64,000 nucleotides of DNA, taken from the NCBI RefSeq assembly GCF_004103735.1, contig NZ_CP035281.1, positions 124,001 through 188,000 on the forward strand. The letters run 5' to 3'. Of the stretch, positions 1 to 64,000 are shown in pieces (within the stretch, counting starts at the first letter, position 1; every line of letters starts with the position of its first letter). The stretch comes from Aminipila luticellarii (GTDB lineage: Bacteria; Bacillota; Clostridia; Peptostreptococcales; Anaerovoracaceae). The translations under genes were made by a program, and so were the position numbers. The notes beneath the pieces were generated by a model that made no database searches, was not told the origin of the DNA, and worked only from the letters and a program-made list of their open reading frames with translations.

Positions 1-504
1 ATTTTAAGGACCATTGCAGGGGATGGATTTTTTGAAGGTGCCAATGCCATGTGGGTTGACAGGCATACCTGTGTGCTTTCCACAGGCAGCAGGTGCAATA
101 AAAACGGATTTGAACAGGTGTCCTATGAGTTAAAGCGAATGGGCGTAGAAGTATATCCCATGCAGCAGCCCTATAGCAATATCCATATTGATGGCTTGAT
201 GAATCCGGCAAGTAATGATATGGTATTAGTACATGCTTCACAAGTTCCGTACGACATATTGGATATGCTGAAACGCAAAGGATACAAGATTTTGGAAGCC
301 CCATCTCAAACGGAAGTACGAGAAACCTTCGGGTGTAATTTTGTAGCACTGGAGCCGGGCAATATTGTCATGCCGGAAGGCAATCCGAGAACACAGGAAC
401 TGCTGGAAAGGAATGGGATCCGGGTTACTACGGTAAATATTTCAGAGATCATGAAAGGGAAAGGGGCTCTGCATTGTATCACGGCATATCTTAAAAGGGG
501 ATAA
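1..504 (+). CDS. Amidinotransferase/arginine deiminase-like protein, C-terminal part (runs off left edge)
   Basis: The frame is open from base 1, so the N-terminus lies outside the window; about 167 codons remain. It belongs to the guanidino-group modifying superfamily (arginine deiminase, dimethylarginine dimethylaminohydrolase, amidinotransferase). Seen directly: a GFFEGANAMW segment, the catalytic-His segment NIHIDGLMN, and a C-terminal ALHCITAYLKRG carrying the likely nucleophile Cys. It is a clear paralogue of the complete protein at 2145-3092, sharing the ELKRMGV, HASQVPYD and LKRKG blocks. The family hydrolyses or transfers guanidino groups through a covalent thiouronium intermediate; the substrate here is not known. 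A sigma-54 activator starts 42 bases downstream, so the gene probably belongs to the same catabolic cluster. Confidence 0.85.
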   Translation: MLRTIAGDGFFEGANAMWVDRHTCVLSTGSRCNKNGFEQVSYELKRMGVEVYPMQQPYSNIHIDGLMNPASNDMVLVHASQVPYDILDMLKRKGYKILEAPSQTEVRETFGCNFVALEPGNIVMPEGNPRTQELLERNGIRVTTVNISEIMKGKGALHCITAYLKRG

Positions 505-546
505 CCTTGAAAAATGCTTGTATAACAGCAATTCGTTGATTCTGAT

Positions 547-1962
547 ATGGATATGGATATTTCAGAGAGGAAAGAAATGCTTAGAAGATATGTTGAACAG
601 ATATTGAGTGTATATAATTACATAGACGGCATCATGGTTACAGATCGGAATGGATATATTGAGTATTATTCTAATTTTAGGCCTGATGTAAATCATCTGA
701 AAGAAAAAGATGTTCTGCATAAACATGTCTTAGAAGTATACCCGGCTTTAACCGAGGAGAGCAGCAGTATCATGCGCGTCCTTAAAACCGGAAAACCCAT
801 AGCCAATGAATATCAGGATCTGGTGACCTACAAGGGGCAGAGTATTCGTGCAGTAAACGTTACGCTGCCTATAAAAGAAGACAATAAAATCATAGGGGCG
901 GTAGATGTATCCAGATACATTGATCTCCCCTATGAAAGGCAGGATATATCCATATCGATAAAAGATAATGTAATAGCTAAAAACCTATATGTTACGGACG
1001 ATATAATCACCAATTCGCACAACATGATGCAGATAAAAAAGCGGATTCCCATGGTTGCCGGTACGGATTCTTCGGTACTGATCTATGGAGAGACCGGCAC
1101 CGGAAAGGAACTGGTTGCCCAATCAATTCATACCTGCAGCCGGCGAAGCAATAAAAAGTTCATTTCACAGAATTGTGCCGCCATCCCCGGCAATCTGCTG
1201 GAAAGCATATTATTTGGTACGACCAAGGGCAGTTATACAGGAGCCGAAAACAAGCCGGGATTGTTTGAAATAGCCAACGGAGGAACCTTATTCCTGGATG
1301 AAATCAACTCCATGGAATTGAGCGTTCAACCGAAATTGCTTAAGGCCATAGAAGAGAAACAAGTTACTCGTTTAGGTGGGTTTGAACCCATTAAGACAGA
1401 TATTAAGATTATTTCAGCGATTAATGAAAGTCCGCAAAAATGCCTGGAAGAAAACAGGCTTCGAGAGGATTTATTTTACCGGTTGAGCGTAGTACAAATA
1501 AATATTCCTCCTCTAAGGGAAAGAAGAGAAGATTTATTTTTTATGACATCGCATTTTATCGGACAATATAATCAGCTCATGCATCGTGATATTCTTGGAA
1601 TTGATGAACAAGTGGAGGCTATATTTAGGAAATATTCGTGGCCGGGCAACGTCCGAGAACTTAAAAATATCATTGAAGGAGCGTTCAATGTTGCTTCCTC
1701 CCGGTTTATTCAGCGAAAGGATTTACCGGAATACCTAAATGCCCGCTCGGGAGGAACCCCTGCTTTATCAACAGCTTTGGAGGAATTTCCTTTAATAGAG
1801 GAGGATTATTCTCTGGAGAAAGCCATGGCACAATATGAAAAAAGAATTATAATCGCGGCGATAAATTCCTCAAACAGTTTGGTGGAAGCTTCAAAAAAAT
1901 TGGGGATTACAAAGCAGGCTCTGAATTACAAAATTAAAAAATATAATATTAAAAATAGCTAG
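547..1962 (+). CDS. Sigma-54-dependent transcriptional activator (RocR-like: PAS, AAA+, Fis-type HTH)
   Basis: A 471-residue bacterial enhancer-binding protein. A PAS-like sensor occupies about residues 15-125. The AAA+ sigma-54 interaction domain follows at about 155-385, with Walker A GETGTGKE at 181-188, the sigma-54-contacting loop GSYTGA at 228-233 (the usual GAFTGA with F to Y and A to S), and Walker B FLDE at 249-252. A Fis-type helix-turn-helix (ASKKLGITKQALNYKIKK) closes the protein. This is the architecture of RocR, which controls arginine catabolism in Bacillus. It sits between two guanidino-enzyme genes and just upstream of a consensus -24/-12 promoter, so control of the flanking catabolic genes is a strong inference. 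The start has weak Shine-Dalgarno support; an ATG two codons later is equally possible. Confidence 0.93.
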   Translation: MDMDISERKEMLRRYVEQILSVYNYIDGIMVTDRNGYIEYYSNFRPDVNHLKEKDVLHKHVLEVYPALTEESSSIMRVLKTGKPIANEYQDLVTYKGQSIRAVNVTLPIKEDNKIIGAVDVSRYIDLPYERQDISISIKDNVIAKNLYVTDDIITNSHNMMQIKKRIPMVAGTDSSVLIYGETGTGKELVAQSIHTCSRRSNKKFISQNCAAIPGNLLESILFGTTKGSYTGAENKPGLFEIANGGTLFLDEINSMELSVQPKLLKAIEEKQVTRLGGFEPIKTDIKIISAINESPQKCLEENRLREDLFYRLSVVQINIPPLRERREDLFFMTSHFIGQYNQLMHRDILGIDEQVEAIFRKYSWPGNVRELKNIIEGAFNVASSRFIQRKDLPEYLNARSGGTPALSTALEEFPLIEEDYSLEKAMAQYEKRIIIAAINSSNSLVEASKKLGITKQALNYKIKKYNIKNS

Positions 1963-2000
1963 TAAAAAGAACTTTACCATTGGGGTGAAGTTCTTTTTAC
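1962..2000 (+). terminator. Rho-independent terminator after the sigma-54 activator
   Basis: A perfect 13-bp stem (GTAAAAAGAACTT and its complement) with a 13-base loop begins at the last base of the activator's stop codon. It is followed by a T-rich stretch, and separates the regulator from the promoter it probably controls. Confidence 0.8.
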
Positions 2001-2069
2001 TTAGTAAATATTTTTTTACCACTTTTCCTTTTTTAGATTCCGTTTAACCGGATTTCATCAAAAATTATT

Positions 2070-2085
2070 TGGCATTATTATTGCA
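2070..2085 (+). promoter_or_regulatory. Sigma-54 (-24/-12) promoter of the guanidino catabolism operon
   Basis: TGGCATTATTATTGCA matches the sigma-54 consensus TGGCAC-N5-TTGCW. GG is at 2071-2072 and GC at 2083-2084 with correct spacing. The predicted transcript starts near 2096, about 50 bases before the ATG at 2145. The sigma-54 activator gene lies immediately upstream. I did not identify a definite upstream activator site. Confidence 0.88.
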
Positions 2086-2144
2086 ATACTTAATAATAAA
2101 ACATTTTACTAATAAATCATTTTCAGGATTAAGGAGGAGAAAGA

Positions 2145-3092
2145 ATGAGCGAAGATAAAGTAAAAGACATTGATGCGCTTCCTGGCGAGCGATGGTTTCC
2201 GAAAGAGACGACCCTGATAGAGGATATGAAAAGCCTTTGGGGAGATTGGGGAGTATGCTCAGAAGTGGAACCCCTTAAGGCGGCATTGATGCGCAGACCC
2301 GGAAAGGAAATCGAAAATTTTGATTGGGCGGCAGCCAGATTTAAGGCATCTGTTTCCCCAGAAAAAATCAGAGCACAGCATGATGCTTTGGCTGATATTT
2401 ACAGAGCCCACGGTGTGGAAGTGTATTATGTTGAAGAGGCCAGAGAGGACAGACCAAATGCTATTTTCTGCAGAGATTTGATCTTCATGACTCCGGAAGG
2501 CGCCATCGTGACAAGACCCGCTATGGAAGCCAGAAGAGGGGAAGAGCGATATGTTGCTAAAAAGCTGGCAGACATAGGAGTTCCCATTATCCGGACCGTA
2601 TGCGGGGGGGCTACCTTTGAAGGAGCAATGGGGCTGTGGATCGACAGACATACGGTTGTTTTAGCCTCGGGGGTACGAACCAACCGAGAGGGATATGAAA
2701 TGGTGGAATCTGAATTAAAGCGAATGGGTGTGACGGATATTCTCCACATGCAGATTCCTTATGGCCACGCACATATTGACGGGCTGCTAAATATGGTCAG
2801 TGAAGACGTGGCCATGATTCATGCCTCACAGGTTCCGTATGATGTTTGTAACGCCTTGAAAAGGAAGGGTATTAAGTTACTGGAGTGTCCGTCTCGCGTG
2901 GAGGCTAAGGAAGGGCTGGCTATTAATTTTGTAGCCATAAAACCGGGGCAAATCGTTATGGCCGCAGGAAATCCCAGATCTCAGGAATTACTTGAAAAGA
3001 ATGGCATTGAGGTTATTCCGGTGGAATTTGATGAAGTGCTTAAGGGTTACGGCTCCATCCATTGTTGCACCGGATTTTTAAAACGTGGTTAA
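2145..3092 (+). CDS. Amidinotransferase/arginine deiminase-like protein (complete)
   Basis: A full-length 315-residue member of the guanidino-modifying enzyme superfamily, with AAGGAGGAG 9 bases before the ATG. Visible blocks are CRDLIFMTP and TRPAMEARRGEE (substrate-binding half), GATFEGAMGLW, the catalytic-His segment HAHIDGLLN, and IHCCTGFLKRG at the C-terminus with the nucleophilic Cys. These are the features of arginine deiminase, dimethylargininase and amidinotransferase, which act on guanidino carbons. It is the first gene behind the sigma-54 promoter and is followed closely by an M28-fold hydrolase and an APC permease, so uptake and breakdown of a guanidino compound is inferred. Whether it hydrolyses or transfers the amidino group cannot be decided. 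It is paralogous to the partial gene at 1-504. Confidence 0.88.
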   Translation: MSEDKVKDIDALPGERWFPKETTLIEDMKSLWGDWGVCSEVEPLKAALMRRPGKEIENFDWAAARFKASVSPEKIRAQHDALADIYRAHGVEVYYVEEAREDRPNAIFCRDLIFMTPEGAIVTRPAMEARRGEERYVAKKLADIGVPIIRTVCGGATFEGAMGLWIDRHTVVLASGVRTNREGYEMVESELKRMGVTDILHMQIPYGHAHIDGLLNMVSEDVAMIHASQVPYDVCNALKRKGIKLLECPSRVEAKEGLAINFVAIKPGQIVMAAGNPRSQELLEKNGIEVIPVEFDEVLKGYGSIHCCTGFLKRG

Positions 3093-3115
3093 AGCCTTGT
3101 GAAGGAGGATCAGAA

Positions 3116-4864
3116 ATGAGCTTGTATGAAAGGTTAAAGGAAGAAATTTCATTGGATGAACTATATGAAAATATGTCCTATTTAGTGGAGGAGGTTGGCG
3201 AAAGACTTTCCGGAACAGAAGAAATGAGAAAAGCAACAGCGTATATCTGTTCAAAATTAACAGAGTACGGAGTGGATGCTCATATTGACCACTTCCCCAT
3301 GTATCAGAGCTATCCGGGCGAGGCGGCCTTAAAGGTTATGGAGCCTTGTACTAAAGAAATAAAGGCCAGACCGGTGTGTCACATTCAATCCACCGCAGAA
3401 GAGGGGATTGAAGGGGAATTAATGTATGTGGGATCCGGCAGTTATAAAGATTATGAAGGAAAGGATGCAAAAGGAAAGATTATTCTTACCGACATGAACT
3501 GGAGTCCGGGGAGACCTGAGAAAGCAAGAATTGCCTGGGAGCTTGGTGCAAAAGCACTGATTATTATGAATTGGGGAAGAGCAGAAGAGGATCTGATTCA
3601 AATGGGCGCCGTAAAAACACAATGGGGAAATCCAACACCGGATACGGAAAAAGATATTGTTGAGCTGCCGGTCATAAGTATTTCCAGACGTGACGGGGAA
3701 TATTTGGAAGCCCTTTGCCAAAAAGGAAAAACAACGGTTTGGTTAAAGGCAAATGCTTCAAGAGAATGGATAACGGCAGATCAGCCTGTAGGAATTGTCA
3801 GGGGAAAACAGAGCAAGGGTCAGTATGTGTTAGTGGGCAGCCATGTAGATGCATGGGGAAAGTCAGCCATTTGTAATGCTTCGGGAGATTCCTTGAATTT
3901 GGAATTGGCAAGAGTATTTCAAAAACATTGTGCTGAGCTGAAGCGGGATGTTGTATTTGTCTTCTGGGATGGACATGAGATTGCTGAAGGAGGCGGCTCA
4001 ACCTGGTACTGTGACAGCCACTGGGCTGAAATGAATGAAGGCTGTGTAGCGTATATTAATGTGGATAATCTGGCTATTAAGGGAACCACAATACCCGGAG
4101 TAGAAGGGCAGCCAGAAATGAAGCAGATGCTTATGGAAGCCATCAAAACCATATGGGATACAGAAGGCGTGTGGCATCAGGCCTATAAGGGCGGCGGAGA
4201 TTCTTCGTTCTTTGGTGTGGGTGTTCCGTACATATCCTTCGCAACCGAATATACAGAGGAGAAACTGAAAGAATTGAACTATGCATTTTACAGTCCATGG
4301 CTGCACAGCGACTCCGATACGATTGATAAGCTGGATAGAGAACTGCTGAAAAAGCATAGTGAGTTTTTTGCGTATATAACAGAGAAATTAGTAAACGCAC
4401 CGCTTGTATTGTATGATATGAAAGCTCTTGCGCAGGATGTCAAATACCAATGGGAGGCTATTTTGACGGAAGCAGGCAGAGCCACAGAAATGATTTTGGA
4501 TACGACGCCCATAGTAGATCAATATGTTGCCATGCTTGAAAAGCTGGATCTGGTTAAGATTTCTCTGGGAAATGATGAGACTAAGGCAGCTCTATATAAC
4601 AAGCTAGTCATACTATGTGAACGGCAAACGGCTATGTTCAGAGGCTATTCCGGTCGTTACGGCCAGGATGGATGCTGTGCCTTACAAACGGAAAACCCTA
4701 TTCCGGCATTGGATAAGGCCATAAAAAAATATAATGAAGCCCCTTTAGGTTCTCACGAATACTATTTGTGGGAAACACAGATTTTGCGGGTGAGGAACAT
4801 GGTATATGATGCGATGAATTATTCAATTCGCTATGTAGAGTTAGGCCTTTCTGCAATGGATTAG
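3116..4864 (+). CDS. M28-family (glutamate carboxypeptidase II-like) metallohydrolase with altered metal ligands
   Basis: 582 residues from the ATG preceded by GAAGGAGGA at 3101-3109; an upstream in-frame start at 3062 would overlap the preceding gene and is not favoured. It has an M28 peptidase core with an inserted PA-type domain (about residues 90-220). Conserved metal-site segments can be aligned: GSHVDAW (H243), the NASG anchor, WDGHE (H287, E288), INVDN (D317) and PWLHSDSDT (H397). In normal M28 enzymes the residue before NASG is the bridging Asp, and the pair in WDGEE is Glu-Glu with the first as general base. Here these are Cys253 and His287. The fold is recognised but ordinary dizinc aminopeptidase chemistry is doubtful. 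It lies between the deiminase-like gene and a permease, probably in one operon, and no signal peptide is visible, so it is probably cytoplasmic. Confidence 0.82.
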   Translation: MSLYERLKEEISLDELYENMSYLVEEVGERLSGTEEMRKATAYICSKLTEYGVDAHIDHFPMYQSYPGEAALKVMEPCTKEIKARPVCHIQSTAEEGIEGELMYVGSGSYKDYEGKDAKGKIILTDMNWSPGRPEKARIAWELGAKALIIMNWGRAEEDLIQMGAVKTQWGNPTPDTEKDIVELPVISISRRDGEYLEALCQKGKTTVWLKANASREWITADQPVGIVRGKQSKGQYVLVGSHVDAWGKSAICNASGDSLNLELARVFQKHCAELKRDVVFVFWDGHEIAEGGGSTWYCDSHWAEMNEGCVAYINVDNLAIKGTTIPGVEGQPEMKQMLMEAIKTIWDTEGVWHQAYKGGGDSSFFGVGVPYISFATEYTEEKLKELNYAFYSPWLHSDSDTIDKLDRELLKKHSEFFAYITEKLVNAPLVLYDMKALAQDVKYQWEAILTEAGRATEMILDTTPIVDQYVAMLEKLDLVKISLGNDETKAALYNKLVILCERQTAMFRGYSGRYGQDGCCALQTENPIPALDKAIKKYNEAPLGSHEYYLWETQILRVRNMVYDAMNYSIRYVELGLSAMD

Positions 4865-4909
4865 AGACTATTCGTTAAAGCTTTTCTGTTTGATAAGGAG
4901 GAATTATCA

Positions 4910-6319
4910 ATGGATAAAAATAATAACGGAGAAATTGGGCTTAAGCGTGAGATGGGATTTTGGGCCGCCATTGCACTGGTTATCGGAAATACAATTGGCT
5001 CTGGAATTTTTCTGCTGCCTCAAAATTTGGCGGCTATTTCTACACCGGCCATTTCGATTGCAGGATTTATTTTAACCGCTGCCGGAGCAGTATTAATTGC
5101 TATCAGTCTTTCAAACATGGCGTGTGCATTCCCTAAATCCGGAAGCTGCGTTGTGTATACGCATGAGGCCTTTGGGGACTTTGCAGCTTTTATTGTGGGA
5201 TGGGTCTTTTGGCTTTGCCAGCCTTGTGGTGTTGCGGCCATCATAACCGCTGCCGTCAGGTATCTCAGCTATTTGTTCCCAATACTGGGAACCAGTAACC
5301 TTGCAGCATTGATTACTTCAAGCTTGATTTTATGGATATTGGTAGTCCTAAATATTAAAGGAGTAAAAGAAGCCAGTGCATTTCAAATTATTACAGTTAT
5401 TTTAAAATTAATCCCTATTGCATTATTTATAATTTTGGGGGCTGCTCATTTTGATCCTTCTATTGCTCATAGCGTAAATCCGGAGCTGGAAGGAGGAGTA
5501 TCCTCTCAACTGCCGGCAACTATCGCGATTACCATGTGGCTATTTGTAGGGATTGAAAGCTCCACCATTACCGCCGGAGAAATTAAAGATCCGGAAAAGA
5601 ACATTAAAAGGAGCACGATTTACGGAACATTGTTTGTCATCCTTCTTTATATTATCATTACGATTTTGGCCGTTGGAATTATGCCGCAAAAGGAGCTTGC
5701 AAACTCTAATGCGCCTGTGGCAGAAATGATTGAGATGATGACAGGCGGCCATTTAGGCAGTATTTTTATAGCGATTTTTATCGTCATTTCATGTGTGGGA
5801 TGCGCCAATGGAATTACGCTGACCGGAGCTAGAATCTCTTATGCAATTGCTATGGATAATGTTTTCCCTAAGTTTTTAGCAAGAGTAAATCCTCGCTATC
5901 ATACACCGGATACATCCCTTATCGTATTCGGCATTATTGGGAATCTATTGCTCATATCAAACTACACAAAGGGACTAAATAAAGCCTATATTTTCGCAGC
6001 CTTGCTTACAACAATGGCCTATATGATTGCGTATGCAGCAACAGCAGCTGCTGAGATTGCATTACTGAAAAATCAGGATGGAGATATTACGGTGGGCAGT
6101 TATATTAAAAAATCGATTTTACCGCTGCTGGCACTGGCGTATATCATATATGCAAGCTACGGAACGGGCGCCGAATCGGTTATGTGGGGATTCCTGCTCA
6201 TTATGGCGGGCATACCATTCTACATTTACAATAAGATAAAAAACACAGGAAGTATAAAGTCAAACAATGCGCCAGTTTACGCAGAAACAGAGGAGATCCT
6301 TTCCGATATAACAGAATAA
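4910..6319 (+). CDS. APC-superfamily amino acid permease/antiporter
   Basis: 469 residues with about twelve hydrophobic segments. The N-terminal unwound helix carries the APC hallmark GNTIGSGIF at about residues 26-34, as in the arginine/agmatine and arginine/ornithine antiporters. AAGGAGG lies 8 bases before the ATG. It ends the sigma-54-linked cluster, 45 bases after the M28-like gene, so it probably imports the guanidino substrate or exchanges it for a product such as ornithine or citrulline. The family is certain; the substrate is inferred only from neighbours. Confidence 0.9.
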   Translation: MDKNNNGEIGLKREMGFWAAIALVIGNTIGSGIFLLPQNLAAISTPAISIAGFILTAAGAVLIAISLSNMACAFPKSGSCVVYTHEAFGDFAAFIVGWVFWLCQPCGVAAIITAAVRYLSYLFPILGTSNLAALITSSLILWILVVLNIKGVKEASAFQIITVILKLIPIALFIILGAAHFDPSIAHSVNPELEGGVSSQLPATIAITMWLFVGIESSTITAGEIKDPEKNIKRSTIYGTLFVILLYIIITILAVGIMPQKELANSNAPVAEMIEMMTGGHLGSIFIAIFIVISCVGCANGITLTGARISYAIAMDNVFPKFLARVNPRYHTPDTSLIVFGIIGNLLLISNYTKGLNKAYIFAALLTTMAYMIAYAATAAAEIALLKNQDGDITVGSYIKKSILPLLALAYIIYASYGTGAESVMWGFLLIMAGIPFYIYNKIKNTGSIKSNNAPVYAETEEILSDITE

Positions 6320-6329
6320 GAAATTTTAT

Positions 6330-6374
6330 AGCAAGGGGCTTGTACGCTAAATGCTGTGCAGGCTCTTTTGCTTT
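6330..6374 (+). terminator. Possible terminator after the permease
   Basis: AGCAAGGGGCTTGTAC can pair, with several G-U pairs, with GTGCAGGCTCTTTTGCT downstream of the permease stop codon. The T tract is weak. Confidence 0.4.
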
Positions 6375-6379
6375 ATCAT

Positions 6380-6431
6380 AAAAAGAACCGCTATTTCTAG
6401 CGGTTCCCCAATTGGTATCCCCGGTGGGAAT
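6380..6431. repeat. Distal direct repeat (att-like) copying the 3' end of tRNA-Arg and its terminator
   Basis: These 52 bases are identical to 8166-8217, which contain the last 19 nt of tRNA-Arg(CCT), including CCA, plus the downstream hairpin. Beyond 6431 similarity fades (TTGCACC against TCGAACC), so only the tRNA tail is copied. This is the usual footprint of site-specific integration into a tRNA 3' end, with the intact tRNA at the other boundary. Confidence 0.85.
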
Positions 6432-6508
6432 TGCACCTAAGAATGCCATTGCTTCAACTTTTCTGGTATTTCATTACTGCTTATCATAACTTGTCACGAT
6501 CTCACATC

Positions 6509-6910
6509 CTAATCATTAATTTGCCACGCACCTTTTCGTGTTGAGCCAATTCGTGTGATTTTTCCAGTTTCACGGAGTTCCTTGCTAATACGACTGATTT
6601 TTCTGGTACTTAATCCAGTTTGGTTACTCAGCTCATTCACAGTAATAGACGGAACATACTGCATCAGTTTTACCAGCTTGTCTTCATCCGATAGAATACC
6701 GCCATTTATACCGCCACTTTTATTGCTACTGGCGGTATTCTCCAAAGTCATTTCGTCAGAAAACGGAAATATTGCCTTAATAAAATGGTCTGTAATACGG
6801 AAAATATCTTTGTCATAGACTTTGAGTATTCGGCTCATACCAGAACCAAGTTGTTCTACAAGGCCTACAACCTTGAAGATCCCCTCAACCTTCCTTAAAA
6901 GGGTTGACTT
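6509..6910 (-). pseudogene. C-terminal fragment of an AlbA_2/Schlafen-like ATP-binding regulator
   Basis: The minus strand encodes GLVEQLGSGMSRILKVYD, the hallmark segment of the C-terminal half of AlbA_2 (Schlafen-type AAA_4) putative DNA-binding regulators. A linker and a winged-HTH-like tail follow (TVNELSNQTGLSTRKISRI), ending GAWQIND at 6509. The AlbA_2 N-terminal domain and most of the central part are missing. Upstream of about codon KVEGIF the similarity stops and the frame runs into the end of the fic gene. I read it as a truncated remnant fused to unrelated sequence by deletion inside the islet, not as a functional gene. Confidence 0.6.
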
Positions 6911-6917
6911 GGTCGGT

Positions 6918-6955
6918 AACTTAGTCGCTTTTCTTGATCGGAAAGCGACTAAGTT
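6918..6955 (+). terminator. Perfect 14-bp hairpin overlapping the end of fic
   Basis: AACTTAGTCGCTTT and its exact complement are separated by 10 bases and followed by a run of T on the plus strand. The fic stop codon, which reads on the minus strand, is inside the stem. It would terminate plus-strand transcripts best; its role for fic is unclear. Confidence 0.5.
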
Positions 6956-7946
6956 GTTTTTTTCTGTACTTTTGATTCCGGCTGTTCGGCTTGTCAGGTA
7001 TTGCCATCTCAATAAGTTCCTGTTCCAGTGCTGGATTCAGATAGTTCTTCCTGAATGTCGGTTTGTGTGAAAGTCTAAGCCGCTCCATGAGTTCCACAGT
7101 TGAAAGTTCTTCATCACCCAGCGCATTCAAAAGTTTTCTAACCGAAACAGAAATCTTATCCGTATTTGTATTGGCTGCACTTCCAACAACTGATGTTCCA
7201 CTCAGTGTATCCAAAATTATTTTAAGCATAAGCTCCACAAAAGTACAGCTGTCTGCTTGTTTATCAGATTTACCGAGAGCATCGTAATATTCCTGCTGTC
7301 TTGTCCGGATCAGCTCTTCTATCGGAAGCCAGTAGAAAAGTTCATTCCATTTGCCAAGAAGCATACTATGCCACATTCTTCCCATGCGGCCATTCCCATC
7401 GGCGAAAGGATGAATAAACTCAAATTCATAATGAAAAACAGCACTCTTGATTAGGGGATGCATTTCGGATGCCTTATACCAGTCAAACAGGTCTTGAATC
7501 TGTTCTGGCACGAATGCTGCCGGAGGTGCCATATGGACAACCACATCTCCGTCAAACACGCCCACTCCACCAGAGCGAAATTTTCCGTTTTCCAATATCA
7601 AACTATTCATCATCATTTTGTGAGCCTTCAACAGAGCCCTTACAGACGCAGGATTTAGCGTAAGCATCATCTCATAAGTCTCGTATGCGTTCTGAACCTC
7701 CCTGATCTCATTTGGATTGCCCAAAATACGTTTCCCATCAAGAATCGCAGTCACCTGTTCCAGTGACAGGGAATTGTGCTCAATAGCAAGAGAAGAATGA
7801 ATCGTCTTTATTCTATTTTCACGCCTTAGGTGCGGATTCAAGCTTCCATGAGAAAGCACGGTGATACGACCGATCTGTTCACAGATTGCGGCAACCAGAT
7901 TTATTATTCTATCCGTCATATGGAACGGTGGTTTATACTCGCTCAT
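6921..7946 (-). CDS. Fic-domain protein (probable AMPylase/nucleotidyltransferase)
   Basis: 341 residues from ATG at 7946; a GTG four codons upstream (7958) with a GGAG 6 bases before it is an alternative start. The catalytic loop is intact: HPFADGNGRMGR (HxFx(D/E)GNGRxxR). An N-terminal SLAIEHNSL matches the class II autoinhibitory helix pattern (S/T)xxxE(G/N), with H in place of the G/N right after E but N next. Fic enzymes transfer AMP or other nucleotide moieties to Ser/Thr/Tyr side chains of target proteins; the target here is unknown. The C-terminal part resembles a winged-helix segment, common in stand-alone bacterial Fic proteins. It is carried on the tRNA-Arg islet. Confidence 0.9.
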   Translation of the reverse strand: MSEYKPPFHMTDRIINLVAAICEQIGRITVLSHGSLNPHLRRENRIKTIHSSLAIEHNSLSLEQVTAILDGKRILGNPNEIREVQNAYETYEMMLTLNPASVRALLKAHKMMMNSLILENGKFRSGGVGVFDGDVVVHMAPPAAFVPEQIQDLFDWYKASEMHPLIKSAVFHYEFEFIHPFADGNGRMGRMWHSMLLGKWNELFYWLPIEELIRTRQQEYYDALGKSDKQADSCTFVELMLKIILDTLSGTSVVGSAANTNTDKISVSVRKLLNALGDEELSTVELMERLRLSHKPTFRKNYLNPALEQELIEMAIPDKPNSRNQKYRKKQLSRFPIKKSD

Positions 7947-8165
7947 GTTTGAATACACCTCTTTCTCCTTTTATTATGTGGAAAGTGATACCTGGATATA
8001 CTGCACCCTTTTGTACAATTTTTACTTTACCCTGTGTAATCATAATAACATTTTTTCATGCCATCGTCACCTATATAAATAGGCAATGCCCGCTCTGTCT
8101 AATCAGAAGAGTAACTGCCAGAGAAAATGATGTAACCAATCAAACCTGGCAATCCCAACGCATAG

Positions 8166-8217
8166 AAAAAGAACCGCTATTTCTAGCGGTTCCCCAATTG
8201 GTATCCCCGGTGGGAAT
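8166..8217. repeat. Proximal direct repeat (att-like) at the 3' end of tRNA-Arg
   Basis: Identical over 52 bases to 6380-6431. It spans the last 19 nt of the tRNA gene plus the downstream hairpin. See the islet entry. Confidence 0.85.
8171..8192 (-). terminator. tRNA-Arg terminator hairpin
   Basis: GAACCGCT...AGCGGTTC hairpin just downstream (minus strand) of the tRNA CCA, followed by T residues on that strand. It is duplicated at 6385-6406 within the att-like repeat. Confidence 0.7.
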
Positions 8218-8273
8218 CGAACCCACAATTAAGCTTTAGGAGAGCTTTGGTATATCCATTTACCTACGGAGAC
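8199..8273 (-). tRNA. tRNA-Arg (anticodon CCT)
   Basis: A 75-nt cloverleaf folds by hand on the minus strand. Acceptor GTCTCCG pairs with CGGGGAT; the D stem is GGTA/TACC; anticodon stem AAGCT/AGCTT encloses loop CTCCTAA. The T arm is GTGGG-TTCGATT-CCCAC and CCA is encoded. The anticodon CCT is at 8238-8240 and reads AGG. It is the integration site of the adjacent fic islet. Confidence 0.95.
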
Positions 8274-8407
8274 ATAACAAAATTTTCATTATAGTCTATA
8301 GTAGCATATTTATCTGAGACTTTCAAGAGGTTACTTGAAAGTCCCCCTTGGGAGTGCTATGATATACGCATAACATAAGATGATGAAGCGGAAAGGACGG
8401 AGGAAAA

Positions 8408-8953
8408 ATGACAAAGAATGTACTTGTGATAACTGGGAGTCCAAGAAACGGAGGGAACAGCGATTTACTTGCAGATGCTTTTATTGAAGGGGCACAGTCT
8501 GCCGGGCATACGGTAACGAAATGGAAAGCTGCCGAAAAAAATATTGACGGATGTCATGCCTGTGAGACTTGTTTCAGCACGGGGAAGGCATGCAGCTATG
8601 ATGATGACTTTAATGAATTGGCACCTCTTTTAGCCAAGGCGGATGTGCTGGTGCTGGCAACACCTGTTTACTGGTTCAGCTATCCTTCCAAAATAAAGGC
8701 CGCGATTGATAAGATGTATTCTTTTTATATGGGACAAAAACCTTTAAAAATAAAGGAATCGGTGTTATTGACCTGCGCTGAGATGGACGATATGTCGGTT
8801 TTCGACGGCGTGAAAGCTACGTATGATCATATCGTGGACTTTTTACAGTGGACAGACAGAGGATGTCTTGCTGTACCAGCCGTCCAGCATGTGGGCGATG
8901 TGGTTAAGACAACGGCATTACATAAAGCCAGGGCCTTGGGAAATGAGTTATAA
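8408..8953 (+). CDS. Flavodoxin-fold NAD(P)H-dependent FMN oxidoreductase
   Basis: 181 residues with ACGGAGG 5 bases before the ATG. The N-terminal TGSPRNGGNSDLLADAF is the FMN phosphate-binding loop of the NADPH-dependent FMN reductase / iron-sulfur flavoprotein family. CHACETCFSTGKAC supplies a Cys-rich segment like that of two-Cys flavin reductases of anaerobes, and TPVYWFSYPSKIKAAIDK is the second flavin-contact block. No [4Fe-4S] pattern typical of the longer iron-sulfur flavoproteins is complete. A general anaerobic redox role is likely. It is monocistronic, with a long inverted repeat after the stop codon. Confidence 0.88.
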   Translation: MTKNVLVITGSPRNGGNSDLLADAFIEGAQSAGHTVTKWKAAEKNIDGCHACETCFSTGKACSYDDDFNELAPLLAKADVLVLATPVYWFSYPSKIKAAIDKMYSFYMGQKPLKIKESVLLTCAEMDDMSVFDGVKATYDHIVDFLQWTDRGCLAVPAVQHVGDVVKTTALHKARALGNEL

Positions 8954-8990
8954 GCTTTTATATAAATAAAAATTATGTGAATATGAATCA

Positions 8991-9069
8991 AAGAAATACC
9001 CTGAATCGAATATGAATTGACCCAATACGTTAGACTTTATTGGAGTCAGTTCAGTATGCTCAGGGTATT
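8991..9069 (+). terminator. Long inverted repeat after the flavoprotein gene
   Basis: AGAAATACCCTGA at 8991 and TCAGGGTATTTG at 9058 form a roughly 11-bp outer stem around about 54 bases, followed by TTTT. It is probably a terminator; the long loop is unusual. Confidence 0.45.
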
Positions 9070-9149
9070 TGTTTTAAAAGCGGCTTTATAAAAGTCCTGA
9101 TGAAATGCAGCTGGTGGGTGCCATGTGATTCCCGGCGGAGTGAGGCTGC

Positions 9150-10253
9150 TTATATGGCGTGGCTGTTCAGTCCATAATAGGCCAAAAGCAGGTCTACCAT
9201 GCGGCCGTAGCTTTGTATACCGTCAGACTGAGCATTTGCTTTGAGATAAGTATCGTTGACAGCTGTTGAAATGCGGGAAGCTGTGCCTTGGTGCTTTTGC
9301 CAGTACTGTTGATTCCTTTTAAGGTCCGCGGTAGCTCTTTCCGGTATTTTGCTCAAAATACGCTGATATTCTTCTTCCGTACTGTCCTCGTACAGAGCAT
9401 TCAGCACAAAACTGAGGGCATTTATTGCGCCGCTGTAACGAAGTTCCTCCGATTCGGAATTGGCACATGCCAGATATGCGATAAATCCCGCGTCATCCTC
9501 CCCAATATAACCTTGCAGATGCGAAAGCTCATGACAGATCGTATAAGGCTTTATGTAATCGGGCACATCCTTATTATAATTGGCTTCAATGGTGTAAGGA
9601 GAAAAAATTCCGGTCAGACCGATATCGGACATCCAGGAGGACATAATCACAGGCTTCGGGTTAGGATAATAACCATTAAGAGATGGATATTTTTTCCCTA
9701 AAGCTTCCATGGATTTTTTCGTTTTTTTATGTAATGCAGTCATACTCATATCCCCTTCGGGTGTCAGCGAGTTAACATCGTCTATAAGCAATAAACATAA
9801 ACTGACCAAGTTGTCATGAGAAGCAGGACCCGTTACGATTCCCATATCTTTGGCAATCCCATCCCGGGAATAATTTATACTGCATGTCAACGTAATCATT
9901 AAAAGAATTGTGGTGCAGAGACACAGTGCCGTAACCATGATTTTTGGAGTACGCAATAATAACCAGTGCCTTCCGCTTTTATGAAGGAGACTGATCAAAG
10001 CCGCAAATAATGTGAACAACACGCCGAGAGACAACAGATATAGGCTGACCTCAAAAACCGAAAAGGGGAAGAACGACAAAAGCCTGCCGAGCGTGTTAGG
10101 AAAGATAGGGAAGATATAGGAGGCGTATAACTGTGCCAAATCAGGGCATGTGCGTGCAATAAAAATCAGAGCCGCGCATATGACCGGCCCGCAAGCAGCA
10201 TAAAGCAGCGGGTATTTATAGGTTTTAAAAAACGAGAGCAGATTTATGTACAT
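9150..10253 (-). CDS. DUF3810-type membrane zinc-peptidase-like protein
   Basis: 367 residues from the ATG at 10253, chosen because AAGGAAG lies 7 bases upstream; a longer frame from 10289 lacks a ribosome site. Three hydrophobic segments in the first 120 residues anchor it in the membrane. An extracellular-like domain then carries HELSH (an HExxH metal motif) in YTICHELSHLQGYIGEDDAGF, with a downstream Glu-rich helix, as in DUF3810 proteins. The family is predicted to be a metalloprotease, but no substrate is established. The gene is isolated, with no operon partner. Confidence 0.82.
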   Translation of the reverse strand: MYINLLSFFKTYKYPLLYAACGPVICAALIFIARTCPDLAQLYASYIFPIFPNTLGRLLSFFPFSVFEVSLYLLSLGVLFTLFAALISLLHKSGRHWLLLRTPKIMVTALCLCTTILLMITLTCSINYSRDGIAKDMGIVTGPASHDNLVSLCLLLIDDVNSLTPEGDMSMTALHKKTKKSMEALGKKYPSLNGYYPNPKPVIMSSWMSDIGLTGIFSPYTIEANYNKDVPDYIKPYTICHELSHLQGYIGEDDAGFIAYLACANSESEELRYSGAINALSFVLNALYEDSTEEEYQRILSKIPERATADLKRNQQYWQKHQGTASRISTAVNDTYLKANAQSDGIQSYGRMVDLLLAYYGLNSHAI

Positions 10254-10468
10254 AGTAACTTCCTTATATAATTTTATTTTAAGCAGCAATGCTGTCTATA
10301 ACAGTATATAATAAAATACATGATTGTTTTCAAAAATAAACAAAAATTAATCTTGTAATTTATGGGACATTTTTAAGGATGAAAATGGTATAATAGTCCT
10401 TGATGAGCTTTCAAACGAGTTCAGGTTATTGAACCATAAATCACGAATTGACGGGAGGAGAAAACTGA

Positions 10469-11554
10469 ATGGGCCGTTTTTTTAGTAAGAAGTATGATAG
10501 ATTGAAACCGTACACCCCTGAAGAAGCTATACAGCAAAAAAAGACTATCGTTTTAAATCGAACAGAAAGCCCATATCCGGCCAGCCCATTTGTTTACCGG
10601 TCGATTGATCAGTTTGAAATAGATAATTTAAGAATGTATTCGGATTCGCATATGGGTAAGCTGATAAAGGTAATTGCAGAGCACTTTGGGATAAATGAAA
10701 ACCAGATAGCTGTCGGAAACGGCTCAAATGAAATCTTGGCTTTGGCATTTATGGTATTTCAAAACGAGGGCAGAAAGTTTTACTTTCCTGAAATGAGCAA
10801 TGAGTTTTATGCCATATATTCGGATGCTTTCCAAGTAAATAAAGTAGAGATACCGCTATCGGAGGAACTAAGTATAAATCCGGAGGATTATTTTGATCTG
10901 GATGGGACTATTGTGCTTACTAATCCGAATATACCAACAGGCATGGCGCTGGCGACCTGTGAGATTGAAAAAATTCTCTCAACAAATCCCAACAATCTGG
11001 TAATTATTGATGAGGCCTATGTAGATTTCGGGGCTGAGAGCTGCATTCCGCTAGTGGAACGCTTCGATAATTTAATGGTTGTACAGACCCTTTCAAAATC
11101 AAGGAATTTAGCGGGTGCCAGAGTAGGCTTTGCTATTGCAAATGCTGAAATTATTTCTGATCTGAACAGAATCAAGCATTCCTTTGATCCGTATAGTATC
11201 AATACATTATCGCTCATTGCAGGAACCGCCGCAATGAAGGATAAGGATTATTTTAAAAAGGGTGTTAATGATGTGAAGAAAACAAGAGAAAACTTCTCCA
11301 AAGAAATGAAGGCCTTGGGTTTCACGGTCTTAGATTCTAAAGCAAATTTTGTTTTAGTCAAAAATAATTCCCTGACAGGGGAAGAATACTGCGAGGCTTT
11401 GCGAAACAAAAATATATTGGTGAAGCATTACACGAACTTTAAAATAAAAGACTATGTCCGAATCACCATAGGGACGTTCGAACAGATGGAATCCTTTATC
11501 AAGGTGACAAAAGACATTTTGGGGATAGAAGAAGAACCAAGCGAGAATTTATGA
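10469..11554 (+). CDS. Class I/II aminotransferase, histidinol-phosphate aminotransferase-like
   Basis: 361 residues with GGGAGGAG before the ATG. PLP fold-type I features: GNGSNEIL (cofactor phosphate cup), TNPNIPTG, IIDEAYVDFG, and the Schiff-base Lys in QTLSKSRNLAGARVGFA. The Arg for the substrate carboxylate sits in YVRITIG near the C-terminus. Spacing and motifs match HisC-like enzymes, but no his genes are nearby, so a role in aromatic or other amino-acid transamination is possible. A hairpin terminator follows. Confidence 0.85.
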   Translation: MGRFFSKKYDRLKPYTPEEAIQQKKTIVLNRTESPYPASPFVYRSIDQFEIDNLRMYSDSHMGKLIKVIAEHFGINENQIAVGNGSNEILALAFMVFQNEGRKFYFPEMSNEFYAIYSDAFQVNKVEIPLSEELSINPEDYFDLDGTIVLTNPNIPTGMALATCEIEKILSTNPNNLVIIDEAYVDFGAESCIPLVERFDNLMVVQTLSKSRNLAGARVGFAIANAEIISDLNRIKHSFDPYSINTLSLIAGTAAMKDKDYFKKGVNDVKKTRENFSKEMKALGFTVLDSKANFVLVKNNSLTGEEYCEALRNKNILVKHYTNFKIKDYVRITIGTFEQMESFIKVTKDILGIEEEPSENL

Positions 11555-11575
11555 TTCGATTTTATGGCGGAGATA

Positions 11576-11608
11576 AAAGGGAGCCCTTCTTTATAGAAGT
11601 GCTCCTTT
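11576..11608. terminator. Bidirectional terminator between convergent genes
   Basis: AAAGGAGC-CCTTCT-TTAT-AGAAGT-GCTCCTTT hairpin followed by T-rich sequence. It lies between the aminotransferase gene and the convergent membrane-protein gene and overlaps the latter's last codons. Confidence 0.7.
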
Positions 11609-12076
11609 CTTTTCTTCTTTTTCCAGCTTCTTGTCAAATTTCCTTAATCTTCTCAGGGTTACTTTTCGATAAATATAATCACACAGAAGCATCAGTGCAA
11701 ATGTAAATAAAAACAACGGAATGGTGATAAACAAAACGGCGATAGGCGGCAGGTCATATTTGATATAGTTCCCAACGCCGATTATTAGGCTCATGGTCAG
11801 TGCGGACATGATATATAAGAACATATTAAACGTATAGTTCTGCATCTCTTTCGTATATAGGTTGCCTTGTACTGCGTTCAGGATCAAATTTAAAATGCAG
11901 ACGGCAAAAAGGATCACCAGCTCCGGCATATAATACATCGGAGCATCCAGCATGACCATTTGTAAGATGGCACTAAAGGCCAGCAGAAATATGGCTATAG
12001 TCCAGCATATCCTCGTATTTTTTAAACTTTGTAATTCTTGTCTTTCATCCAGTATTTTTTTACTTTTCATGGACAT
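11591..12076 (-). CDS. Four-helix membrane protein paired with an XRE regulator (unknown function)
   Basis: 161 residues, four hydrophobic segments (about residues 26-45, 52-70, 85-105, 120-142) and a Lys-rich C-terminal tail. I do not recognise a specific family. It overlaps the end of the XRE regulator gene by 17 bases, so the two are translationally coupled. The arrangement (small XRE protein plus small integral membrane protein) recurs in Firmicutes, where the membrane protein may hold or modulate the regulator; that is inference. Confidence 0.7.
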   Translation of the reverse strand: MSMKSKKILDERQELQSLKNTRICWTIAIFLLAFSAILQMVMLDAPMYYMPELVILFAVCILNLILNAVQGNLYTKEMQNYTFNMFLYIMSALTMSLIIGVGNYIKYDLPPIAVLFITIPLFLFTFALMLLCDYIYRKVTLRRLRKFDKKLEKEEKKGALL

Positions 12077-12275
12077 CGTGGTTCACCTCCCAAAATAAAT
12101 CATCCAGTGTTTTGTTTAGTGCTTTACAAATTGCTATGCACAAATTCAGGGTAGGATTGTAATTCCCTGCTTCTATCATTCCGATAGTTTGACGGGTAAC
12201 GCCTACTTGATCTGCCAGCTTTTCCTGAGATAAATCGCATTCGATTCGAGCTATTTTCATCTTTTTATTCTTCAT
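12060..12275 (-). CDS. Small XRE-family (Cro/CI) transcriptional regulator
   Basis: 71 residues that are nearly all helix-turn-helix: IARIECDLSQEKLADQVGVTR then QTIGMIEAGNYNPTLNLCIAI, ending in DDLFWE. This is the compact YozG-like form. It is the first gene of a two-gene operon with the membrane protein, and the roughly 230 bases upstream are very A/T-rich and hold no other gene. Confidence 0.9.
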   Translation of the reverse strand: MKNKKMKIARIECDLSQEKLADQVGVTRQTIGMIEAGNYNPTLNLCIAICKALNKTLDDLFWEVNHDVHEK

Positions 12276-12503
12276 CAGCGCGCCTCCTACAGGTTCATTA
12301 TAGGATACATCAAAGTAAATGTCAAATATATATTACATTTTAATTATAATATATTGCGAAATGCAATGTTAAAGTAAATAATAGAGCAAACTTGTAAAAA
12401 AGAATGAATTTTTGGGTCCAATTATTAAAAATAATTTTGTAAACTTCAAAAAATATGGTATAAATAAGCATGGGGTAAATTTTCCCGGATAAGAGGTAAG
12501 CAA

Positions 12504-13657
12504 ATGAATATATCATTAAATGAAATCTTAAAAAACAATATATTTAACAGCGCAGTTGTATTGGCGGGACAAAATGGAATTGGCAGAGAAGTAAAAAGAA
12601 TCTTAGTATTTGATTATCCCTGTAATAATGAAATCTTGAACAGAAAGACCCTGGCCAGCGGGGATTTATTTATTACGTGCCTGGAGCAGTTCCGGGAGGA
12701 CCGGGATGGGATTTATGATTACATAAACGCTCTGATCGCAACAAAAAGCAGTGGCTGCTGATCGTGACAGATGAGCATATTGACATTATTACAGAGGACA
12801 TTAAAAAAATCTGTAATGATCAGGAATTTCCATTAATTTTTATTAAAGACGATTTACCCTATGCTGTGATCATGGACACAGTGAACCAATATATTTCCAT
12901 TGAAAATTTAAATCTGATTCATAATTTAAAATTGGACAAGATTATGTATGGAAGCATTTCGGAAGATGAAAAGATGGACATTCTATACAGTATCAAACCG
13001 GATGTCAGGCAATATCTGCGCACAGTTTATGTAGACGGAGAATTTAATTCTGAAATGGAGGAACTGAAGAATTATTCGACCTATTTGAACAATGCAAAGG
13101 ACGTTTATGTCAGAAATAATGAATATAAGATTTTTATTCTGAGTGCGGATAAATTAAAAGAGCTGAAACATCATTCGGATGATGTGGCAGCCCAGATAAG
13201 AGAATTTATAGAGAACCCAAGAGTGGGGTTCAGCAGGATCTATCATAAGAAGGATATAAGCAAAGCTCTTGAAGAGGGGAAGCGTTCGCTGGAAACCGCT
13301 AAAACGATGAATATGGAGTTTAAAGAATATAATCCGCTGTCTGTTATGCAGCTGCTGGTTCCTTTAAAGGACACGCAGGAGGCTCACGATTTTTATGATG
13401 CCTATGTGAATGCAGTAAAGGATAAAGTATCCGCAGAGAATTTGAGAGAGGTTCTGTTGACTATGGAGACTTATGTAGCGAATGCAGGGGATTATAAAGT
13501 TACGGCAAAAGTCATGAGCCAGCATGAAAACACCATCCGATACCGGGTGAACAAGGTGAAGTATGCACTGAATATGGAGAATGATAATATTAAATTTAAC
13601 GAGACCCTCGCCATTGCCGTAAAACTCCGAATATTAATGAACAGGGCTTTAAATTAG
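12504..13657 (+). pseudogene. PucR-type transcriptional regulator, split by one frameshift
   Basis: The first 85 codons (12504-12761) encode a PucR N-terminal domain fragment. The protein continues in another frame from just before 12764 (TDEHIDII...) to a C-terminal PucR HTH_30 (KVMSQHENTIRYRVNKVKYAL) at 13657. Around 12751 an extra base in AGCAGTGGCTGCTGATC breaks the frame; removing it gives SSG-LLIVTDEHI without interruption. Together they make about a 384-residue regulator of normal architecture. It may be a sequencing error or a genuine inactivation. Such regulators often sense purines or small metabolites; no target operon is adjacent. Confidence 0.8.
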
Positions 13658-13719
13658 AAGGTTGGATACAAAATAAGAAGAAGCGCTATTGCCTATAGGA
13701 CAAAGAAGTTCCTGTAGTA

Positions 13720-13757
13720 TAAAATAATCTCAGATATGTTGTACTGGGATTATTTTT
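13720..13757 (+). terminator. Terminator after the PucR-like gene
   Basis: AAATAATCTCAG pairs with CTGGGATTATTT (one G-U) around an 11-base loop, followed by a run of T. Confidence 0.75.
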
Positions 13758-13787
13758 TTATGTAAAAAATATCGAGACCACTTTTTG

Positions 13788-13816
13788 TTGACAAACATCA
13801 GGTAAACATATATATT
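13788..13816 (+). promoter_or_regulatory. Sigma-A-type promoter of the DUF2812/PadR pair
   Basis: TTGACA at 13788-13793, a 17-base spacer, then TATATT at 13811-13816. The -10 is immediately followed by the tandem repeat ATTGATA-ATTGATA and further TAT-rich inverted sequence, a plausible operator for the PadR protein encoded downstream. Confidence 0.6.
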
Positions 13817-13918
13817 GATAATTGATATATCTAATTACGATATAAATGACAGCAAAACAGGGATGCTATATCATAAAAGAGTACAGGGAATAGACATAAA
13901 CATTAGGGGAGTGATTAC

Positions 13919-14803
13919 ATGAGGCATATTTTTAGATACTTTAGCTTTGACACACTGGACTATAGAGCCGCCGAGAGATTCTTAAATGACATGGCGGAAA
14001 GGGGCTATGAATTTAAAGGTACAGGAAAAGGATGGATTCGCAATATAGCCATTTTTGAAAAAAATGAAAGAGCCAAGGAAAGGAAATATGCTATAGATGT
14101 GGCTAAAAGAAAAGAAGAGGAAAAAGAAAGCTATTACAGATTTTATAAAGATTTAGGCTGGGAAAAAGTAGATTGTTTTCATAGCAGCATGTATATTTTT
14201 TCTGCACAAAAAAATAATACTGTGAAGTTTTATACGGATAAGCTTTCAGAAAGAAGCATGCTGAAAAAAGCGGTCATAAATAACGGAGAATTATCCAATC
14301 ATATTTCTCAATTCATTTGCATGCTGATTATTTCCAGCAGTTTCATGGGAGGAAAAGAAAACAGAAATGATTTAACGGTATATGGTTTTAAGATATTTTT
14401 CAGCTTGATCATGGGATATTATGCGTTGAAAGTGGCAATAAAATTGATATATGCATTGAAAGGCTGGAAGGCACGGGATACGCATGCAGAAGAGCAAATC
14501 CAACGAGCTTTAAGAGAAATAAATAAAGTATGCCAAATCCTCTTTTTTTTATTTTTACCTGTCGTTTGTCTAATAAGATTTTTTTATCATATGTGGGAAA
14601 AAGAATTTGTTATAAAGGGCGCTGCCGGAATGGAACTGGAGCTTATACAGCTTTTGCTGTGTATGGCTTCTATATTGATCACATCCGTGACGACCTATCT
14701 GGTGGCAATGTATCCGGACAAGGATCGGTGGAAAGTATTAGACTTTATTGGGATTTTTATGTATTTTGCAGCATTATGGTCTTTTCTAACTTATATCCTT
14801 TAA
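13919..14803 (+). CDS. DUF2812 domain membrane protein
   Basis: 294 residues. The N-terminal half (FRYFSFDTLDYRAAERFLNDMAERGYEF...) is a DUF2812 domain, followed by four hydrophobic segments in the C-terminal half. DUF2812 proteins are typically encoded beside PadR regulators in Firmicutes, as here (a PadR gene starts 40 bases downstream). Biochemical function is unknown; a link to envelope stress or membrane-active compounds is often assumed from the PadR pairing but not shown here. Confidence 0.82.
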   Translation: MRHIFRYFSFDTLDYRAAERFLNDMAERGYEFKGTGKGWIRNIAIFEKNERAKERKYAIDVAKRKEEEKESYYRFYKDLGWEKVDCFHSSMYIFSAQKNNTVKFYTDKLSERSMLKKAVINNGELSNHISQFICMLIISSSFMGGKENRNDLTVYGFKIFFSLIMGYYALKVAIKLIYALKGWKARDTHAEEQIQRALREINKVCQILFFLFLPVVCLIRFFYHMWEKEFVIKGAAGMELELIQLLLCMASILITSVTTYLVAMYPDKDRWKVLDFIGIFMYFAALWSFLTYIL

Positions 14804-14842
14804 AAGGCCGAGGTACAGAATAAATGTGGACGGAGGTTAAAA

Positions 14843-15343
14843 ATGGCAAGAGAACAATTAAAGACTTTAACAGAACCTATGTATTATATTTTGCTTTCAC
14901 TGATTAGAGAAAATCATGGATATGGAATCATGCAGAGGATCAGCCAGCTTACGGAAGGAAGAGTTACGGTAGGCGCGGGAACTTTATATACGTTGCTTGG
15001 CAGATTTGAAAAAGAAAAAATCATTATTCAAGTAGCAGAAGAAAACCGAAGAAAAATTTACAAGTTATCTGAAAAAGGACAGAACATTTTAAAAGAAGAA
15101 TTTGAACGATTAAATAAGATGGTTCGTGACGGGCAGAAATTTATGGACTATGAAGGAACAAGACCGGATCCGCCGGAGGATAACACGGGTACTGGCATTT
15201 CCATGCCGGTGAATGAAACGGCCGATCAGCAGGCAGCTGCTCCTGCCGGAGGAAAGGACAGAGAAACCCCGCGGGGAGATGGGCAACCTGAAAAGGGATT
15301 TGGGACGGGAAATCTTAGAAAAGGCGCATTCTTTCCAGTATAA
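14843..15343 (+). CDS. PadR-family transcriptional regulator with a long C-terminal tail
   Basis: 166 residues with GACGGAGG 9 bases before the ATG. Residues 1-105 are a standard PadR winged helix: MYYILLSLIRENHGYGIMQRI, GAGTLYTLLGRFEKEKII, and a C-terminal helix ending FMDYE. Residues 106-166 are a low-complexity Pro/Gly/Ala-rich tail (DPPEDNTGTG...) not typical of the family; family members usually end near residue 110, so a late frameshift extending the frame is possible. It probably represses its own operon with DUF2812. Confidence 0.88.
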   Translation: MAREQLKTLTEPMYYILLSLIRENHGYGIMQRISQLTEGRVTVGAGTLYTLLGRFEKEKIIIQVAEENRRKIYKLSEKGQNILKEEFERLNKMVRDGQKFMDYEGTRPDPPEDNTGTGISMPVNETADQQAAAPAGGKDRETPRGDGQPEKGFGTGNLRKGAFFPV

Positions 15344-15356
15344 TGAAAAAAGTTCG

Positions 15357-15992
15357 TTATAAAAGATCCTTCACGATCAGCAGGATTAAATTATTATTAT
15401 AAAGCTCCAGCGCAAAATGGGAACGGCCCAGGTTCTCTATTAAAAGAGGTAAGACATTCGGATGGATCAAAGTAGCTGCGGGAAGCATCAAGGCTAATAG
15501 AATAAAGGTATACACAATTCCCTTGATAAAACCGAAAAGCATTCCCATACATCCGTCAAAAAAACCGGTAATGCCGTCGTTGTGCTCTTTCGAGAGAAGG
15601 GAAATCAGGACATGAAGGAATGCTTGTACAGCAAATACCACCGCCAGAAAACAGACGATGGTAAAGAACAGATTGGATAAACCTGTTGAAACAGAATCGG
15701 ATAAAGAGTGAATCATATTGGTCAGAGGTGTCTGAATAATAGTCGGCATACTTCCCTGCATTTCAGCAGGAGAAATGGTCGTGCTGACTTTTTCGTTTAT
15801 ATTTCCGTAAATCGCGGGATACAGACCGGTGTGATCTAAAATAAAGGTATTAAATTGGGGTGACCATATAAATGCAGCGCCAAGGGCAGCGAACCACCCG
15901 ATGGTGTGAATGAAGCTTCGGAGCAGCCCATGTCTGTAGCCCCGCACCATAGTACCGATCACCACGGCTGCAATGAACATATCAAGTATCAT
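15357..15992 (-). CDS. CvpA family membrane protein
   Basis: 211 residues with four hydrophobic segments. The N-terminus MILDMFIAAVVIGTMVRGYRHGLLRSF is the CvpA/YshB signature (hydrophobic helix, then a GxxxGxxRS-like motif). CvpA-type proteins are implicated in envelope homeostasis and colicin V production in E. coli; their role in clostridia is undefined. The gene is convergent with PadR (14 bases apart) and divergent from the next gene, with 60 bases between their starts. Confidence 0.82.
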   Translation of the reverse strand: MILDMFIAAVVIGTMVRGYRHGLLRSFIHTIGWFAALGAAFIWSPQFNTFILDHTGLYPAIYGNINEKVSTTISPAEMQGSMPTIIQTPLTNMIHSLSDSVSTGLSNLFFTIVCFLAVVFAVQAFLHVLISLLSKEHNDGITGFFDGCMGMLFGFIKGIVYTFILLALMLPAATLIHPNVLPLLIENLGRSHFALELYNNNLILLIVKDLL

Positions 15993-16052
15993 AAATTAAT
16001 CTCCTTCCCCATATATATGTATATAGTACTAAAAATGACAGGGGAGGGCAAT

Positions 16053-17045
16053 ATGGAATACTCAAAATATAACAAGGCGATGGTGCTTCTTTCTGAGGAA
16101 AATCGAGATTTTGCTGCAAAATCAGATCAGGCGATATATGGAAACTTAAGAATCGAAACCGGCAATAGCAAGGGTGCCATTTCCTTAAGCGTCCAAAATC
16201 TACGGTTTTTTGAGCGGAACCGTTATATCTACAAGCTGATCTTGTTTGGCGAAAAAAAAGAGCGGACAATTCATGCCGTCATGGGCTCACTGATTCTAAA
16301 CCGATTTGGCACGGGTGAGAATTATTTTCGGTTTGATCCCGGCAATGTGGACGGAAGAGGAGGACAGCTTTCAGATTATTCGGTAGCCATTGTGGCCGCA
16401 GTATCCATGCGGGATAATAAGGAACCGCTGCATCCTGTATTAAAGGGCAAATTGGCCTTTTCAGGGAGCAATGTAATCGCAGCTACGGCAGAGAAGCTTA
16501 ACAACAAGGAAGAAACAGAAGAACAGGAGACGAAAGAAGAGCGCAATTTATTTGATGAAGCTTTGGAGACTAATCCTTACGATGTGCAGGATTTTGCGAA
16601 GAAGCAGCGAACAACCTATAATTATTTTTATAATCAGTATGTGAAAGATCTTTGTGAAAAGACTGCTAAAGCAGCAGAGCTTTATGATTTGATTCTGCCT
16701 TTCAGCAGAGACCGGACAGGAGCAAAGTGGAAGCGGATTGCAAATATTAAAAATTTGCCGCTGGTTTCACCGGGAGCCATGTGGGGAGCCTCCAAGTACA
16801 GACATTATATATTCGGAGAAGACCAGAAGCTGTATTATGTAGGCATACCGGGAAGATTTTTAAATGAAGAGCAGCCCGAAGGGGGAAAATCCGGTTTCGT
16901 TTTATGGCAGCCCATTGTGGGTGCGGAGAATTTGGAAGCCACAAAAGCAGAGTGTTCTCTGGAGAACAGAATGATTGCTTATGGCTACTGGATTACGGCT
17001 ATAGATAGAGAAACTGGTGATATTATTGATCCGATGCAGAAGTAA
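16053..17045 (+). CDS. Conserved-looking cytoplasmic protein of unknown function
   Basis: 330 residues from the ATG preceded by GGGGAGGG at 16041; an upstream frame from 15906 overlaps cvpA and lacks a ribosome site. No signal peptide or membrane segment. The first 150 residues look like a compact beta-rich domain (YNKAMVLLSEENRDFA, GNLRIETGNSKGAISLSVQNL). A charged Glu-rich linker (KEETEEQETKEE, about 165-180) leads to a C-terminal domain with YRHYIFGEDQKLYYVGIPGRF and GYWITAIDRETGDIIDPMQK. I do not recognise the family. The C-terminal KLYYVGIPGR pattern is seen in unannotated Firmicute proteins, but I will not assign a function. Confidence 0.75.
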   Translation: MEYSKYNKAMVLLSEENRDFAAKSDQAIYGNLRIETGNSKGAISLSVQNLRFFERNRYIYKLILFGEKKERTIHAVMGSLILNRFGTGENYFRFDPGNVDGRGGQLSDYSVAIVAAVSMRDNKEPLHPVLKGKLAFSGSNVIAATAEKLNNKEETEEQETKEERNLFDEALETNPYDVQDFAKKQRTTYNYFYNQYVKDLCEKTAKAAELYDLILPFSRDRTGAKWKRIANIKNLPLVSPGAMWGASKYRHYIFGEDQKLYYVGIPGRFLNEEQPEGGKSGFVLWQPIVGAENLEATKAECSLENRMIAYGYWITAIDRETGDIIDPMQK

Positions 17046-17058
17046 TTGGCGAAATCTA

Positions 17059-17089
17059 AAAAATGACAGGGGGTTACCCTGTCATTTTT
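17059..17089. terminator. Bidirectional terminator between convergent genes
   Basis: Perfect 13-bp stem AAAAATGACAGGG/CCCTGTCATTTTT with a 5-base loop, A- and T-flanked. It serves both the unknown gene ending at 17045 and the Crp/Fnr gene ending at 17074. Confidence 0.9.
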
Positions 17090-17742
17090 AATAGACCGTT
17101 TCGATTTAAAATCTTTATACCCTTTCTTGATACGGCTATGTGTCCTTCATTGGACAGATATTTCAGTACCCGGGAGACGACCTCTCTGGCGGTTCCCAAA
17201 TGACTGGCAATCTGTTCGTGGGTCATCACAATCGTATCGCTTTGATCTAAAGCAGATTGCTCTAAGAGGAAAATGGACAGGCGTTTATCCATTTTCATAA
17301 ATAACACCTGCTCCACTACCCACATGACTTCGGAAAACCGCATAGAAATGATTTCATTCATGAAGCTTTCCACGTGGGGATTTCTTTTGGCAACTTTATC
17401 GTAAACAGCCGCATTTATGATTGCTACTTCTGTTTTGATTTCAGCAGATACATGAACATCGAAAGAGATATTCCTGATCATGCAGGAAGCGGACAGCATG
17501 CAGGTATCCCCGTCAACAAGGCGAAAAAGAGTAATCTCCTTTCCTTCATCAGAGAGCATAAAGGTACGAAGCCTTCCGCGGATAACCCCTAAAACTCCGG
17601 TACATTCCTGCCCTCCGCCGTGGACAACCTCTCCGGGCTTAAAAGTACGGATAACCGTATTTGCGGCAATTTCTGCTTCTTGGGGCGGTGTAAGCTCCTT
17701 CCAAAAAGGATATAACTCAGAAAGAAGGTTTTTGTCAACCAT
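17074..17742 (-). CDS. Crp/Fnr-family transcriptional regulator
   Basis: 222 residues from the ATG at 17742 with GGTGAT upstream; the frame extends further upstream to 17853 but without a ribosome site. The cyclic-nucleotide-binding-like beta-barrel spans about residues 25-120 (KPGEVVHGGGQECTGVLGVIRG). A dimerisation helix follows, then a Crp-type winged HTH (HEQIASHLGTAREVVSRVLKYL). The effector is not predictable: no N-terminal Fe-S Cys cluster as in Fnr. It is transcribed divergently from the CoA-disulfide reductase fusion gene, whose promoter has a GTGA-N5-TCAC site, so regulation of that gene is likely. Confidence 0.9.
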   Translation of the reverse strand: MVDKNLLSELYPFWKELTPPQEAEIAANTVIRTFKPGEVVHGGGQECTGVLGVIRGRLRTFMLSDEGKEITLFRLVDGDTCMLSASCMIRNISFDVHVSAEIKTEVAIINAAVYDKVAKRNPHVESFMNEIISMRFSEVMWVVEQVLFMKMDKRLSIFLLEQSALDQSDTIVMTHEQIASHLGTAREVVSRVLKYLSNEGHIAVSRKGIKILNRNGLLKMTG

Positions 17743-17778
17743 ACATATCACCTCTAAACCTGATTTTAGTTTTATGCT

Positions 17779-17920
17779 TAGAATCATTATACCACACAAG
17801 CTACGTCGCCGTGTGATGCAATGATTCTTTCCCTGCGGCAAAGCCGACTTCAATCAATAGAATCATTATACCATACAATGTGACTTTATCACTGAAACAT
17901 TTTAGAAAGCCTGCTAAAAT
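17779..17920. promoter_or_regulatory. Divergent control region: two repeated minus-strand promoters and a Crp/Fnr-like site
   Basis: TAGAATCATTATACCA occurs at 17779-17794 and 17859-17874. On the minus strand each copy gives an extended -10 (TGGTATAAT), so the regulator gene has two tandem promoters. GTGACTTTATCAC at 17880-17892 is a GTGA-N5-TCAC palindrome. For the plus-strand gene a CTGAAA (17892-17897), 17 bases, TAAAAT (17915-17920, with upstream TGC) promoter places that palindrome near -41, the class II activator position. An imperfect stem-loop (GAATCATT...CACAC...GTGTG...AATGATTC) lies at 17781-17827. Confidence 0.6.
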
Positions 17921-17950
17921 GAATGTACATTTTGATGGGAGGATAAATCG

Positions 17951-20563
17951 ATGGATAAGAAAAAGGTTGTTATAATAGGCGGAGTTGCAGGGGGAGCTAC
18001 TACTGCGGCTAGGCTTCGAAGACTGGATGAAAATGCAGAAATCATTATTCTGGAAAAAGGCGATTATATTTCTTATGCCAACTGCGGGCTTCCTTATTAC
18101 ATAGGGGATGTCATAAAGGAGCGGGAAAGCCTGCTTCTCCAAACGCCGGAAGCGATGAAAGAACGTTTTAATATAGAAGTACGGACAGGGAATGAGGTGC
18201 TTTCCATAAACCGAGAGGAAAAGAATGTAACGGTAAGGAAAGCGGCAGACGGCAAAGATTATAAAGAAAGCTATGATACGCTGGTAATCGCAACAGGTTC
18301 CGCGCCAATCATTCCGCCAATAGACGGAGTGGATGGAGACGGCATTTTTACCCTTTGGAATATTCCGGATACAGATAAAATAAAGCAGTACCTTATTGAA
18401 AAAAAACCAAAGACGGCAGCTGTTATCGGAGGGGGATTTATAGGGCTTGAAATGGCAGAAAATCTTAAAGAGGCAGGCTGTACCGTGTCTATTATAGAGA
18501 TGCAGGATCAGGTCATGACTCCCGTAGACTTTGAAATGGCACAGCTGGTGCATGAAAATATTAGGATGAATGGGGTGGAGCTTATTCTGTCAGATGGTGT
18601 AAAAACCTTTGAGAAGCTTCCGGACTTAAGTACCGAAAAGACTCGAATCACACTGGCCAGCGGGAAAACGGTGGATGCGGATCTGGTCATCTTGTCCATA
18701 GGCATTAAACCCAACAGTGGGCTTGCCAGGGAAGCCGGATTAGAATTAAACCAGCGGGGCGGAATTGTGGTGGATGGCAGCTTGAAAACTTCCGATCCGA
18801 ATATTTATGCCGTGGGCGATGTCATTGAGGTGACCGAATTTATTGAAAAAGGAAAAACAATGATTCCGTTAGCAGGTCCGGCAAATAAGCAGGCGCGTAT
18901 CTGTGCGGGAAACATTGCCGCTGAACTTAGAGAGCCGGATCAGGGCATAGGGGCTTCTCATAAAGAAACGACAGCAGGAACGTATGGCGGTACCCAGGGA
19001 ACCTCCGTAGCCAAAGTATTCGATTTAACAGTGGCTGCAACCGGATTAAATGAAAAGACACTTATCCGAATGGGAAAGAAAGCGGAGGAGGATTATTTTG
19101 TAACAATTATCAGCCAAAAATCTCACGCAGGATATTATCCGGAAGCAGTGCCCATTACATTAAAGCTGCTGTTTTCGCCAACGGGTCAAATTTTTGGAGC
19201 ACAGATTGTTGGGGCAGATGGTGTGGATAAACGAATTGATGTAATAGCCACAGCCATTGGATTGGGGGCAAAGGTTACAGATTTGAAAAAACTGGAGCTG
19301 GCTTATGCACCTCCGTATTCTTCCGCTAAAGATCCGGTAAACATGCTGGGCTTCGTCAGTGACAATCTTCTGAATGGGCTTGTCCGATTTGTTCCTTGGG
19401 ACGGACTTGAAAAGAGAGAAGAGCTTGCTCAAAAAACGGGAGTATCCGGGGTTACGGTATTGGATGTGAGAGAACGTGTTGAAAGAATGGCATTTGAAGT
19501 AGAAGATTCCGTACACATACCCCTTGGACAGCTTCGAGGCAGGATCAATGAACTGAATAGGGAGCATCTAATCGTCACCTTTTGTGCCATAGGCGTCCGT
19601 GCTTATAATGCAGCAAGAATTCTGACGAACGCCGGATTCCCGCATGTGGCGGTTTATCCGGGTGGAGCGGGCTTTTATAAATCGGTGCTTCACGACAAGA
19701 GCGGCGGAGCTTTGCAAGGCTGTTTGACTGAGCAGCCCATTGAACCGCAGAAAGAAGACGGTGATAGAAGGGGCTGTGCACAGCAGGGAGATGAAATAGA
19801 TTTAAACAACGTGGTTATAACAGAAACGCTGGATTGCAGCGGTCTGCAGTGCCCGGGGCCTATCATGCGCGTATTCAATTCAATCAACCAGATGGAGGAT
19901 GGTCAGATCATCAAGGTATCGGCTACAGACATGGGTTTTGTTGCAGATATAGATTCCTGGTGCAGGAGAACAGGCAATACGTTGGTAAAGACTTGTAAAG
20001 AGGGTCGGCAGCATGTTGTGTACATCCAAAAAGGAAACCGTCAGAAGGATAAAGGCGGTGTCGGGAAGGGCGCCCAGGAAGTAGCGGAGCTGCCTCAGGG
20101 AAAGACACTGATTGTATTCAGCGGCGATCTGGATAAGGTCCTGGCTTCCTTTATTATCGCAAACGGCGCAGCAGCTATGGGCAGACCGGTCACTATGTTT
20201 TTTACCTTCTGGGGACTCAATGCCTTAAGAAAAGCGGAAAAGCAGCCAGTAAAAAAGCCTTTTATTGATGGAATGTTTGGCAGGATGATGCCGAGAGGTA
20301 CCTCTAAATTAAGGCTCTCCAACATGAATATGGGCGGTTTGGGAACCAGAATGATGAAAAAAGTCATGAATGATAAAAATGTGGAATCCTTAGAGGATTT
20401 AATGAAAAGGGCTATGGAAAACGGCGTCAAGCTGGTAGCCTGTACCATGTCCATGGATGTGATGGGAATCACCAAAGAAGAATTAATAGAAGGTGTTGAG
20501 TTTGCAGGTGTTGCATCGTATCTGGGAGATGCGGAGCAGTCTAACGTAAACCTGTTTGTTTAA
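17951..20563 (+). CDS. Four-domain fusion: CoA-disulfide reductase-like flavoprotein, rhodanese, TusA, DsrE-like
   Basis: 870 residues. Residues 1-450 are a pyridine nucleotide-disulfide oxidoreductase: FAD-binding GGVAGGATTAARLRRLD, redox Cys45 in SYANCGLPYY as in CoA-disulfide reductase and NADH oxidase, NAD-binding VIGGGFIGLEMAENL, and YAVGDVIEV. Residues about 465-565 are a rhodanese domain with Cys545 in TFCAIGVRAYNAAR. Residues about 625-695 are TusA with CPGP (Cys634). Residues about 710-870 are a DsrE/DsrF-like domain ending SYLGDAEQSNVNLFV. All parts handle persulfide or thiol sulfur, so one polypeptide could reduce CoA persulfide/disulfide and relay sulfane sulfur. Fusions of the first two domains are known; the four-part form occurs in some anaerobes. 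Start is supported by GGGAGG 7 bases upstream. Confidence 0.93.
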   Translation: MDKKKVVIIGGVAGGATTAARLRRLDENAEIIILEKGDYISYANCGLPYYIGDVIKERESLLLQTPEAMKERFNIEVRTGNEVLSINREEKNVTVRKAADGKDYKESYDTLVIATGSAPIIPPIDGVDGDGIFTLWNIPDTDKIKQYLIEKKPKTAAVIGGGFIGLEMAENLKEAGCTVSIIEMQDQVMTPVDFEMAQLVHENIRMNGVELILSDGVKTFEKLPDLSTEKTRITLASGKTVDADLVILSIGIKPNSGLAREAGLELNQRGGIVVDGSLKTSDPNIYAVGDVIEVTEFIEKGKTMIPLAGPANKQARICAGNIAAELREPDQGIGASHKETTAGTYGGTQGTSVAKVFDLTVAATGLNEKTLIRMGKKAEEDYFVTIISQKSHAGYYPEAVPITLKLLFSPTGQIFGAQIVGADGVDKRIDVIATAIGLGAKVTDLKKLELAYAPPYSSAKDPVNMLGFVSDNLLNGLVRFVPWDGLEKREELAQKTGVSGVTVLDVRERVERMAFEVEDSVHIPLGQLRGRINELNREHLIVTFCAIGVRAYNAARILTNAGFPHVAVYPGGAGFYKSVLHDKSGGALQGCLTEQPIEPQKEDGDRRGCAQQGDEIDLNNVVITETLDCSGLQCPGPIMRVFNSINQMEDGQIIKVSATDMGFVADIDSWCRRTGNTLVKTCKEGRQHVVYIQKGNRQKDKGGVGKGAQEVAELPQGKTLIVFSGDLDKVLASFIIANGAAAMGRPVTMFFTFWGLNALRKAEKQPVKKPFIDGMFGRMMPRGTSKLRLSNMNMGGLGTRMMKKVMNDKNVESLEDLMKRAMENGVKLVACTMSMDVMGITKEELIEGVEFAGVASYLGDAEQSNVNLFV

Positions 20564-20649
20564 GATAAAAATATAAGAACAAAATAGAAAAGAGAAAACG
20601 ACTCCAAGTCCACGGTATTATAGGGACAATTTATGGAAAGCAAACCGAA

Positions 20650-20705
20650 TACGAAAAACGAGGGTAGGAACCAGCATTAATCGGTTCCTGCCCTCGTTTT
20701 TCGTA
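20650..20705 (+). terminator. Strong 23-bp hairpin after the sulfur-fusion gene
   Basis: TACGAAAAACGAGGGTAGGA... pairs with ...CCTGCCCTCGTTTTTCGTA, 22 of 23 positions with one G-U, around a 10-base loop, with an internal T run. It is far (about 90 bases) from the stop codon and lies inside the suspected element edge, so it may serve the element rather than the gene. Confidence 0.7.
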
Positions 20706-21205
20706 CATAGTTGCTATTTGCTTTTCTCACACCGTCCTTACATGTTTCGTAAGCGTCAACCTTGACGCTCCTGTCGAGTGAACCATCGGCGTAAAAGTAG
20801 TACAAATTGCCGGATATTATCCAACCGTCCTTGGTAAAGCAACTGGTCTTTTTAAGCGTTGGCTCCGCCGATAACCTACCAGCCGATCAACATCCGATGG
20901 CCAGAATAGTACCGATGGTTGTGGCCGTCTTTCTCCCAGCCAATTTTCAGTGTTCCAACGGTGTTGAAGAAATACTTCACGCTGTCAATCGTTCGCATAC
21001 TGGTAAGGGACTTGCCATCCTTGTAGCTGATCCACTGGCCTTGGCGGTTGCTGCCATCTATCATAATGCCCGTATTGAACAGCTGTTACTACTATTTTGT
21101 TAGCATTGTCAACGTCGAAGCATCCGCGTATGTTGCAACGGTATGTGTGGCAGGTTCTCACAAGAAACTGTGTGGTTGGGTACAAACTGCCCGTTTCCAT
21201 ATTCA
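20706..21205 (-). pseudogene. Decayed cell-wall-binding (choline/glucan-binding type) repeat protein
   Basis: The minus strand encodes pieces of the approximately 20-residue aromatic/Gly repeats of cell-wall-binding domains in more than one frame: GQWISYKDGKSLTSM, DSVKYFFNTVGTLKIGWEKD, RYYSGHRMLIGW, then, after a frame change near 20875, GNLYYFYADGSLDRSVKVDAYE and CKDGVRK. These match the WYYF...G.M.TGW style of repeat. No start, signal peptide or catalytic domain is present and frames shift, so it is a gene remnant. Together with short A/T-rich flanks it accounts for the 795-base gap between the sulfur-fusion gene and the HTH gene. Confidence 0.65.
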
Positions 21206-21293
21206 TATGACAAAGAAAACATTAAAAATGTTGTCCGTACACAAGCTGTTATAGGTATTTCGTTATTTTATTTACTGAAATTCCAGAGTTCTA

Positions 21294-21322
21294 TTGATTT
21301 TTTCGTTTAGACGAAGCATAAT
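21294..21322 (+). promoter_or_regulatory. Promoter of the HTH gene/defence operon with an operator-like palindrome in the spacer
   Basis: TTGATT at 21294-21299, 17 bases, CATAAT at 21317-21322. The spacer contains TTCGTTTAGACGAA (21302-21315), a near-perfect palindrome between -35 and -10, where a bound repressor would exclude RNA polymerase. The HTH gene starts 37 bases downstream. Confidence 0.55.
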
Positions 21323-21358
21323 AAAATAAATATGCTGAGCTAATTGGAGGCTACTGTG

Positions 21359-21529
21359 ATGAATGGGTACATGACGGTTCAGGAAGCCGCAAAAAAGTGG
21401 TGTGTTACGTCACGTCAAGTTCAACTCTGGTGCAAAGAAAATAAAATTCCGGGCGCTCAGATGTACAGCCGTATTTGGATTATTCCAGAGACCGCTAACA
21501 GGCCGGAGGCAAGGCGTAAAGCAAAATAA
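21359..21529 (+). CDS. Small helix-turn-helix DNA-binding protein (MerR/excisionase-like)
   Basis: 56 residues, GGAGG 8 bases before the ATG (a GTG one codon upstream is also possible). The sequence MTVQEAAKKWCVTSRQVQLWCKENKIPGA followed by RIWIIPETANRPEARRK is a MerR/Xis-type winged helix in which the HTH is followed by a short basic tail. Such proteins are common in mobile elements and at the head of defence operons, where they may act as excisionase or local regulator. It starts the operon 65 bases before the Vsr-methyltransferase fusion, and a palindrome in its promoter could be its own operator. Confidence 0.8.
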   Translation: MNGYMTVQEAAKKWCVTSRQVQLWCKENKIPGAQMYSRIWIIPETANRPEARRKAK

Positions 21530-21594
21530 TATTACCAGTATGTGAGATTTTTCATATATCAAGGCATACAACAGAGTGAAGGAGGGGTGTACAT

Positions 21595-23139
21595 ATGGCT
21601 CAAAAAACAAAAGAGCAGATAAGCTATAATATGAGCCAAGTGCATAGCACCGATTCGGCTCTTGAACGAGCATTCGTCAATGAATTAAAGCGTCGTGGCA
21701 TCACTACATATTCGAAAAACGATCGCTCTGTTTTTGGAAAGCCTGATTTTGTCTTTAAGGCTCGTAAAATTGCTGTTTTTTGTGACAGCGAATTTTGGCA
21801 CGGATATGACTGGGAAAACGCAAGAAAAGCTATCAAGTCTAACCGTGAATTTTGGATTCCAAAGATTGAAAGAAATATTAAACGTGATAAAGAAGTTACT
21901 GATAGGCTGAAAGCCGAGGGTTGGACTGTGCTGCGTTTTTGGGAACACAGAATAAAAAAATCGTTGAACGAATGCATCGATGAAATTATAACAGCACTCA
22001 GAACACCAATGCCGCAGATACCGTACAGAACGATTGATCTTTGTGCGGGAATCGGAGGAATAAGGCGCGGTTTTGAATTGACCGGATTTTTCAAAAATGT
22101 TTTATCAGCAGAAAAAGATGCATGGGCTTGTAAAACGTATAAGCACATTTTCGGCGAAGATCCTAAGAATGACGTGACTTCCGAAGAATTTAAACTACTC
22201 GTTGATCGGACGCCCTACGATGTGTTGCTCGCAGGTTTTCCGTGTCAGACTTTCAGTAGAGTTGGGTTGGAAGAAGGCTTTGAGAACGAAGAAAAAGGGA
22301 AGATATTTCACCATATAGTTGAAATTATTGAGCGTACGCGTCCGTGTGCTTTCCTTCTTGAAAATGTTGATCATTTGGTGACGCACGATAAAGGCGCTAC
22401 ATTCAAGTTTATTATTGAAGAACTGACCTTAAGGCTTAAATATAAAGTCATCGGTGTTTCACTAAACAACGACGGCAAACCCGTTTATACAGGCAAGGAT
22501 TTTATTCGCAACTCACGAAATTTCGGAGTTCCTCAAAATCGTCCGAGAACATACATCATCGGATTTGACAGCGAACGATTTCCGACAGAGCTTTTGGAAG
22601 TGTTGCCCACGGAAATCCCGAAAGAGCGAGAGGAAAGAATATACACCGATTTGAACGATTTGTTGGAACAGAATGTGGAAGCAAAATATTACATGGCTTC
22701 CGGCTACCTTGAAACCCTCAAACGCCATCGCGAAAGGCAGGAAGGCAGAGGTTACGGCTTTGGATACCGTGTGGTCAACGAGGAAGGAATTGCTTCCCCC
22801 GTGGCAAACACTTTATTGGCAACCGGAGGTTCCGGCAAGGAACGTAATCTGATATATGATCCGCGAGAAGGAATCGGCGGTACGGAAATTAAGGGCAAAA
22901 AGACACCGCTGAACGATGAAGGCATCCGTGTAATGACTCCCACCGAATGGGGGAAATTACAGGGTTTTATAAATTATGCGTTTTTGGACGAGAACGGGCA
23001 AGAAGTCTTTTCTTTCCCGGACGGCATCCCTGACGCCCAAAAATATAAACAGTTCGGAAATTCTGTTACCATTCCGGCAATAGAAGAGATGGCTAAGTTT
23101 ATTGCGGAGTGCTTTGAGATACTCTGCCGTAAGATGTAA
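21595..23139 (+). CDS. drmMII: Vsr endonuclease-DNA (cytosine-5) methyltransferase fusion (DISARM DrmMII-like)
   Basis: 514 residues with GGAGGGG 6 bases before the ATG. Residues 1-140 are a Vsr-type very-short-patch repair nuclease: MSQVHSTDSALERAF, GKPDFVF (metal-binding Asp), AVFCDSEFWHGYDW. Residues 147-514 are a C5-cytosine methyltransferase: motif I DLCAGIGGIRRGFELTGF, motif IV GFPCQTFS (catalytic Cys217), motif VI LLENVDHL, motif VIII-like NFGVPQNRPRTYIIGF, and motif X QFGNSVTIP. Methyltransferases of this class mark the host DNA in class 2 DISARM, and the following genes fit that system. In most genomes Vsr and Dcm are separate genes; here one protein could both methylate and repair the T:G mismatches that follow deamination. 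Target sequence unknown. Arg codons here are largely CGN, unlike the AGA-rich neighbours, suggesting acquisition. Confidence 0.9.
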   Translation: MAQKTKEQISYNMSQVHSTDSALERAFVNELKRRGITTYSKNDRSVFGKPDFVFKARKIAVFCDSEFWHGYDWENARKAIKSNREFWIPKIERNIKRDKEVTDRLKAEGWTVLRFWEHRIKKSLNECIDEIITALRTPMPQIPYRTIDLCAGIGGIRRGFELTGFFKNVLSAEKDAWACKTYKHIFGEDPKNDVTSEEFKLLVDRTPYDVLLAGFPCQTFSRVGLEEGFENEEKGKIFHHIVEIIERTRPCAFLLENVDHLVTHDKGATFKFIIEELTLRLKYKVIGVSLNNDGKPVYTGKDFIRNSRNFGVPQNRPRTYIIGFDSERFPTELLEVLPTEIPKEREERIYTDLNDLLEQNVEAKYYMASGYLETLKRHRERQEGRGYGFGYRVVNEEGIASPVANTLLATGGSGKERNLIYDPREGIGGTEIKGKKTPLNDEGIRVMTPTEWGKLQGFINYAFLDENGQEVFSFPDGIPDAQKYKQFGNSVTIPAIEEMAKFIAECFEILCRKM

Positions 23140-23154
23140 TAGGAGGACTCGGAT

Positions 23155-25782
23155 ATGACTGACCAACAAATCCTGTGTCGACTTACTGAAAACTGTGACA
23201 TCTTTTTCGAAAATTCACTAATATCCAAAGAGCTTATTATCCAAAAATACGTTGATTTTTTTGTGAAATCAATTTTTTCTAAAGGGCACTCATCAAGCGT
23301 GGCGTTACACACTGGGTCAGTGTGTTTTGATATTGTTGCCTTTATCATGGCGGCTCTTGCTTGTGTTTCGATGGATGAAACCGATGCTGATGAAATTATC
23401 GCTTCTTTAAATATTGGCGATTTGGTGCTGTATAACAATGTACGTCATCGTTGGCTCGGTTTTGATACAAGAAACGAAATGCAGTATATGAAACTGGAGC
23501 AAGACGGCAAGAAGAACTATGGCAATACAACTTCTTGGTTACCTGTCGAGCGGAATAAACATAAAATCAAGCCATATAACGGTACCGCTGTTACAACTGA
23601 CGGCAGAGGCATACGAAGAAAGAAATCCAACCGTTCTGATTTTATTTCGTATATTACTGGGAAACCGTTGTCAGAAATTCCCGCCACAACCGGCGTTTCG
23701 GCTGTCATTGTGGCAGACAGAGCAGTGTTTGACCGTATTCAAAAAGGTGTTCGTATAGAATACGACGAAAAAAGTATTACTCTTCTTGATATCGTTCCGG
23801 CATCGTATTACACAGACGGCGAAGAACCGTATCAATTTGGAAACAATCCTTCAAAGGCAGAACCGGTACTGAAAATTGCCGGAAGAGTGTCAGTAGCCCG
23901 TGACCTTGTGCTGGACAAGCACGGAAACAGGGCTGTTGGACTTATGGTTATTGGTTCTGAACCCACATCGAAAGGTGCCTCGGAACTTGAGGACTTGCTC
24001 GAAAGAAAGTCTTTAAAATTTACGCATATTTCCATGAGCATTGATTCTGAAAATGTCGAAAAGTATGTCGACAAAAAGGAAATATCTGCGGTTTTTGCTT
24101 GCACAAAAGATTTTTTGCTTCAGCATTTAAAACCAACTGTAGTTTATAATCCGTTTACTAACGAGCTTGATAAACAAGTAAATAATATCGTCAATAACGA
24201 AGTGAGGATTGATGTAATCGATGGAGGTTGCTCTTGGGATGTCTACAGAGACATTAGAAATACACTGTTTATTATCAGGCAATCGAACTGGGATGAGGAG
24301 AGAAAAAAGAACTTTATCGTTCCGGCGCATTCATTACTTAACTTATTTACCACCGCTGTATTTCCGATGGAAGCAATGGAATCATCGGTTGCAAACGGTG
24401 AACTTCAACTCGGTGTCGCTTCCCCTTGCGCCAAAATAAACGAACTTTGGAAGGCGGCAGAAAGCTCCGGCTCTTTTGAATTGCAGTGCATTTTTGTTGC
24501 CGATGCTCTGGATGATTTGTATAAGTCTATTTTGAAGGATTCCCCCAAATATCAGGCTCTTCGTGAATTGGTAAAAAACTCATTTGGTGAAAAAATAGCT
24601 ATCATTATTCCTAAAGCGTATTATGCTGATATTTTGAAAAAGGAACCTCTTTTCTCCGACAAACGGATTTACATAATGACCGCAAACCGTTTTGACACAA
24701 GCCAAAGCTATGATAAAGTGATTGTTGTCGGAGACTTTTCTGGGAAACGGTTTGACGCTCTGAAATGCAGAGCTACCGCCGATATTATCGTGCTTCTTTA
24801 TGAATGCGAGACCCACTGGTTCAAGCGCAGAAAGCGCAAAGCTTTAAAATTCGAAAAGAAGCTTAATTTAATCAGCGGTCTATATAACAATTTAGACGAG
24901 AGTGCTATTGACGAATTCGACGAGGATGACGAAACTGTAGAGCGTTTCGAAGGCGAGTCTTTAGATTTGAATGAATATGTAGATACAATAAGCATCTTTG
25001 ACATTCGCAAGTTTGTCGCTGGAGTCGCTGCTACCGGTGAAAATGCACAGATGTCGGAAGTTACGGCTATAGGTCGCTTTACAAGCGGCGAGCAGATAAT
25101 GTTCTCCAGGTTTTACAAAGCGGTTGTATATAATCCAGCATACAGCAAAGAAACGATATCAGAAACTGATGTCGATAAACTAAATGCTGGTGACAGACTC
25201 GTGTTTACAAAGCGTGACAATTTCACCAGAAACATTGTTGATTCCGTTTTTGACGCTTTGCAAGCTTCGCGGAAATTAAGCAAGGATGTATGCGACGCCG
25301 CAGATAAAGCATTTTGGTGGAAAGAAATTCTTCGTGATTATCAGAAATCAAGAAATCTGTCCTACAGACAGCTTGCGAAACAACTAAATGGGTTCGGCTG
25401 TACCGTTCAAGAACAAGGCATACGACAGTGGCTCGTTTCCGACAGCCACATTGTGGGTCCGAGAGAAGAATCCACCTTGCGGCAAATTGCGGAAATGACA
25501 CAAGATCCCGATTTACTTGGTGATGTGTCAGGTTATTTCAACGCTTGTAGAACCGTTCGACGGCAACGCAAAAAGATTCTAGAACTTATCGCAAAAGCGA
25601 TTGAAGATAAACTGAGCAGAAATCAGCCACCTCATGATAGCGTGCTTGAAATCGTTTACAACAATGTCGAAAACCTGTCGGAGATATTGGAATTGGAAGT
25701 CATAACTCTATTGGATGAGGGCGTTTCGGTTCCGATTAACCTTATTAACAAACCTATTACAGATATGGAGGTTATATCATGA
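23155..25782 (+). CDS. drmE: DrmE-like DISARM protein
   Basis: 875 residues, AGGAGG 10 bases before the ATG and 15 bases after the methyltransferase gene. No signal peptide or membrane segments. There is no motif I can name with certainty. A mixed alpha/beta core includes VVIVGDFSGKRFDALKC-like and ADIIVLLYECETHWFKRRKRK segments. The C-terminal 200 residues are helical and contain a HTH-like segment (LSYRQLAKQLNGFGCTVQEQ, then GIRQWL). The position between a C5-methyltransferase and drmA, the size, and this C-terminal region fit the DrmE protein that defines class 2 DISARM. The function of DrmE is not established. It overlaps drmA by 4 bases (ATGA), so they are co-translated. Confidence 0.65.
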   Translation: MTDQQILCRLTENCDIFFENSLISKELIIQKYVDFFVKSIFSKGHSSSVALHTGSVCFDIVAFIMAALACVSMDETDADEIIASLNIGDLVLYNNVRHRWLGFDTRNEMQYMKLEQDGKKNYGNTTSWLPVERNKHKIKPYNGTAVTTDGRGIRRKKSNRSDFISYITGKPLSEIPATTGVSAVIVADRAVFDRIQKGVRIEYDEKSITLLDIVPASYYTDGEEPYQFGNNPSKAEPVLKIAGRVSVARDLVLDKHGNRAVGLMVIGSEPTSKGASELEDLLERKSLKFTHISMSIDSENVEKYVDKKEISAVFACTKDFLLQHLKPTVVYNPFTNELDKQVNNIVNNEVRIDVIDGGCSWDVYRDIRNTLFIIRQSNWDEERKKNFIVPAHSLLNLFTTAVFPMEAMESSVANGELQLGVASPCAKINELWKAAESSGSFELQCIFVADALDDLYKSILKDSPKYQALRELVKNSFGEKIAIIIPKAYYADILKKEPLFSDKRIYIMTANRFDTSQSYDKVIVVGDFSGKRFDALKCRATADIIVLLYECETHWFKRRKRKALKFEKKLNLISGLYNNLDESAIDEFDEDDETVERFEGESLDLNEYVDTISIFDIRKFVAGVAATGENAQMSEVTAIGRFTSGEQIMFSRFYKAVVYNPAYSKETISETDVDKLNAGDRLVFTKRDNFTRNIVDSVFDALQASRKLSKDVCDAADKAFWWKEILRDYQKSRNLSYRQLAKQLNGFGCTVQEQGIRQWLVSDSHIVGPREESTLRQIAEMTQDPDLLGDVSGYFNACRTVRRQRKKILELIAKAIEDKLSRNQPPHDSVLEIVYNNVENLSEILELEVITLLDEGVSVPINLINKPITDMEVIS

Positions 25783-28700
25783 CAAGCAACGAAATTCGGA
25801 ACCATCTTATTAATGCCCGAGATGAATACATCAACTTGATAAAATCCGAACTTCTCGGACCGGGCTCGGAGTTTAGCGTTCCTGACATTGAACATGAATT
25901 AATCTCCAGCAGTCCGATGAGCCGCTATTCCGTAGGAATTCTGTATCCGCAAGGGAATCAGGTGAACCAAGATAATGACGAAACCGTGCCTATAACCGAA
26001 ACGAAAGAAAGCGTTTTTGAAGATGAATCTGCGATTGGAGAAACGGAACCGTCAGAGTTGGTATTGACTGAAAGCAAAGGCAACCGCAGCTATGAATTTG
26101 ACGAAACCGCCGATGAGAACCTTGATGAGGAAATTGAACTTTCGGCGCAATATATGCCTTCTTCGATGGGGATAACATTCATCGTCAAAGGCTCGGCGGA
26201 TATCGTTCGCGGGAAGGTTTCTCTTGCTACCTACAGAAACGCCAAAATTCCCGATTGTGTGGTGCCTTATACTCCTGCCAACGGAGCGGATGACTATGTT
26301 GTGCCGTCGGAGTTTTCGCACATTATGAATTATGACAAAGAGGAAAAAGTTTTCCGTCTGTTAAGGTCGGTTCAGAAGAAAGAAATTAGGGATATTTTCG
26401 AGCGAGACACAATTTCGGAAACCGATCACGATATTTTGAAACAGCCTGCTTATCGTTTGGCGGAGCTTTGTCGTTCAGCTTATGTTCGCGAGCCGCACAA
26501 TGATATCGAATTCGTCCTTGATTTTTCCGGAAGTGATTATATTGATGCAAACAGGGATATTGACGGAACGACGGCAAAGGTTACGGCACTCAGAACAAAA
26601 ATTTCCGAAGGCATATGGTCACTTAGCATAATGCTCGTTAACGGATTATCTGAAGTGCCTGCGAAGGCATATCATTGTATTTATCAGCCCGTTTTGGAAA
26701 TCTCTTCTGCGGATAACGATTTTGTTTTTATTGAAAGCAGTGCTGAAGCCGATATTGACAACATGGACGATGAAGAGCAGTCACTTGACTTGCTATACAG
26801 AGACAAGAAAATTTTTGGAACCGGGCTTGGCGTGTCCGTGGATTGGAGTATTGACAAAAACGGTGACGGCAGTATCTGGAGCGATTATTTCCCGATTTCC
26901 GAAGTGCCGCCGATGAGTTTTGACCTGCCGTCAAACGATAAAATATCGGTTGAGCAGTTATCCATGAAGTATCTTTCCGATTTGGACAAAACGGACAAAT
27001 CTACGAAACTTGGTGCCTTACAAAGTCTCGTGGACTTATACAAAACATGGGTTGTTGAACTGGAAGGCATCACTTCAACGCTTGATCGAGATACAAATCC
27101 GCTGCTGCCAAAAACATCGCCGAATGCAAGCGAGCTTATAAACGAATGTATTCTGGGCTTGCCGCACTAGAAAGTGATGAGAAAGCATACTCCGCTTTTG
27201 TCCTCGCGAACAGAGCCATGTTCATGCAAAGGGTACACCTTCGGATGCAACAACAGACTTCGGATACTGACTGTTATCCCGGTGATGAAAAAATTGCAGA
27301 ACTTCTTCAAGATATGGATTATCGTCAGCAGGATGATAAGGACTGCCGATGGCGTCCGTTCCAGATTGCGTTTCTATTGATGGACATTAATTCTATCATA
27401 AACGACGAATCACCTGAACGGGATATCGTTGATTTGATTTGGTTTCCCACAGGCGGTGGTAAAACTGAGGCTTACCTTGGATTAACTGCTTTTACGATCT
27501 TCTATCGCAGACTGACACATCTTACCGAGTCAGGCGGCACGGCGGTTATTATGCGCTATACTTTGCGCTTGCTTGCGGCTCAACAGTTTACCAGAGCGGC
27601 AACGCTCATCTGCGCCTGTGAGTATATCCGCCAAGACTGCGAAGCCAGAAAGCGCGTTTATCCGGCATATCCTCTTGGCAAAGAACCGATAACGATTGGT
27701 CTTTGGATCGGAGGAAGTCACATTCCGAACAAAAATGATGATGCCAATTTCCATCTTAAGAAGCTACTTGCCGTTAAAGATCATTTCTATGTGAGGAATG
27801 AGAAAGATCGTCACAACAAGTTTCAAGTTTTGAAATGCCCGTGGTGCGGCACAAAACTTGTTAAGGATGATAAAGACAAAAAGCTCGTCGGTTCTTGGGG
27901 ATATAAAATGCGGGACGGAAAGCACTTTTATATGTCTTGCACACATGAAGATTGTGATTTTACGGCGAAACTGCCGATTCAAATAATCGATGAGGAACTC
28001 TACAACAATCCTCCGACACTTCTGTTTGGTACAGTTGATAAATTCGCCATGTTGCCTTGGGACGGTCGCATCGGTTCTTTCTTTGCCGTGAATAGCGACA
28101 ACCGTGCTCCCGAACTAATTATTCAAGACGAGCTTCATCTTATATCGGGAGCCCTCGGAACTATAGTGGGTCTGTATGAAACAGCCGTAGATGCTATTTG
28201 CAGTCAAAAAGGGGTGCGTCCGAAAATTATCGCTTCTACGGCTACAATCAAAGAGCCAAGGAACAATGCTCGGTTTTATATAATCGCGATGTTGTTCAAT
28301 TCCCGGCACCGGGATTGGATTCAGGCAACTCGTTCTTTGCTCGTGAAGCGGAAATATCTTATGAAAACGGAGTCTTCGGACGAAAATATGTCGGGCTTAT
28401 GCCTTCCGGCAAGACTAAGGCAATGATGGAAATTCGTGCAATGGCGGCTTTATTACAAAGGATTCACATGATGAAATTGCCCGATGAAGTCAAAGACAAG
28501 CTATGGACACTGACCGCATATTTTAATAGCTTGAAAGATTTGGGCAAAGCTTCCACACTTGTGGAAGATGACGTTAAAGACTTTATCATCCGAACCGCAA
28601 ACAGGCTGTTCACATCGCGTCGTTTGATTGTCAGTGCGGATGAGCTTACCAGCCGTGTCACCACTACCGAATTAAATGAAACGCTGGATAAACTTGAAAA

Positions 28701-29049
28701 ACTGGAATACTCACGAATCAATATGAACAATAAACGTTATGCTTCCAACGTTCTGCTTGCCACAAATATGATTTCCGTCGGTATTGATGTTGCGCGATTG
28801 AATGTTATGCTTCTCGTCGGACAGCCGAAGCTGACCAGCGAATACATTCAGGCATCCAGTCGTGTCGGTCGTTCATATCCCGGAGTCGCTTTTGTGCAGT
28901 ATGATGCGACAAAAAGCCGTGACCGTTCTCATTACGAGCGATTCAGAGCCTACCACGAGTCCTTTTATCGATTTGTTGAACCCACCGGAGCCACACCGTT
29001 CTCAAAACCCGCACGGGAGAGAGCGTTACACGCCGTTGTCACGGCGATG
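25779..29049 (+). pseudogene. drmA: DrmA helicase, two frameshifts and 3' truncation
   Basis: Three consecutive frames make one DrmA: 25779 to about 27150, about 27146 to 28275, and about 28275 to 29049. The N-terminus carries the typical DrmA opening IKSELLGPGSE and SPMSRYSVGILYPQG. The helicase part shows Walker A WFPTGGGKTEAYLGL, DExH-like QDELHLISGALG, STATI (motif III), a C4 zinc-ribbon (CPWCG...CTHEDC), TNMISVGIDVARLN and SSRVGRSYPG (motif VI). Both frame breaks are repaired by restoring one base, near 27150 and in CGGTTTTA near 28274. Sequence stops being DrmA at 29049, where an inverted copy of hslO begins; roughly the last part of drmA and the expected drmB and drmC are absent. DrmA with DrmB senses incoming phage DNA in DISARM. 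The frame at the 3' end runs 90 bases into the duplicate and encodes nothing meaningful there. Confidence 0.85.
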
Positions 29050-29233
29050 TTATCTCTCTGCCCTTTAAGCATAAGACCCATCAGGCCTGCTCCCGTCAGA
29101 ACACGACCCAGCCCCGCAGTTGCCAGAGGCGTCGTATTGTGAATTTTTCTTGCCTCTTCTACCATGTCTGTGCTAATGGTCAGATAGACTCTATACATTT
29201 TACTTTTATCTATAGCAATTATGCTTTTCCCAT
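29050..29233 (-). pseudogene. hslO: hslO 5' fragment (duplicate)
   Basis: First 61 or so codons of the Hsp33 gene (intact at 47699-48613). One A is missing near 29220, breaking the frame after the first few codons, and the arm boundary at 29050 removes the rest. Nonfunctional. Confidence 0.9.
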
Positions 29234-29263
29234 TTATAAAATTTCTCCTTTTAAACATATCGT

Positions 29264-31145
29264 TTATTTACGATGAACTATCTTTGTTAATTCTTCTGTC
29301 AGATCGACGATAACCTTTTCAGATTCTTGAGCTGTATTGGCCCTTTGCCGATAAATAGATTTTAATTTTAGGCTCCGTTCCGGAAGGTCTCACCGTAAAG
29401 GAGCTTCCTCCTTCCAGCACCACTTCTATTACGTCTGACTTGGGAAGATTGATACAGACCGAACCGGACGGCTGTCCGTCTTCATTCAGAAAATACCGTT
29501 CCTGCTTCTGATAGTCTGCTACTTCCAGAATCGGTCTGCCGATCAACCGGCTTGGCAGTTCTTCTCTGAATCTCTGCATGAGCTGATTCATGATTTCCAT
29601 GCCCTTTGAGCCTTCAAAAGTAAAATCGATCAGATGATTCTTAAAGTATCCGTATTCTTGATACAGTTCCTCCAGCCGATCAGCAAGCGTCAGTCCTTTT
29701 TCTTTGTAATACGCCGCCATTTCGCAGATGAGCATGGAACCGTTCACCGCATCCTTATCTCTTACATAGGTTCCCGACAGATACCCATAGCTTTCTTCAA
29801 ATCCAAACAGGAACTCCGCTTCTCTGTTCTCATTTTCCAGAAATGCAATTTGTTCTCCGATAAACTTAAAGCCGGTCAGCGTCAAAATCATCCGAACTCC
29901 ATGCTTCGCCGCAATAGCAGCCGTCATCCGAGTGGATACAATGGTGGTTATCACACACGGATTCTTTTTTAATCCGGTTTCTGCCTTCTTTTTAATCAAA
30001 AAATCGAATGAAGGACACCCACCTCGTTGCCGGATAGAAGCCGGTAGACCGGCCGGCTCTCCTTCGCCTTACCATTTCTGCCTTCTTCTCCCCTGCCGCT
30101 GCTTTCGCAAACAGCAAGACCACTCTGTCACAGTCCGGATCCGTCGCCAGAAGAATACCGGAATATCTGCGGTCTGCCCGGAAGCGGCGGCTTCTCGGGC
30201 AAGCCTGCCGCAAAGTTCAAGCCCCAGTTCAAGAGCTTCTCTTTTTCAGGATTGGGATAGGGGCAGGTGGGGAAATGGCCGTCCGGCAGTTCCTGTTCCT
30301 TCACCACAGCAATTTTGTGACGCCGATCCGCTCCAAAATAGCCCGTACCGGTTTGTTCCCTGTGCCGTTCAGCGGGGTATACACTACGGACAGCCTGCTT
30401 AAAGCCTTTCTTTCTTCCTCAGAAGATAAGGTGCTCTCAGCCTGCACCGCATCCAAATAGTTTTTGACCGTTTCATCCCCCAGCATATTCAGTATACCAT
30501 CTCCGCCACTATATTTAACATCTGTAAAAATATCCAGCCGTTCTATATATCTGAAAATTTTCTCCGCAGCGGTCAAGGTGACCTGACATCCGGAATCGTC
30601 GTAAACCTTATATCCGTTATATTTAGCCGGGTTATGACTGGCCGTGATCATAATGCCCATAGAACAGTCCATCTGCCTTACAGCAAAAGAAAGAGCCGGT
30701 GTGGGCATCAATTCCTCATATAATATACATCGATATCGTTGGCAGTCAATACCTGCGCAGCTATTTTAGCAAAAACCTCAGAATAAATGCGGCTGTCATA
30801 GGAAATGGCAACGGAAGTCCCTGCCTGATTCTTTTTCTGCCTTAGCGGAGAATCCATCCGGTACTCCCCTGCTCGAATATAATCTGCTATTCCCTGAGTC
30901 GCCTTCGCCACCGTGTATATATTTAATCGGTTCGTACCCGCTCCTAAAATTCCTCTCAACCCGCCGGTGCCAAACTCTATATCTTTATAGAACCGCTCAT
31001 AGATTTCCTCTCCGGCATTTTCCAGAGCCGCACATTCTTCCAGATCTTGAAGTAATTGCCGGTTTATATTTTTGATCTCTTCATTACTATTATGTAAATG
31101 AATCTGTTCTGTTAAAAATTCTTTCCAGATCTCATATGTTTTCAT
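29264..31145 (-). pseudogene. Phosphoglucomutase/phosphomannomutase duplicate, frameshifted
   Basis: A copy of the intact gene at 45782-47668, broken into several frames. At least four single-base deletions are visible against the right arm, for example near 30005, 30119, 30155 and 30720. All catalytic segments are still readable in pieces (TASHNPAKYNGYK, DPDCDRV, RPSGTEPK). If the arm is an assembly copy the gene is not really broken. Confidence 0.9.
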
Positions 31146-31343
31146 TCTGCAATCTCCCGTGTACCCGTGAATATTCGCCTGTAAAGGTCATTCTATACTA
31201 TTAACAATATATTTTTACCACATAAACATCTTTTTTTCACAAAAAAATCACAATACCGAGTTAATATCAATATACATTAATTATTGTACCAATCAGGAAC
31301 CTGAGTACAATAAAAATTTAATATATTAGGAGGGATTTGTAAT

Positions 31344-32608
31344 ATGGATCATTTTAAGAAACTATTATCCGGGGGAAAATCAGGAACCGATACATGTAAA
31401 CTTCGTCATCGTGGACGAACCATCATCTTCGTCTGATTCGAATGCAAATCACGGGTCAAGACCGAAACACAGGTTTCACTTTAAATCTACTAAGGGAAGT
31501 ATCGCACTCCTGGTTGTCTTATGTCTCCTTGCTTCGACCATTTTCGGATTCGGCGGCGCCATGTTCGCCAACCATATGATCACCGGAAGTGACAGCTTCG
31601 GCAAACGTTCCGAAGCAGACGGCAAGTTAAGTATATCCAATACCGGGACTACCATAGAGCAGTCCACGGACGGAAATTTGACCATCAAAGAGATTGCGGC
31701 TCTGAATGCCAACTCTGTGGTGGAAATAAAGACCGAAGCTATGGTAACAGATTCCTGGATGCAGCAATATGTTACGGAGGGTGCCGGAAGCGGAGTGGTC
31801 ATTTCTGCTGACGGGTACATCGTAACCAACAACCACGTGATTGAGAATTCCAATAAAATTACCGTTACCTTAAAAAGCGGCAAATCGTATTCGGCAAAAT
31901 TAATCGGCCGGGATGATGAAACGGACATTGCCGTTTTAAAAATTGATGCCTCAGGGCTTACTCCGGTGGTCTATGGGGACAGCAGCGCACTGGAGGTCGG
32001 CGATTTATCTGTCGTAATCGGAAATCCTCTGGGAAGTCTGGGCGGAACCGTTACTGCCGGAATCGTAAGTGCTCTGGATCGCTCCATTACCATTGACGGC
32101 AAGAGCATGACGCTGCTTCAAACAGATGCTTCCATTAATCCGGGCAATTCCGGCGGCGGCATGTTCAATCAGAATGGAGAGCTGGTGGGAATCATTGTTG
32201 CCAAATCCTCCGGTTCCGATGTCGAGGGGCTGGGCTTTGCCATTCCGGTCAACAAAGTGAAAAAAATCGCTCAGGAGCTGGCGGATTACGGATATGTACG
32301 AGGAAGAATCGATACCGGCATGACCTTCGTAGATCTAACTTCCATGCGGAACGCCGTTTATTACGGGGTGACCAGCCTGGGGATCTACGTCAAGAGCGTG
32401 GACAGCGATTTTGCCAAGGCAGCCGGTTTTAAGAGCGGTGATATGATCTATTATGTAGGCGATAAAAAAAATCAATTCCGCATCGGATCTGACCAGTGCC
32501 TTTGACGGATATAAGGTGGGGGACAAGGTGCAGATTACAGTGGTCCGCAACAATGATAATGAAATGAAAAAGCTGAATCTGACGCTGGGAGAAAAGACCA
32601 GCAATTAG
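31344..32608 (+). pseudogene. HtrA-like serine protease duplicate, frameshifted at both ends
   Basis: A copy of 44313-45581. Near the 5' end one extra A (AAGAAACT) and two 3-base losses shift the frame; near 32467 an extra A breaks the PDZ region. The central protease domain (NNHVIENS, ETDIAVLKI, NPGNSGG) remains open from about 31411 to 32505. Confidence 0.9.
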
Positions 32609-32658
32609 TCCGGAGAAAATTCAATCACTCTACACGGTGTGATTTTCTCATATACAAA

Positions 32659-32698
32659 GAGGGTGTGTCCTGATTTTATTCCATCAGGACGCACCCTC
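32659..32698. terminator. Terminator between htrA and DxD-protein genes (left arm)
   Basis: GAGGGTGTGTCCTGAT...ATCAGGACGCACCCTC, a 16-bp stem with one G-U/mismatch and an 8-base loop, followed by T-rich sequence. Same hairpin as 44223-44262 in the right arm. Confidence 0.85.
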
Positions 32699-32725
32699 CT
32701 TTTGCTTTTCGATTAAATTTTAATT

Positions 32726-33964
32726 TTATGACAGGATTACTCTTAATAACTTTTTCCACGTTCGCTGGGTCAAGAGGAATTGATTGTAATGCCTCTTAAC
32801 ATTTTTAGCGTACCTTTCAAATTCGGTCATCATCGTAAAAAAACGATCGTCGTGAAAATGCGCTGCCATTTTAGGCAAGGTCTCAGCCAGTGCACTTTTC
32901 AGGAAGTGCATTCTTTGTTCATATTCTTCCGGATCCGTAATGTAGACCAGAAGCGGCTTATACCGTACCCATCCGATGCAAGCATTTAAAAATCTTGTAT
33001 TGATAGTCGAGGAGTTTGCTGTTATTTCTGAAAGATGGATTGGTAGCACGCCTTCCAGCAAATATTGATAAATGGAAAAGCCGTCATGAAAGGTATAGCA
33101 CGGAATTCTGCGGACGACTCGATCTTGCAGCATAGTAGATAAAAATGTATCCTCTCCTCTGGCTCCCGGAGGGTTGAAAAATGGAAGTGACTTATCCGGC
33201 TTATTCAGATTGATGCACAGATTCGCTCCTGAAATAAATTTACATCCCCCTATCAGAGGTACATCCGATGCGTCGTTTTGGGTCAGCACATCAGTCGAAG
33301 CGTATGTAACGCCGCCGGACTCCATGAGATTTTTAATATTGGGCCAGCTTATAATGTCGTTGCTGATGGCTTCAATAAATAATCTAAAATCCTGTTCGCT
33401 CAGCATATCGTTGAATTTTACCTGCGGAATCGGAGAAATATATCCGCAATGGAATCCATTCGTATAATCCGCATTTTCAATTTCTTTTATATGAGAGAGA
33501 AAAACCTGCTGGCCGCTCCAAAGGCAAATATTGTGGTTATTCGTCACAGCCAGGGGGTATTCATCGTCATCCAGGAATAGCAGGGCGTTCATTTGATTCT
33601 CAATGGCCGCATACAATACGGCATTTCTCTTTCCGGCATATCCTGCCCCAAAAACACTTGTTAATTCGGCCTGAGTAAATTCTCCGCTCCGCCGAAGCTT
33701 CTCAACACTTCTTAATGCGTTTTTTGCTCCGACAAAAGTAATGCTGTCAAAAGTGTCCACAATTTCCTGACTCAGATTCGTATAATCGGTAGACTTCGTG
33801 TGATGATATTCCACGTCATATGCGACAAAGAGATGCAGGCTAAGCTTTACATCTTTCTGAAGGCTGGCTTTTGAAGCGTTCCAAGTATTGATGTAAGTCG
33901 CCAGAACTTTTCTGAAGTTTCTCCTGCCGGTAGTAAAACCAATTCCCATACGAATTTCTTTCAT
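32726..33964 (-). CDS. GT-A-like protein of unknown function (intact copy in the left arm)
   Basis: 412 residues. This arm keeps the gene open; the right arm copy (42959-44195) is frameshifted twice. The N-terminus MGIGFTTGRRNFRKVLATYI and a central NALLFLDDDEYPLAV with an Asp triplet after a hydrophobic strand are typical of GT-A nucleotide-sugar transferases, as are GGCKFISGANLCINL and PPGARGEDTFLSTML (possible acceptor-side acidic motif). No signal peptide or membrane segment. I do not recognise a named family. The gene lies between spoIIR and htrA in the native locus; the ATG is preceded by AAGGAAAGAAGG. A glycosyltransferase acting in envelope or spore coat is a reasonable inference, nothing more. 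Confidence 0.75.
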   Translation of the reverse strand: MKEIRMGIGFTTGRRNFRKVLATYINTWNASKASLQKDVKLSLHLFVAYDVEYHHTKSTDYTNLSQEIVDTFDSITFVGAKNALRSVEKLRRSGEFTQAELTSVFGAGYAGKRNAVLYAAIENQMNALLFLDDDEYPLAVTNNHNICLWSGQQVFLSHIKEIENADYTNGFHCGYISPIPQVKFNDMLSEQDFRLFIEAISNDIISWPNIKNLMESGGVTYASTDVLTQNDASDVPLIGGCKFISGANLCINLNKPDKSLPFFNPPGARGEDTFLSTMLQDRVVRRIPCYTFHDGFSIYQYLLEGVLPIHLSEITANSSTINTRFLNACIGWVRYKPLLVYITDPEEYEQRMHFLKSALAETLPKMAAHFHDDRFFTMMTEFERYAKNVKRHYNQFLLTQRTWKKLLRVILS

Positions 33965-34112
33965 TTACACGCCTTCTTTCCTTTTCCTGTTTTTTGTATT
34001 ACTTTCTTATTCCACTTGACTGGGTATTACATATATACTATCAAATGCTTATACCCCTGTCAAATCGGCAGGGGTTGCAAAACAAGAAGCAGATTGGCGC
34101 CAGAAAAAATTT

Positions 34113-34884
34113 TTAATGATTTTCCAACAATTCCAGTGTTTTAAATTTAAGCTTAATCGCGGTCTGCGTTGAAAGCTTTTCTTTATTGGACTCCCGCAGT
34201 TTCAACAAATCTTCTGTCATGCCTACGGCCGCATAGGTGGTCGTCTCAAAGGTTTTCAGCTGATTGGGATCATCCGATCCATCGATCAGGCATAGCGGCG
34301 GGAATAATACGCACCACCAATTATTTCCTTCCCCATTTCCAATGGTAATGTTCAACGCTTCATAATTCCCTGCCGGAAAAGTCATGTCTCCATAAGTCTT
34401 TTCGGGAATCCATCGTACTCCCAGTTCGGCATTAACCTTATAATCATAGCCATTTTCTTTTATTATCTTTTCTGCGACCTTTTCGATTAAATCTAAGTGG
34501 GATAATAAATAGGCCCTCGATTCTTCCGCATCCAATGAAACCTGTGCGGTCGTCCTGCTGTCCACTACGGCCATGGTTTCTTTCGCGGGCTCTTCTTCCC
34601 TTTGTTTCCGGTCTCCTCCTGGCTCTGCGGGGCTGCTTCCACGGAATCATACTTTTCCATGGTCTCTTTTATCAGCTTTTGATTGACCGCCTCAAGCACT
34701 CCGTCCCGTACCTTCAATTTCAGCTGTTGGTCTTCCGGCGAATTGCTGTTCGCCACCACGTGAAAACGGATAATTCCGGAATGAACATCGCCCTTCTTAT
34801 CGTTTTGGGTATACCACCCTGTATATAAAATCATGCATATTAAAATAAATAACATGGCCTGCATCTGCCGTTTATCAATCTCAT
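34113..34884 (-). pseudogene. spoIIR: spoIIR duplicate, frameshifted
   Basis: A copy of 42037-42810. One A is missing directly after the start (ATCAATCTCAT against ATCAAATCTCAT) and one C near 34600 in the Glu-rich linker, so the reading frame is broken twice. Confidence 0.9.
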
Positions 34885-34957
34885 AAAAAAACCTCCTGTA
34901 AGGTTACTTCCTTATTTGGGAGTATTGCCAACAGAAGGCTTTTTATTCATGATTCTA

Positions 34958-35367
34958 TTATTTTACGATTAAAAGCTTCAGACCTGGCTGCAAGGTCTGG
35001 TCTGCAGCCAATTCATTGATCTCTGTTATCATTTCCATGGTGGTCCTGTATTTTTTGGCAATATTCCAAAGTGTGTCTCCATTCTTTGTAATATATACCA
35101 CCATTCCCGGTTTCCTGCCTGCTTCATCCTTAGCCTCTACAAAGCAAACATTTTGAATGACCTCATATTTATCCTGACCATATACGGAGGAGGAAATAAA
35201 TAGGTTGGCGTTGACTTCAATTTGTTTTGCGTTAATTCGGTCAAACCACAATTCTTTGATGGCAATCTCGCTGTTTGCTTTCGTATCGCCCCGTCCCATT
35301 GGAATTTCCATGGCTCCCCTGAAAGGAACTTCCTTATTCAATCTGAACGCTGCCTTCTTTTCATCCT
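34958..35367 (-). pseudogene. SPOCS/LysM protein, 3' fragment (duplicate)
   Basis: The last 135 or so codons of the gene at 39726-41963, including the complete LysM domain (VVYITKNGDTLWNIAKKY...). Cut at the arm boundary, so it lacks the N-terminal and SPOCS parts. It has no promoter or start of its own. Confidence 0.9.
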
Positions 35368-35561
35368 CGAGATAACGAGCTCACCGCTGAATCCTGCACC
35401 TCTTTATTGAGCGGGTGGAGATCGGTGAACGAGAAGCAAAATGGTCTCACACCGCCCCGCAGGAAATCAATATCTACTACCGGGACATTGGCTTAATGGA
35501 CAGCGTAACTGAACAGCAAACAGAGCAAAAAACACAGAGTGATTCACCAGAGGTCGCATAA
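35368..35561 (+). pseudogene. Large serine recombinase, C-terminal fragment
   Basis: Reading from the junction gives DNELTAE, then after restoring one base near 35383, ILHLFIERVEIGEREAKWSH, then TAPQEINIYYRDIGLMD, ending at TAA 35561. This is the DUF4368-type C-terminus of TnpX/TndX-like large serine recombinases of clostridial mobile elements. The catalytic resolvase domain and most of the recombinase domain are missing, cut by the inverted duplicate. It indicates that the defence region travelled on a serine-recombinase element. Confidence 0.8.
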
Positions 35562-35568
35562 AACGGCA

Positions 35569-35602
35569 ATCGGCAGACAGCGGAAACCCACTGCCTGCCG
35601 AT
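35569..35602 (+). terminator. Hairpin after the recombinase gene
   Basis: ATCGGCAG and CTGCCGAT stems around an 18-base interior with further CAG/CTG pairing, 8 bases after the recombinase stop. No strong T tract follows. Confidence 0.5.
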
Positions 35603-35715
35603 ATACATACCGCCCCACTTCACCACGGCTTGGAGAATGTCCCTATTACACCGTGGGGAACGGGGTCGTTTTTTTCTTGAAAATCACAGATAACTGTGGT
35701 AACATTGTAAGGTAT

Positions 35716-36204
35716 ATGAGAAATTATATGATAGATGCACTGGCTGAAGCCAAAAAAGCCTATGCCTGCGGTGAGATTCCCATTGGAGCTATTGTTGAAA
35801 AAGATGGGACAATCGTTGGCAGAGGGTATAATTTAACAGAAACTTTACAAGACCCGACAGCACATGCAGAATTGATTGCCATACGGGAAGCGGCCAAAGC
35901 TTTAGGAGGATGGAGGCTGCTCGGCTGCAATCTATATGTAACCTGCGAGCCGTGCGCCATGTGTGCCGGGGCTATTGTCTGGTCCAGAATGAAAAAAGTT
36001 TTTATTGGGGCGATGGATCCCAAGGGCGGAGCTTGCGGCTCAGTGTTTAATATTATTCAGGAAGAAAAGCTGAACCATTTTGTTGAAATGGAAACAGGTG
36101 TCATGGAAACAGAATGCTCAAGCCTGTTAAAAGATTTTTTTAAAAATTTACGGCGGCGGGGTTCGAGATGGGATAAGCAAAAGAACTCAGGGCTTACAAA
36201 ATAG
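35716..36204 (+). CDS. tadA: tRNA-specific adenosine deaminase TadA
   Basis: 162 residues from ATG at 35716 with TAAGG upstream; the longer frame from 35539 would run through the recombinase-side sequence and is rejected. Converts A34 to inosine in tRNA-Arg(ACG). Zinc/catalytic motifs are intact: TAHAELIAI (HAE) and CEPCAMCAGAIVWSR (PCxxC). The N-terminus MRNYMIDALAEAKKAYACGEIPIGAIV is typical. It is the first intact housekeeping gene right of the accessory region, whose edge is only about 60 bases upstream, so its promoter may have been altered. Confidence 0.95.
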   Translation: MRNYMIDALAEAKKAYACGEIPIGAIVEKDGTIVGRGYNLTETLQDPTAHAELIAIREAAKALGGWRLLGCNLYVTCEPCAMCAGAIVWSRMKKVFIGAMDPKGGACGSVFNIIQEEKLNHFVEMETGVMETECSSLLKDFFKNLRRRGSRWDKQKNSGLTK

Positions 36205-36221
36205 AAAGTGGAGGAACTTAA

Positions 36222-37091
36222 ATGAAAAAATCGATAAGTGCAGTGGCTGCACTGGCGTTATTACTGGTAATGATGACAACATCTCTTTGTTTTGCAGGAA
36301 CCTTGAAGCTGGAGGATTCTTATCCGAGGGACAATGAAAAGGGAATGCAGGTCGAGAACTCAGGTGTAAAGCTGTACTTCAACCAAAATATGATCAATAA
36401 AGAGAACGTGAAAGAAAATTTAAAAAGCTTTAAGCTTACGGATGCAAAAGGAAAGGCTCTGCCGATTCGGGTGGTTTACAGTCCGAAGGAAGAAGGACTG
36501 GTTCTTGTTCTTGTGAATAAGCAGACTCTGGCGTCCGACAGTTCGTATAAGCTTTTTATTTCAAAGAATGTAACGGCAGCCTCGGGAGACAGTCTTGGAA
36601 AAAATCAGGTGATTCATTTTAATACAATAGATACCAGCTCCTCCATGAAAGCGAATATGGTCATGATGGGCATCATGATGGTGGGTGTTATCTGGGCTTC
36701 CAGTAAAGCCGCTAAGAAGCAGGTAGAAAAGGAGAAAGAAGAAGCGGGAGCAGAAGAACCAGTAAATCCGTATAAAGTGGCAAAGGAAACCGGAAAATCC
36801 GTAGAAGAAATCGTTGCAAAGGATCAGAAGGAAAAAGAAAAGCATCGAAGAAAGATGGAGAGGAAACTTGCAAGAGAGGCGGATGAAGACGAAGAAGACG
36901 ACGAAATCATTGAAAATGACAATAAACGGGTAAAAGGACCGCGGCCAATTTCGGCAGGCGGAGGCACCTACATTACAGGAAGAAAAGCGGCGGCAGAAGA
37001 AGCCGCCAGAAAAAAAGCTCTGGCGGGAACCACAAGACCTAAGAATAAAGGAAAGAAAAAGATAATCAATAAAGATCAGCTCACTTTATGA
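36222..37091 (+). CDS. Secreted/membrane Ig-like (Big_5) domain protein
   Basis: 289 residues with GGAGG before the ATG. A signal peptide (residues 1-25, MKKSISAVAALALLLVM..., cleavage near CFAG) is followed by a Big_5-type bacterial Ig fold at about 28-140 (SYPRDNEKGMQVENSGVKLYF, SSYKLFISKNV). A hydrophobic segment at about 147-163 follows, then a long highly charged Lys/Glu tail. The topology suggests an extracytoplasmic Ig domain anchored by one helix with a cytoplasmic charged tail. Function unknown. Co-directional with tadA (17 bases) and ispE. Confidence 0.8.
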   Translation: MKKSISAVAALALLLVMMTTSLCFAGTLKLEDSYPRDNEKGMQVENSGVKLYFNQNMINKENVKENLKSFKLTDAKGKALPIRVVYSPKEEGLVLVLVNKQTLASDSSYKLFISKNVTAASGDSLGKNQVIHFNTIDTSSSMKANMVMMGIMMVGVIWASSKAAKKQVEKEKEEAGAEEPVNPYKVAKETGKSVEEIVAKDQKEKEKHRRKMERKLAREADEDEEDDEIIENDNKRVKGPRPISAGGGTYITGRKAAAEEAARKKALAGTTRPKNKGKKKIINKDQLTL

Positions 37092-37114
37092 TATAGGATA
37101 AGGTGAGCTGTTTT
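37077..37114 (+). terminator. Terminator/attenuator between the Ig-like protein and ispE
   Basis: CAGCTCACTTTAT...ATAAGGTGAGCTG hairpin, overlapping the end of the Ig-like gene, followed by TTTTGTTT. Confidence 0.7.
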
Positions 37115-37151
37115 GTTTACGGAGAGACCAAATTTCGGAAAGGTACTGCGG

Positions 37152-38123
37152 ATGAAAGAAATCACGATAAAATCTTATGCAAAGATAAACTTGTCATTAG
37201 ATGTCCTGGGGGTTCTTCCCAATGGATACCATCAAGTGGAAATGATCATGCAGCAGCTTGAGCTTCATGATCTGGTGACCGTCAAATGGACAGAAACCAG
37301 GGAACAGGACCAGGAAACCATTCTTTTAACGGCAAACAAGAGCAGTATTCCGTTGAATCGTGAAAATCTTGCGTATAAGGCTGCCGAGATAATGTGCAGC
37401 AGTTTACATAAAACGGGAAAAATAGAAATCCATATAGAGAAAAACATACCGGTGGCAGCAGGCCTGGCCGGAGGAAGCGGAAATGCAGCAGCAGTGCTGC
37501 ATGCTTTAAATTATCTTTGGGATACCGGGCTGTCGGTGAGAGAGCTTTGTGAGACAGGACTTAAATTGGGAGCAGATGTGCCTTTTTGCATCATGGGTCA
37601 GGCGAAAGGAAATGTTCAGCTTGGTTCCAAAATAAGTGAGGATTCGTTGGCATGCACCTGCGCCCTTGCGGAGGGAATCGGGGAAAAGCTTACCCCTGTC
37701 ACGCCGCTTTGCTGTGAAGTGCTGCTCAGCAAACCGCCTATAGGAATTTCAACAGCCGAGGTTTATAAAGGAATAGATGCAGAGCTGGGACTCGGAAAGC
37801 CTGCAAATGGAGAGGCTGCCGGAAAGGTTCAGCGTCATTTGAGGACAGAAGAACTCATAGATGGATTAAATTCAAAAAATTGCGAAAAAATAGCGGAGAA
37901 CATGTTAAATGTACTTGAATTATTCAGTGCAAAGAGGTATCCTATCATTATGTATACAAAAGACAAGATTATTCGGCAGGGCAGTGCTGCCAAAGTCCTG
38001 ATGAGCGGAAGCGGCCCCACTGTATTTGCCATATATTTTGACGGCTCAGAACCTGATGGGGATTATAAGCTCCTGTGTGAGATGAACGAAGAAACGTATG
38101 TTACTAGGACATTAGTAAAATAA
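37152..38123 (+). CDS. ispE: 4-diphosphocytidyl-2-C-methyl-D-erythritol kinase
   Basis: 323 residues. ATG at 37152 chosen since the conserved N-terminus begins right there (KEITIKSYAKINLSLDVLG) and GGAAAGG lies upstream; a TTG at 37113 would add 13 residues. GHMP kinase signature PVAAGLAGGSGNAAAVL binds ATP phosphate; GADVPFCIMG and LMSGSGPTVFAIY are the other GHMP motifs. It phosphorylates CDP-methylerythritol in the MEP isoprenoid pathway, in the cytoplasm. A GntR gene follows after 17 bases, a pairing seen in other clostridia. Confidence 0.95.
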   Translation: MKEITIKSYAKINLSLDVLGVLPNGYHQVEMIMQQLELHDLVTVKWTETREQDQETILLTANKSSIPLNRENLAYKAAEIMCSSLHKTGKIEIHIEKNIPVAAGLAGGSGNAAAVLHALNYLWDTGLSVRELCETGLKLGADVPFCIMGQAKGNVQLGSKISEDSLACTCALAEGIGEKLTPVTPLCCEVLLSKPPIGISTAEVYKGIDAELGLGKPANGEAAGKVQRHLRTEELIDGLNSKNCEKIAENMLNVLELFSAKRYPIIMYTKDKIIRQGSAAKVLMSGSGPTVFAIYFDGSEPDGDYKLLCEMNEETYVTRTLVK

Positions 38124-38140
38124 TAAAGATGAGGTGAAAG

Positions 38141-38800
38141 ATGTTAAATTTTGATATTCAGAATCATAGGCCCCTTAGAGAGATCGTCTATGAAGAATTA
38201 AAACTGCAAATTTTGACGGGAAAAATTGTTCCCGGTACGCGAATGATGGAAGTGGAGCTGGCCGAAGATATGGGCGTAAGTCGTACCCCTATTCGGGAAG
38301 CCATCCGAAAGCTGGAGAAAGAAGGACTTGTAACCATAGAGCCGCGCAGAGGAGCCTATGCTTCTCAGATTTCTACTGAGGATATGGTTGAGATTCTGGA
38401 GGTACGGCAGAACATGGAAGGCCTTGCCGCCTATATTGCAGCAGAGCGGATGAAACCTGAGCAGCTGAAGAATATTGAGCAGGCAGAGGAAGCCTATAAT
38501 AAGGCCGTTGAGGATGGGAATACGGCTGATATGATCTATTACGATTCCAAGTTTCATAAATTAATTGTGGAAGCCAGCAATAATAAAACGCTGCTGCAGC
38601 TTATTGAGCCGCTGCAGGAAATGGCACTGAGATTCCGATACCTTTATTATGATGATTTCAAAAGAGCCGAGAACATGCCTCACGAGCATCAGGTCATTAT
38701 AGATGCCATTGCACAGGGGAATGCAGAGGCTGCGAAAGAGGCCGCCGATACCCATATTAAAAAATTAAAAGAATTAGTAAGGACGGAGGGTGTTGTGTAA
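38141..38800 (+). CDS. GntR-family transcriptional regulator (FadR/FCD type)
   Basis: 219 residues. The N-terminal winged HTH is GTRMMEVELAEDMGVSRTPIREAIRKLEKEGLV. The C-terminal FCD all-helical effector domain (about 85-215) carries the metal-binding His/Asp pattern (YYDSKFHKLIVEAS, MPHEHQVIIDAI, DTHIKKL). It probably responds to an organic acid or sugar acid. Co-transcribed with ispE, though a regulatory link is not evident. Confidence 0.92.
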   Translation: MLNFDIQNHRPLREIVYEELKLQILTGKIVPGTRMMEVELAEDMGVSRTPIREAIRKLEKEGLVTIEPRRGAYASQISTEDMVEILEVRQNMEGLAAYIAAERMKPEQLKNIEQAEEAYNKAVEDGNTADMIYYDSKFHKLIVEASNNKTLLQLIEPLQEMALRFRYLYYDDFKRAENMPHEHQVIIDAIAQGNAEAAKEAADTHIKKLKELVRTEGVV

Positions 38801-38812
38801 GCACTCACAAAA

Positions 38813-38856
38813 AAGCTTGTTTTTAGAGGAAAGTTCCCTTTAAAAACAGGCCTTTT
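38813..38856 (+). terminator. Terminator after the GntR gene
   Basis: AAGCTTGTTTTTA and TAAAAACAGGCCTT pair with one bulge around about 15 bases, then TTTTTT. Confidence 0.8.
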
Positions 38857-38912
38857 TTATTACGTAGGAAATACCGCTTGCGATATTGACGGAATATCAT
38901 AAAAAGCTACGT

Positions 38913-39497
38913 TCAGGTAAGCGGATGCATTTTCCTCATTTCATTCAATATGGCCTGACAAATATCATCGCTCATGACCGTTACAAAATTAGTGGTTAAA
39001 AAATCTTCTATTTCCAGTGTGAACGTTACTGTCATAACCGATTCATACTTTCCGTACATAAAGTCTTTATAGGAATTTGTATCTTGAACTTCTTCAAGCT
39101 TTGGTGTAGAAATATCAATTTCTTTATTTAAGAATTTTGCCAGGGCGGTGGAGGAAGAACCCATCATTTGATTCATCAGTTCACAGATTGCACTTTTTGA
39201 AATCTCGTCTATCTCCGTGATCTCCATACAGGTCATCTGACAGACCATCTTTAAAATATCTTCACGCTTTAGAAGCAAGGAATTCGTACCCTTCAACCCC
39301 TTAACATAATCAACGCTGATACCATAAGCAGGTTCCAGATAGGTGATATCCAACTCTCTGGAAGTTACGATTTCTACCGTTGGAATAGAAATACCAACCT
39401 TTCTGCTCAGTATAGTGGATAAGGCAGTAGCGGAAGAACCAATGCCAATATTGAAAAGCTCACCTATTGCATCTATCTCTTTTTTTGTTACATCCAT
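38913..39497 (-). CDS. CheC-like chemotaxis phosphatase
   Basis: 194 residues from ATG at 39497 (AAGGAGATT upstream). It has the two internally repeated CheC active-site helices with E..N pattern: IGELFNIGIGSSATALS at about 9-25 and ICELMNQMMGSSSTALAKF at about 107-125. CheC/FliY/CheX family members dephosphorylate CheY-P. No other chemotaxis or flagellar gene is in view, so it may act with a distal chemotaxis system or another receiver-domain protein. Confidence 0.82.
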   Translation of the reverse strand: MDVTKKEIDAIGELFNIGIGSSATALSTILSRKVGISIPTVEIVTSRELDITYLEPAYGISVDYVKGLKGTNSLLLKREDILKMVCQMTCMEITEIDEISKSAICELMNQMMGSSSTALAKFLNKEIDISTPKLEEVQDTNSYKDFMYGKYESVMTVTFTLEIEDFLTTNFVTVMSDDICQAILNEMRKMHPLT

Positions 39498-39725
39498 ATT
39501 AATCTCCTTGCATCTTAAACTGCATATAAATTGAAGAAATTTACCTTTTAAGATTATCACAAATGCCCCCATTATTCAATTCGTTTCATTCGGATTATAT
39601 TTATATGAAACAAGTAGTAATACAAACAAAGGACGCGGAATAAAATGTATTGTGTTTAATGTATGCAAGGCGGACAATGCCGCAGAATTAAAGTTCCAAA
39701 TCTAACGTATAAGGGGGATAATATC

Positions 39726-41963
39726 ATGACCTATGATAAGAATATACCTGATTTTGCACTTCAGCCAGCCAAGGAATCGGAGGAAACAGAGGAGTTTGAT
39801 CCGTCACCATATGACCGACTATTAAATTTGCACAGTCAGGAGCAGACAGAAGAACCGGATCCGGATTTACAGCACCATACTGTTCGGGATTATGTTTTTC
39901 CTTCCTTCTCAGGGGTAGAGGACATCGGAAGAAAGTCAGAAAAAATAGAGATACCGGAAGAAATGATTATGGGAGAGCAAAGACCGGAACCGATAGAAAT
40001 AGAGAAAGCAGACACGGCTTATGAGGAAAAGCCAGAAGCGAAGCCGGATATGCTGTATGAGGAAGCAGAAACGGTAAACCTTGAAAACTCCCAAGCAGAA
40101 GCTGAAAGCACTGAGACAGCAGAGGCCGCAAACGTTGAAGGACCGGAAGAGATAACCGAAGTGGCAGCAGAGCCGGAGCCAGAACCGGAACCGGAAACAA
40201 TTCAGGTCATCAGCAGACCTGAATATGACCTGGAGCTCGAAAAAGAATTGGAAACGAAAGCCGAACCGATCGAACCCACCGAACCGGCAAAGCCCGCCAT
40301 GGCTGCTCCGCAGGCAGCGGCGCCGAACAGTGAAGCTGCAGTGATTGTTCCTACAGCGGGAGCACTGGTGACCAATGAATTAAAAATGACCGATATCCGG
40401 GAAAAACCGGAAACCAAAGTATATATAGAGGAAGATATTTTAGTGCCGGATACAAAAGAAGACTTAGCTTCTATTCTTTCCATGACCGGCAAAGCAAGTC
40501 TGGCTGATTCGGAAATCCGTGTGGGGCAGCTTAGTCAGGATTCCGTAAAGGTAACTGGAGAGATTGAACTGCACACCTTATATATTCCGGAGAACTATAT
40601 CGGAGAACACCATATCATCAGCATTCAATCCAGACTGCCGTTTAAGACCGAATGGAATGTATCCGCAGAACCTCAGTCCAGGCTGGTCATCAAGCCGACT
40701 ATTGAAAGTATTGATTATACCGTAATAAATGAACGAAAATTCAGGGCAAAGCTGACCGTGAGGCTGGCCATGCGTGAATATGCCAACGTTGAAATGCAGG
40801 TATTTCAGGGCATAAAGGGTGAAAAGTTACAGCTTTTAAAAGAAAAGATCCAAATGACCCATGTATCCGAACGAAAATCAGATGTAATGGAAATCAATGA
40901 AACACTGGCTTTAAAAGATTCTCAGCCAAAGCCTGAACGGATCTTAAAATATGATGTGGACATCGTAGAGAATCATAAACAGATTACAGAGGATAAGGCG
41001 GTAGTAAATGCAACCATTTATTGCAACGTGCTCTATCTGGGAAACACCAATGATGTAGAAGCCATGAGCCTAGAAGAGAGCGGAGCACCGAAGCTTTCGC
41101 CTCAGCTGTTCCAAGGGAAAACTGAATTTACACAGTTTATACCGATTGCAAATCCGGCAGAGGGAAGCAAGATTGATTTTAACTACAACGACTTGACGGT
41201 GCATATTAAAGAGCCGGATCCGGAAGAATCCTCCGAAAACGCTTTTGCGCTGGAAGGAAATGTGGAAACCACCATTGAAATTTACAAAAATCTGGAGCGG
41301 GAGATCGTGACGGATATCTACCATAGGTCGAAGGATGTTATCTGTGACAAAGTAGAACTGGAAGCCATGTCCCTAGGCGGCAGCGGTGTGACAGAGGCCG
41401 CCGTAAGAGAAATTATCAATGTGCCTGAAAAATATGGCGAAGTGAAGAGAGTTATTTACATATACGGGAATATTAAAAACAGTAAAAGCTTTTTGGAGCA
41501 GAATAAAAACATTGTGGAAGGAACCATTGATATTACCTTGCTGTGTCTTCCGGAGGATGAAAAGAAGGCAGCGTTCAGATTGAATAAGGAAGTTCCTTTC
41601 AGGGGAGCCATGGAAATTCCAATGGGACGGGGCGATACGAAAGCAAACAGCGAGATTGCCATCAAAGAATTGTGGTTTGACCGAATTAACGCAAAACAAA
41701 TTGAAGTCAACGCCAACCTATTTATTTCCTCCTCCGTATATGGTCAGGATAAATATGAGGTCATTCAAAATGTTTGCTTTGTAGAGGCTAAGGATGAAGC
41801 AGGCAGGAAACCGGGAATGGTGGTATATATTACAAAGAATGGAGACACACTTTGGAATATTGCCAAAAAATACAGGACCACCATGGAAATGATAACAGAG
41901 ATCAATGAATTGGCTGCAGACCAGACCTTGCAGCCAGGTCTGAAGCTTTTAATCGTAAAATAA
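39726..41963 (+). CDS. SPOCS (DUF3794)/LysM spore protein, SipL-like
   Basis: 745 residues from ATG at 39726 with AGGGGGA upstream; an upstream frame from 39663 lacks a ribosome site. Residues 1-230 are acidic and Pro/Glu-rich (repeated EPEPEPE and EKPE patterns), probably disordered. Residues about 255-680 hold SPOCS/DUF3794 segments, and the C-terminus has one LysM domain (YITKNGDTLWNIAKKYRTTMEMI). DUF3794-LysM proteins such as SipL of Clostridioides act in the forespore-surface/coat assembly with SpoIVA. SpoIIR follows, so a sporulation role fits. The last 135 codons are duplicated in the left arm. Confidence 0.85.
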   Translation: MTYDKNIPDFALQPAKESEETEEFDPSPYDRLLNLHSQEQTEEPDPDLQHHTVRDYVFPSFSGVEDIGRKSEKIEIPEEMIMGEQRPEPIEIEKADTAYEEKPEAKPDMLYEEAETVNLENSQAEAESTETAEAANVEGPEEITEVAAEPEPEPEPETIQVISRPEYDLELEKELETKAEPIEPTEPAKPAMAAPQAAAPNSEAAVIVPTAGALVTNELKMTDIREKPETKVYIEEDILVPDTKEDLASILSMTGKASLADSEIRVGQLSQDSVKVTGEIELHTLYIPENYIGEHHIISIQSRLPFKTEWNVSAEPQSRLVIKPTIESIDYTVINERKFRAKLTVRLAMREYANVEMQVFQGIKGEKLQLLKEKIQMTHVSERKSDVMEINETLALKDSQPKPERILKYDVDIVENHKQITEDKAVVNATIYCNVLYLGNTNDVEAMSLEESGAPKLSPQLFQGKTEFTQFIPIANPAEGSKIDFNYNDLTVHIKEPDPEESSENAFALEGNVETTIEIYKNLEREIVTDIYHRSKDVICDKVELEAMSLGGSGVTEAAVREIINVPEKYGEVKRVIYIYGNIKNSKSFLEQNKNIVEGTIDITLLCLPEDEKKAAFRLNKEVPFRGAMEIPMGRGDTKANSEIAIKELWFDRINAKQIEVNANLFISSSVYGQDKYEVIQNVCFVEAKDEAGRKPGMVVYITKNGDTLWNIAKKYRTTMEMITEINELAADQTLQPGLKLLIVK

Positions 41964-42036
41964 TAGAATCATGAATAAAAAGCCTTCTGTTGGCAATACT
42001 CCCAAATAAGGAAGTAACCTTACAGGAGGTTTTTTT

Positions 42037-42810
42037 ATGAGATTTGATAAACGGCAGATGCAGGCCATGTTATTTATTTTAATATGCATGATTTTATATA
42101 CAGGGTGGTATACCCAAAACGATAAGAAGGGCGATGTTCATTCCGGAATTATCCGTTTTCACGTGGTGGCGAACAGCAATTCGCCGGAAGACCAACAGCT
42201 GAAATTGAAGGTACGGGACGGAGTGCTTGAGGCGGTCAATCAAAAGCTGATAAAAGAGACCATGGAAAAGTATGATTCCGTGGAAGCAGCCCCGCAGAGC
42301 CAGGAGGAGACCGGAAACAAAGGGGAAGAAGAGCCCGCGAAAGAAACCATGGCCGTAGTGGACAGCAGGACGACCGCACAGGTTTCATTGGATGCGGAAG
42401 AATCGAGGGCCTATTTATTATCCCACTTAGATTTAATCGAAAAGGTCGCAGAAAAGATAATAAAAGAAAATGGCTATGATTATAAGGTTAATGCCGAACT
42501 GGGAGTACGATGGATTCCCGAAAAGACTTATGGAGACATGACTTTTCCGGCAGGGAATTATGAAGCGTTGAACATTACCATTGGAAATGGGGAAGGAAAT
42601 AATTGGTGGTGCGTATTATTCCCGCCGCTATGCCTGATCGATGGATCGGATGATCCCAATCAGCTGAAAACCTTTGAGACGACCACCTATGCGGCCGTAG
42701 GCATGACAGAAGATTTGTTGAAACTGCGGGAGTCCAATAAAGAAAAGCTTTCAACGCAGACCGCGATTAAGCTTAAATTTAAAACACTGGAATTGTTGGA
42801 AAATCATTAA
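42037..42810 (+). CDS. spoIIR: Stage II sporulation protein R
   Basis: 257 residues with ACAGGAGG 8 bases before the ATG. A membrane/signal segment (residues 6-21) precedes the conserved GIIRFHVVANSNSPEDQQLK and LKVRDGVL block. The C-terminal domain has YDYKVNAELGVRWIPEKTYG and NWWCVLFPPLC. SpoIIR is secreted from the forespore and triggers SpoIIGA processing of pro-sigma-E. The protein is longer than usual because of an approximately 40-residue Glu/Pro-rich insert (about 80-120). A short sequence between the preceding gene and this one (41985-42030) can form a hairpin. Confidence 0.93.
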   Translation: MRFDKRQMQAMLFILICMILYTGWYTQNDKKGDVHSGIIRFHVVANSNSPEDQQLKLKVRDGVLEAVNQKLIKETMEKYDSVEAAPQSQEETGNKGEEEPAKETMAVVDSRTTAQVSLDAEESRAYLLSHLDLIEKVAEKIIKENGYDYKVNAELGVRWIPEKTYGDMTFPAGNYEALNITIGNGEGNNWWCVLFPPLCLIDGSDDPNQLKTFETTTYAAVGMTEDLLKLRESNKEKLSTQTAIKLKFKTLELLENH

Positions 42811-42958
42811 AAATTTTTTCTGGCGCCAATCTGCTTCTTGTTTTGCAACCCCTGCCGATTTGACAGGGGTATAAGCATTTGATAGTATATATGTAATACC
42901 CAGTCAAGTGGAATAAGAAAGTAATACAAAAAACAGGAAAAGGAAAGAAGGCGTGTAA

Positions 42959-44195
42959 ATGAAAGAAATTCGTATGGGAATTGGTTTTACTACCGGCAGG
43001 AGAAACTTCAGAAAAGTTCTGGCGACTTACATCAATACTTGGAACGCTTCAAAAGCCAGCCTTCAGAAAGATGTAAAGCTTAGCCTGCATCTCTTTGTCG
43101 CATATGACGTGGAATATCATCACACGAAGTCTACCGATTATACGAATCTGAGTCAGGAAATTGTGGACACTTTTGACAGCATTACTTTTGTCGGAGCAAA
43201 AACGCATTAAGAAGTGTTGAGAAGCTTCGGCGGAGCGGAGAATTTACTCAGGCCGAATTAACAAGTGTTTTTGGGGCAGGATATGCCGGAAAGAGAAATG
43301 CCGTATTGTATGCGGCCATTGAGAATCAAATGAACGCCCTGCTATTCCTGGATGACGATGAATACCCCCTGGCTGTGACGAATAACCACAATATTGCCTT
43401 TGGAGCGGCCAGCAGGTTTTTCTCTCTCATATAAAAGAAATTGAAAATGCGGATTATACGAATGGATTCCATTGCGGATATATTTCTCCGATTCCGCAGG
43501 TAAAATTCAACGATATGCTGAGCGAACAGGATTTTAGATTATTTATTGAAGCCATCAGCAACGACATTATAAGCTGGCCCAATATTAAAAATCTCATGGA
43601 GTCCGGCGGCGTTACATACGCTTCGACTGATGTGCTGACCCAAAACGACGCATCGGATGTACCTCTGATAGGGGGATGTAAATTTATTTCAGGAGCGAAT
43701 CTGTGCATCAATCTGAATAAGCCGGATAAGTCACTTCCATTTTTCAACCCTCCGGGAGCCAGAGGAGAGGATACATTTTTATCTACTATGCTGCAAGATC
43801 GAGTCGTCCGCAGAATTCCGTGCTATACCTTTCATGACGGCTTTTCCATTTATCAATATTTGCTGGAAGGCGTGCTACCAATCCATCTTTCAGAAATAAC
43901 AGCAAACTCCTCGACTATCAATACAAGATTTTTAAATGCTTGCATCGGATGGGTACGGTATAAGCCGCTTCTGGTCTACATTACGGATCCGGAAGAATAT
44001 GAACAAAGAATGCACTTCCTGAAAAGTGCACTGGCTGAGACCTTGCCTAAAATGGCAGCGCATTTTCACGACGATCGTTTTTTTACGATGATGACCGAAT
44101 TTGAAAGGTACGCTAAAAATGTTAAGAGGCATTACAATCAATTCCTCTTGACCCAGCGAACGTGGAAAAAGTTATTAAGAGTAATCCTGTCATAA
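42959..44195 (+). pseudogene. GT-A-like protein, frameshifted copy in the native arm
   Basis: The same gene as 32726-33964, but with one A lost from a run of six at about 43203 (GCAAAAACGC) and one T lost near 43397 (AATATTGCC against AATATTTGCC). These stop the frame at 43210 and again before 43440; the rest is open from 43515. Since the left-arm copy is intact and both lesions are homopolymer losses, sequence error is likely. Confidence 0.85.
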
Positions 44196-44222
44196 AATTA
44201 AAATTTAATCGAAAAGCAAAAG

Positions 44223-44262
44223 GAGGGTGCGTCCTGATGGAATAAAATCAGGACACACCCTC
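44223..44262. terminator. Terminator between DxD-protein gene and htrA
   Basis: GAGGGTGCGTCCTGAT...ATCAGGACACACCCTC hairpin between two convergent genes, with T-rich sequence on both sides; bidirectional. Confidence 0.85.
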
Positions 44263-44312
44263 TTTGTATATGAGAAAATCACACCGTGTAGAGTGATTGA
44301 ATTTTCTCCGGA

Positions 44313-45581
44313 CTAATTGCTGGTCTTTTCTCCCAGCGTCAGATTCAGCTTTTTCATTTCATTATCATTGTTGCGGACCACTGTAATCTGCACCTTGTCC
44401 CCCACCTTATATCCGTCAAAGGCACTGGTCAGATCCGATGCGGAATTGATTTTTTTATCGCCTACATAATAGATCATATCACCGCTCTTAAAACCGGCTG
44501 CCTTGGCAAAATCGCTGTCCACGCTCTTGACGTAGATCCCCAGGCTGGTCACCCCGTAATAAACGGCGTTCCGCATGGAAGTTAGATCTACGAAGGTCAT
44601 GCCGGTATCGATTCTTCCTCGTACATATCCGTAATCCGCCAGCTCCTGAGCGATTTTTTTCACTTTGTTGACCGGAATGGCAAAGCCCAGCCCCTCGACA
44701 TCGGAACCGGAGGATTTGGCAACAATGATTCCCACCAGCTCTCCATTCTGATTGAACATGCCGCCGCCGGAATTGCCCGGATTAATGGAAGCATCTGTTT
44801 GAAGCAGCGTCATGCTCTTGCCGTCAATGGTAATGGAGCGATCCAGAGCACTTACGATTCCGGCAGTAACGGTTCCGCCCAGACTTCCCAGAGGATTTCC
44901 GATTACGACAGATAAATCGCCGACCTCCAGTGCGCTGCTGTCCCCATAGACCACCGGAGTAAGCCCTGAGGCATCAATTTTTAAAACGGCAATGTCCGTT
45001 TCATCATCCCGGCCGATTAATTTTGCCGAATACGATTTGCCGCTTTTTAAGGTAACGGTAATTTTATTGGAATTCTCAATCACGTGGTTGTTGGTTACGA
45101 TGTACCCGTCAGCAGAAATGACCACTCCGCTTCCGGCACCCTCCGTAACATATTGCTGCATCCAGGAATCTGTTACCATAGCTTCGGTCTTTATTTCCAC
45201 CACAGAGTTGGCATTCAGAGCCGCAATCTCTTTGATGGTCAAATTTCCGTCCGTGGACTGCTCTATGGTAGTCCCGGTATTGGATATACTTAACTTGCCG
45301 TCTGCTTCGGAACGTTTGCCGAAGCTGTCACTTCCGGTGATCATATGGTTGGCGAACATGGCGCCGCCGAATCCGAAAATGGTCGAAGCAAGGAGACATA
45401 AGACAACCAGGAGTGCGATACTTCCCTTAGTAGATTTAAAGTGAAACCTGTGTTTCGGTCTTGACCCGTGATTTGCATTCGAATCAGACGAAGATGATGG
45501 TTCGTCCACGATGACGAAGTTTACATCTTGTATCGGTTCCTGTTGATTTTCCCCCGGATAATAGTTCTTAAAATGATCCAT
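44313..45581 (-). CDS. Membrane-anchored HtrA/DegP-like serine protease (S1C) with PDZ
   Basis: 422 residues with GGAGGGG 9 bases before the ATG. Cytoplasmic N-terminus of about 55 residues, one transmembrane segment (GSIALLVVLCLLASTIFGFG), then a trypsin-like domain with the triad His in VTNNHVIENS, Asp in DETDIAVLKID and Ser in NPGNSGGGMFN, and one C-terminal PDZ domain (GVTSLGIYVKSVDSDFAKAAG). Such proteases degrade or sense misfolded envelope proteins outside the membrane. It is convergent with the DxD-protein gene and divergent from pgm. Confidence 0.95.
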   Translation of the reverse strand: MDHFKNYYPGENQQEPIQDVNFVIVDEPSSSSDSNANHGSRPKHRFHFKSTKGSIALLVVLCLLASTIFGFGGAMFANHMITGSDSFGKRSEADGKLSISNTGTTIEQSTDGNLTIKEIAALNANSVVEIKTEAMVTDSWMQQYVTEGAGSGVVISADGYIVTNNHVIENSNKITVTLKSGKSYSAKLIGRDDETDIAVLKIDASGLTPVVYGDSSALEVGDLSVVIGNPLGSLGGTVTAGIVSALDRSITIDGKSMTLLQTDASINPGNSGGGMFNQNGELVGIIVAKSSGSDVEGLGFAIPVNKVKKIAQELADYGYVRGRIDTGMTFVDLTSMRNAVYYGVTSLGIYVKSVDSDFAKAAGFKSGDMIYYVGDKKINSASDLTSAFDGYKVGDKVQITVVRNNDNEMKKLNLTLGEKTSN

Positions 45582-45781
45582 ATTACAAATCCCCTCCTAA
45601 TATATTAAATTTTTATTGTACTCAGGTTCCTGATTGGTACAATAATTAATGTATATTGATATATTAACTCGGTATTGTGATTTTTTTGTGAAAAAAAGAT
45701 GTTTATGTGGTAAAATATATTGTTAATAGTATAGAATGACCTTTACAGGCGAATATTCACGGGTACACGGGAGATTGCAGA

Positions 45782-47668
45782 ATGAAAACATATGAGATCT
45801 GGAAAGAATTTTTAACAGAACAGATTCATTTACATAATAGTAATGAAGAGATCAAAAATATAAACCGGCAATTACTTCAAGATCTGGAAGAATGTGCGGC
45901 TCTGGAAAATGCCGGAGAGGAAATCTATGAGCGGTTCTATAAAGATATAGAGTTTGGCACCGGCGGGTTGAGAGGAATTTTAGGAGCGGGTACGAACCGA
46001 TTAAATATATACACGGTGGCGAAGGCGACTCAGGGAATAGCAGATTATATTCGAGCAGGGGAGTACCGGATGGATTCTCCGCTAAGGCAGAAAAAGAATC
46101 AGGCAGGGACTTCCGTTGCCATTTCCTATGACAGCCGCATTTATTCTGAGGTTTTTGCTAAAATAGCTGCGCAGGTATTGACTGCCAACGATATCGATGT
46201 ATATTTATATGAGGAATTGATGCCCACACCGGCTCTTTCTTTTGCTGTAAGGCAGATGGACTGTTCTATGGGCATTATGATCACGGCCAGTCATAACCCG
46301 GCTAAATATAACGGATATAAGGTTTACGACGATTCCGGATGTCAGGTCACCTTGACCGCTGCGGAGAAAATTTTCAGATATATAGAACGGCTGGATATTT
46401 TTACAGATGTTAAATATAGTGGCGGAGATGGTATACTGAATATGCTGGGGGATGAAACGGTCAAAAACTATTTGGATGCGGTGCAGGCTGAGAGCACCTT
46501 ATCTTCTGAGGAAGAAAGAAAGGCTTTAAGCAGGCTGTCCGTAGTGTATACCCCGCTGAACGGCACAGGGAACAAACCGGTACGGGCTATTTTGGAGCGG
46601 ATCGGCGTCACAAAAATTGCTGTGGTGAAGGAACAGGAACTGCCGGACGGCCATTTCCCCACCTGCCCCTATCCCAATCCTGAAAAAAGAGAAGCTCTTG
46701 AACTGGGGCTTGAACTTTGCGGCAGGCTTGCCCGAGAAGCCGCCGCTTCCGGGCAGACCGCAGATATTCCGGATATTCTTCTGGCGACGGATCCGGACTG
46801 TGACAGAGTGGGTCTTGCTGTTTGCGAAAGCAGCGGCAGGGGAGAAGAAGGCAGAAATGGTAAGGCGAAGGAGAGCCGGCCGGTCTACCGGCTTCTATCC
46901 GGCAACGAGGTGGGTGTCCTTCTATTCGATTTTTTGATTAAAAAGAAGGCAGAAACCGGATTAAAAAAGAATCCGTGTGTGATAACCACCATTGTATCCA
47001 CTCGGATGACGGCTGCTATTGCGGCGAAGCATGGAGTTCGGATGATTTTGACGCTGACCGGCTTTAAGTTTATCGGAGAACAAATTGCATTTCTGGAAAA
47101 TGAGAACAGAGAAGCGGAGTTCCTGTTTGGATTTGAAGAAAGCTATGGGTATCTGTCGGGAACCTATGTAAGAGATAAGGATGCGGTGAACGGTTCCATG
47201 CTCATCTGCGAAATGGCGGCGTATTACAAAGAAAAAGGACTGACGCTTGCTGATCGGCTGGAGGAACTGTATCAAGAATACGGATACTTTAAGAATCATC
47301 TGATCGATTTTACTTTTGAAGGCTCAAAGGGCATGGAAATCATGAATCAGCTCATGCAGAGATTCAGAGAAGAACTGCCAAGCCGGTTGATCGGCAGACC
47401 GATTCTGGAAGTAGCAGACTATCAGAAGCAGGAACGGTATTTTCTGAATGAAGACGGACAGCCGTCCGGTTCGGTCTGTATCAATCTTCCCAAGTCAGAC
47501 GTAATAGAAGTGGTGCTGGAAGGAGGAAGCTCCTTTACGGTGAGACCTTCCGGAACGGAGCCTAAAATTAAAATCTATTTATCGGCAAAGGGCAATACAG
47601 CTCAAGAATCTGAAAAGGTTATCGTCGATCTGACAGAAGAATTAACAAAGATAGTTCATCGTAAATAA
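45782..47668 (+). CDS. Phospho-sugar mutase (phosphoglucomutase/phosphomannomutase)
   Basis: 628 residues, somewhat longer than bacterial phosphomannomutases and like the PgcA group. Motifs in order: FGTGGLRGILGAGTNR (N-terminal), the phosphoserine loop GIMITASHNPAKYNGYK, metal-binding LATDPDCDRVGLA, sugar-binding FGFEESYGYLSGTYVRDKDA, and phosphate-binding VRPSGTEPKIKIYL. It interconverts hexose 1- and 6-phosphates for polysaccharide and wall precursors. GGGAGATT lies upstream. hslO follows after 30 bases. Confidence 0.93.
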   Translation: MKTYEIWKEFLTEQIHLHNSNEEIKNINRQLLQDLEECAALENAGEEIYERFYKDIEFGTGGLRGILGAGTNRLNIYTVAKATQGIADYIRAGEYRMDSPLRQKKNQAGTSVAISYDSRIYSEVFAKIAAQVLTANDIDVYLYEELMPTPALSFAVRQMDCSMGIMITASHNPAKYNGYKVYDDSGCQVTLTAAEKIFRYIERLDIFTDVKYSGGDGILNMLGDETVKNYLDAVQAESTLSSEEERKALSRLSVVYTPLNGTGNKPVRAILERIGVTKIAVVKEQELPDGHFPTCPYPNPEKREALELGLELCGRLAREAAASGQTADIPDILLATDPDCDRVGLAVCESSGRGEEGRNGKAKESRPVYRLLSGNEVGVLLFDFLIKKKAETGLKKNPCVITTIVSTRMTAAIAAKHGVRMILTLTGFKFIGEQIAFLENENREAEFLFGFEESYGYLSGTYVRDKDAVNGSMLICEMAAYYKEKGLTLADRLEELYQEYGYFKNHLIDFTFEGSKGMEIMNQLMQRFREELPSRLIGRPILEVADYQKQERYFLNEDGQPSGSVCINLPKSDVIEVVLEGGSSFTVRPSGTEPKIKIYLSAKGNTAQESEKVIVDLTEELTKIVHRK

Positions 47669-47698
47669 ACGATATGTTTAAAAGGAGAAATTTTATAA

Positions 47699-48613
47699 AT
47701 GGGAAAAGCATTAATTGCTATAGATAAAAGTAAAATGTATAGAGTCTATCTGACCATTAGCACAGACATGGTAGAAGAGGCAAGAAAAATTCACAATACG
47801 ACGCCTCTGGCAACTGCGGGGCTGGGTCGTGTTCTGACGGGAGCAGGCCTGATGGGTCTTATGCTTAAAGGGCAGAGAGATAAACTGACCTTGAGCTTTA
47901 CCGGAGACGGTCCTGCGAGACAGATTCTGGCCACAGCGGATGCTGCGGGTAACGTAAAAGGATATATCGCAAATCCCGATGTAGACCTTCCTCTTACGGA
48001 AGCCGGAAAGCTGGACGTTGGCGGATCTCTGGGAGTCGGAGATTTAAAGGTCATCAAGGATCTGGGATTAAAAGAACCGTATATGGGCAGTATTGCTCTT
48101 GTTTCCGGTGAAATTGCAGATGATCTGACGGCGTACTTTTTTATTTCAGAACAGCAGAATTCTTCTGTTGCCTTGGGAGTAAAAGTCGCAAGAGATTTAT
48201 CCGTACTCTGTTCGGGAGGAATGATCATCCAGATGCTGCCCGGATTTGAAGAGGAAGCTGTAGATGCGCTGGAGGAAATGCTGGATAAAATGAAACCGCT
48301 GACCACTTTGATTGAAGAAGTCCTGTTACAAGCTGCGGGGAAAACGGAAGAAGGCCTGTTAGAAGCTTTGATGGCATATATTTTTAAAGATATGCCGGAG
48401 AAATATAGGCCTGAGACGTTAGAATTCAGAGAAATCAAATGGAACTGCGATTGCAGTGAAGAGCGTCTGGAACAGGCGCTGATGACTATTGGCAGAAAAG
48501 ATTTGACCGAAATCCTTGAAGAGGATGGTCAGGCAGAACTGGTCTGTCAATTCTGTGAGAAAAAATATTTTTTTGACAAGAAACACTTGGAAGAAATACT
48601 TTCAAGGATGTAG
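47699..48613 (+). CDS. hslO: Redox-regulated chaperone Hsp33
   Basis: 304 residues, AAAGGAGA before the ATG. The N-terminal substrate-binding domain shows TTPLATAGLGRVLTGAGLM and DLPLTEAGKLDVGGSLG. The C-terminal zinc switch has NCDCSEERL and VCQFCEKKYFF (CxC...CxxC). Oxidation releases zinc and activates the holdase. It lies between pgm and ddl and is co-directional with both. The first 60 or so codons are also present as a broken duplicate at 29050-29233. Confidence 0.96.
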   Translation: MGKALIAIDKSKMYRVYLTISTDMVEEARKIHNTTPLATAGLGRVLTGAGLMGLMLKGQRDKLTLSFTGDGPARQILATADAAGNVKGYIANPDVDLPLTEAGKLDVGGSLGVGDLKVIKDLGLKEPYMGSIALVSGEIADDLTAYFFISEQQNSSVALGVKVARDLSVLCSGGMIIQMLPGFEEEAVDALEEMLDKMKPLTTLIEEVLLQAAGKTEEGLLEALMAYIFKDMPEKYRPETLEFREIKWNCDCSEERLEQALMTIGRKDLTEILEEDGQAELVCQFCEKKYFFDKKHLEEILSRM

Positions 48614-48624
48614 GGGGCATAATA

Positions 48625-49680
48625 ATGATTAAATTAGGCGTCATTTTTGGCGGCAGATCCGGTGAGCATGAGATATCGCTTATGTCGGCCGCATCTGTCA
48701 TAAACGCGCTGGATAAAACGAAGTTCAAACCGTTTTTTTTTGGTATTACCAAGGAAGGCAGATGGAAGCACTTTGAAGGAACCGCTGCGGAAATTGAAAG
48801 CGGGCAATGGGAGAAAACAGCCACAGAATTTAACCCGGGCCGCTTGAAGGAGCTGGTGGATTTTGTGTTGCCCATCCTGCACGGACCGTACGGTGAGGAT
48901 GGAACCATTCAGGGAATGTTTGAAATGTTGGATATTCCGTATGCGGGCTGCGGTGTTTTAGCGTCGGCAGTGGCGATGGATAAGGCTGTGGCGAAGGATA
49001 TCTTTGCAAAGGCGGGTCTGCCGATCTGTAAGCATGCCCTTTCCTATGCGGAGGATTTCACATTAGATAAGGGTAAAGCAGACGAAAAGCGGCTGAAAAA
49101 GGAAGCAGAAAAAATTGAAGCAAAAGTGCCTTATCCTATGTTTGTAAAACCGGCCAATATGGGTTCCAGTGTGGGAATCACTAAGGCAAAGGATCGGGAC
49201 GGCTTGTGCAAGGCACTGATTGAAGCGGCCAAATACGACCGAAGAATTGTGATCGAAGAAGGGCTGGATTGCAGAGAGCTTGAAACCGGCGTGATCGGGA
49301 ATCATCATCCGGAGGCCGCCGCAGTGGGCGAGATATTACCGTCCTCAGAATTTTACGATTACAGAGCTAAATATTTTGACGGAGGCCAGTCCAAGGTCTG
49401 TGTGCCGGCAGATATACCGGAGAAAATAAAAGAAGAAGTGCGGGATATTGCCGTAAGAGCCTATATGGCACTGGACTGTGCAGGATTTTCCAGAGTGGAC
49501 TTCTTCTTGGAGAAAAAGACGGGCAGGGTTTATATAAATGAGATAAATACCATACCGGGATTTACGAAATTCAGCATGTTCTCTAAACTGTGGGAAGAAG
49601 CTGGCGTTCCGTATTCCCAATTGATTGAAAGGATTGTGGATTTTGGTTATGAAAGATATCATGCTAAAAATAGTAGGTAG
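48625..49680 (+). CDS. ddl: D-alanine--D-alanine ligase
   Basis: 351 residues, 11 bases after hslO. ATP-grasp enzyme that makes D-Ala-D-Ala for peptidoglycan. Visible: VIFGGRSGEHEISLMSAASV (N-terminal Ddl signature), LPILHGPYGEDGTIQGMFE, FVKPANMGSSVGITKAKD, and YINEINTIPGFTKFSMFSKLWE. The Tyr/Phe determinant region reads EFYDYRAKYFDGG, consistent with ordinary D-Ala specificity. Its end overlaps the DUF1934 gene by 32 bases. Confidence 0.96.
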   Translation: MIKLGVIFGGRSGEHEISLMSAASVINALDKTKFKPFFFGITKEGRWKHFEGTAAEIESGQWEKTATEFNPGRLKELVDFVLPILHGPYGEDGTIQGMFEMLDIPYAGCGVLASAVAMDKAVAKDIFAKAGLPICKHALSYAEDFTLDKGKADEKRLKKEAEKIEAKVPYPMFVKPANMGSSVGITKAKDRDGLCKALIEAAKYDRRIVIEEGLDCRELETGVIGNHHPEAAAVGEILPSSEFYDYRAKYFDGGQSKVCVPADIPEKIKEEVRDIAVRAYMALDCAGFSRVDFFLEKKTGRVYINEINTIPGFTKFSMFSKLWEEAGVPYSQLIERIVDFGYERYHAKNSR

Positions 49681-50077
49681 GCAGGTCTCAATAGATTCGG
49701 ACAATGAAGATCAGATCGAGTTTGTTACAGAGGGCAAAATCTATAAAAAGGATCAGACAACCTATTTAATATATGAAGAGAGTGAAGTATCCGGAATGCC
49801 CGGATGCAAGACCAGCTTGAAGCTGAAAGGCGATACGATTAAAATGAAGCGTTTTGGAGACAGTGTCGGGCTGGATACGGTGATTGAATTTCAGAAGGGC
49901 AGGCGGTATGAGGGATTTTATGATACGCCTTTTGGAGCTATTGAAATGGAAGTCCTGACCAATGATCTGGTCAATAATCTTACACCGGAGGGGAAAGGTT
50001 CGATTGATATCGACTATCACGTCAGTTTGAAGGGTCTGTCGGAAGGCAGAAGCAAGTTGAATATACAAATTATTTAA
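49649..50077 (+). CDS. DUF1934 beta-barrel protein
   Basis: 142 residues from ATG at 49649, inside the end of ddl; an ATG four codons later is equally possible, and no strong ribosome site helps. A calycin-like beta-barrel family (YwiB type): YLIYEESEVSGMPGCKTSLKL, IEFQKGRRYEGFYDTPFGAIEMEV, and IDIDYHVSLKG. Function unknown in the family. The overlap with ddl indicates translational coupling. Confidence 0.85.
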   Translation: MKDIMLKIVGRQVSIDSDNEDQIEFVTEGKIYKKDQTTYLIYEESEVSGMPGCKTSLKLKGDTIKMKRFGDSVGLDTVIEFQKGRRYEGFYDTPFGAIEMEVLTNDLVNNLTPEGKGSIDIDYHVSLKGLSEGRSKLNIQII

Positions 50078-50144
50078 TACAATGAAATCTGTCAGCAGTG
50101 CGAAAGCACCGGATAGAAGGTTAAAGGGAATTAAAGGGGACACT

Positions 50145-51599
50145 ATGGATAAAAAAATTGTAAAAGTAATCGCCTTTGTCATTGCACTGGCGATGATTAT
50201 CACATCATTTTCTTTTGTTGTATTTCTGCCCTCCGCATTCGCAGATACGGAAAAAGAAGATACGGCTTCTACGGAATACTTAATGGATCGTTTAGTGGAA
50301 ATGCAGAATTACATGGAATTTCTGAACAAATATTATAAAGACAGCGTAGATTACGACAAACTGATGGATGCGGCTATGAAAGGTGCTACCGAAGCACTGG
50401 GGGATCCGTACAGCGTATTCTATACAACAGATGCGGACAGTGAAAAATTTGAAGAAGCTGTATCCGGTGAATATGCGGGCATTGGGGTTACCATGCAGGA
50501 TGTGGACGGAAAACACCAGGTGATTTCGGTAAATGCGGCGGGTCCGGCTATCAAAGCAGGCGTTGAGGTCGGTGACAGGATTATTAAAATAGACGGAAAA
50601 GACACCACCGCCCTAAGCCTGGATCAGCTGGTGCTTCTTATGAGAGGCGAAACGGGAACCAAGGTCGTATTGACCGTAGAAAGGGCAGGACAGCAGAAGG
50701 AAATTTCCATTACCAGAGAGATTGTGACCACAGCATGTGTTTCTTATGAAATGCTGGAGGATAAAATCGGGTACATGCTGATCTCCGGGTTCGATGCAGA
50801 CGTAGCCACTGAATTTAGAATGGCTAAAGCGGCTCTGGTGAATAAAGGCGCAGAAGCTTTAATCCTTGATGTGCGCAATAATCCAGGTGGATACATAAAC
50901 GGAGCCATGGAGATCGCCAATGAGATCATTCCCAGCGGGTATATTTCGCACTTTGTAAATAAAGGAAAGGTTATTGAAAGTGAAAAAGCCACCGGAATTG
51001 CAGGTCCTAAGATGCCGACCGTGCTTCTGGTAAATGAAGAAAGTGCCAGTGCCTCTGAGCTTTTAGCCGGTGCCCTGCAGGATAACAAAGCGGCCACGCT
51101 TGTGGGCACCACTACTTTTGGAAAGGGTGTTGCACAGCAGATGGTTACCTTATCTGCCGGGGATAAAGCCAAGGTCTCCGTGTTTTATTTTGTGACACCA
51201 AATAAAAAGGATATAGATCATGTAGGCATTACGCCGGATTATGTGGTCAGAAACGGCGCCATAGGAAGTGAAGAGGCAAAAGCAAAATATATTACCTTTG
51301 CCCCTATGAGTGAAAAAGACAAACCAACCTTGGGCGATACCGGACTGAATGTTTATGGGGCTCAGCAAAGATTGGCTCTGCTTGGCTATTATACCGGCAA
51401 GATCACCGGGACGATGGACGAAGATACCGCTGCGGCTGTAAAGAAGTTCCAGAAGGATGAAGGCTTGTTTGCCTATCCGGTCATTGATAACTCTACGAAG
51501 AGCAAGCTGGAAATCGGTGCATACGGTCTGGCTTACGGAAATACGAAAAAGGGCGATGATATGCAGTTGGCAAAAGCTGTTGAATTGTTAAAGAAATAA
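50145..51599 (+). CDS. C-terminal processing protease (CtpA-like, S41) with PDZ and peptidoglycan-binding domain
   Basis: 484 residues from the ATG at 50145 with AAAGGGGA upstream. An N-terminal hydrophobic segment (VIAFVIALAMIITSFSFVV) anchors or exports it. A PDZ domain is at about 105-185 (GIGVTMQDVDGKHQVISV), the S41 protease core at about 200-390 with the Ser nucleophile in VNEESASASELLAGAL and Lys in TTTFGKGVAQQ. A C-terminal peptidoglycan-binding domain is at about 410-475 (LNVYGAQQRLALLGYYTGKI). It cleaves proteins outside the membrane, often in sporulation or wall remodelling. Probably the last gene of the ddl cluster. Confidence 0.94.
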   Translation: MDKKIVKVIAFVIALAMIITSFSFVVFLPSAFADTEKEDTASTEYLMDRLVEMQNYMEFLNKYYKDSVDYDKLMDAAMKGATEALGDPYSVFYTTDADSEKFEEAVSGEYAGIGVTMQDVDGKHQVISVNAAGPAIKAGVEVGDRIIKIDGKDTTALSLDQLVLLMRGETGTKVVLTVERAGQQKEISITREIVTTACVSYEMLEDKIGYMLISGFDADVATEFRMAKAALVNKGAEALILDVRNNPGGYINGAMEIANEIIPSGYISHFVNKGKVIESEKATGIAGPKMPTVLLVNEESASASELLAGALQDNKAATLVGTTTFGKGVAQQMVTLSAGDKAKVSVFYFVTPNKKDIDHVGITPDYVVRNGAIGSEEAKAKYITFAPMSEKDKPTLGDTGLNVYGAQQRLALLGYYTGKITGTMDEDTAAAVKKFQKDEGLFAYPVIDNSTKSKLEIGAYGLAYGNTKKGDDMQLAKAVELLKK

Positions 51600-51611
51600 A
51601 GAAATAGGCGG

Positions 51612-51644
51612 AAAGGATACCTTCACATGTTAAAGGTATCCTTT
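51612..51644. terminator. Bidirectional terminator between ctpA-like and Ca2+-ATPase genes
   Basis: AAAGGATACCTT/AAGGTATCCTTT perfect 12-bp stem, 9-base loop, T-rich flanks on both strands. Confidence 0.9.
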
Positions 51645-54332
51645 TCTTCCGTTCATCCGGATAATAACCTTTCGAATCATGTCTACAGGAACTACGGAGA
51701 AGGCCAGTAAAAGCACCATCTGTAATTCCCAAAAAGTTAGACCGGCGGTACGGAAAACAGAGCCGCCAAAGTAAATCAGCAGGAGCTGAACCACACAGAT
51801 CAGAGAAATAATGGCAATGAATGCTTTATTTCCCTTTAAATGGGCCAGCAGATTCAGCCTGTAAGTGCGGGCGTTAAAGCTGTTGAATATACTGGCAAAG
51901 ATGAACAGGCTGAAAAAAGCCGTCATAAAATAGCTCATTCCTTCATATCCGCGGAACAATCGGTGAAATACGGGAAGCTTTAAAAACAACAGGCATAAAA
52001 CAGACGTATAGGTTCCCGTAAAAAGAATTTGATTCCACATATATTTGTTAATGATGACCTCATCTCTCCGCTTCGGCGGTTCTTTCATGTATTCCTCCAG
52101 AGGAATTTCCCCGGAAAAGGCCAGTCCCGCCAGCGTATCCATAACCATGTTGATCCAAAGCATCTGAATCACAGTGACCGGTGTGTCGACTCCGAGGAAA
52201 GGCCCTACGATAGACACAATGACCGCACATAAGTTTACCGTAAGCTGAAAAACAATAAACTTTCGGATACTTTTAAAAATAGTCCGCCCATATAAAATCG
52301 CTTTGGCAATGGACTGAAAGTTATCGTCCAGAATCACAATATCACTGGCTTCTTTTGCGATTTCCGTACCGCTTCCCATGGAAAAACCTACATCTGCTTT
52401 TTTTAAAGCAGGTGCGTCATTTACTCCGTCTCCCGTCATCCCGGCAACCAGTCCCATTTCCTGAGAAACCTTGATTAGGCGGCTTTTGTCCGAGGGCAGA
52501 GCACGGGCCACAACTCGCAGCTGCGGCAGAGCACGTTTAAGCATATCATCGCTCATAAGGGATAGCTCGCTGCTCGTCATCACTGCCGAGGGCTCCCCTT
52601 CCCGAATCAGATGTGCTTCTCTGGCTATGGCGGAAGCCGTATCTTTATTATCCCCGGTTATCATGACTACCTGTATGCCGGCTTTGGTCACCTGACGGAT
52701 GGCACTGACTGCCTCCGGCCGGATTTCATCCCGTATGCCAAAGATACCGATTAACGTCAGATCGTGGAATCCATCCCCGCTGTTTTCCGGAGAATCGCTT
52801 GCAGCAACCGCCAGCAGACGGATCGCCTTAGAGGATAACTGGCTTAGGGTCTGATTTAAGGCGGATAGATTGACGGAATGCTGCGTATGGCCGTATTCAT
52901 CATAATATTTGGTGCATTTGGGCAGAATTTTTTCCGGTGCGCCTTTTATAAGGGTAAGGGGAACCCCCTTATTTGCTATAGTAACAGCAGAATATTTGTT
53001 GGTGCTGTTGAAAGGAAGCTTTGAGAGCACCTTGATATTTCTCGGGTCGATGACGGAATGCTCCATGCTGAATTCCAGTAAGGCACGTTCTGTGGAGTTC
53101 CCGCCAATGACAGTTTTGTGACCCTTTTTTAAGGAGAGAGCCGCTGTTGTATTATAAACAGAGGAAAGCTCCAGCAGACTGTAAAGTTCTCTTTTGTTTA
53201 CAATTTGTGACGGATTGTATTCGGTATTCTTTCCGCTGATAAAAGAAACGACTTGAAGCTTGCCCTTGGTAATGGTTCCGGTCTTGTCTGAAAACAGGAT
53301 ATTTAAGCTGCCGGAGGTTTCAATTCCTACTAATTTTCGGACTAAAACGTTGTCCTTTAACATTTTTTTCATGTTAGAGGATAAGACTACCGTAATCATC
53401 ATGGGAAGCCCTTCCGGCACGGCTACTACGATTACTGTAATAGCCAGCGTCAGCGCATGAAGAAGAGCGGGAACGATGGCAGAAGGCGTCTGAATGACTT
53501 CCAGAGTTCTGCTCATATTATATCCCTGATCCAGAATTAGGGAATTGAACAGATCTGCTATAGCCACCACTGCCGCCGCCGCATATCCGAAGGTACTGAT
53601 CAGCTCCGCCAGATTTTTCAGTCGGTGTTTAAGCGGGCTGTCTCTAGTCTCATCCTGCACTTCATGGGCGATATGGCCGTAAAAGGTATGCAGACCTACA
53701 CTTGTAATCTGCATGATACCTTCTCCGGAGCAGACGACGCTGCCCCTGAAAAGCTTGTTTGGCTGCATGAAATCTACGGCGGATTGATTTGAAGCGGATG
53801 AGCTGCTTCCCTGCGGAATTTTCAGCACTTCTTTAGCTTCTCCGTTCAGAGCAGACTGATCCACGTACAGCTCTCCAGATAGGATCAATCCGTCAGCCGG
53901 AATTTTTTCACCGGCCTGCAGCAGGACATAATCGCCGGTCACCACATCATTCACCGGCAATTCCAGCAGTCCGGCAGCTCGTTTTACTCTGCAAAAAGTC
54001 GCATCCGCTTCTTCTTGCAGTTTTTCAAAAGCGGATTCACTTCCATATTCAGATAAAGTGGATACGAAGGTAGCCAGGAAAATGGCGATAGCAATTCCCG
54101 CCGACTCATACCAATTAAAGTTATGTAAGAGCAGAACCACATTAACGGCTAAGGCTATTAACAGAATTTTAATGATGGGATCATTAAAATTCTGGATAAA
54201 CTGTTTCATAAATTGATTTTTCTTCCGCTGGCCTAATTGATTGCTTCCATGCTTGTCTCTGGATAAGGCGGTTTCTTCTTCCGTTAGTCCCACAAGAGAA
54301 TCCAATGTTACATTGCCTGAGTTTAACAACAT
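51630..54332 (-). CDS. Calcium-translocating P-type ATPase (PMCA/PMR1-like)
   Basis: 900 residues; GGAGGTG 8 bases before the ATG. P2-type ATPase order: N-terminal cation-ATPase domain, actuator motif SALNGEAKEV (TGES-like, with NGEA), ion-binding helix ITVIVVAVPEGLPMMITVVLS (PEGLP), phosphorylated Asp in LFSDKTGTITKGK, nucleotide-binding KGAPEKI, TGDNKDTA and TGDGVNDAPALKKADVG, and C-terminal transmembrane cluster. Pumps Ca2+ (possibly Mn2+) out of the cell. The usual TGES is not exact here, a minor oddity shared by some PMCA-type bacterial pumps. Monocistronic. Confidence 0.94.
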   Translation of the reverse strand: MLLNSGNVTLDSLVGLTEEETALSRDKHGSNQLGQRKKNQFMKQFIQNFNDPIIKILLIALAVNVVLLLHNFNWYESAGIAIAIFLATFVSTLSEYGSESAFEKLQEEADATFCRVKRAAGLLELPVNDVVTGDYVLLQAGEKIPADGLILSGELYVDQSALNGEAKEVLKIPQGSSSSASNQSAVDFMQPNKLFRGSVVCSGEGIMQITSVGLHTFYGHIAHEVQDETRDSPLKHRLKNLAELISTFGYAAAAVVAIADLFNSLILDQGYNMSRTLEVIQTPSAIVPALLHALTLAITVIVVAVPEGLPMMITVVLSSNMKKMLKDNVLVRKLVGIETSGSLNILFSDKTGTITKGKLQVVSFISGKNTEYNPSQIVNKRELYSLLELSSVYNTTAALSLKKGHKTVIGGNSTERALLEFSMEHSVIDPRNIKVLSKLPFNSTNKYSAVTIANKGVPLTLIKGAPEKILPKCTKYYDEYGHTQHSVNLSALNQTLSQLSSKAIRLLAVAASDSPENSGDGFHDLTLIGIFGIRDEIRPEAVSAIRQVTKAGIQVVMITGDNKDTASAIAREAHLIREGEPSAVMTSSELSLMSDDMLKRALPQLRVVARALPSDKSRLIKVSQEMGLVAGMTGDGVNDAPALKKADVGFSMGSGTEIAKEASDIVILDDNFQSIAKAILYGRTIFKSIRKFIVFQLTVNLCAVIVSIVGPFLGVDTPVTVIQMLWINMVMDTLAGLAFSGEIPLEEYMKEPPKRRDEVIINKYMWNQILFTGTYTSVLCLLFLKLPVFHRLFRGYEGMSYFMTAFFSLFIFASIFNSFNARTYRLNLLAHLKGNKAFIAIISLICVVQLLLIYFGGSVFRTAGLTFWELQMVLLLAFSVVPVDMIRKVIIRMNGRKGYL

Positions 54333-54496
54333 ATAAATTCACCTCCAGATTAAGAGTATTCAGACAAGCTGTGAAATAGTACTACAGCATGAAATCCCTC
54401 CAAAAAAACAATAGATTATTACTTTTAAATTACAATGGTGCATGGTATAATAGTGGCTGTTGTTTAAAAAAAGAAGCTTAGGAAGAGGTGAGGACC

Positions 54497-56011
54497 ATGA
54501 ATAAAGTAGGGTTTAGTGCAGAGAAATATATTGAGGAACAGTCACAGCACATTTTGGAAAGAATTAATGCGGAGAAGTGTGAACGGCTGTATCTGGAATT
54601 TGGCGGCAAGCTGGTTCACGACAAGCATGCCATGAGAGTTCTGCCCGGATTTGACGAAAATGCAAAAGTAAAATTATTGGAAAAAATGAAAGACCATGCA
54701 GAAATCATCATCTGTATTTATGCGGGTGATATTACAACGAATAAAACACGTCAGGACTTTGGTATTACATATGATTTAGAAGTCCTCCGTTTAATTGATA
54801 CATTCAGAAAATATGATCTGTCCATTAACAGTGTAGTCGTGACCCGATATGAAGAACAGCCGGCGGTAGATATGTTTATTAACAAATTGAACCGCAGAGG
54901 AATCCGAACTTATAAACACAAATTTACGAAAGGCTATCCCACGGATGTAGAGGTTATCGTGAGTGAAGAGGGATACGGAGCAAACCCATATATCGAGGTG
55001 ACAAAGCCTCTGGTGGTGGTCACAGGTCCGGGCGGCGGAAGCGGAAAGCTTGCGACCTGTCTTTCTCAGCTCTATCACGACAACAGGCGCGGAGCAAAAG
55101 TCCGATATGCTAAATTTGAAACCTTTCCCATTTGGAATCTGCCTTTAAAGCATCCTGTCAATGTGGCATATGAAGCAGCCACGGCAGATCTGAAGGACGT
55201 TAATATGATCGATTCCTTCCATCTGGAAGCATACGGAGAAAAAGCCGTAAACTACAACAGAGATCTGGAGGTTTTCCCAGTGGTGAAACGAATCATTGAG
55301 AAGATAACCGGAGAAGAGTCCGAATATCAGTCCCCTACGGATATGGGCGTAAACCGGGCCGGTTTTGGGATCATCGATGACGAGGTCTGTAAAGAGGCCG
55401 CCAGACAAGAGATCATCCGTCGGTATTTTATTGCCGAATGTAACTATAAGAAGGGGAAGATCGACGGGGGCGCATTGGAAAGATGTAAGCTTTTAATGGA
55501 CGACCTGGGTCTTAAGCCACTGGACAGAGCCGTGGTTCAGCCTGCCAGAGACTATGCCGAAGGCAAGAGGAATTGTGATCCAAGGTATGAAAATGTGGTG
55601 GTCATGGCTATCGAGATGTCGGACGGTAAGTTCATAACCGGCAGAAGCTCCCGAAGAATGGTTGCGGCGGCCGCTGCTGTGCTGAACGCCATCAAATATC
55701 TGGCGGGTATTGCGGATGATATGCCGCTCATTTCCCATACTGCACTGGAAGCGATCCAGCACCTCAGAAAAGACATCTTGAATCAGGATCGATCCAGCTT
55801 GAACTGCGAAGAGATTTTAAGTGCTTTGACGATTTCAGCTACGACCAACCCGCCGGCTGAGATTGCTGCGGAAAAGCTGCTTCTGCTGAAGGGGTGCAAG
55901 GCGCACTGTACAGCCATTTTAAGTGATAAGGACGAACAGCTATTAAATTCTTTGGGTCTTGATGTGACTTGCGATCCGGAATATGTAACAACGAACTTGT
56001 ATTTTGGCTAA
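54497..56011 (+). CDS. DUF1846 domain protein
   Basis: 504 residues from ATG at 54497 (GAAGAGGTGAGG upstream; GTG at 54488 is an alternative). A DUF1846-family protein: [54 protein letters not shown] (a P-loop-like Gly-rich segment) and [22 protein letters not shown]. The family is widespread in Firmicutes; structures show an ATP-grasp-like/P-loop arrangement but the reaction is not established. Monocistronic, with its own terminator. Confidence 0.93.
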
Positions 56012-56040
56012 AATCTGATATATTAAAAGAAAAGCATAAG

Positions 56041-56066
56041 AAGGCTGTCCGTTGAGACAGCCTTTT
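56041..56066 (+). terminator. Terminator after the DUF1846 gene
   Basis: AAGGCTGTC-CGTTGA-GACAGCCTT hairpin followed by TT; short but GC-rich. Confidence 0.8.
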
Positions 56067-56101
56067 ACCGTGACAGCCTCAGAAAGGAGGAAACAGACCG
56101 T

Positions 56102-57046
56102 ATGTATGGGCGTTTTTTAGTTTTATTCGCTTTAATGATAACCGGATATATTCTGGCAAAAAAGAATATCTTTGACAGTCATTCTACCCATGCCATAAAC
56201 CGTTTTATCGTCTATTTCGCTTATCCCTGCCTGATCGTAGAAAAGATCAGTGCACTGGAAATGAATCAAGAGACCTTTCTCAATTTTATTTTGACGTTGG
56301 TACTCTCTACCTTGCTGTTCTATATTGGCTACGGAGCCTCTTACGTATATGGCAGGATACGGAAATTTCCGAGGGAAAATGCCAACGTAGCAGAATTTGC
56401 CATGGCCAGTCCCAATGATGGCTTCATGGGCTTTCCTGTAGCCCTGCTATTTTTCGGAGATATGGGACTTTTGTTCATGCTGGCCCACAATGCGGCTTTG
56501 AATCTGTACTTTTTTACGTTAGGCATTTGCATGATGAAAAGGAATCAAACAGGTAAACCGCCGATTACGGGAAGAAGGCTTTTTAAAGCAGCGGCGGAAT
56601 TGATCATGAACCCAAATATTCTGGCTCTTACGGCTGGATTGATCCTGTGCGGCACAGGCGTCAAACTCCCAGTACCCTTGAAGGATTATTTTCTGTATAT
56701 CGGAAATGTGTCTACGCCCATGGCCATGATTTATATTGGAACCTCTTTGGCAAAAAGCGACTTTATAGGGATCATCAAAAATAAGCAGATCGTGGAATGC
56801 AGTCTGATGAAATTAATTGGGCTGCCGCTTCTGACCTATGGTCTGGTCGTGTTTCTGCCGGTCAGCAATCTGATTAAGATGACCTGTGTACTGGGAGCCT
56901 GTTTTCCTACAGCGGCGACCGTGCCGATGCTGGCCGAACAGGAGCAGCAGGATGCGCGACTTGGCAGTGAGATTCTGTTTTTAAGCACTGTATTGTCGGC
57001 AGCGACCGTGCCGCTGGCTGTGCAGCTCGTGAGCGTATTTATTTAG
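56102..57046 (+). CDS. AEC-family transporter (auxin efflux carrier type)
   Basis: 314 residues, about ten hydrophobic segments in two inverted halves. GGAGG lies 11 bases before the ATG. Features: FIVYFAYPCLIVEKISAL (N-terminal Pro-containing helix), MASPNDGFMGFPVALLFFGD (the NxxFxG-like unwound helix of AEC carriers), LALTAGLILCG, and ACFPTAATVPMLAEQ. Members export malate, malonate or other organic acids; substrate not predictable. It is the last gene before the ECF operon and is probably transcribed alone. Confidence 0.9.
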   Translation: MYGRFLVLFALMITGYILAKKNIFDSHSTHAINRFIVYFAYPCLIVEKISALEMNQETFLNFILTLVLSTLLFYIGYGASYVYGRIRKFPRENANVAEFAMASPNDGFMGFPVALLFFGDMGLLFMLAHNAALNLYFFTLGICMMKRNQTGKPPITGRRLFKAAAELIMNPNILALTAGLILCGTGVKLPVPLKDYFLYIGNVSTPMAMIYIGTSLAKSDFIGIIKNKQIVECSLMKLIGLPLLTYGLVVFLPVSNLIKMTCVLGACFPTAATVPMLAEQEQQDARLGSEILFLSTVLSAATVPLAVQLVSVFI

Positions 57047-57228
57047 AAGAATTCAGTAGGGGAGCAGAACGCTGCGGAAAAGAGTCGGAGGGAAGCGAAA
57101 AAGGCTGGAACTTCAAGGACACTAATGGTATACTTATGTCAAATTATATTGGAAAAATCAGGGGGAGATATCCGGTTCAGGTCTGGGTTTGGGTTTGGAG
57201 AGAATAACAGCTTTTAGGAGGAATGAAT

Positions 57229-57888
57229 ATGAAAGGAATTAAAGGATTTTTTAGTTCGATCGCAACCACGCAGGGCATCGTTGCAGTGGTAATTGCAGTG
57301 GTGCTTTGTGCCGTTGTATTGTTCTTTGGTAAAAAGTTTGGAAAGCCTATGAGTACCAAGACGGTTGTGGCAATCGGAATTGGTGCGGCTCTTTATGCGG
57401 CACTTTCGGCTCTTTCCATTCCCATCGGTCCGAACACGACGTTTCGTCTAGCCATTATACTGCTGCCTATTTTTGGAGCATTCTTTGGCCCTACAGCGGG
57501 TTTTCTCGTTGGATTTATCGGACATGCGCTGAACGATGCCTTTTTGGGAGGAAACGTATGGTGGAGCTGGGTATTCATGTCAGCTATGCTGGGCTTCTTC
57601 GGCGGGTTCGTTCGTCTGGACAGAAGGTTTGATCCGCTGAACGGCGTTTGCACTAAGGTTCATATGCTGAGCATGTACATATGGTCGGCGGTAGGTATGG
57701 CTGCCGGAAGCCTGATGGCGTATTTCGGAGACGTGTATCTGTACGGAGAGCCTGCGGAAAAGTTGTTTATTCAGGTCACACTTGCCAATATTTCCAATCT
57801 TGTTGTTATATTTGTTATAGGAATTCCGGCAATCGGTCTGATCGCAAAGAGCAGATCCAAGAGCAAGGGACTGGTAAAGGAAGACTGA
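57229..57888 (+). CDS. ECF transporter S component, UPF0397 type
   Basis: 219 residues from ATG at 57229, preceded by AGGAGG at the right distance; the ATG at 57223 is too close. Six hydrophobic segments. VVAIGIGAALYAALSALSIPI, GPTAGFLVGFIGHALND and GNVWWSW are UPF0397 hallmarks. The S component is the membrane subunit that captures the vitamin. UPF0397 members are often annotated as riboflavin-type ECF subunits, but that is a family label and the substrate is unproven. It is in one operon with the ATPase and T component. Confidence 0.9.
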   Translation: MKGIKGFFSSIATTQGIVAVVIAVVLCAVVLFFGKKFGKPMSTKTVVAIGIGAALYAALSALSIPIGPNTTFRLAIILLPIFGAFFGPTAGFLVGFIGHALNDAFLGGNVWWSWVFMSAMLGFFGGFVRLDRRFDPLNGVCTKVHMLSMYIWSAVGMAAGSLMAYFGDVYLYGEPAEKLFIQVTLANISNLVVIFVIGIPAIGLIAKSRSKSKGLVKED

Positions 57889-57892
57889 CAGC

Positions 57893-59590
57893 ATGAGCAT
57901 GATTTCTTTTAAGAACTTTTCATTTAAATATAGTAATTTGAACGAATATACCTTGACAGACATAAGCTTTGAAATCCGGCAGGGCGAAAAGGTCCTGATC
58001 ACCGGGAAGAGCGGAAGCGGAAAGTCTACCATAGCGCATTGTATGAATGGACTGATTCCGTTTAATTACAAGGGAGAGCTGTCGGGTGAAATTCTTGTGG
58101 ATGGAGCGATTCCTTCAGAGCATTCCCTGTTTGAGATGGGCGGTCATGTGGGAACCATCCTGCAAGACCAGGACTGTCAGTTCGTGGGTCTATCTGCCGG
58201 GGAGGATGTGGCCTTTGGCTTTGAAAACGACTGCATCCCTACGGAGCAGATGCGGAAGCTGGTGGATGAAGCACTGGAGCAGGTGGATATGCTGGAGCAG
58301 AAAGATATTACACCGCAGAACCTTTCCGGAGGGCAGAAACAAAAGGTAGCTATTGCAGGAATTTTGGCTATGAAAGCTCCTATCCTGCTGTTTGATGAAC
58401 CTCTTGCAAATCTGGATCCCGCCAGCGGGCAAAAAGCCATGGAAACCATCGACCGGCTTCAAAAAGAAGGAAAAACGATTCTTGTTATAGAGCACCGCAT
58501 CGAGGAGGTGCTTGAGCATCACTTCGATCGGGTCATCGTCATCGAAGGGGGGCGGATTGTCTTTGACGGAACGCCGGATGAGATCCTCGCGGGGGGCCAG
58601 CTGCCGCAGATGGGGTTAAGGCAGCCGCTGTATGTGGAAATGTTAAACTTGTGCGGTGCAGAACTGAAACCGGAGGACAACATATCCGATTTGGAGAATA
58701 CCATAAAGTTTAAAGAACTGGTAATGAGCAAATACTTGTCGGATACGTTTGAAAAGAAAGCAGGGTCTCAGGAAAAACTACTGGAATTGAAAGGGATTTG
58801 CTATACCTATTACAAAGAAGATCCCTATACCATTAAAGATATAACTTTTGATGTAAAAAAGGGTGAAATGCTTGCCATTGTAGGAAACAACGGGGCAGGC
58901 AAATCCACTCTGCTGAAAACCATTTCCGGGATTGCCAAATATCAGGAGGGATCCATGTATTACATGGGAGAATGTATTGACAAGTGGTCGGCGGGGAAAC
59001 GTGCGTCTGCCATTGGTTTTGTCATGCAGAATCCCAATCACATGATTACGAAAAATATTATTTTTGATGAGGTAGCCTTTGGACCGAGAAACTTTGGAAT
59101 ACCGGCAGAGGAAGTAAAAACAAGAGCAGAAAATGCGCTGAAGACCTGTGGCCTTTACGCTTTCAGGAACTGGCCGGCGTCAGCTCTCAGTTACGGACAG
59201 AAAAAAAGGCTGACCATTGCTTCCATTTTGGCGATGGGGCCGAAGGTGATTATTTTGGACGAGCCTACAGCCGGTCAGGATTACACCAGCTACCGTGAAT
59301 TTATGAACTATCTGTCAAGAATCAGGGAGAGTGGAACAGCAATCATTCTGATCACCCACGACATGCATCTGGCCTTAGAATATGCGGACAGGGCGGTGGT
59401 TCTATCCGGCGGTACGGTCATTGCTCAGGATACCATGGATAAAGTGCTGTCGGACAGTTCCTTAGTGGAGCGTGCCAATTTGAAGCACACGTCCATTGAG
59501 AGCATGGGCAGGCTCTATGGTGTATCGGATTTAAGCGGATTTATCGCTTATTTTACCCGCAGGGTTACAGGAGGTGGCATACATGACTAA
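57893..59590 (+). CDS. ECF transporter ATP-binding protein, two ABC domains in one chain
   Basis: 565 residues, 4 bases after the S-component gene. Domain 1 (about 1-235): Walker A ITGKSGSGKST, Q-loop LQDQDCQF, signature LSGGQKQKVAIAG, Walker B ILLFDEPLANLDP, switch His in IEHRIEEV. Domain 2 (about 285-525): Walker A VGNNGAGKST, LSYGQKKRLTIAS, IILDEPTAGQD, THDMHLAL. It energises the ECF complex and corresponds to fused EcfA1/EcfA2 (YkoD type). The T-component gene overlaps its end by 8 bases. Confidence 0.96.
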   Translation: MSMISFKNFSFKYSNLNEYTLTDISFEIRQGEKVLITGKSGSGKSTIAHCMNGLIPFNYKGELSGEILVDGAIPSEHSLFEMGGHVGTILQDQDCQFVGLSAGEDVAFGFENDCIPTEQMRKLVDEALEQVDMLEQKDITPQNLSGGQKQKVAIAGILAMKAPILLFDEPLANLDPASGQKAMETIDRLQKEGKTILVIEHRIEEVLEHHFDRVIVIEGGRIVFDGTPDEILAGGQLPQMGLRQPLYVEMLNLCGAELKPEDNISDLENTIKFKELVMSKYLSDTFEKKAGSQEKLLELKGICYTYYKEDPYTIKDITFDVKKGEMLAIVGNNGAGKSTLLKTISGIAKYQEGSMYYMGECIDKWSAGKRASAIGFVMQNPNHMITKNIIFDEVAFGPRNFGIPAEEVKTRAENALKTCGLYAFRNWPASALSYGQKKRLTIASILAMGPKVIILDEPTAGQDYTSYREFMNYLSRIRESGTAIILITHDMHLALEYADRAVVLSGGTVIAQDTMDKVLSDSSLVERANLKHTSIESMGRLYGVSDLSGFIAYFTRRVTGGGIHD

Positions 59591-60413
59591 AAGTGGTTCC
59601 TTATATATTGAAAGGGATTCTGTATTTCACCGAATGGATGGAAGTATAAAGCTGTTAATGTTGATCGGCTGGACCTTCTTTGTGTTTGCCTTTATGGATA
59701 TTCGCATATTTGCAGGGATTTTGTTTCTGGGGCTTCTCATGCTGAAGGCTTCTAATCTGCCGTGGAGGGCAATTTGGCCGTTTTTTGCATTTATTATTGT
59801 TTTCACCCTTTTTAACTCGGCTTTTCTGGTGGCAGTTACGCCGGCATACGGCTCCAAGCTCACGGGGACGTATACGGTTCTGTTCACGCTGTTCGGAGTA
59901 TATCGGGTAACCTATGAAACCATATTTTATTGTCTGACGCTGACGCTAAAATATATTTCGATTTTGCCCGTCACCATCTTGTTTATTTTTACCACCCATC
60001 CCAGCAGCTTTGCGGGGAGTATTAATCGGCTCGGTGTTTCATATAAAGTGGCTTATGCGGTAAGCATCGCCCTTCGTTATATGCCGGATGTCAAAGCTGA
60101 GGTCGATCACATTGTAAATGCACAGGAGGCAAGGGGAGTGGCGTTTAAAAAGGGTGATGCCAGTATATTTGTACGGCTTAAGAATTACGGAAGCGTCATG
60201 GTACCGCTGTTGATGTCTTCCCTCAGCCGGATTGAGGCCGTATCCAACGCCATGGATTTGAGAGGCTTTGGGAAAAGCAAGAAAAGAACCTGGTATCACC
60301 GGGAACCTTTATCCTCTCTTGATTTCGTCTTTGCCGCCTTGTCTGTTGCGGCTCTGCTGGCGGGCATCCTGATAAAATCAAGCCACTATGCGGGGTTCTG
60401 GTATCCGTTTTGA
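59583..60413 (+). CDS. ecfT: ECF transporter T component
   Basis: 276 residues from the ATG at 59583 (GGAGGTGG upstream); a GTG three codons earlier is an alternative. Four to six hydrophobic segments. The C-terminal coupling helices carry the paired Arg-containing motifs that contact the ATPases, around EARGVAFKKGDA and MDLRGFGKSKKR (usual A-R-G and A-R-G-like). The final gene of the ECF operon. Confidence 0.93.
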   Translation: MTKSGSLYIERDSVFHRMDGSIKLLMLIGWTFFVFAFMDIRIFAGILFLGLLMLKASNLPWRAIWPFFAFIIVFTLFNSAFLVAVTPAYGSKLTGTYTVLFTLFGVYRVTYETIFYCLTLTLKYISILPVTILFIFTTHPSSFAGSINRLGVSYKVAYAVSIALRYMPDVKAEVDHIVNAQEARGVAFKKGDASIFVRLKNYGSVMVPLLMSSLSRIEAVSNAMDLRGFGKSKKRTWYHREPLSSLDFVFAALSVAALLAGILIKSSHYAGFWYPF

Positions 60414-60435
60414 GGGCTGGAGGTGAGATATTGAC

Positions 60436-61746
60436 ATGTATATAACGCATAAAACGATTAAGGCAATCGGGCGATTTAAGATTTTTAAATATACCTTAAT
60501 GGCGAAAGGGGCGGCGGTAGGAGCCATAACGGGAATGGTGATTGTTCTATTTCGCCTGGGTGTAGATAAGCTGTGGGGAATCAGTCAGCAGATCATGCAA
60601 TATGCACACCACAGTGCTTTTTTTATTGTTGTATGGCTGTTTATTTTATTTTTTATATCCCTGTTTATTTCCTTTTTGCTTAAAGCAGAACCGATGATAT
60701 CCGGAAGTGGGATTCCTCAGGTAAAAGCCGAATTAGGAGGAGATTTATCTTTAAAATGGTGGAAGGTTCTGCTCTGCAAATTTATGGGCTGTCTGCTGGC
60801 TTTAGGCAGTGGACTGAGCTTAGGGCGAGAAGGTCCCAGCGTTCTGCTGGGAAGTATGGTGGGAAAGGGATTCTGCCGCATAACAAAAAGAATAAAAGCA
60901 GAAGAGCGATTTTTAATGACTTGCGGTGCAGGTGCGGGATTGACAGCGGCCTTTAACGCTCCAATTGCCGGAGCCATATTCTGTTTGGAAGAAATGAACC
61001 GAAGCTTTTCTGAAAAAACGCTGATTACAGCCATGGCGTCGACGATTACAGCAGATTTTGTGGCCAGTTATGTTTTTGGATTAAAACCTATTTTTATATT
61101 AAAGGTCGGTCAGACCGTACCGCTTCGATATTATTGGTTGTTTCTTCTTTTGGGTGTTCTCCTGGGAGTTTTTGGTGCGCTATTTAATAAGTGTCTGGAT
61201 ATGTTTCAAAATTTGTATAAAAAGTCGTTCAGGACTTCCTTAAAAATGGTTCTTCCCTTTGCATTTGTATTTGTTTTAGGATTGTTTTATCCGGAAGCGA
61301 TTGGCTCGGGAAGCCATCTGGCAGAAATCGCAAGCACAGGCAGGCTTTTAATCGGAAGCCTGTGCGTCCTCTTTATTATCAGATTTTTGTTTTTCATGAT
61401 TTGTTTCGGATCTGGCGCACCGGGTGGAATCTTTATGCCCTTATTGGTATTTGGGGCAATCTTGGGAAGTATATTTGGACAGCTGGCAGGAACTTCTCTC
61501 GGATTTGGAAGCACTTATTTGGAAACGTTTGTTATCGTGGGTATGGCGGGGGCTTTTGCCGCTATTGTGCGGGCACCGATAACCGGAATTATTCTTATCA
61601 GTGAAATGACAGGAACCTTATCTCATTTGCTGGCTCTGTCGCTGGTTTCTTTGGCGGCATATACTGTTGCAGATATATTGAAGGCAAAACCGGTCTATGA
61701 ACAACTGCTGGATCGGATTTTAAGAGAACTTTCAAGCCGAACATAA
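60436..61746 (+). CDS. ClC-family chloride channel/antiporter
   Basis: 436 residues, with TGGAGGTGA 8 bases before the ATG. Selectivity-filter blocks are intact: GSGIPQVKAELGG, the external-gate GREGPSVLLGS (with its Glu), and GSGAPGGIFMPLLVFGA. The internal Glu segment FCLEEMNRSF matches E203 of the E. coli antiporter, so Cl-/H+ exchange rather than a simple channel is likely. It lacks C-terminal CBS domains. It follows the ECF operon by 22 bases and may be read through from it. Confidence 0.93.
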   Translation: MYITHKTIKAIGRFKIFKYTLMAKGAAVGAITGMVIVLFRLGVDKLWGISQQIMQYAHHSAFFIVVWLFILFFISLFISFLLKAEPMISGSGIPQVKAELGGDLSLKWWKVLLCKFMGCLLALGSGLSLGREGPSVLLGSMVGKGFCRITKRIKAEERFLMTCGAGAGLTAAFNAPIAGAIFCLEEMNRSFSEKTLITAMASTITADFVASYVFGLKPIFILKVGQTVPLRYYWLFLLLGVLLGVFGALFNKCLDMFQNLYKKSFRTSLKMVLPFAFVFVLGLFYPEAIGSGSHLAEIASTGRLLIGSLCVLFIIRFLFFMICFGSGAPGGIFMPLLVFGAILGSIFGQLAGTSLGFGSTYLETFVIVGMAGAFAAIVRAPITGIILISEMTGTLSHLLALSLVSLAAYTVADILKAKPVYEQLLDRILRELSSRT

Positions 61747-61817
61747 ATATAGTAAATTTGGATTACAATATTAAAATAGGGAAAGCTAAAATTTATCATT
61801 TAAAAATAAGTAAAATA

Positions 61818-61846
61818 TTTACAAATAAGTATAATTATTGTACAAT
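61818..61846 (+). promoter_or_regulatory. Promoter of the toxin mRNA
   Basis: TTTACA (61818-61823), 17 bases, TACAAT (61841-61846). The predicted mRNA starts near 61852 at GTGCTACC, giving a 50-nt leader before the toxin start. Confidence 0.75.
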
Positions 61847-61904
61847 AAAAGAGTGCTACCTGAGACACGGTAGGCGGTTATGCCCTTACGAGGGGATGGT
61901 GATT

Positions 61905-61988
61905 ATGTCTACAATGGAAACAATAGCCTTATTGGCTTTACTTGTTCAAATTGTATTAGTTACATATAATATCACAAAAAAGAAATAA
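61905..61988 (+). CDS. 27-residue hydrophobic type I toxin (holin-like toxin family)
   Basis: MSTMETIALLALLVQIVLV followed by TYNITKKK: a short N-terminal polar segment, one membrane helix and a Lys tail, the form of Hol-Tox/Fst-like type I toxins that insert in the membrane. The ribosome site GGGGATGGTGATT is 5-9 bases upstream and partly folds with the leader. A longer frame from 61758 exists but has no translation signals. The strong promoter, structured leader (GTGCTACC...CACGGTAGGC hairpin), shared terminator and a convergent minus-strand promoter with an untranslated RNA fit a type I toxin-antitoxin locus. Toxicity is untested. Confidence 0.75.
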   Translation: MSTMETIALLALLVQIVLVTYNITKKK

Positions 61989-62020
61989 TCGCCTCGGTCC
62001 GGAAAACTAGGCGATTATTT
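61983..62020. terminator. Bidirectional terminator shared by toxin mRNA and antisense RNA
   Basis: AAATAATCGCCT and AGGCGATTATTT, 12-bp stem around 14 bases. It overlaps the toxin stop codon; both convergent RNAs would end here and so overlap by at least the stem. Confidence 0.85.
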
Positions 62021-62068
62021 TAATCAAACTATAAATTCTGGGCTAACCGTTTACCGGTAGCACTTTTA
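61983..62068 (-). ncRNA. Predicted antisense RNA (type I antitoxin)
   Basis: On the minus strand TTGCAT (62098-62103), 16 bases, TATAAT (62076-62081) gives a start near 62068. The transcript opens with GTGCTACCGGTAAACGGTTAGCCC, resembling the toxin mRNA 5' end, and would stop at the shared hairpin, giving about 85 nt. There is no open frame. An antitoxin role is inferred from architecture. Confidence 0.65.
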
Positions 62069-62129
62069 TATGTTTATTATACTACAAGCTGAAAAAGATG
62101 CAAGTGGTAATTGCGGATGCAGGCTAAGC

Positions 62130-64000
62130 CTATTCTGTCTTTGTACCCGGCTTCGGGGTAAAGGCATTTGCCGCCGATTGTAACGCTGTAATAGCAGCAT
62201 TTACTTCGGATTGAAGTGCATTTCTTTTTTCATAAACGGCTGTGGCAGCACTGATGGCATCGGTGAAATCCTTATATTCTTTTTCCGTTACCCATGTGGT
62301 ACCAGTCGGCACATCCTCCGCTTTGTCGTTGACACGCACTCCGTTGACTCTGCCGTTTGCGGACTTGATGGCTGAATTCAATTCACTCTTATCCGCCCGT
62401 TTGCCGTCCTGAATCTTACCGTTGAACACATCGATGGCATTGTTCAGGGACTTCGCATAGCTTATCACCTGAGCAGAAGTATCCACGCTGTCTTTTGCCG
62501 CTTGCGCCTTAGAAATAGTATCGTCCAAGGCTGCCATATCTTCTTTGGTGACCCAATTGCTGCCCGGTGAAATATCAAATCCATCCACACTGACCGTCAC
62601 ATTTTTCTTTGCCGCTTGCGCATCGGAAATCGCCAGAGTCATAGCGGAAATATCTATTCGGATTTTTGTTCCGATCTGCTTATCCTTTTGACTATTAAAA
62701 GCGGTTATAGCGTTTCTCAATACATTGGCAGCGTCCTGGGCCTGTGCAACAGTCGTAACGGAGTATTTTGCATTCGTAGCCGTTGAAATGGCGTTATTCA
62801 ATGTATTCATTTGTGCCTGAGTGACCCAGTGAACATCCGTATAAACATCTTTGCCGTCCGCACTGACCTTTACTCCGGATTGTGCGGAGCGCGCATCCGT
62901 GACAGCCTTATCAATAGAACTGGTGTCTACGCTAGGGGTATTCTTTGCCGTCGTCCAGGTTACGCTGGAGGCGTCAATATTGGTTTTGTCCGAAATGGTT
63001 CGGAACTTCTTGCTCGGAATGGCTAAATAGTATTTCTGTCCCTCTTTTAAATCCTTTTTAGGCTCTATGGTAATCTTTTTCTTGGACGAAATGCTGGCAT
63101 CAAAGGAAACCTTTGTACCGCTGGAGCTTCCTTCTCTAAAGATAATGCAGCTCTCCACATAAGAATCCGTGATAGATTTTCCCGAATAGGTCTCTATGGT
63201 TTCATCAAATGCAATGGTCGGATTAATCGTAATCTTTACGTCGGACTCTCCTTTTTTAGGACGGAAGGTAACGTCACTGTCCGAATCGTCTCCTGTCCTG
63301 AAATAAGTGGTCTGAGAGGAATTCCCATCATCATGAGTGTCCAGAAATTCATTTTTAGGAATGACAATATAATATTTTGTGTCTTCATCCAGATCTTCGT
63401 CCGGTGTCAAGGTAATAACCTTTTTGCTGCTGTTTATGCTGCCGGAGAAGGAAATCTTGCTGCCGGAGGAAGAGCCTCGTCGCAGGTAGACCATATCTTC
63501 TATATCTGAATTCTTGATGGTAGAGCCGTTATACTTTTTTACGGCAGTGTCAAAAGTAATCGTAATTTCTGTATCAAGATCTACATTAGTTGCTCCATTT
63601 TTCGGACGTACTTCAATGTCTAAATCGGAATTATCACCATCGTCATCCTTTGAATTGGAGACAGAGGAAGAAGAAGTACCGGAGCCTTGTTTAATGTATT
63701 TTGGTTTTGTCTCATAGGTGATTCCGCTGGAATTGGCATTCATGGTATTAATACTGCCTGAGCCTCGGAAAGCAGTGCTGGCATTGACATTGGCAGTTCC
63801 GATGCTGGATCTGCTGTCCAGATTAATTTCACTGCTTCTGCCGGAGCTGTTCACGTTAAGAGTTGTAATAGAACCCGATTTTACGTCCACATCTGCGGAA
63901 GAACCGGTTATGTTCACTTTGACAAAGCTGCCTTTTAAGGTCGTATTGGCAGAACCTTTTATATCCACATCATTAAAACCGGTGCCATATAGTCCCCCGG
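62130..64000 (-). CDS. Surface-type repeat protein, C-terminal part (runs off right edge)
   Basis: The frame is open to base 64000, so the N-terminus and any signal peptide lie outside. From the N-terminal side visible here: a repetitive Ser/Asn/Gly-rich region about 100 residues long (SADVDVKSGSITTLNV, STAFRGSGSINTMNANS) like a beta-helical wall protein. A Ser/Asp-rich linker follows, then two Big_5-like Ig domains (EVRPKNGATNVDLDTEITITF; TFRPKKGESDVKITINPTIAF), each ending in a YYIVIP/YYLAIP strand. Three helical repeats of about 85-90 residues follow, each with a W-V-T landmark (DVHWVTQAQM, GSNWVTKEDM, GTTWVTEKEY) resembling FIVAR-type modules. It ends PKPGTKTE with no sortase motif. Likely an S-layer or adhesin protein. 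Confidence 0.8.
   Translation of the reverse strand, partial: GGLYGTGFNDVDIKGSANTTLKGSFVKVNITGSSADVDVKSGSITTLNVNSSGRSSEINLDSRSSIGTANVNASTAFRGSGSINTMNANSSGITYETKPKYIKQGSGTSSSSVSNSKDDDGDNSDLDIEVRPKNGATNVDLDTEITITFDTAVKKYNGSTIKNSDIEDMVYLRRGSSSGSKISFSGSINSSKKVITLTPDEDLDEDTKYYIVIPKNEFLDTHDDGNSSQTTYFRTGDDSDSDVTFRPKKGESDVKITINPTIAFDETIETYSGKSITDSYVESCIIFREGSSSGTKVSFDASISSKKKITIEPKKDLKEGQKYYLAIPSKKFRTISDKTNIDASSVTWTTAKNTPSVDTSSIDKAVTDARSAQSGVKVSADGKDVYTDVHWVTQAQMNTLNNAISTATNAKYSVTTVAQAQDAANVLRNAITAFNSQKDKQIGTKIRIDISAMTLAISDAQAAKKNVTVSVDGFDISPGSNWVTKEDMAALDDTISKAQAAKDSVDTSAQVISYAKSLNNAIDVFNGKIQDGKRADKSELNSAIKSANGRVNGVRVNDKAEDVPTGTTWVTEKEYKDFTDAISAATAVYEKRNALQSEVNAAITALQSAANAFTPKPGTKTE

Follow-up and report, generated by a model that had tools for sequence, protein, structure and literature searches.

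The window analysed here, a 64,000-nucleotide stretch of the genome of Aminipila luticellarii, opens with a run of forward-strand genes in which a gene for an enzyme of the M28 fold lies between a gene for an ADI/DDAH-like deiminase and one for an amino-acid permease, with a second deiminase gene and a gene for a sigma-54-dependent activator upstream. The features are as follows:

1–504, forward strand: C-terminal part of an ADI/DDAH-like deiminase (deiminase A, 315 aa in full; its gene begins before the window and is complete in L024, 5558–6505)
547–1962, forward strand: sigma-54-dependent activator, PrdR-like (323 bits, below the model cut-off of 795)
2070–2085, forward strand: sigma-54 promoter-like site TGGCAT-N5-TTGCA, TGGCATTATTATTGCA, preceding the genes for deiminase B, the M28 enzyme and the permease
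2145–3092, forward strand: ADI/DDAH-like deiminase (deiminase B, 315 aa) in which the superfamily's Asp, Glu, His-x-Asp and Cys blocks are retained
3116–4864, forward strand: gene for the His-type M28-fold enzyme, an intact open reading frame of 582 aa (M28 catalytic domain; PA-type insert, residues 99–197; C-terminal helical domain, residues about 430–582)
3872–3874, forward strand: codon TGT of Cys253, at the bridging-Asp position
3974–3976, forward strand: codon CAT of His287, at the general-base Glu position
4910–6319, forward strand: APC amino-acid permease (312 bits against a cut-off of 409 for a basic amino acid/polyamine antiporter model)

Beyond the permease gene, at 6509–7958 of the reverse strand, are two overlapping open reading frames, apparently a single Fic-type gene split near 6921–7012 (motif HPFADGNGR, by eye).

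The protein encoded by the M28 gene, for which an alternative start (TTG at 3062) is possible upstream, belongs to family M28 both by its Pfam score against Peptidase_M28 (PF04389; 64 bits over residues 227–420, gathering cut-off 21.3) and by the M28 fold of its predicted model, and it carries a PA domain at residues 99–197 (Pfam; 31.3 bits, cut-off 23.9). PF04389 is matched at E 0.01 by all 29 rows of our alignment A2 and the PA domain by 25 of them, while NCBIfam holds no family that scores above its cut-off for the window protein, the sole match being LapA (18.8 bits, cut-off 600). In the PDB, the aminopeptidase YwaD is closest in sequence (E 7.4e-18); next come 2ek8, NAALADL1, 3iib, GCPIII and GCPII. 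The AlphaFold2 model, built from eight sequences, has a mean pLDDT of 81.7 and a pTM of 0.84, with loops near the site (residues 289–291, 359–361 and 390–394) under pLDDT 50. For this predicted model, Foldseek ranks human GCPIII and GCPII first (query TM about 0.78; E 3.2e-32 for GCPIII), GCPII entries with urea-based inhibitors being among the best structural matches, and VIA-align gives Z scores of 30–35 with about 545 residues aligned to TfR1 and GCPII (model residues 1 to about 580); its highest Z, 35.5, is with YwaD (6hc6; 3.8 Å over 389 residues). Since some 545 residues align with GCPII and the transferrin receptor, the last 150 residues correspond to the helical domain of the GCPII/TfR group, and the predicted model has the three-domain build of that group. 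Structure prediction had been among the checks proposed in the first-pass annotation of this DNA; the predicted model has the M28 fold and adds the GCPII-type build. The enzyme is probably cytosolic and homodimeric.

M28 enzymes bind two zinc ions through His, Asp and Glu residues and use a catalytic Glu, according to one account (PMC3426542). Alignment of the window protein to M28 enzymes places Cys253 at the position of the bridging Asp and His287 at that of the general-base Glu, and shows H243, D245, E288, D317 and H397 to be retained, so that of the set expected in a dizinc peptidase the protein lacks the bridging Asp and the general base and has the remaining His, Glu, Asp and His ligands (H243, E288, D317 and H397). 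Immediately before the NASG anchor's conserved Asn stands Cys253; His287 stands three residues past the Trp of WDGHE. Both stretches align without gaps to NAALADL1 (4twe), and alignment to bacterial M28 enzymes leaves the NASG anchor itself ungapped and opens a small gap between it and HxD. The two substitutions, the numbering of the four retained ligands and the departure from a standard dizinc site had all been read from the letters of the window in the first-pass annotation, and the alignment bears them out; the comparison of close homologues that it had suggested finds C253 and H287 invariant in all eight sequences (the window protein and seven homologues, 47–72% identical).

Two further features of the site were considered and rejected. 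Selenocysteine at position 253 is ruled out by the TGT or TGC codons in the six genes that were read. GCPII binds the substrate carboxylate through R210; a counterpart, R133, fits in the clade of the window protein but is replaced by Pro, Thr or other residues elsewhere in the family.

The substitutions extend well beyond the close homologues. A tree of 43 rows, in which 38 family members (window included) were set against five ordinary M28 enzymes, separates the two sets with a support of 100/99, and position 287 is His in 38/38 of the former and Glu in 5/5 of the latter. Left out were L057, L066, L075 and q, which are copies of other rows, and the cut L032 fragment; the near-copies L067/L068 and L014/L016 were kept. 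The placing of L011, L058, L030_20070 (incomplete at the edge of its contig stretch) and L074, all on long branches, is uncertain, and nine rows have an unusual composition. By the residues at 253, 287 and 288, the 38 rows fall into three site types, D-H-S (n = 17), D-H-E (n = 5) and C-H-E (n = 16), position 253 being Asp in 22 rows and Cys in 16, and position 288 being Ser instead of the ligand Glu in 17. The other ligand positions are kept almost throughout (H243 and H397 in 38/38, D317 in 37/38, D245 in 35/38), and beyond the site W170, G171, P173, G194, W247, N254, W284, S295, D362, S364 and G369 are invariant in all 38 rows, a set that can serve as a signature of the family. In L061 and L062, HxC replaces HxD (position 245) beside the first metal His and position 253 remains Asp, a Cys thus coming into the site at a place other than 253.

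The D-H-S rows form one group (support 100/97), and the C-H-E and D-H-E rows are intermixed, each type needing three changes on the tree, of which two and three, respectively, are forced by well-supported branches. All 16 C-H-E rows come from Bacillota, from the class or the phylum of the window, and the D-H-S and D-H-E rows include Proteobacteria and haloarchaea. As Glu to His is found in 38/38 rows and Asp to Cys in part of them only, the sequences indicate that the change to His marks the whole branch and came first, with the change to Cys appearing later, here in Bacillota only, and by more than one change or with a reversal. The two substitutions set side by side in the first-pass annotation are each real, and are not one event. 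The C-H-E row L020 is labelled Candidatus Sumerlaeota, yet its 12539-base contig has the same size and genes as the L057 contig of G414, a genome placed in the window's phylum with 7% contamination listed; the name or the binning of the metagenome-assembled genome of L020 looks wrong.

Counting the window's own genome in each case, matches were found in 12/391 genomes of its class at E 1e-10 (with ordinary M28 enzymes among them), in 10/398 of its phylum at 1e-25 and in 11/197 of its family at 1e-25. Three other genomes of the genus gave no match at 1e-25, so the distribution of the gene is patchy. A match is also present in 58 plasmid records, from which 17 stretches were taken, non-randomly, among the matches listed; site types were read for eight of them, and L121–L129 were used for their neighbours only. 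Where the plasmid homologues have product names, these are M28 family peptidase or metallopeptidase, an annotation which may mislead.

The arrangement around the gene is likewise conserved. The first-pass annotation had remarked on the place of the gene between a deiminase-like gene and a permease, and this layout does look like an operon. In all nine distinct close loci (the window, L014, L016–L019, L023, L067 and L068) the M28 gene follows an ADI/DDAH-like gene, with a second such gene nearby and a sigma-54 activator gene adjacent. The carrier encoded downstream is the APC permease in the window and an NhaC-type protein, of a single cluster, in the eight other loci (Pfam PF03553 for the L014 copy). 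The promoter-like site at 2070–2085 scores 13.5 of 14 and was equalled in 0/500 mononucleotide shuffles of its gap; a second, perfect site in the same genome precedes deiminase A. Such a site stands before the lead deiminase gene of the unit in seven of the nine loci, with 0/500 shuffles matching in each. In L067 and L068, where the start was called too far upstream, 437 and 449 of 500 shuffles scored as well in the region before the called start, and the site is seen by pattern alone once the region is extended or the start corrected, which brings the count to 9/9. The His-type M28 branch is conserved, is wider than the first-pass annotation had noted, has a Cys-bearing part in clostridia and is found, in the window, in a regulated operon of catabolic type.

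The RD, FEG, HID and HC blocks of the window deiminases align with the canonical ADI of the same genome, which places them in the ADI/DDAH superfamily; we take these blocks to contain the catalytic Asp, Glu, His-x-Asp and Cys. The residue before the Cys of the catalytic block is His in the window deiminases as against Arg in the canonical enzyme, which makes arginine doubtful as their substrate. Six further sites, in this genome and two relatives, have ADI-like paralogues with no M28 gene of this kind beside them; the partners of these paralogues are sigma-54 activators together with NhaC-type or peptide-type carriers or M20-like genes (ABC genes by eye). One second unit in the window's own genome (C1:2511500–2524500, at 3035–8763 of that stretch) comprises a sigma-54 activator, an ADI-like gene 28–30% identical to the window pair, an M20-like gene and an APC-type permease, the deiminase there being paired with a different hydrolase. 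A role in defence was considered and set aside, PADLOC having found no match for the M28 protein or deiminase B.

Plain arginine or citrulline catabolism was also rejected as the role of the operon. Genes for ADI, OTC and carbamate kinase lie side by side at 1,116,474–1,119,629 of the genome, which also has two ornithine-pathway ortB genes, so that the operon is unlikely to be its main arginine route and plain arginine is unlikely to be the substrate. A link to citrulline or ornithine is hinted at in one genome only, G179, where OrtA, OrtB, Ord (over the cut-off) and an alanine-racemase-type gene lie about 6–10 kb from one copy of the enzyme. G179 has two C-H-E copies (L021 and L022) whose starts are about 11 kb apart, each accompanied by RidA-type, SDR-type and branched-chain-type ABC genes (SDR and ABC by eye). 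In another genome, G930 (C1:3211417–3215885 and 503135–504033), the OTC and carbamate kinase models match in split neighbouring pieces, as if the genes had been broken by frameshifts or sequence errors.

The explanation that we tentatively favour, with a little less than even confidence, is that the window protein is a metal-dependent C–N hydrolase of the His-type M28 branch, acting in a sigma-54-controlled operon for a guanidino compound. As a hypothesis for its chemistry, H243, Cys253 (for the bridging Asp), E288, D317 and H397 would hold one or two metal ions, with His287 acting as general base in place of the usual Glu or as an additional metal ligand. The permease would bring in a guanidino compound that is not arginine, whose guanidine the ADI/DDAH-like enzymes would convert to a urea; the M28 enzyme would then cleave the resulting ureido bond or a neighbouring amide bond, releasing an amino acid. 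The composition and conservation of the site, the predicted fold, the gene order and the promoter-like sites are what the analysis shows; enzyme activity, metal binding by Cys253 and the order of these steps we infer, and the substrate class is our guess, a compound of a ureido or guanidino pathway being possible if somewhat doubtful. In favour of this explanation, the window protein keeps every M28 ligand position except 253, and the fold binds ureas, as the GCPII-inhibitor entries attest. Against it, an M20 enzyme, a possible carbamoylase, is already encoded in several loci including L069; ADI-like genes also occur without the M28 enzyme; and E288 is Ser in 17/38 rows, from which it follows that His287 might be a ligand in the D-H-S relatives.

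The wider family offers a further view of the possible substrates. Neighbours within 6 kb were counted in 46 family loci and 20 control loci of ordinary M28 enzymes (Fisher test, self-matches left out), with neighbour references taken from the family loci; the search used tblastn on DNA because simple gene calling misframed GC-rich loci such as L028. An EE-type motif was found by pattern in 18/20 controls (doubtful in L101 and L102, and none in L118 and L120). Enriched near the family are Asp/Glu/hydantoin-type racemases (14/46 vs 0/20, p 0.003; seven of these no more than 150 bp away from the aligned M28 region), peptide-type ABC binding proteins (17/46 vs 1/20, p 0.006), M20 hydrolases (16/46 vs 2/20, p 0.033) and ADI-like genes (8/46 vs 0/20, p 0.045), these p values being optimistic given loci of common descent, controls drawn from a single phylum and the testing of several neighbour classes. 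Differences short of significance, each vs 0/20, were seen for ATC hydrolase (4/46, p 0.23; confirmed by Pfam PF14196 in three loci), hydantoinase A and B (2/46 and 1/46, p 0.5–0.7), membrane dipeptidase (4/46), quinone-reductase-type genes (6/46) and RidA (2/46). A racemase is annotated in 6/16 annotated plasmid stretches; racemases from six plasmid stretches matched no curated hydantoin-racemase model, their weak matches being to arylmalonate decarboxylase and EutA. A urea or an N-carbamoyl group is produced or handled by guanidine deiminases, by the pairing of ATC hydrolase and racemase and by that of hydantoinase and racemase, and we infer that the M28 enzyme would hydrolyse such a group.

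The peptide-type binding proteins and dipeptidases near the relatives could point to unusual peptides or N-acyl amino acids no less than to ureas. The window protein might accordingly be an exopeptidase or N-acyl-amino-acid hydrolase with a His base, acting on unusual peptides (such as peptidyl- or acyl-arginine or -citrulline, D-peptides or isopeptides), with the deiminases working before or after it. The GCPII-type build, the peptide ABC binding proteins (17/46), membrane dipeptidases (4/46) and M20 enzymes (16/46) of the family loci and the peptidase or metallopeptidase names of the plasmid homologues all speak for this alternative; yet the general base of the peptidases is absent in 38/38 rows, the carrier just downstream is a single-component one in 9/9 close loci rather than a peptide ABC system, and peptide cleavage alone leaves the ATC hydrolase and deiminase neighbours unexplained, although racemases could fit. 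We regard it as rather unlikely, while giving it serious weight.

The hydantoinase-type, racemase and ATC-hydrolase genes near some relatives handle ring compounds, and glutaminyl cyclase is a mononuclear non-peptidase on the M28 fold, so that a lyase or cyclase closing or opening a cyclic amidine, hydantoin or lactam ring can also be envisaged. Glutaminyl cyclase, however, keeps its Glu, and the neighbours in the window imply no cyclic substrate, which leaves this alternative improbable.

The question whether Cys253 is a ligand or a nucleophile is addressed by a pair of sister loci (support 100/100), L069, which is D-H-E with HxE instead of HxD, and L070, which is C-H-E. Their enzymes are 64% identical over 573 positions, and both operons contain a GntR-type gene, the M28 gene, an Asp/Glu/hydantoin-racemase-type gene, an ATC hydrolase gene (PF14196; 75.9 bits in L069 and 83.5 in L070, cut-off 28.1) and a gene of cluster c45 for a membrane-protein-like product (no Pfam match for the L069 copy), with an extra M20 gene in L069. 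The first-pass annotation had held that homologues with the ordinary Asp and Glu in the same context would reduce the substitutions to an isolated change; the Asp does occur in so closely matching an operon, and the ordinary Glu is found in 0/38 family rows. Just upstream of the L070 operon (1798–4806) are cytosine-deaminase-like and biuret-amidohydrolase-like genes, both below their model cut-offs (92.8 bits vs 370 for the latter), which is urea-type chemistry again.

Asp and Cys at position 253 would thus seem able to do the same job, and since the exchange leaves the neighbour genes unchanged, it suggests that Cys253 is a metal ligand rather than a nucleophile, an argument that, coming from one sister pair, is suggestive and not proof. 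We consider it probable that the enzyme is an active metal hydrolase with Cys as a ligand. A thiol hydrolase or transferase on the M28 scaffold, with Cys253 as the nucleophile and His287 as its base, would account for the presence of Cys and His, both invariant in the window's clade, at the former catalytic centre; since Asp is incapable of thiol catalysis, its presence in L069 among unchanged neighbours and in 22/38 rows disfavours this alternative, as do the ligands H243, E288, D317 and H397 that remain in the window protein, and we hold it to be very unlikely. A non-catalytic, transferrin-receptor-like pseudoenzyme serving as a binding or structural partner is suggested by the loss of the general base, by Ser at 288 in 17/38 rows and by the transferrin receptor, a non-enzyme, among the best structural matches, but is highly improbable given that H243 and H397 (38/38), D317 (37/38), D245 (35/38) and the new, invariant His persist from haloarchaea to Clostridia in genes of which the window's own adjoins catabolic enzymes.

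Returning to the favoured metal-dependent C–N hydrolase, its most specific form would be a ureide hydrolase on the M28 fold, with a His-based metal centre that is thiolate-bridged in one clostridial part of the family and hydrolyses ureido or guanidine-derived C–N bonds, and with a natural Asp/Cys exchange at the bridging-ligand position within one operon type; in this full form the proposal is unlikely. The His-type M28 family has apparently not been described so far: a literature search, confined to open-licence papers and hence weak as evidence of absence, found, among the papers listed, none on an M28 enzyme with a His/Cys site or with such a context. In co-catalytic metallopeptidases of the M28 fold, the bridging Asp and the Glu base are generally regarded as indispensable. 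A family from haloarchaea to Clostridia without this Glu in every row, and partly without the Asp, would show the scaffold moving to other chemistry; the conserved sigma-54 operon offers direct access to the substrate by way of growth or transcription, and could bring to light a pathway, so far unrecognised, by which anaerobes use guanidino compounds.

Among known systems, the M20 N-carbamoyl-amino-acid hydrolases of the AtcC/HyuC type resemble the proposed M28 chemistry and share the kinds of neighbours (racemase, hydantoinase, ATC hydrolase), but belong to a different family and keep their Glu base. Glutaminyl cyclase has an altered metal site on the M28 fold, with changes that differ from Cys253/His287. 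The bacterial PA-domain aminopeptidases (YwaD/BSAP 6hc6, 2ek8 and 3iib), of which YwaD is the nearest by PDB sequence and by VIA-align Z, keep Asp-Glu-Glu, and their matches stop near residue 440, without the long C-terminal helical domain. GCPII, GCPIII and NAALADL1 (M28, PSMA group) share with the window enzyme the domain order (M28 catalytic, PA insert, C-terminal helical) and the frame of ligand positions at 14–19% identity; in contrast to them, the window protein has no signal or membrane anchor evident by eye, and has His287 for the first Glu of the pair and Cys253 for the bridging Asp.
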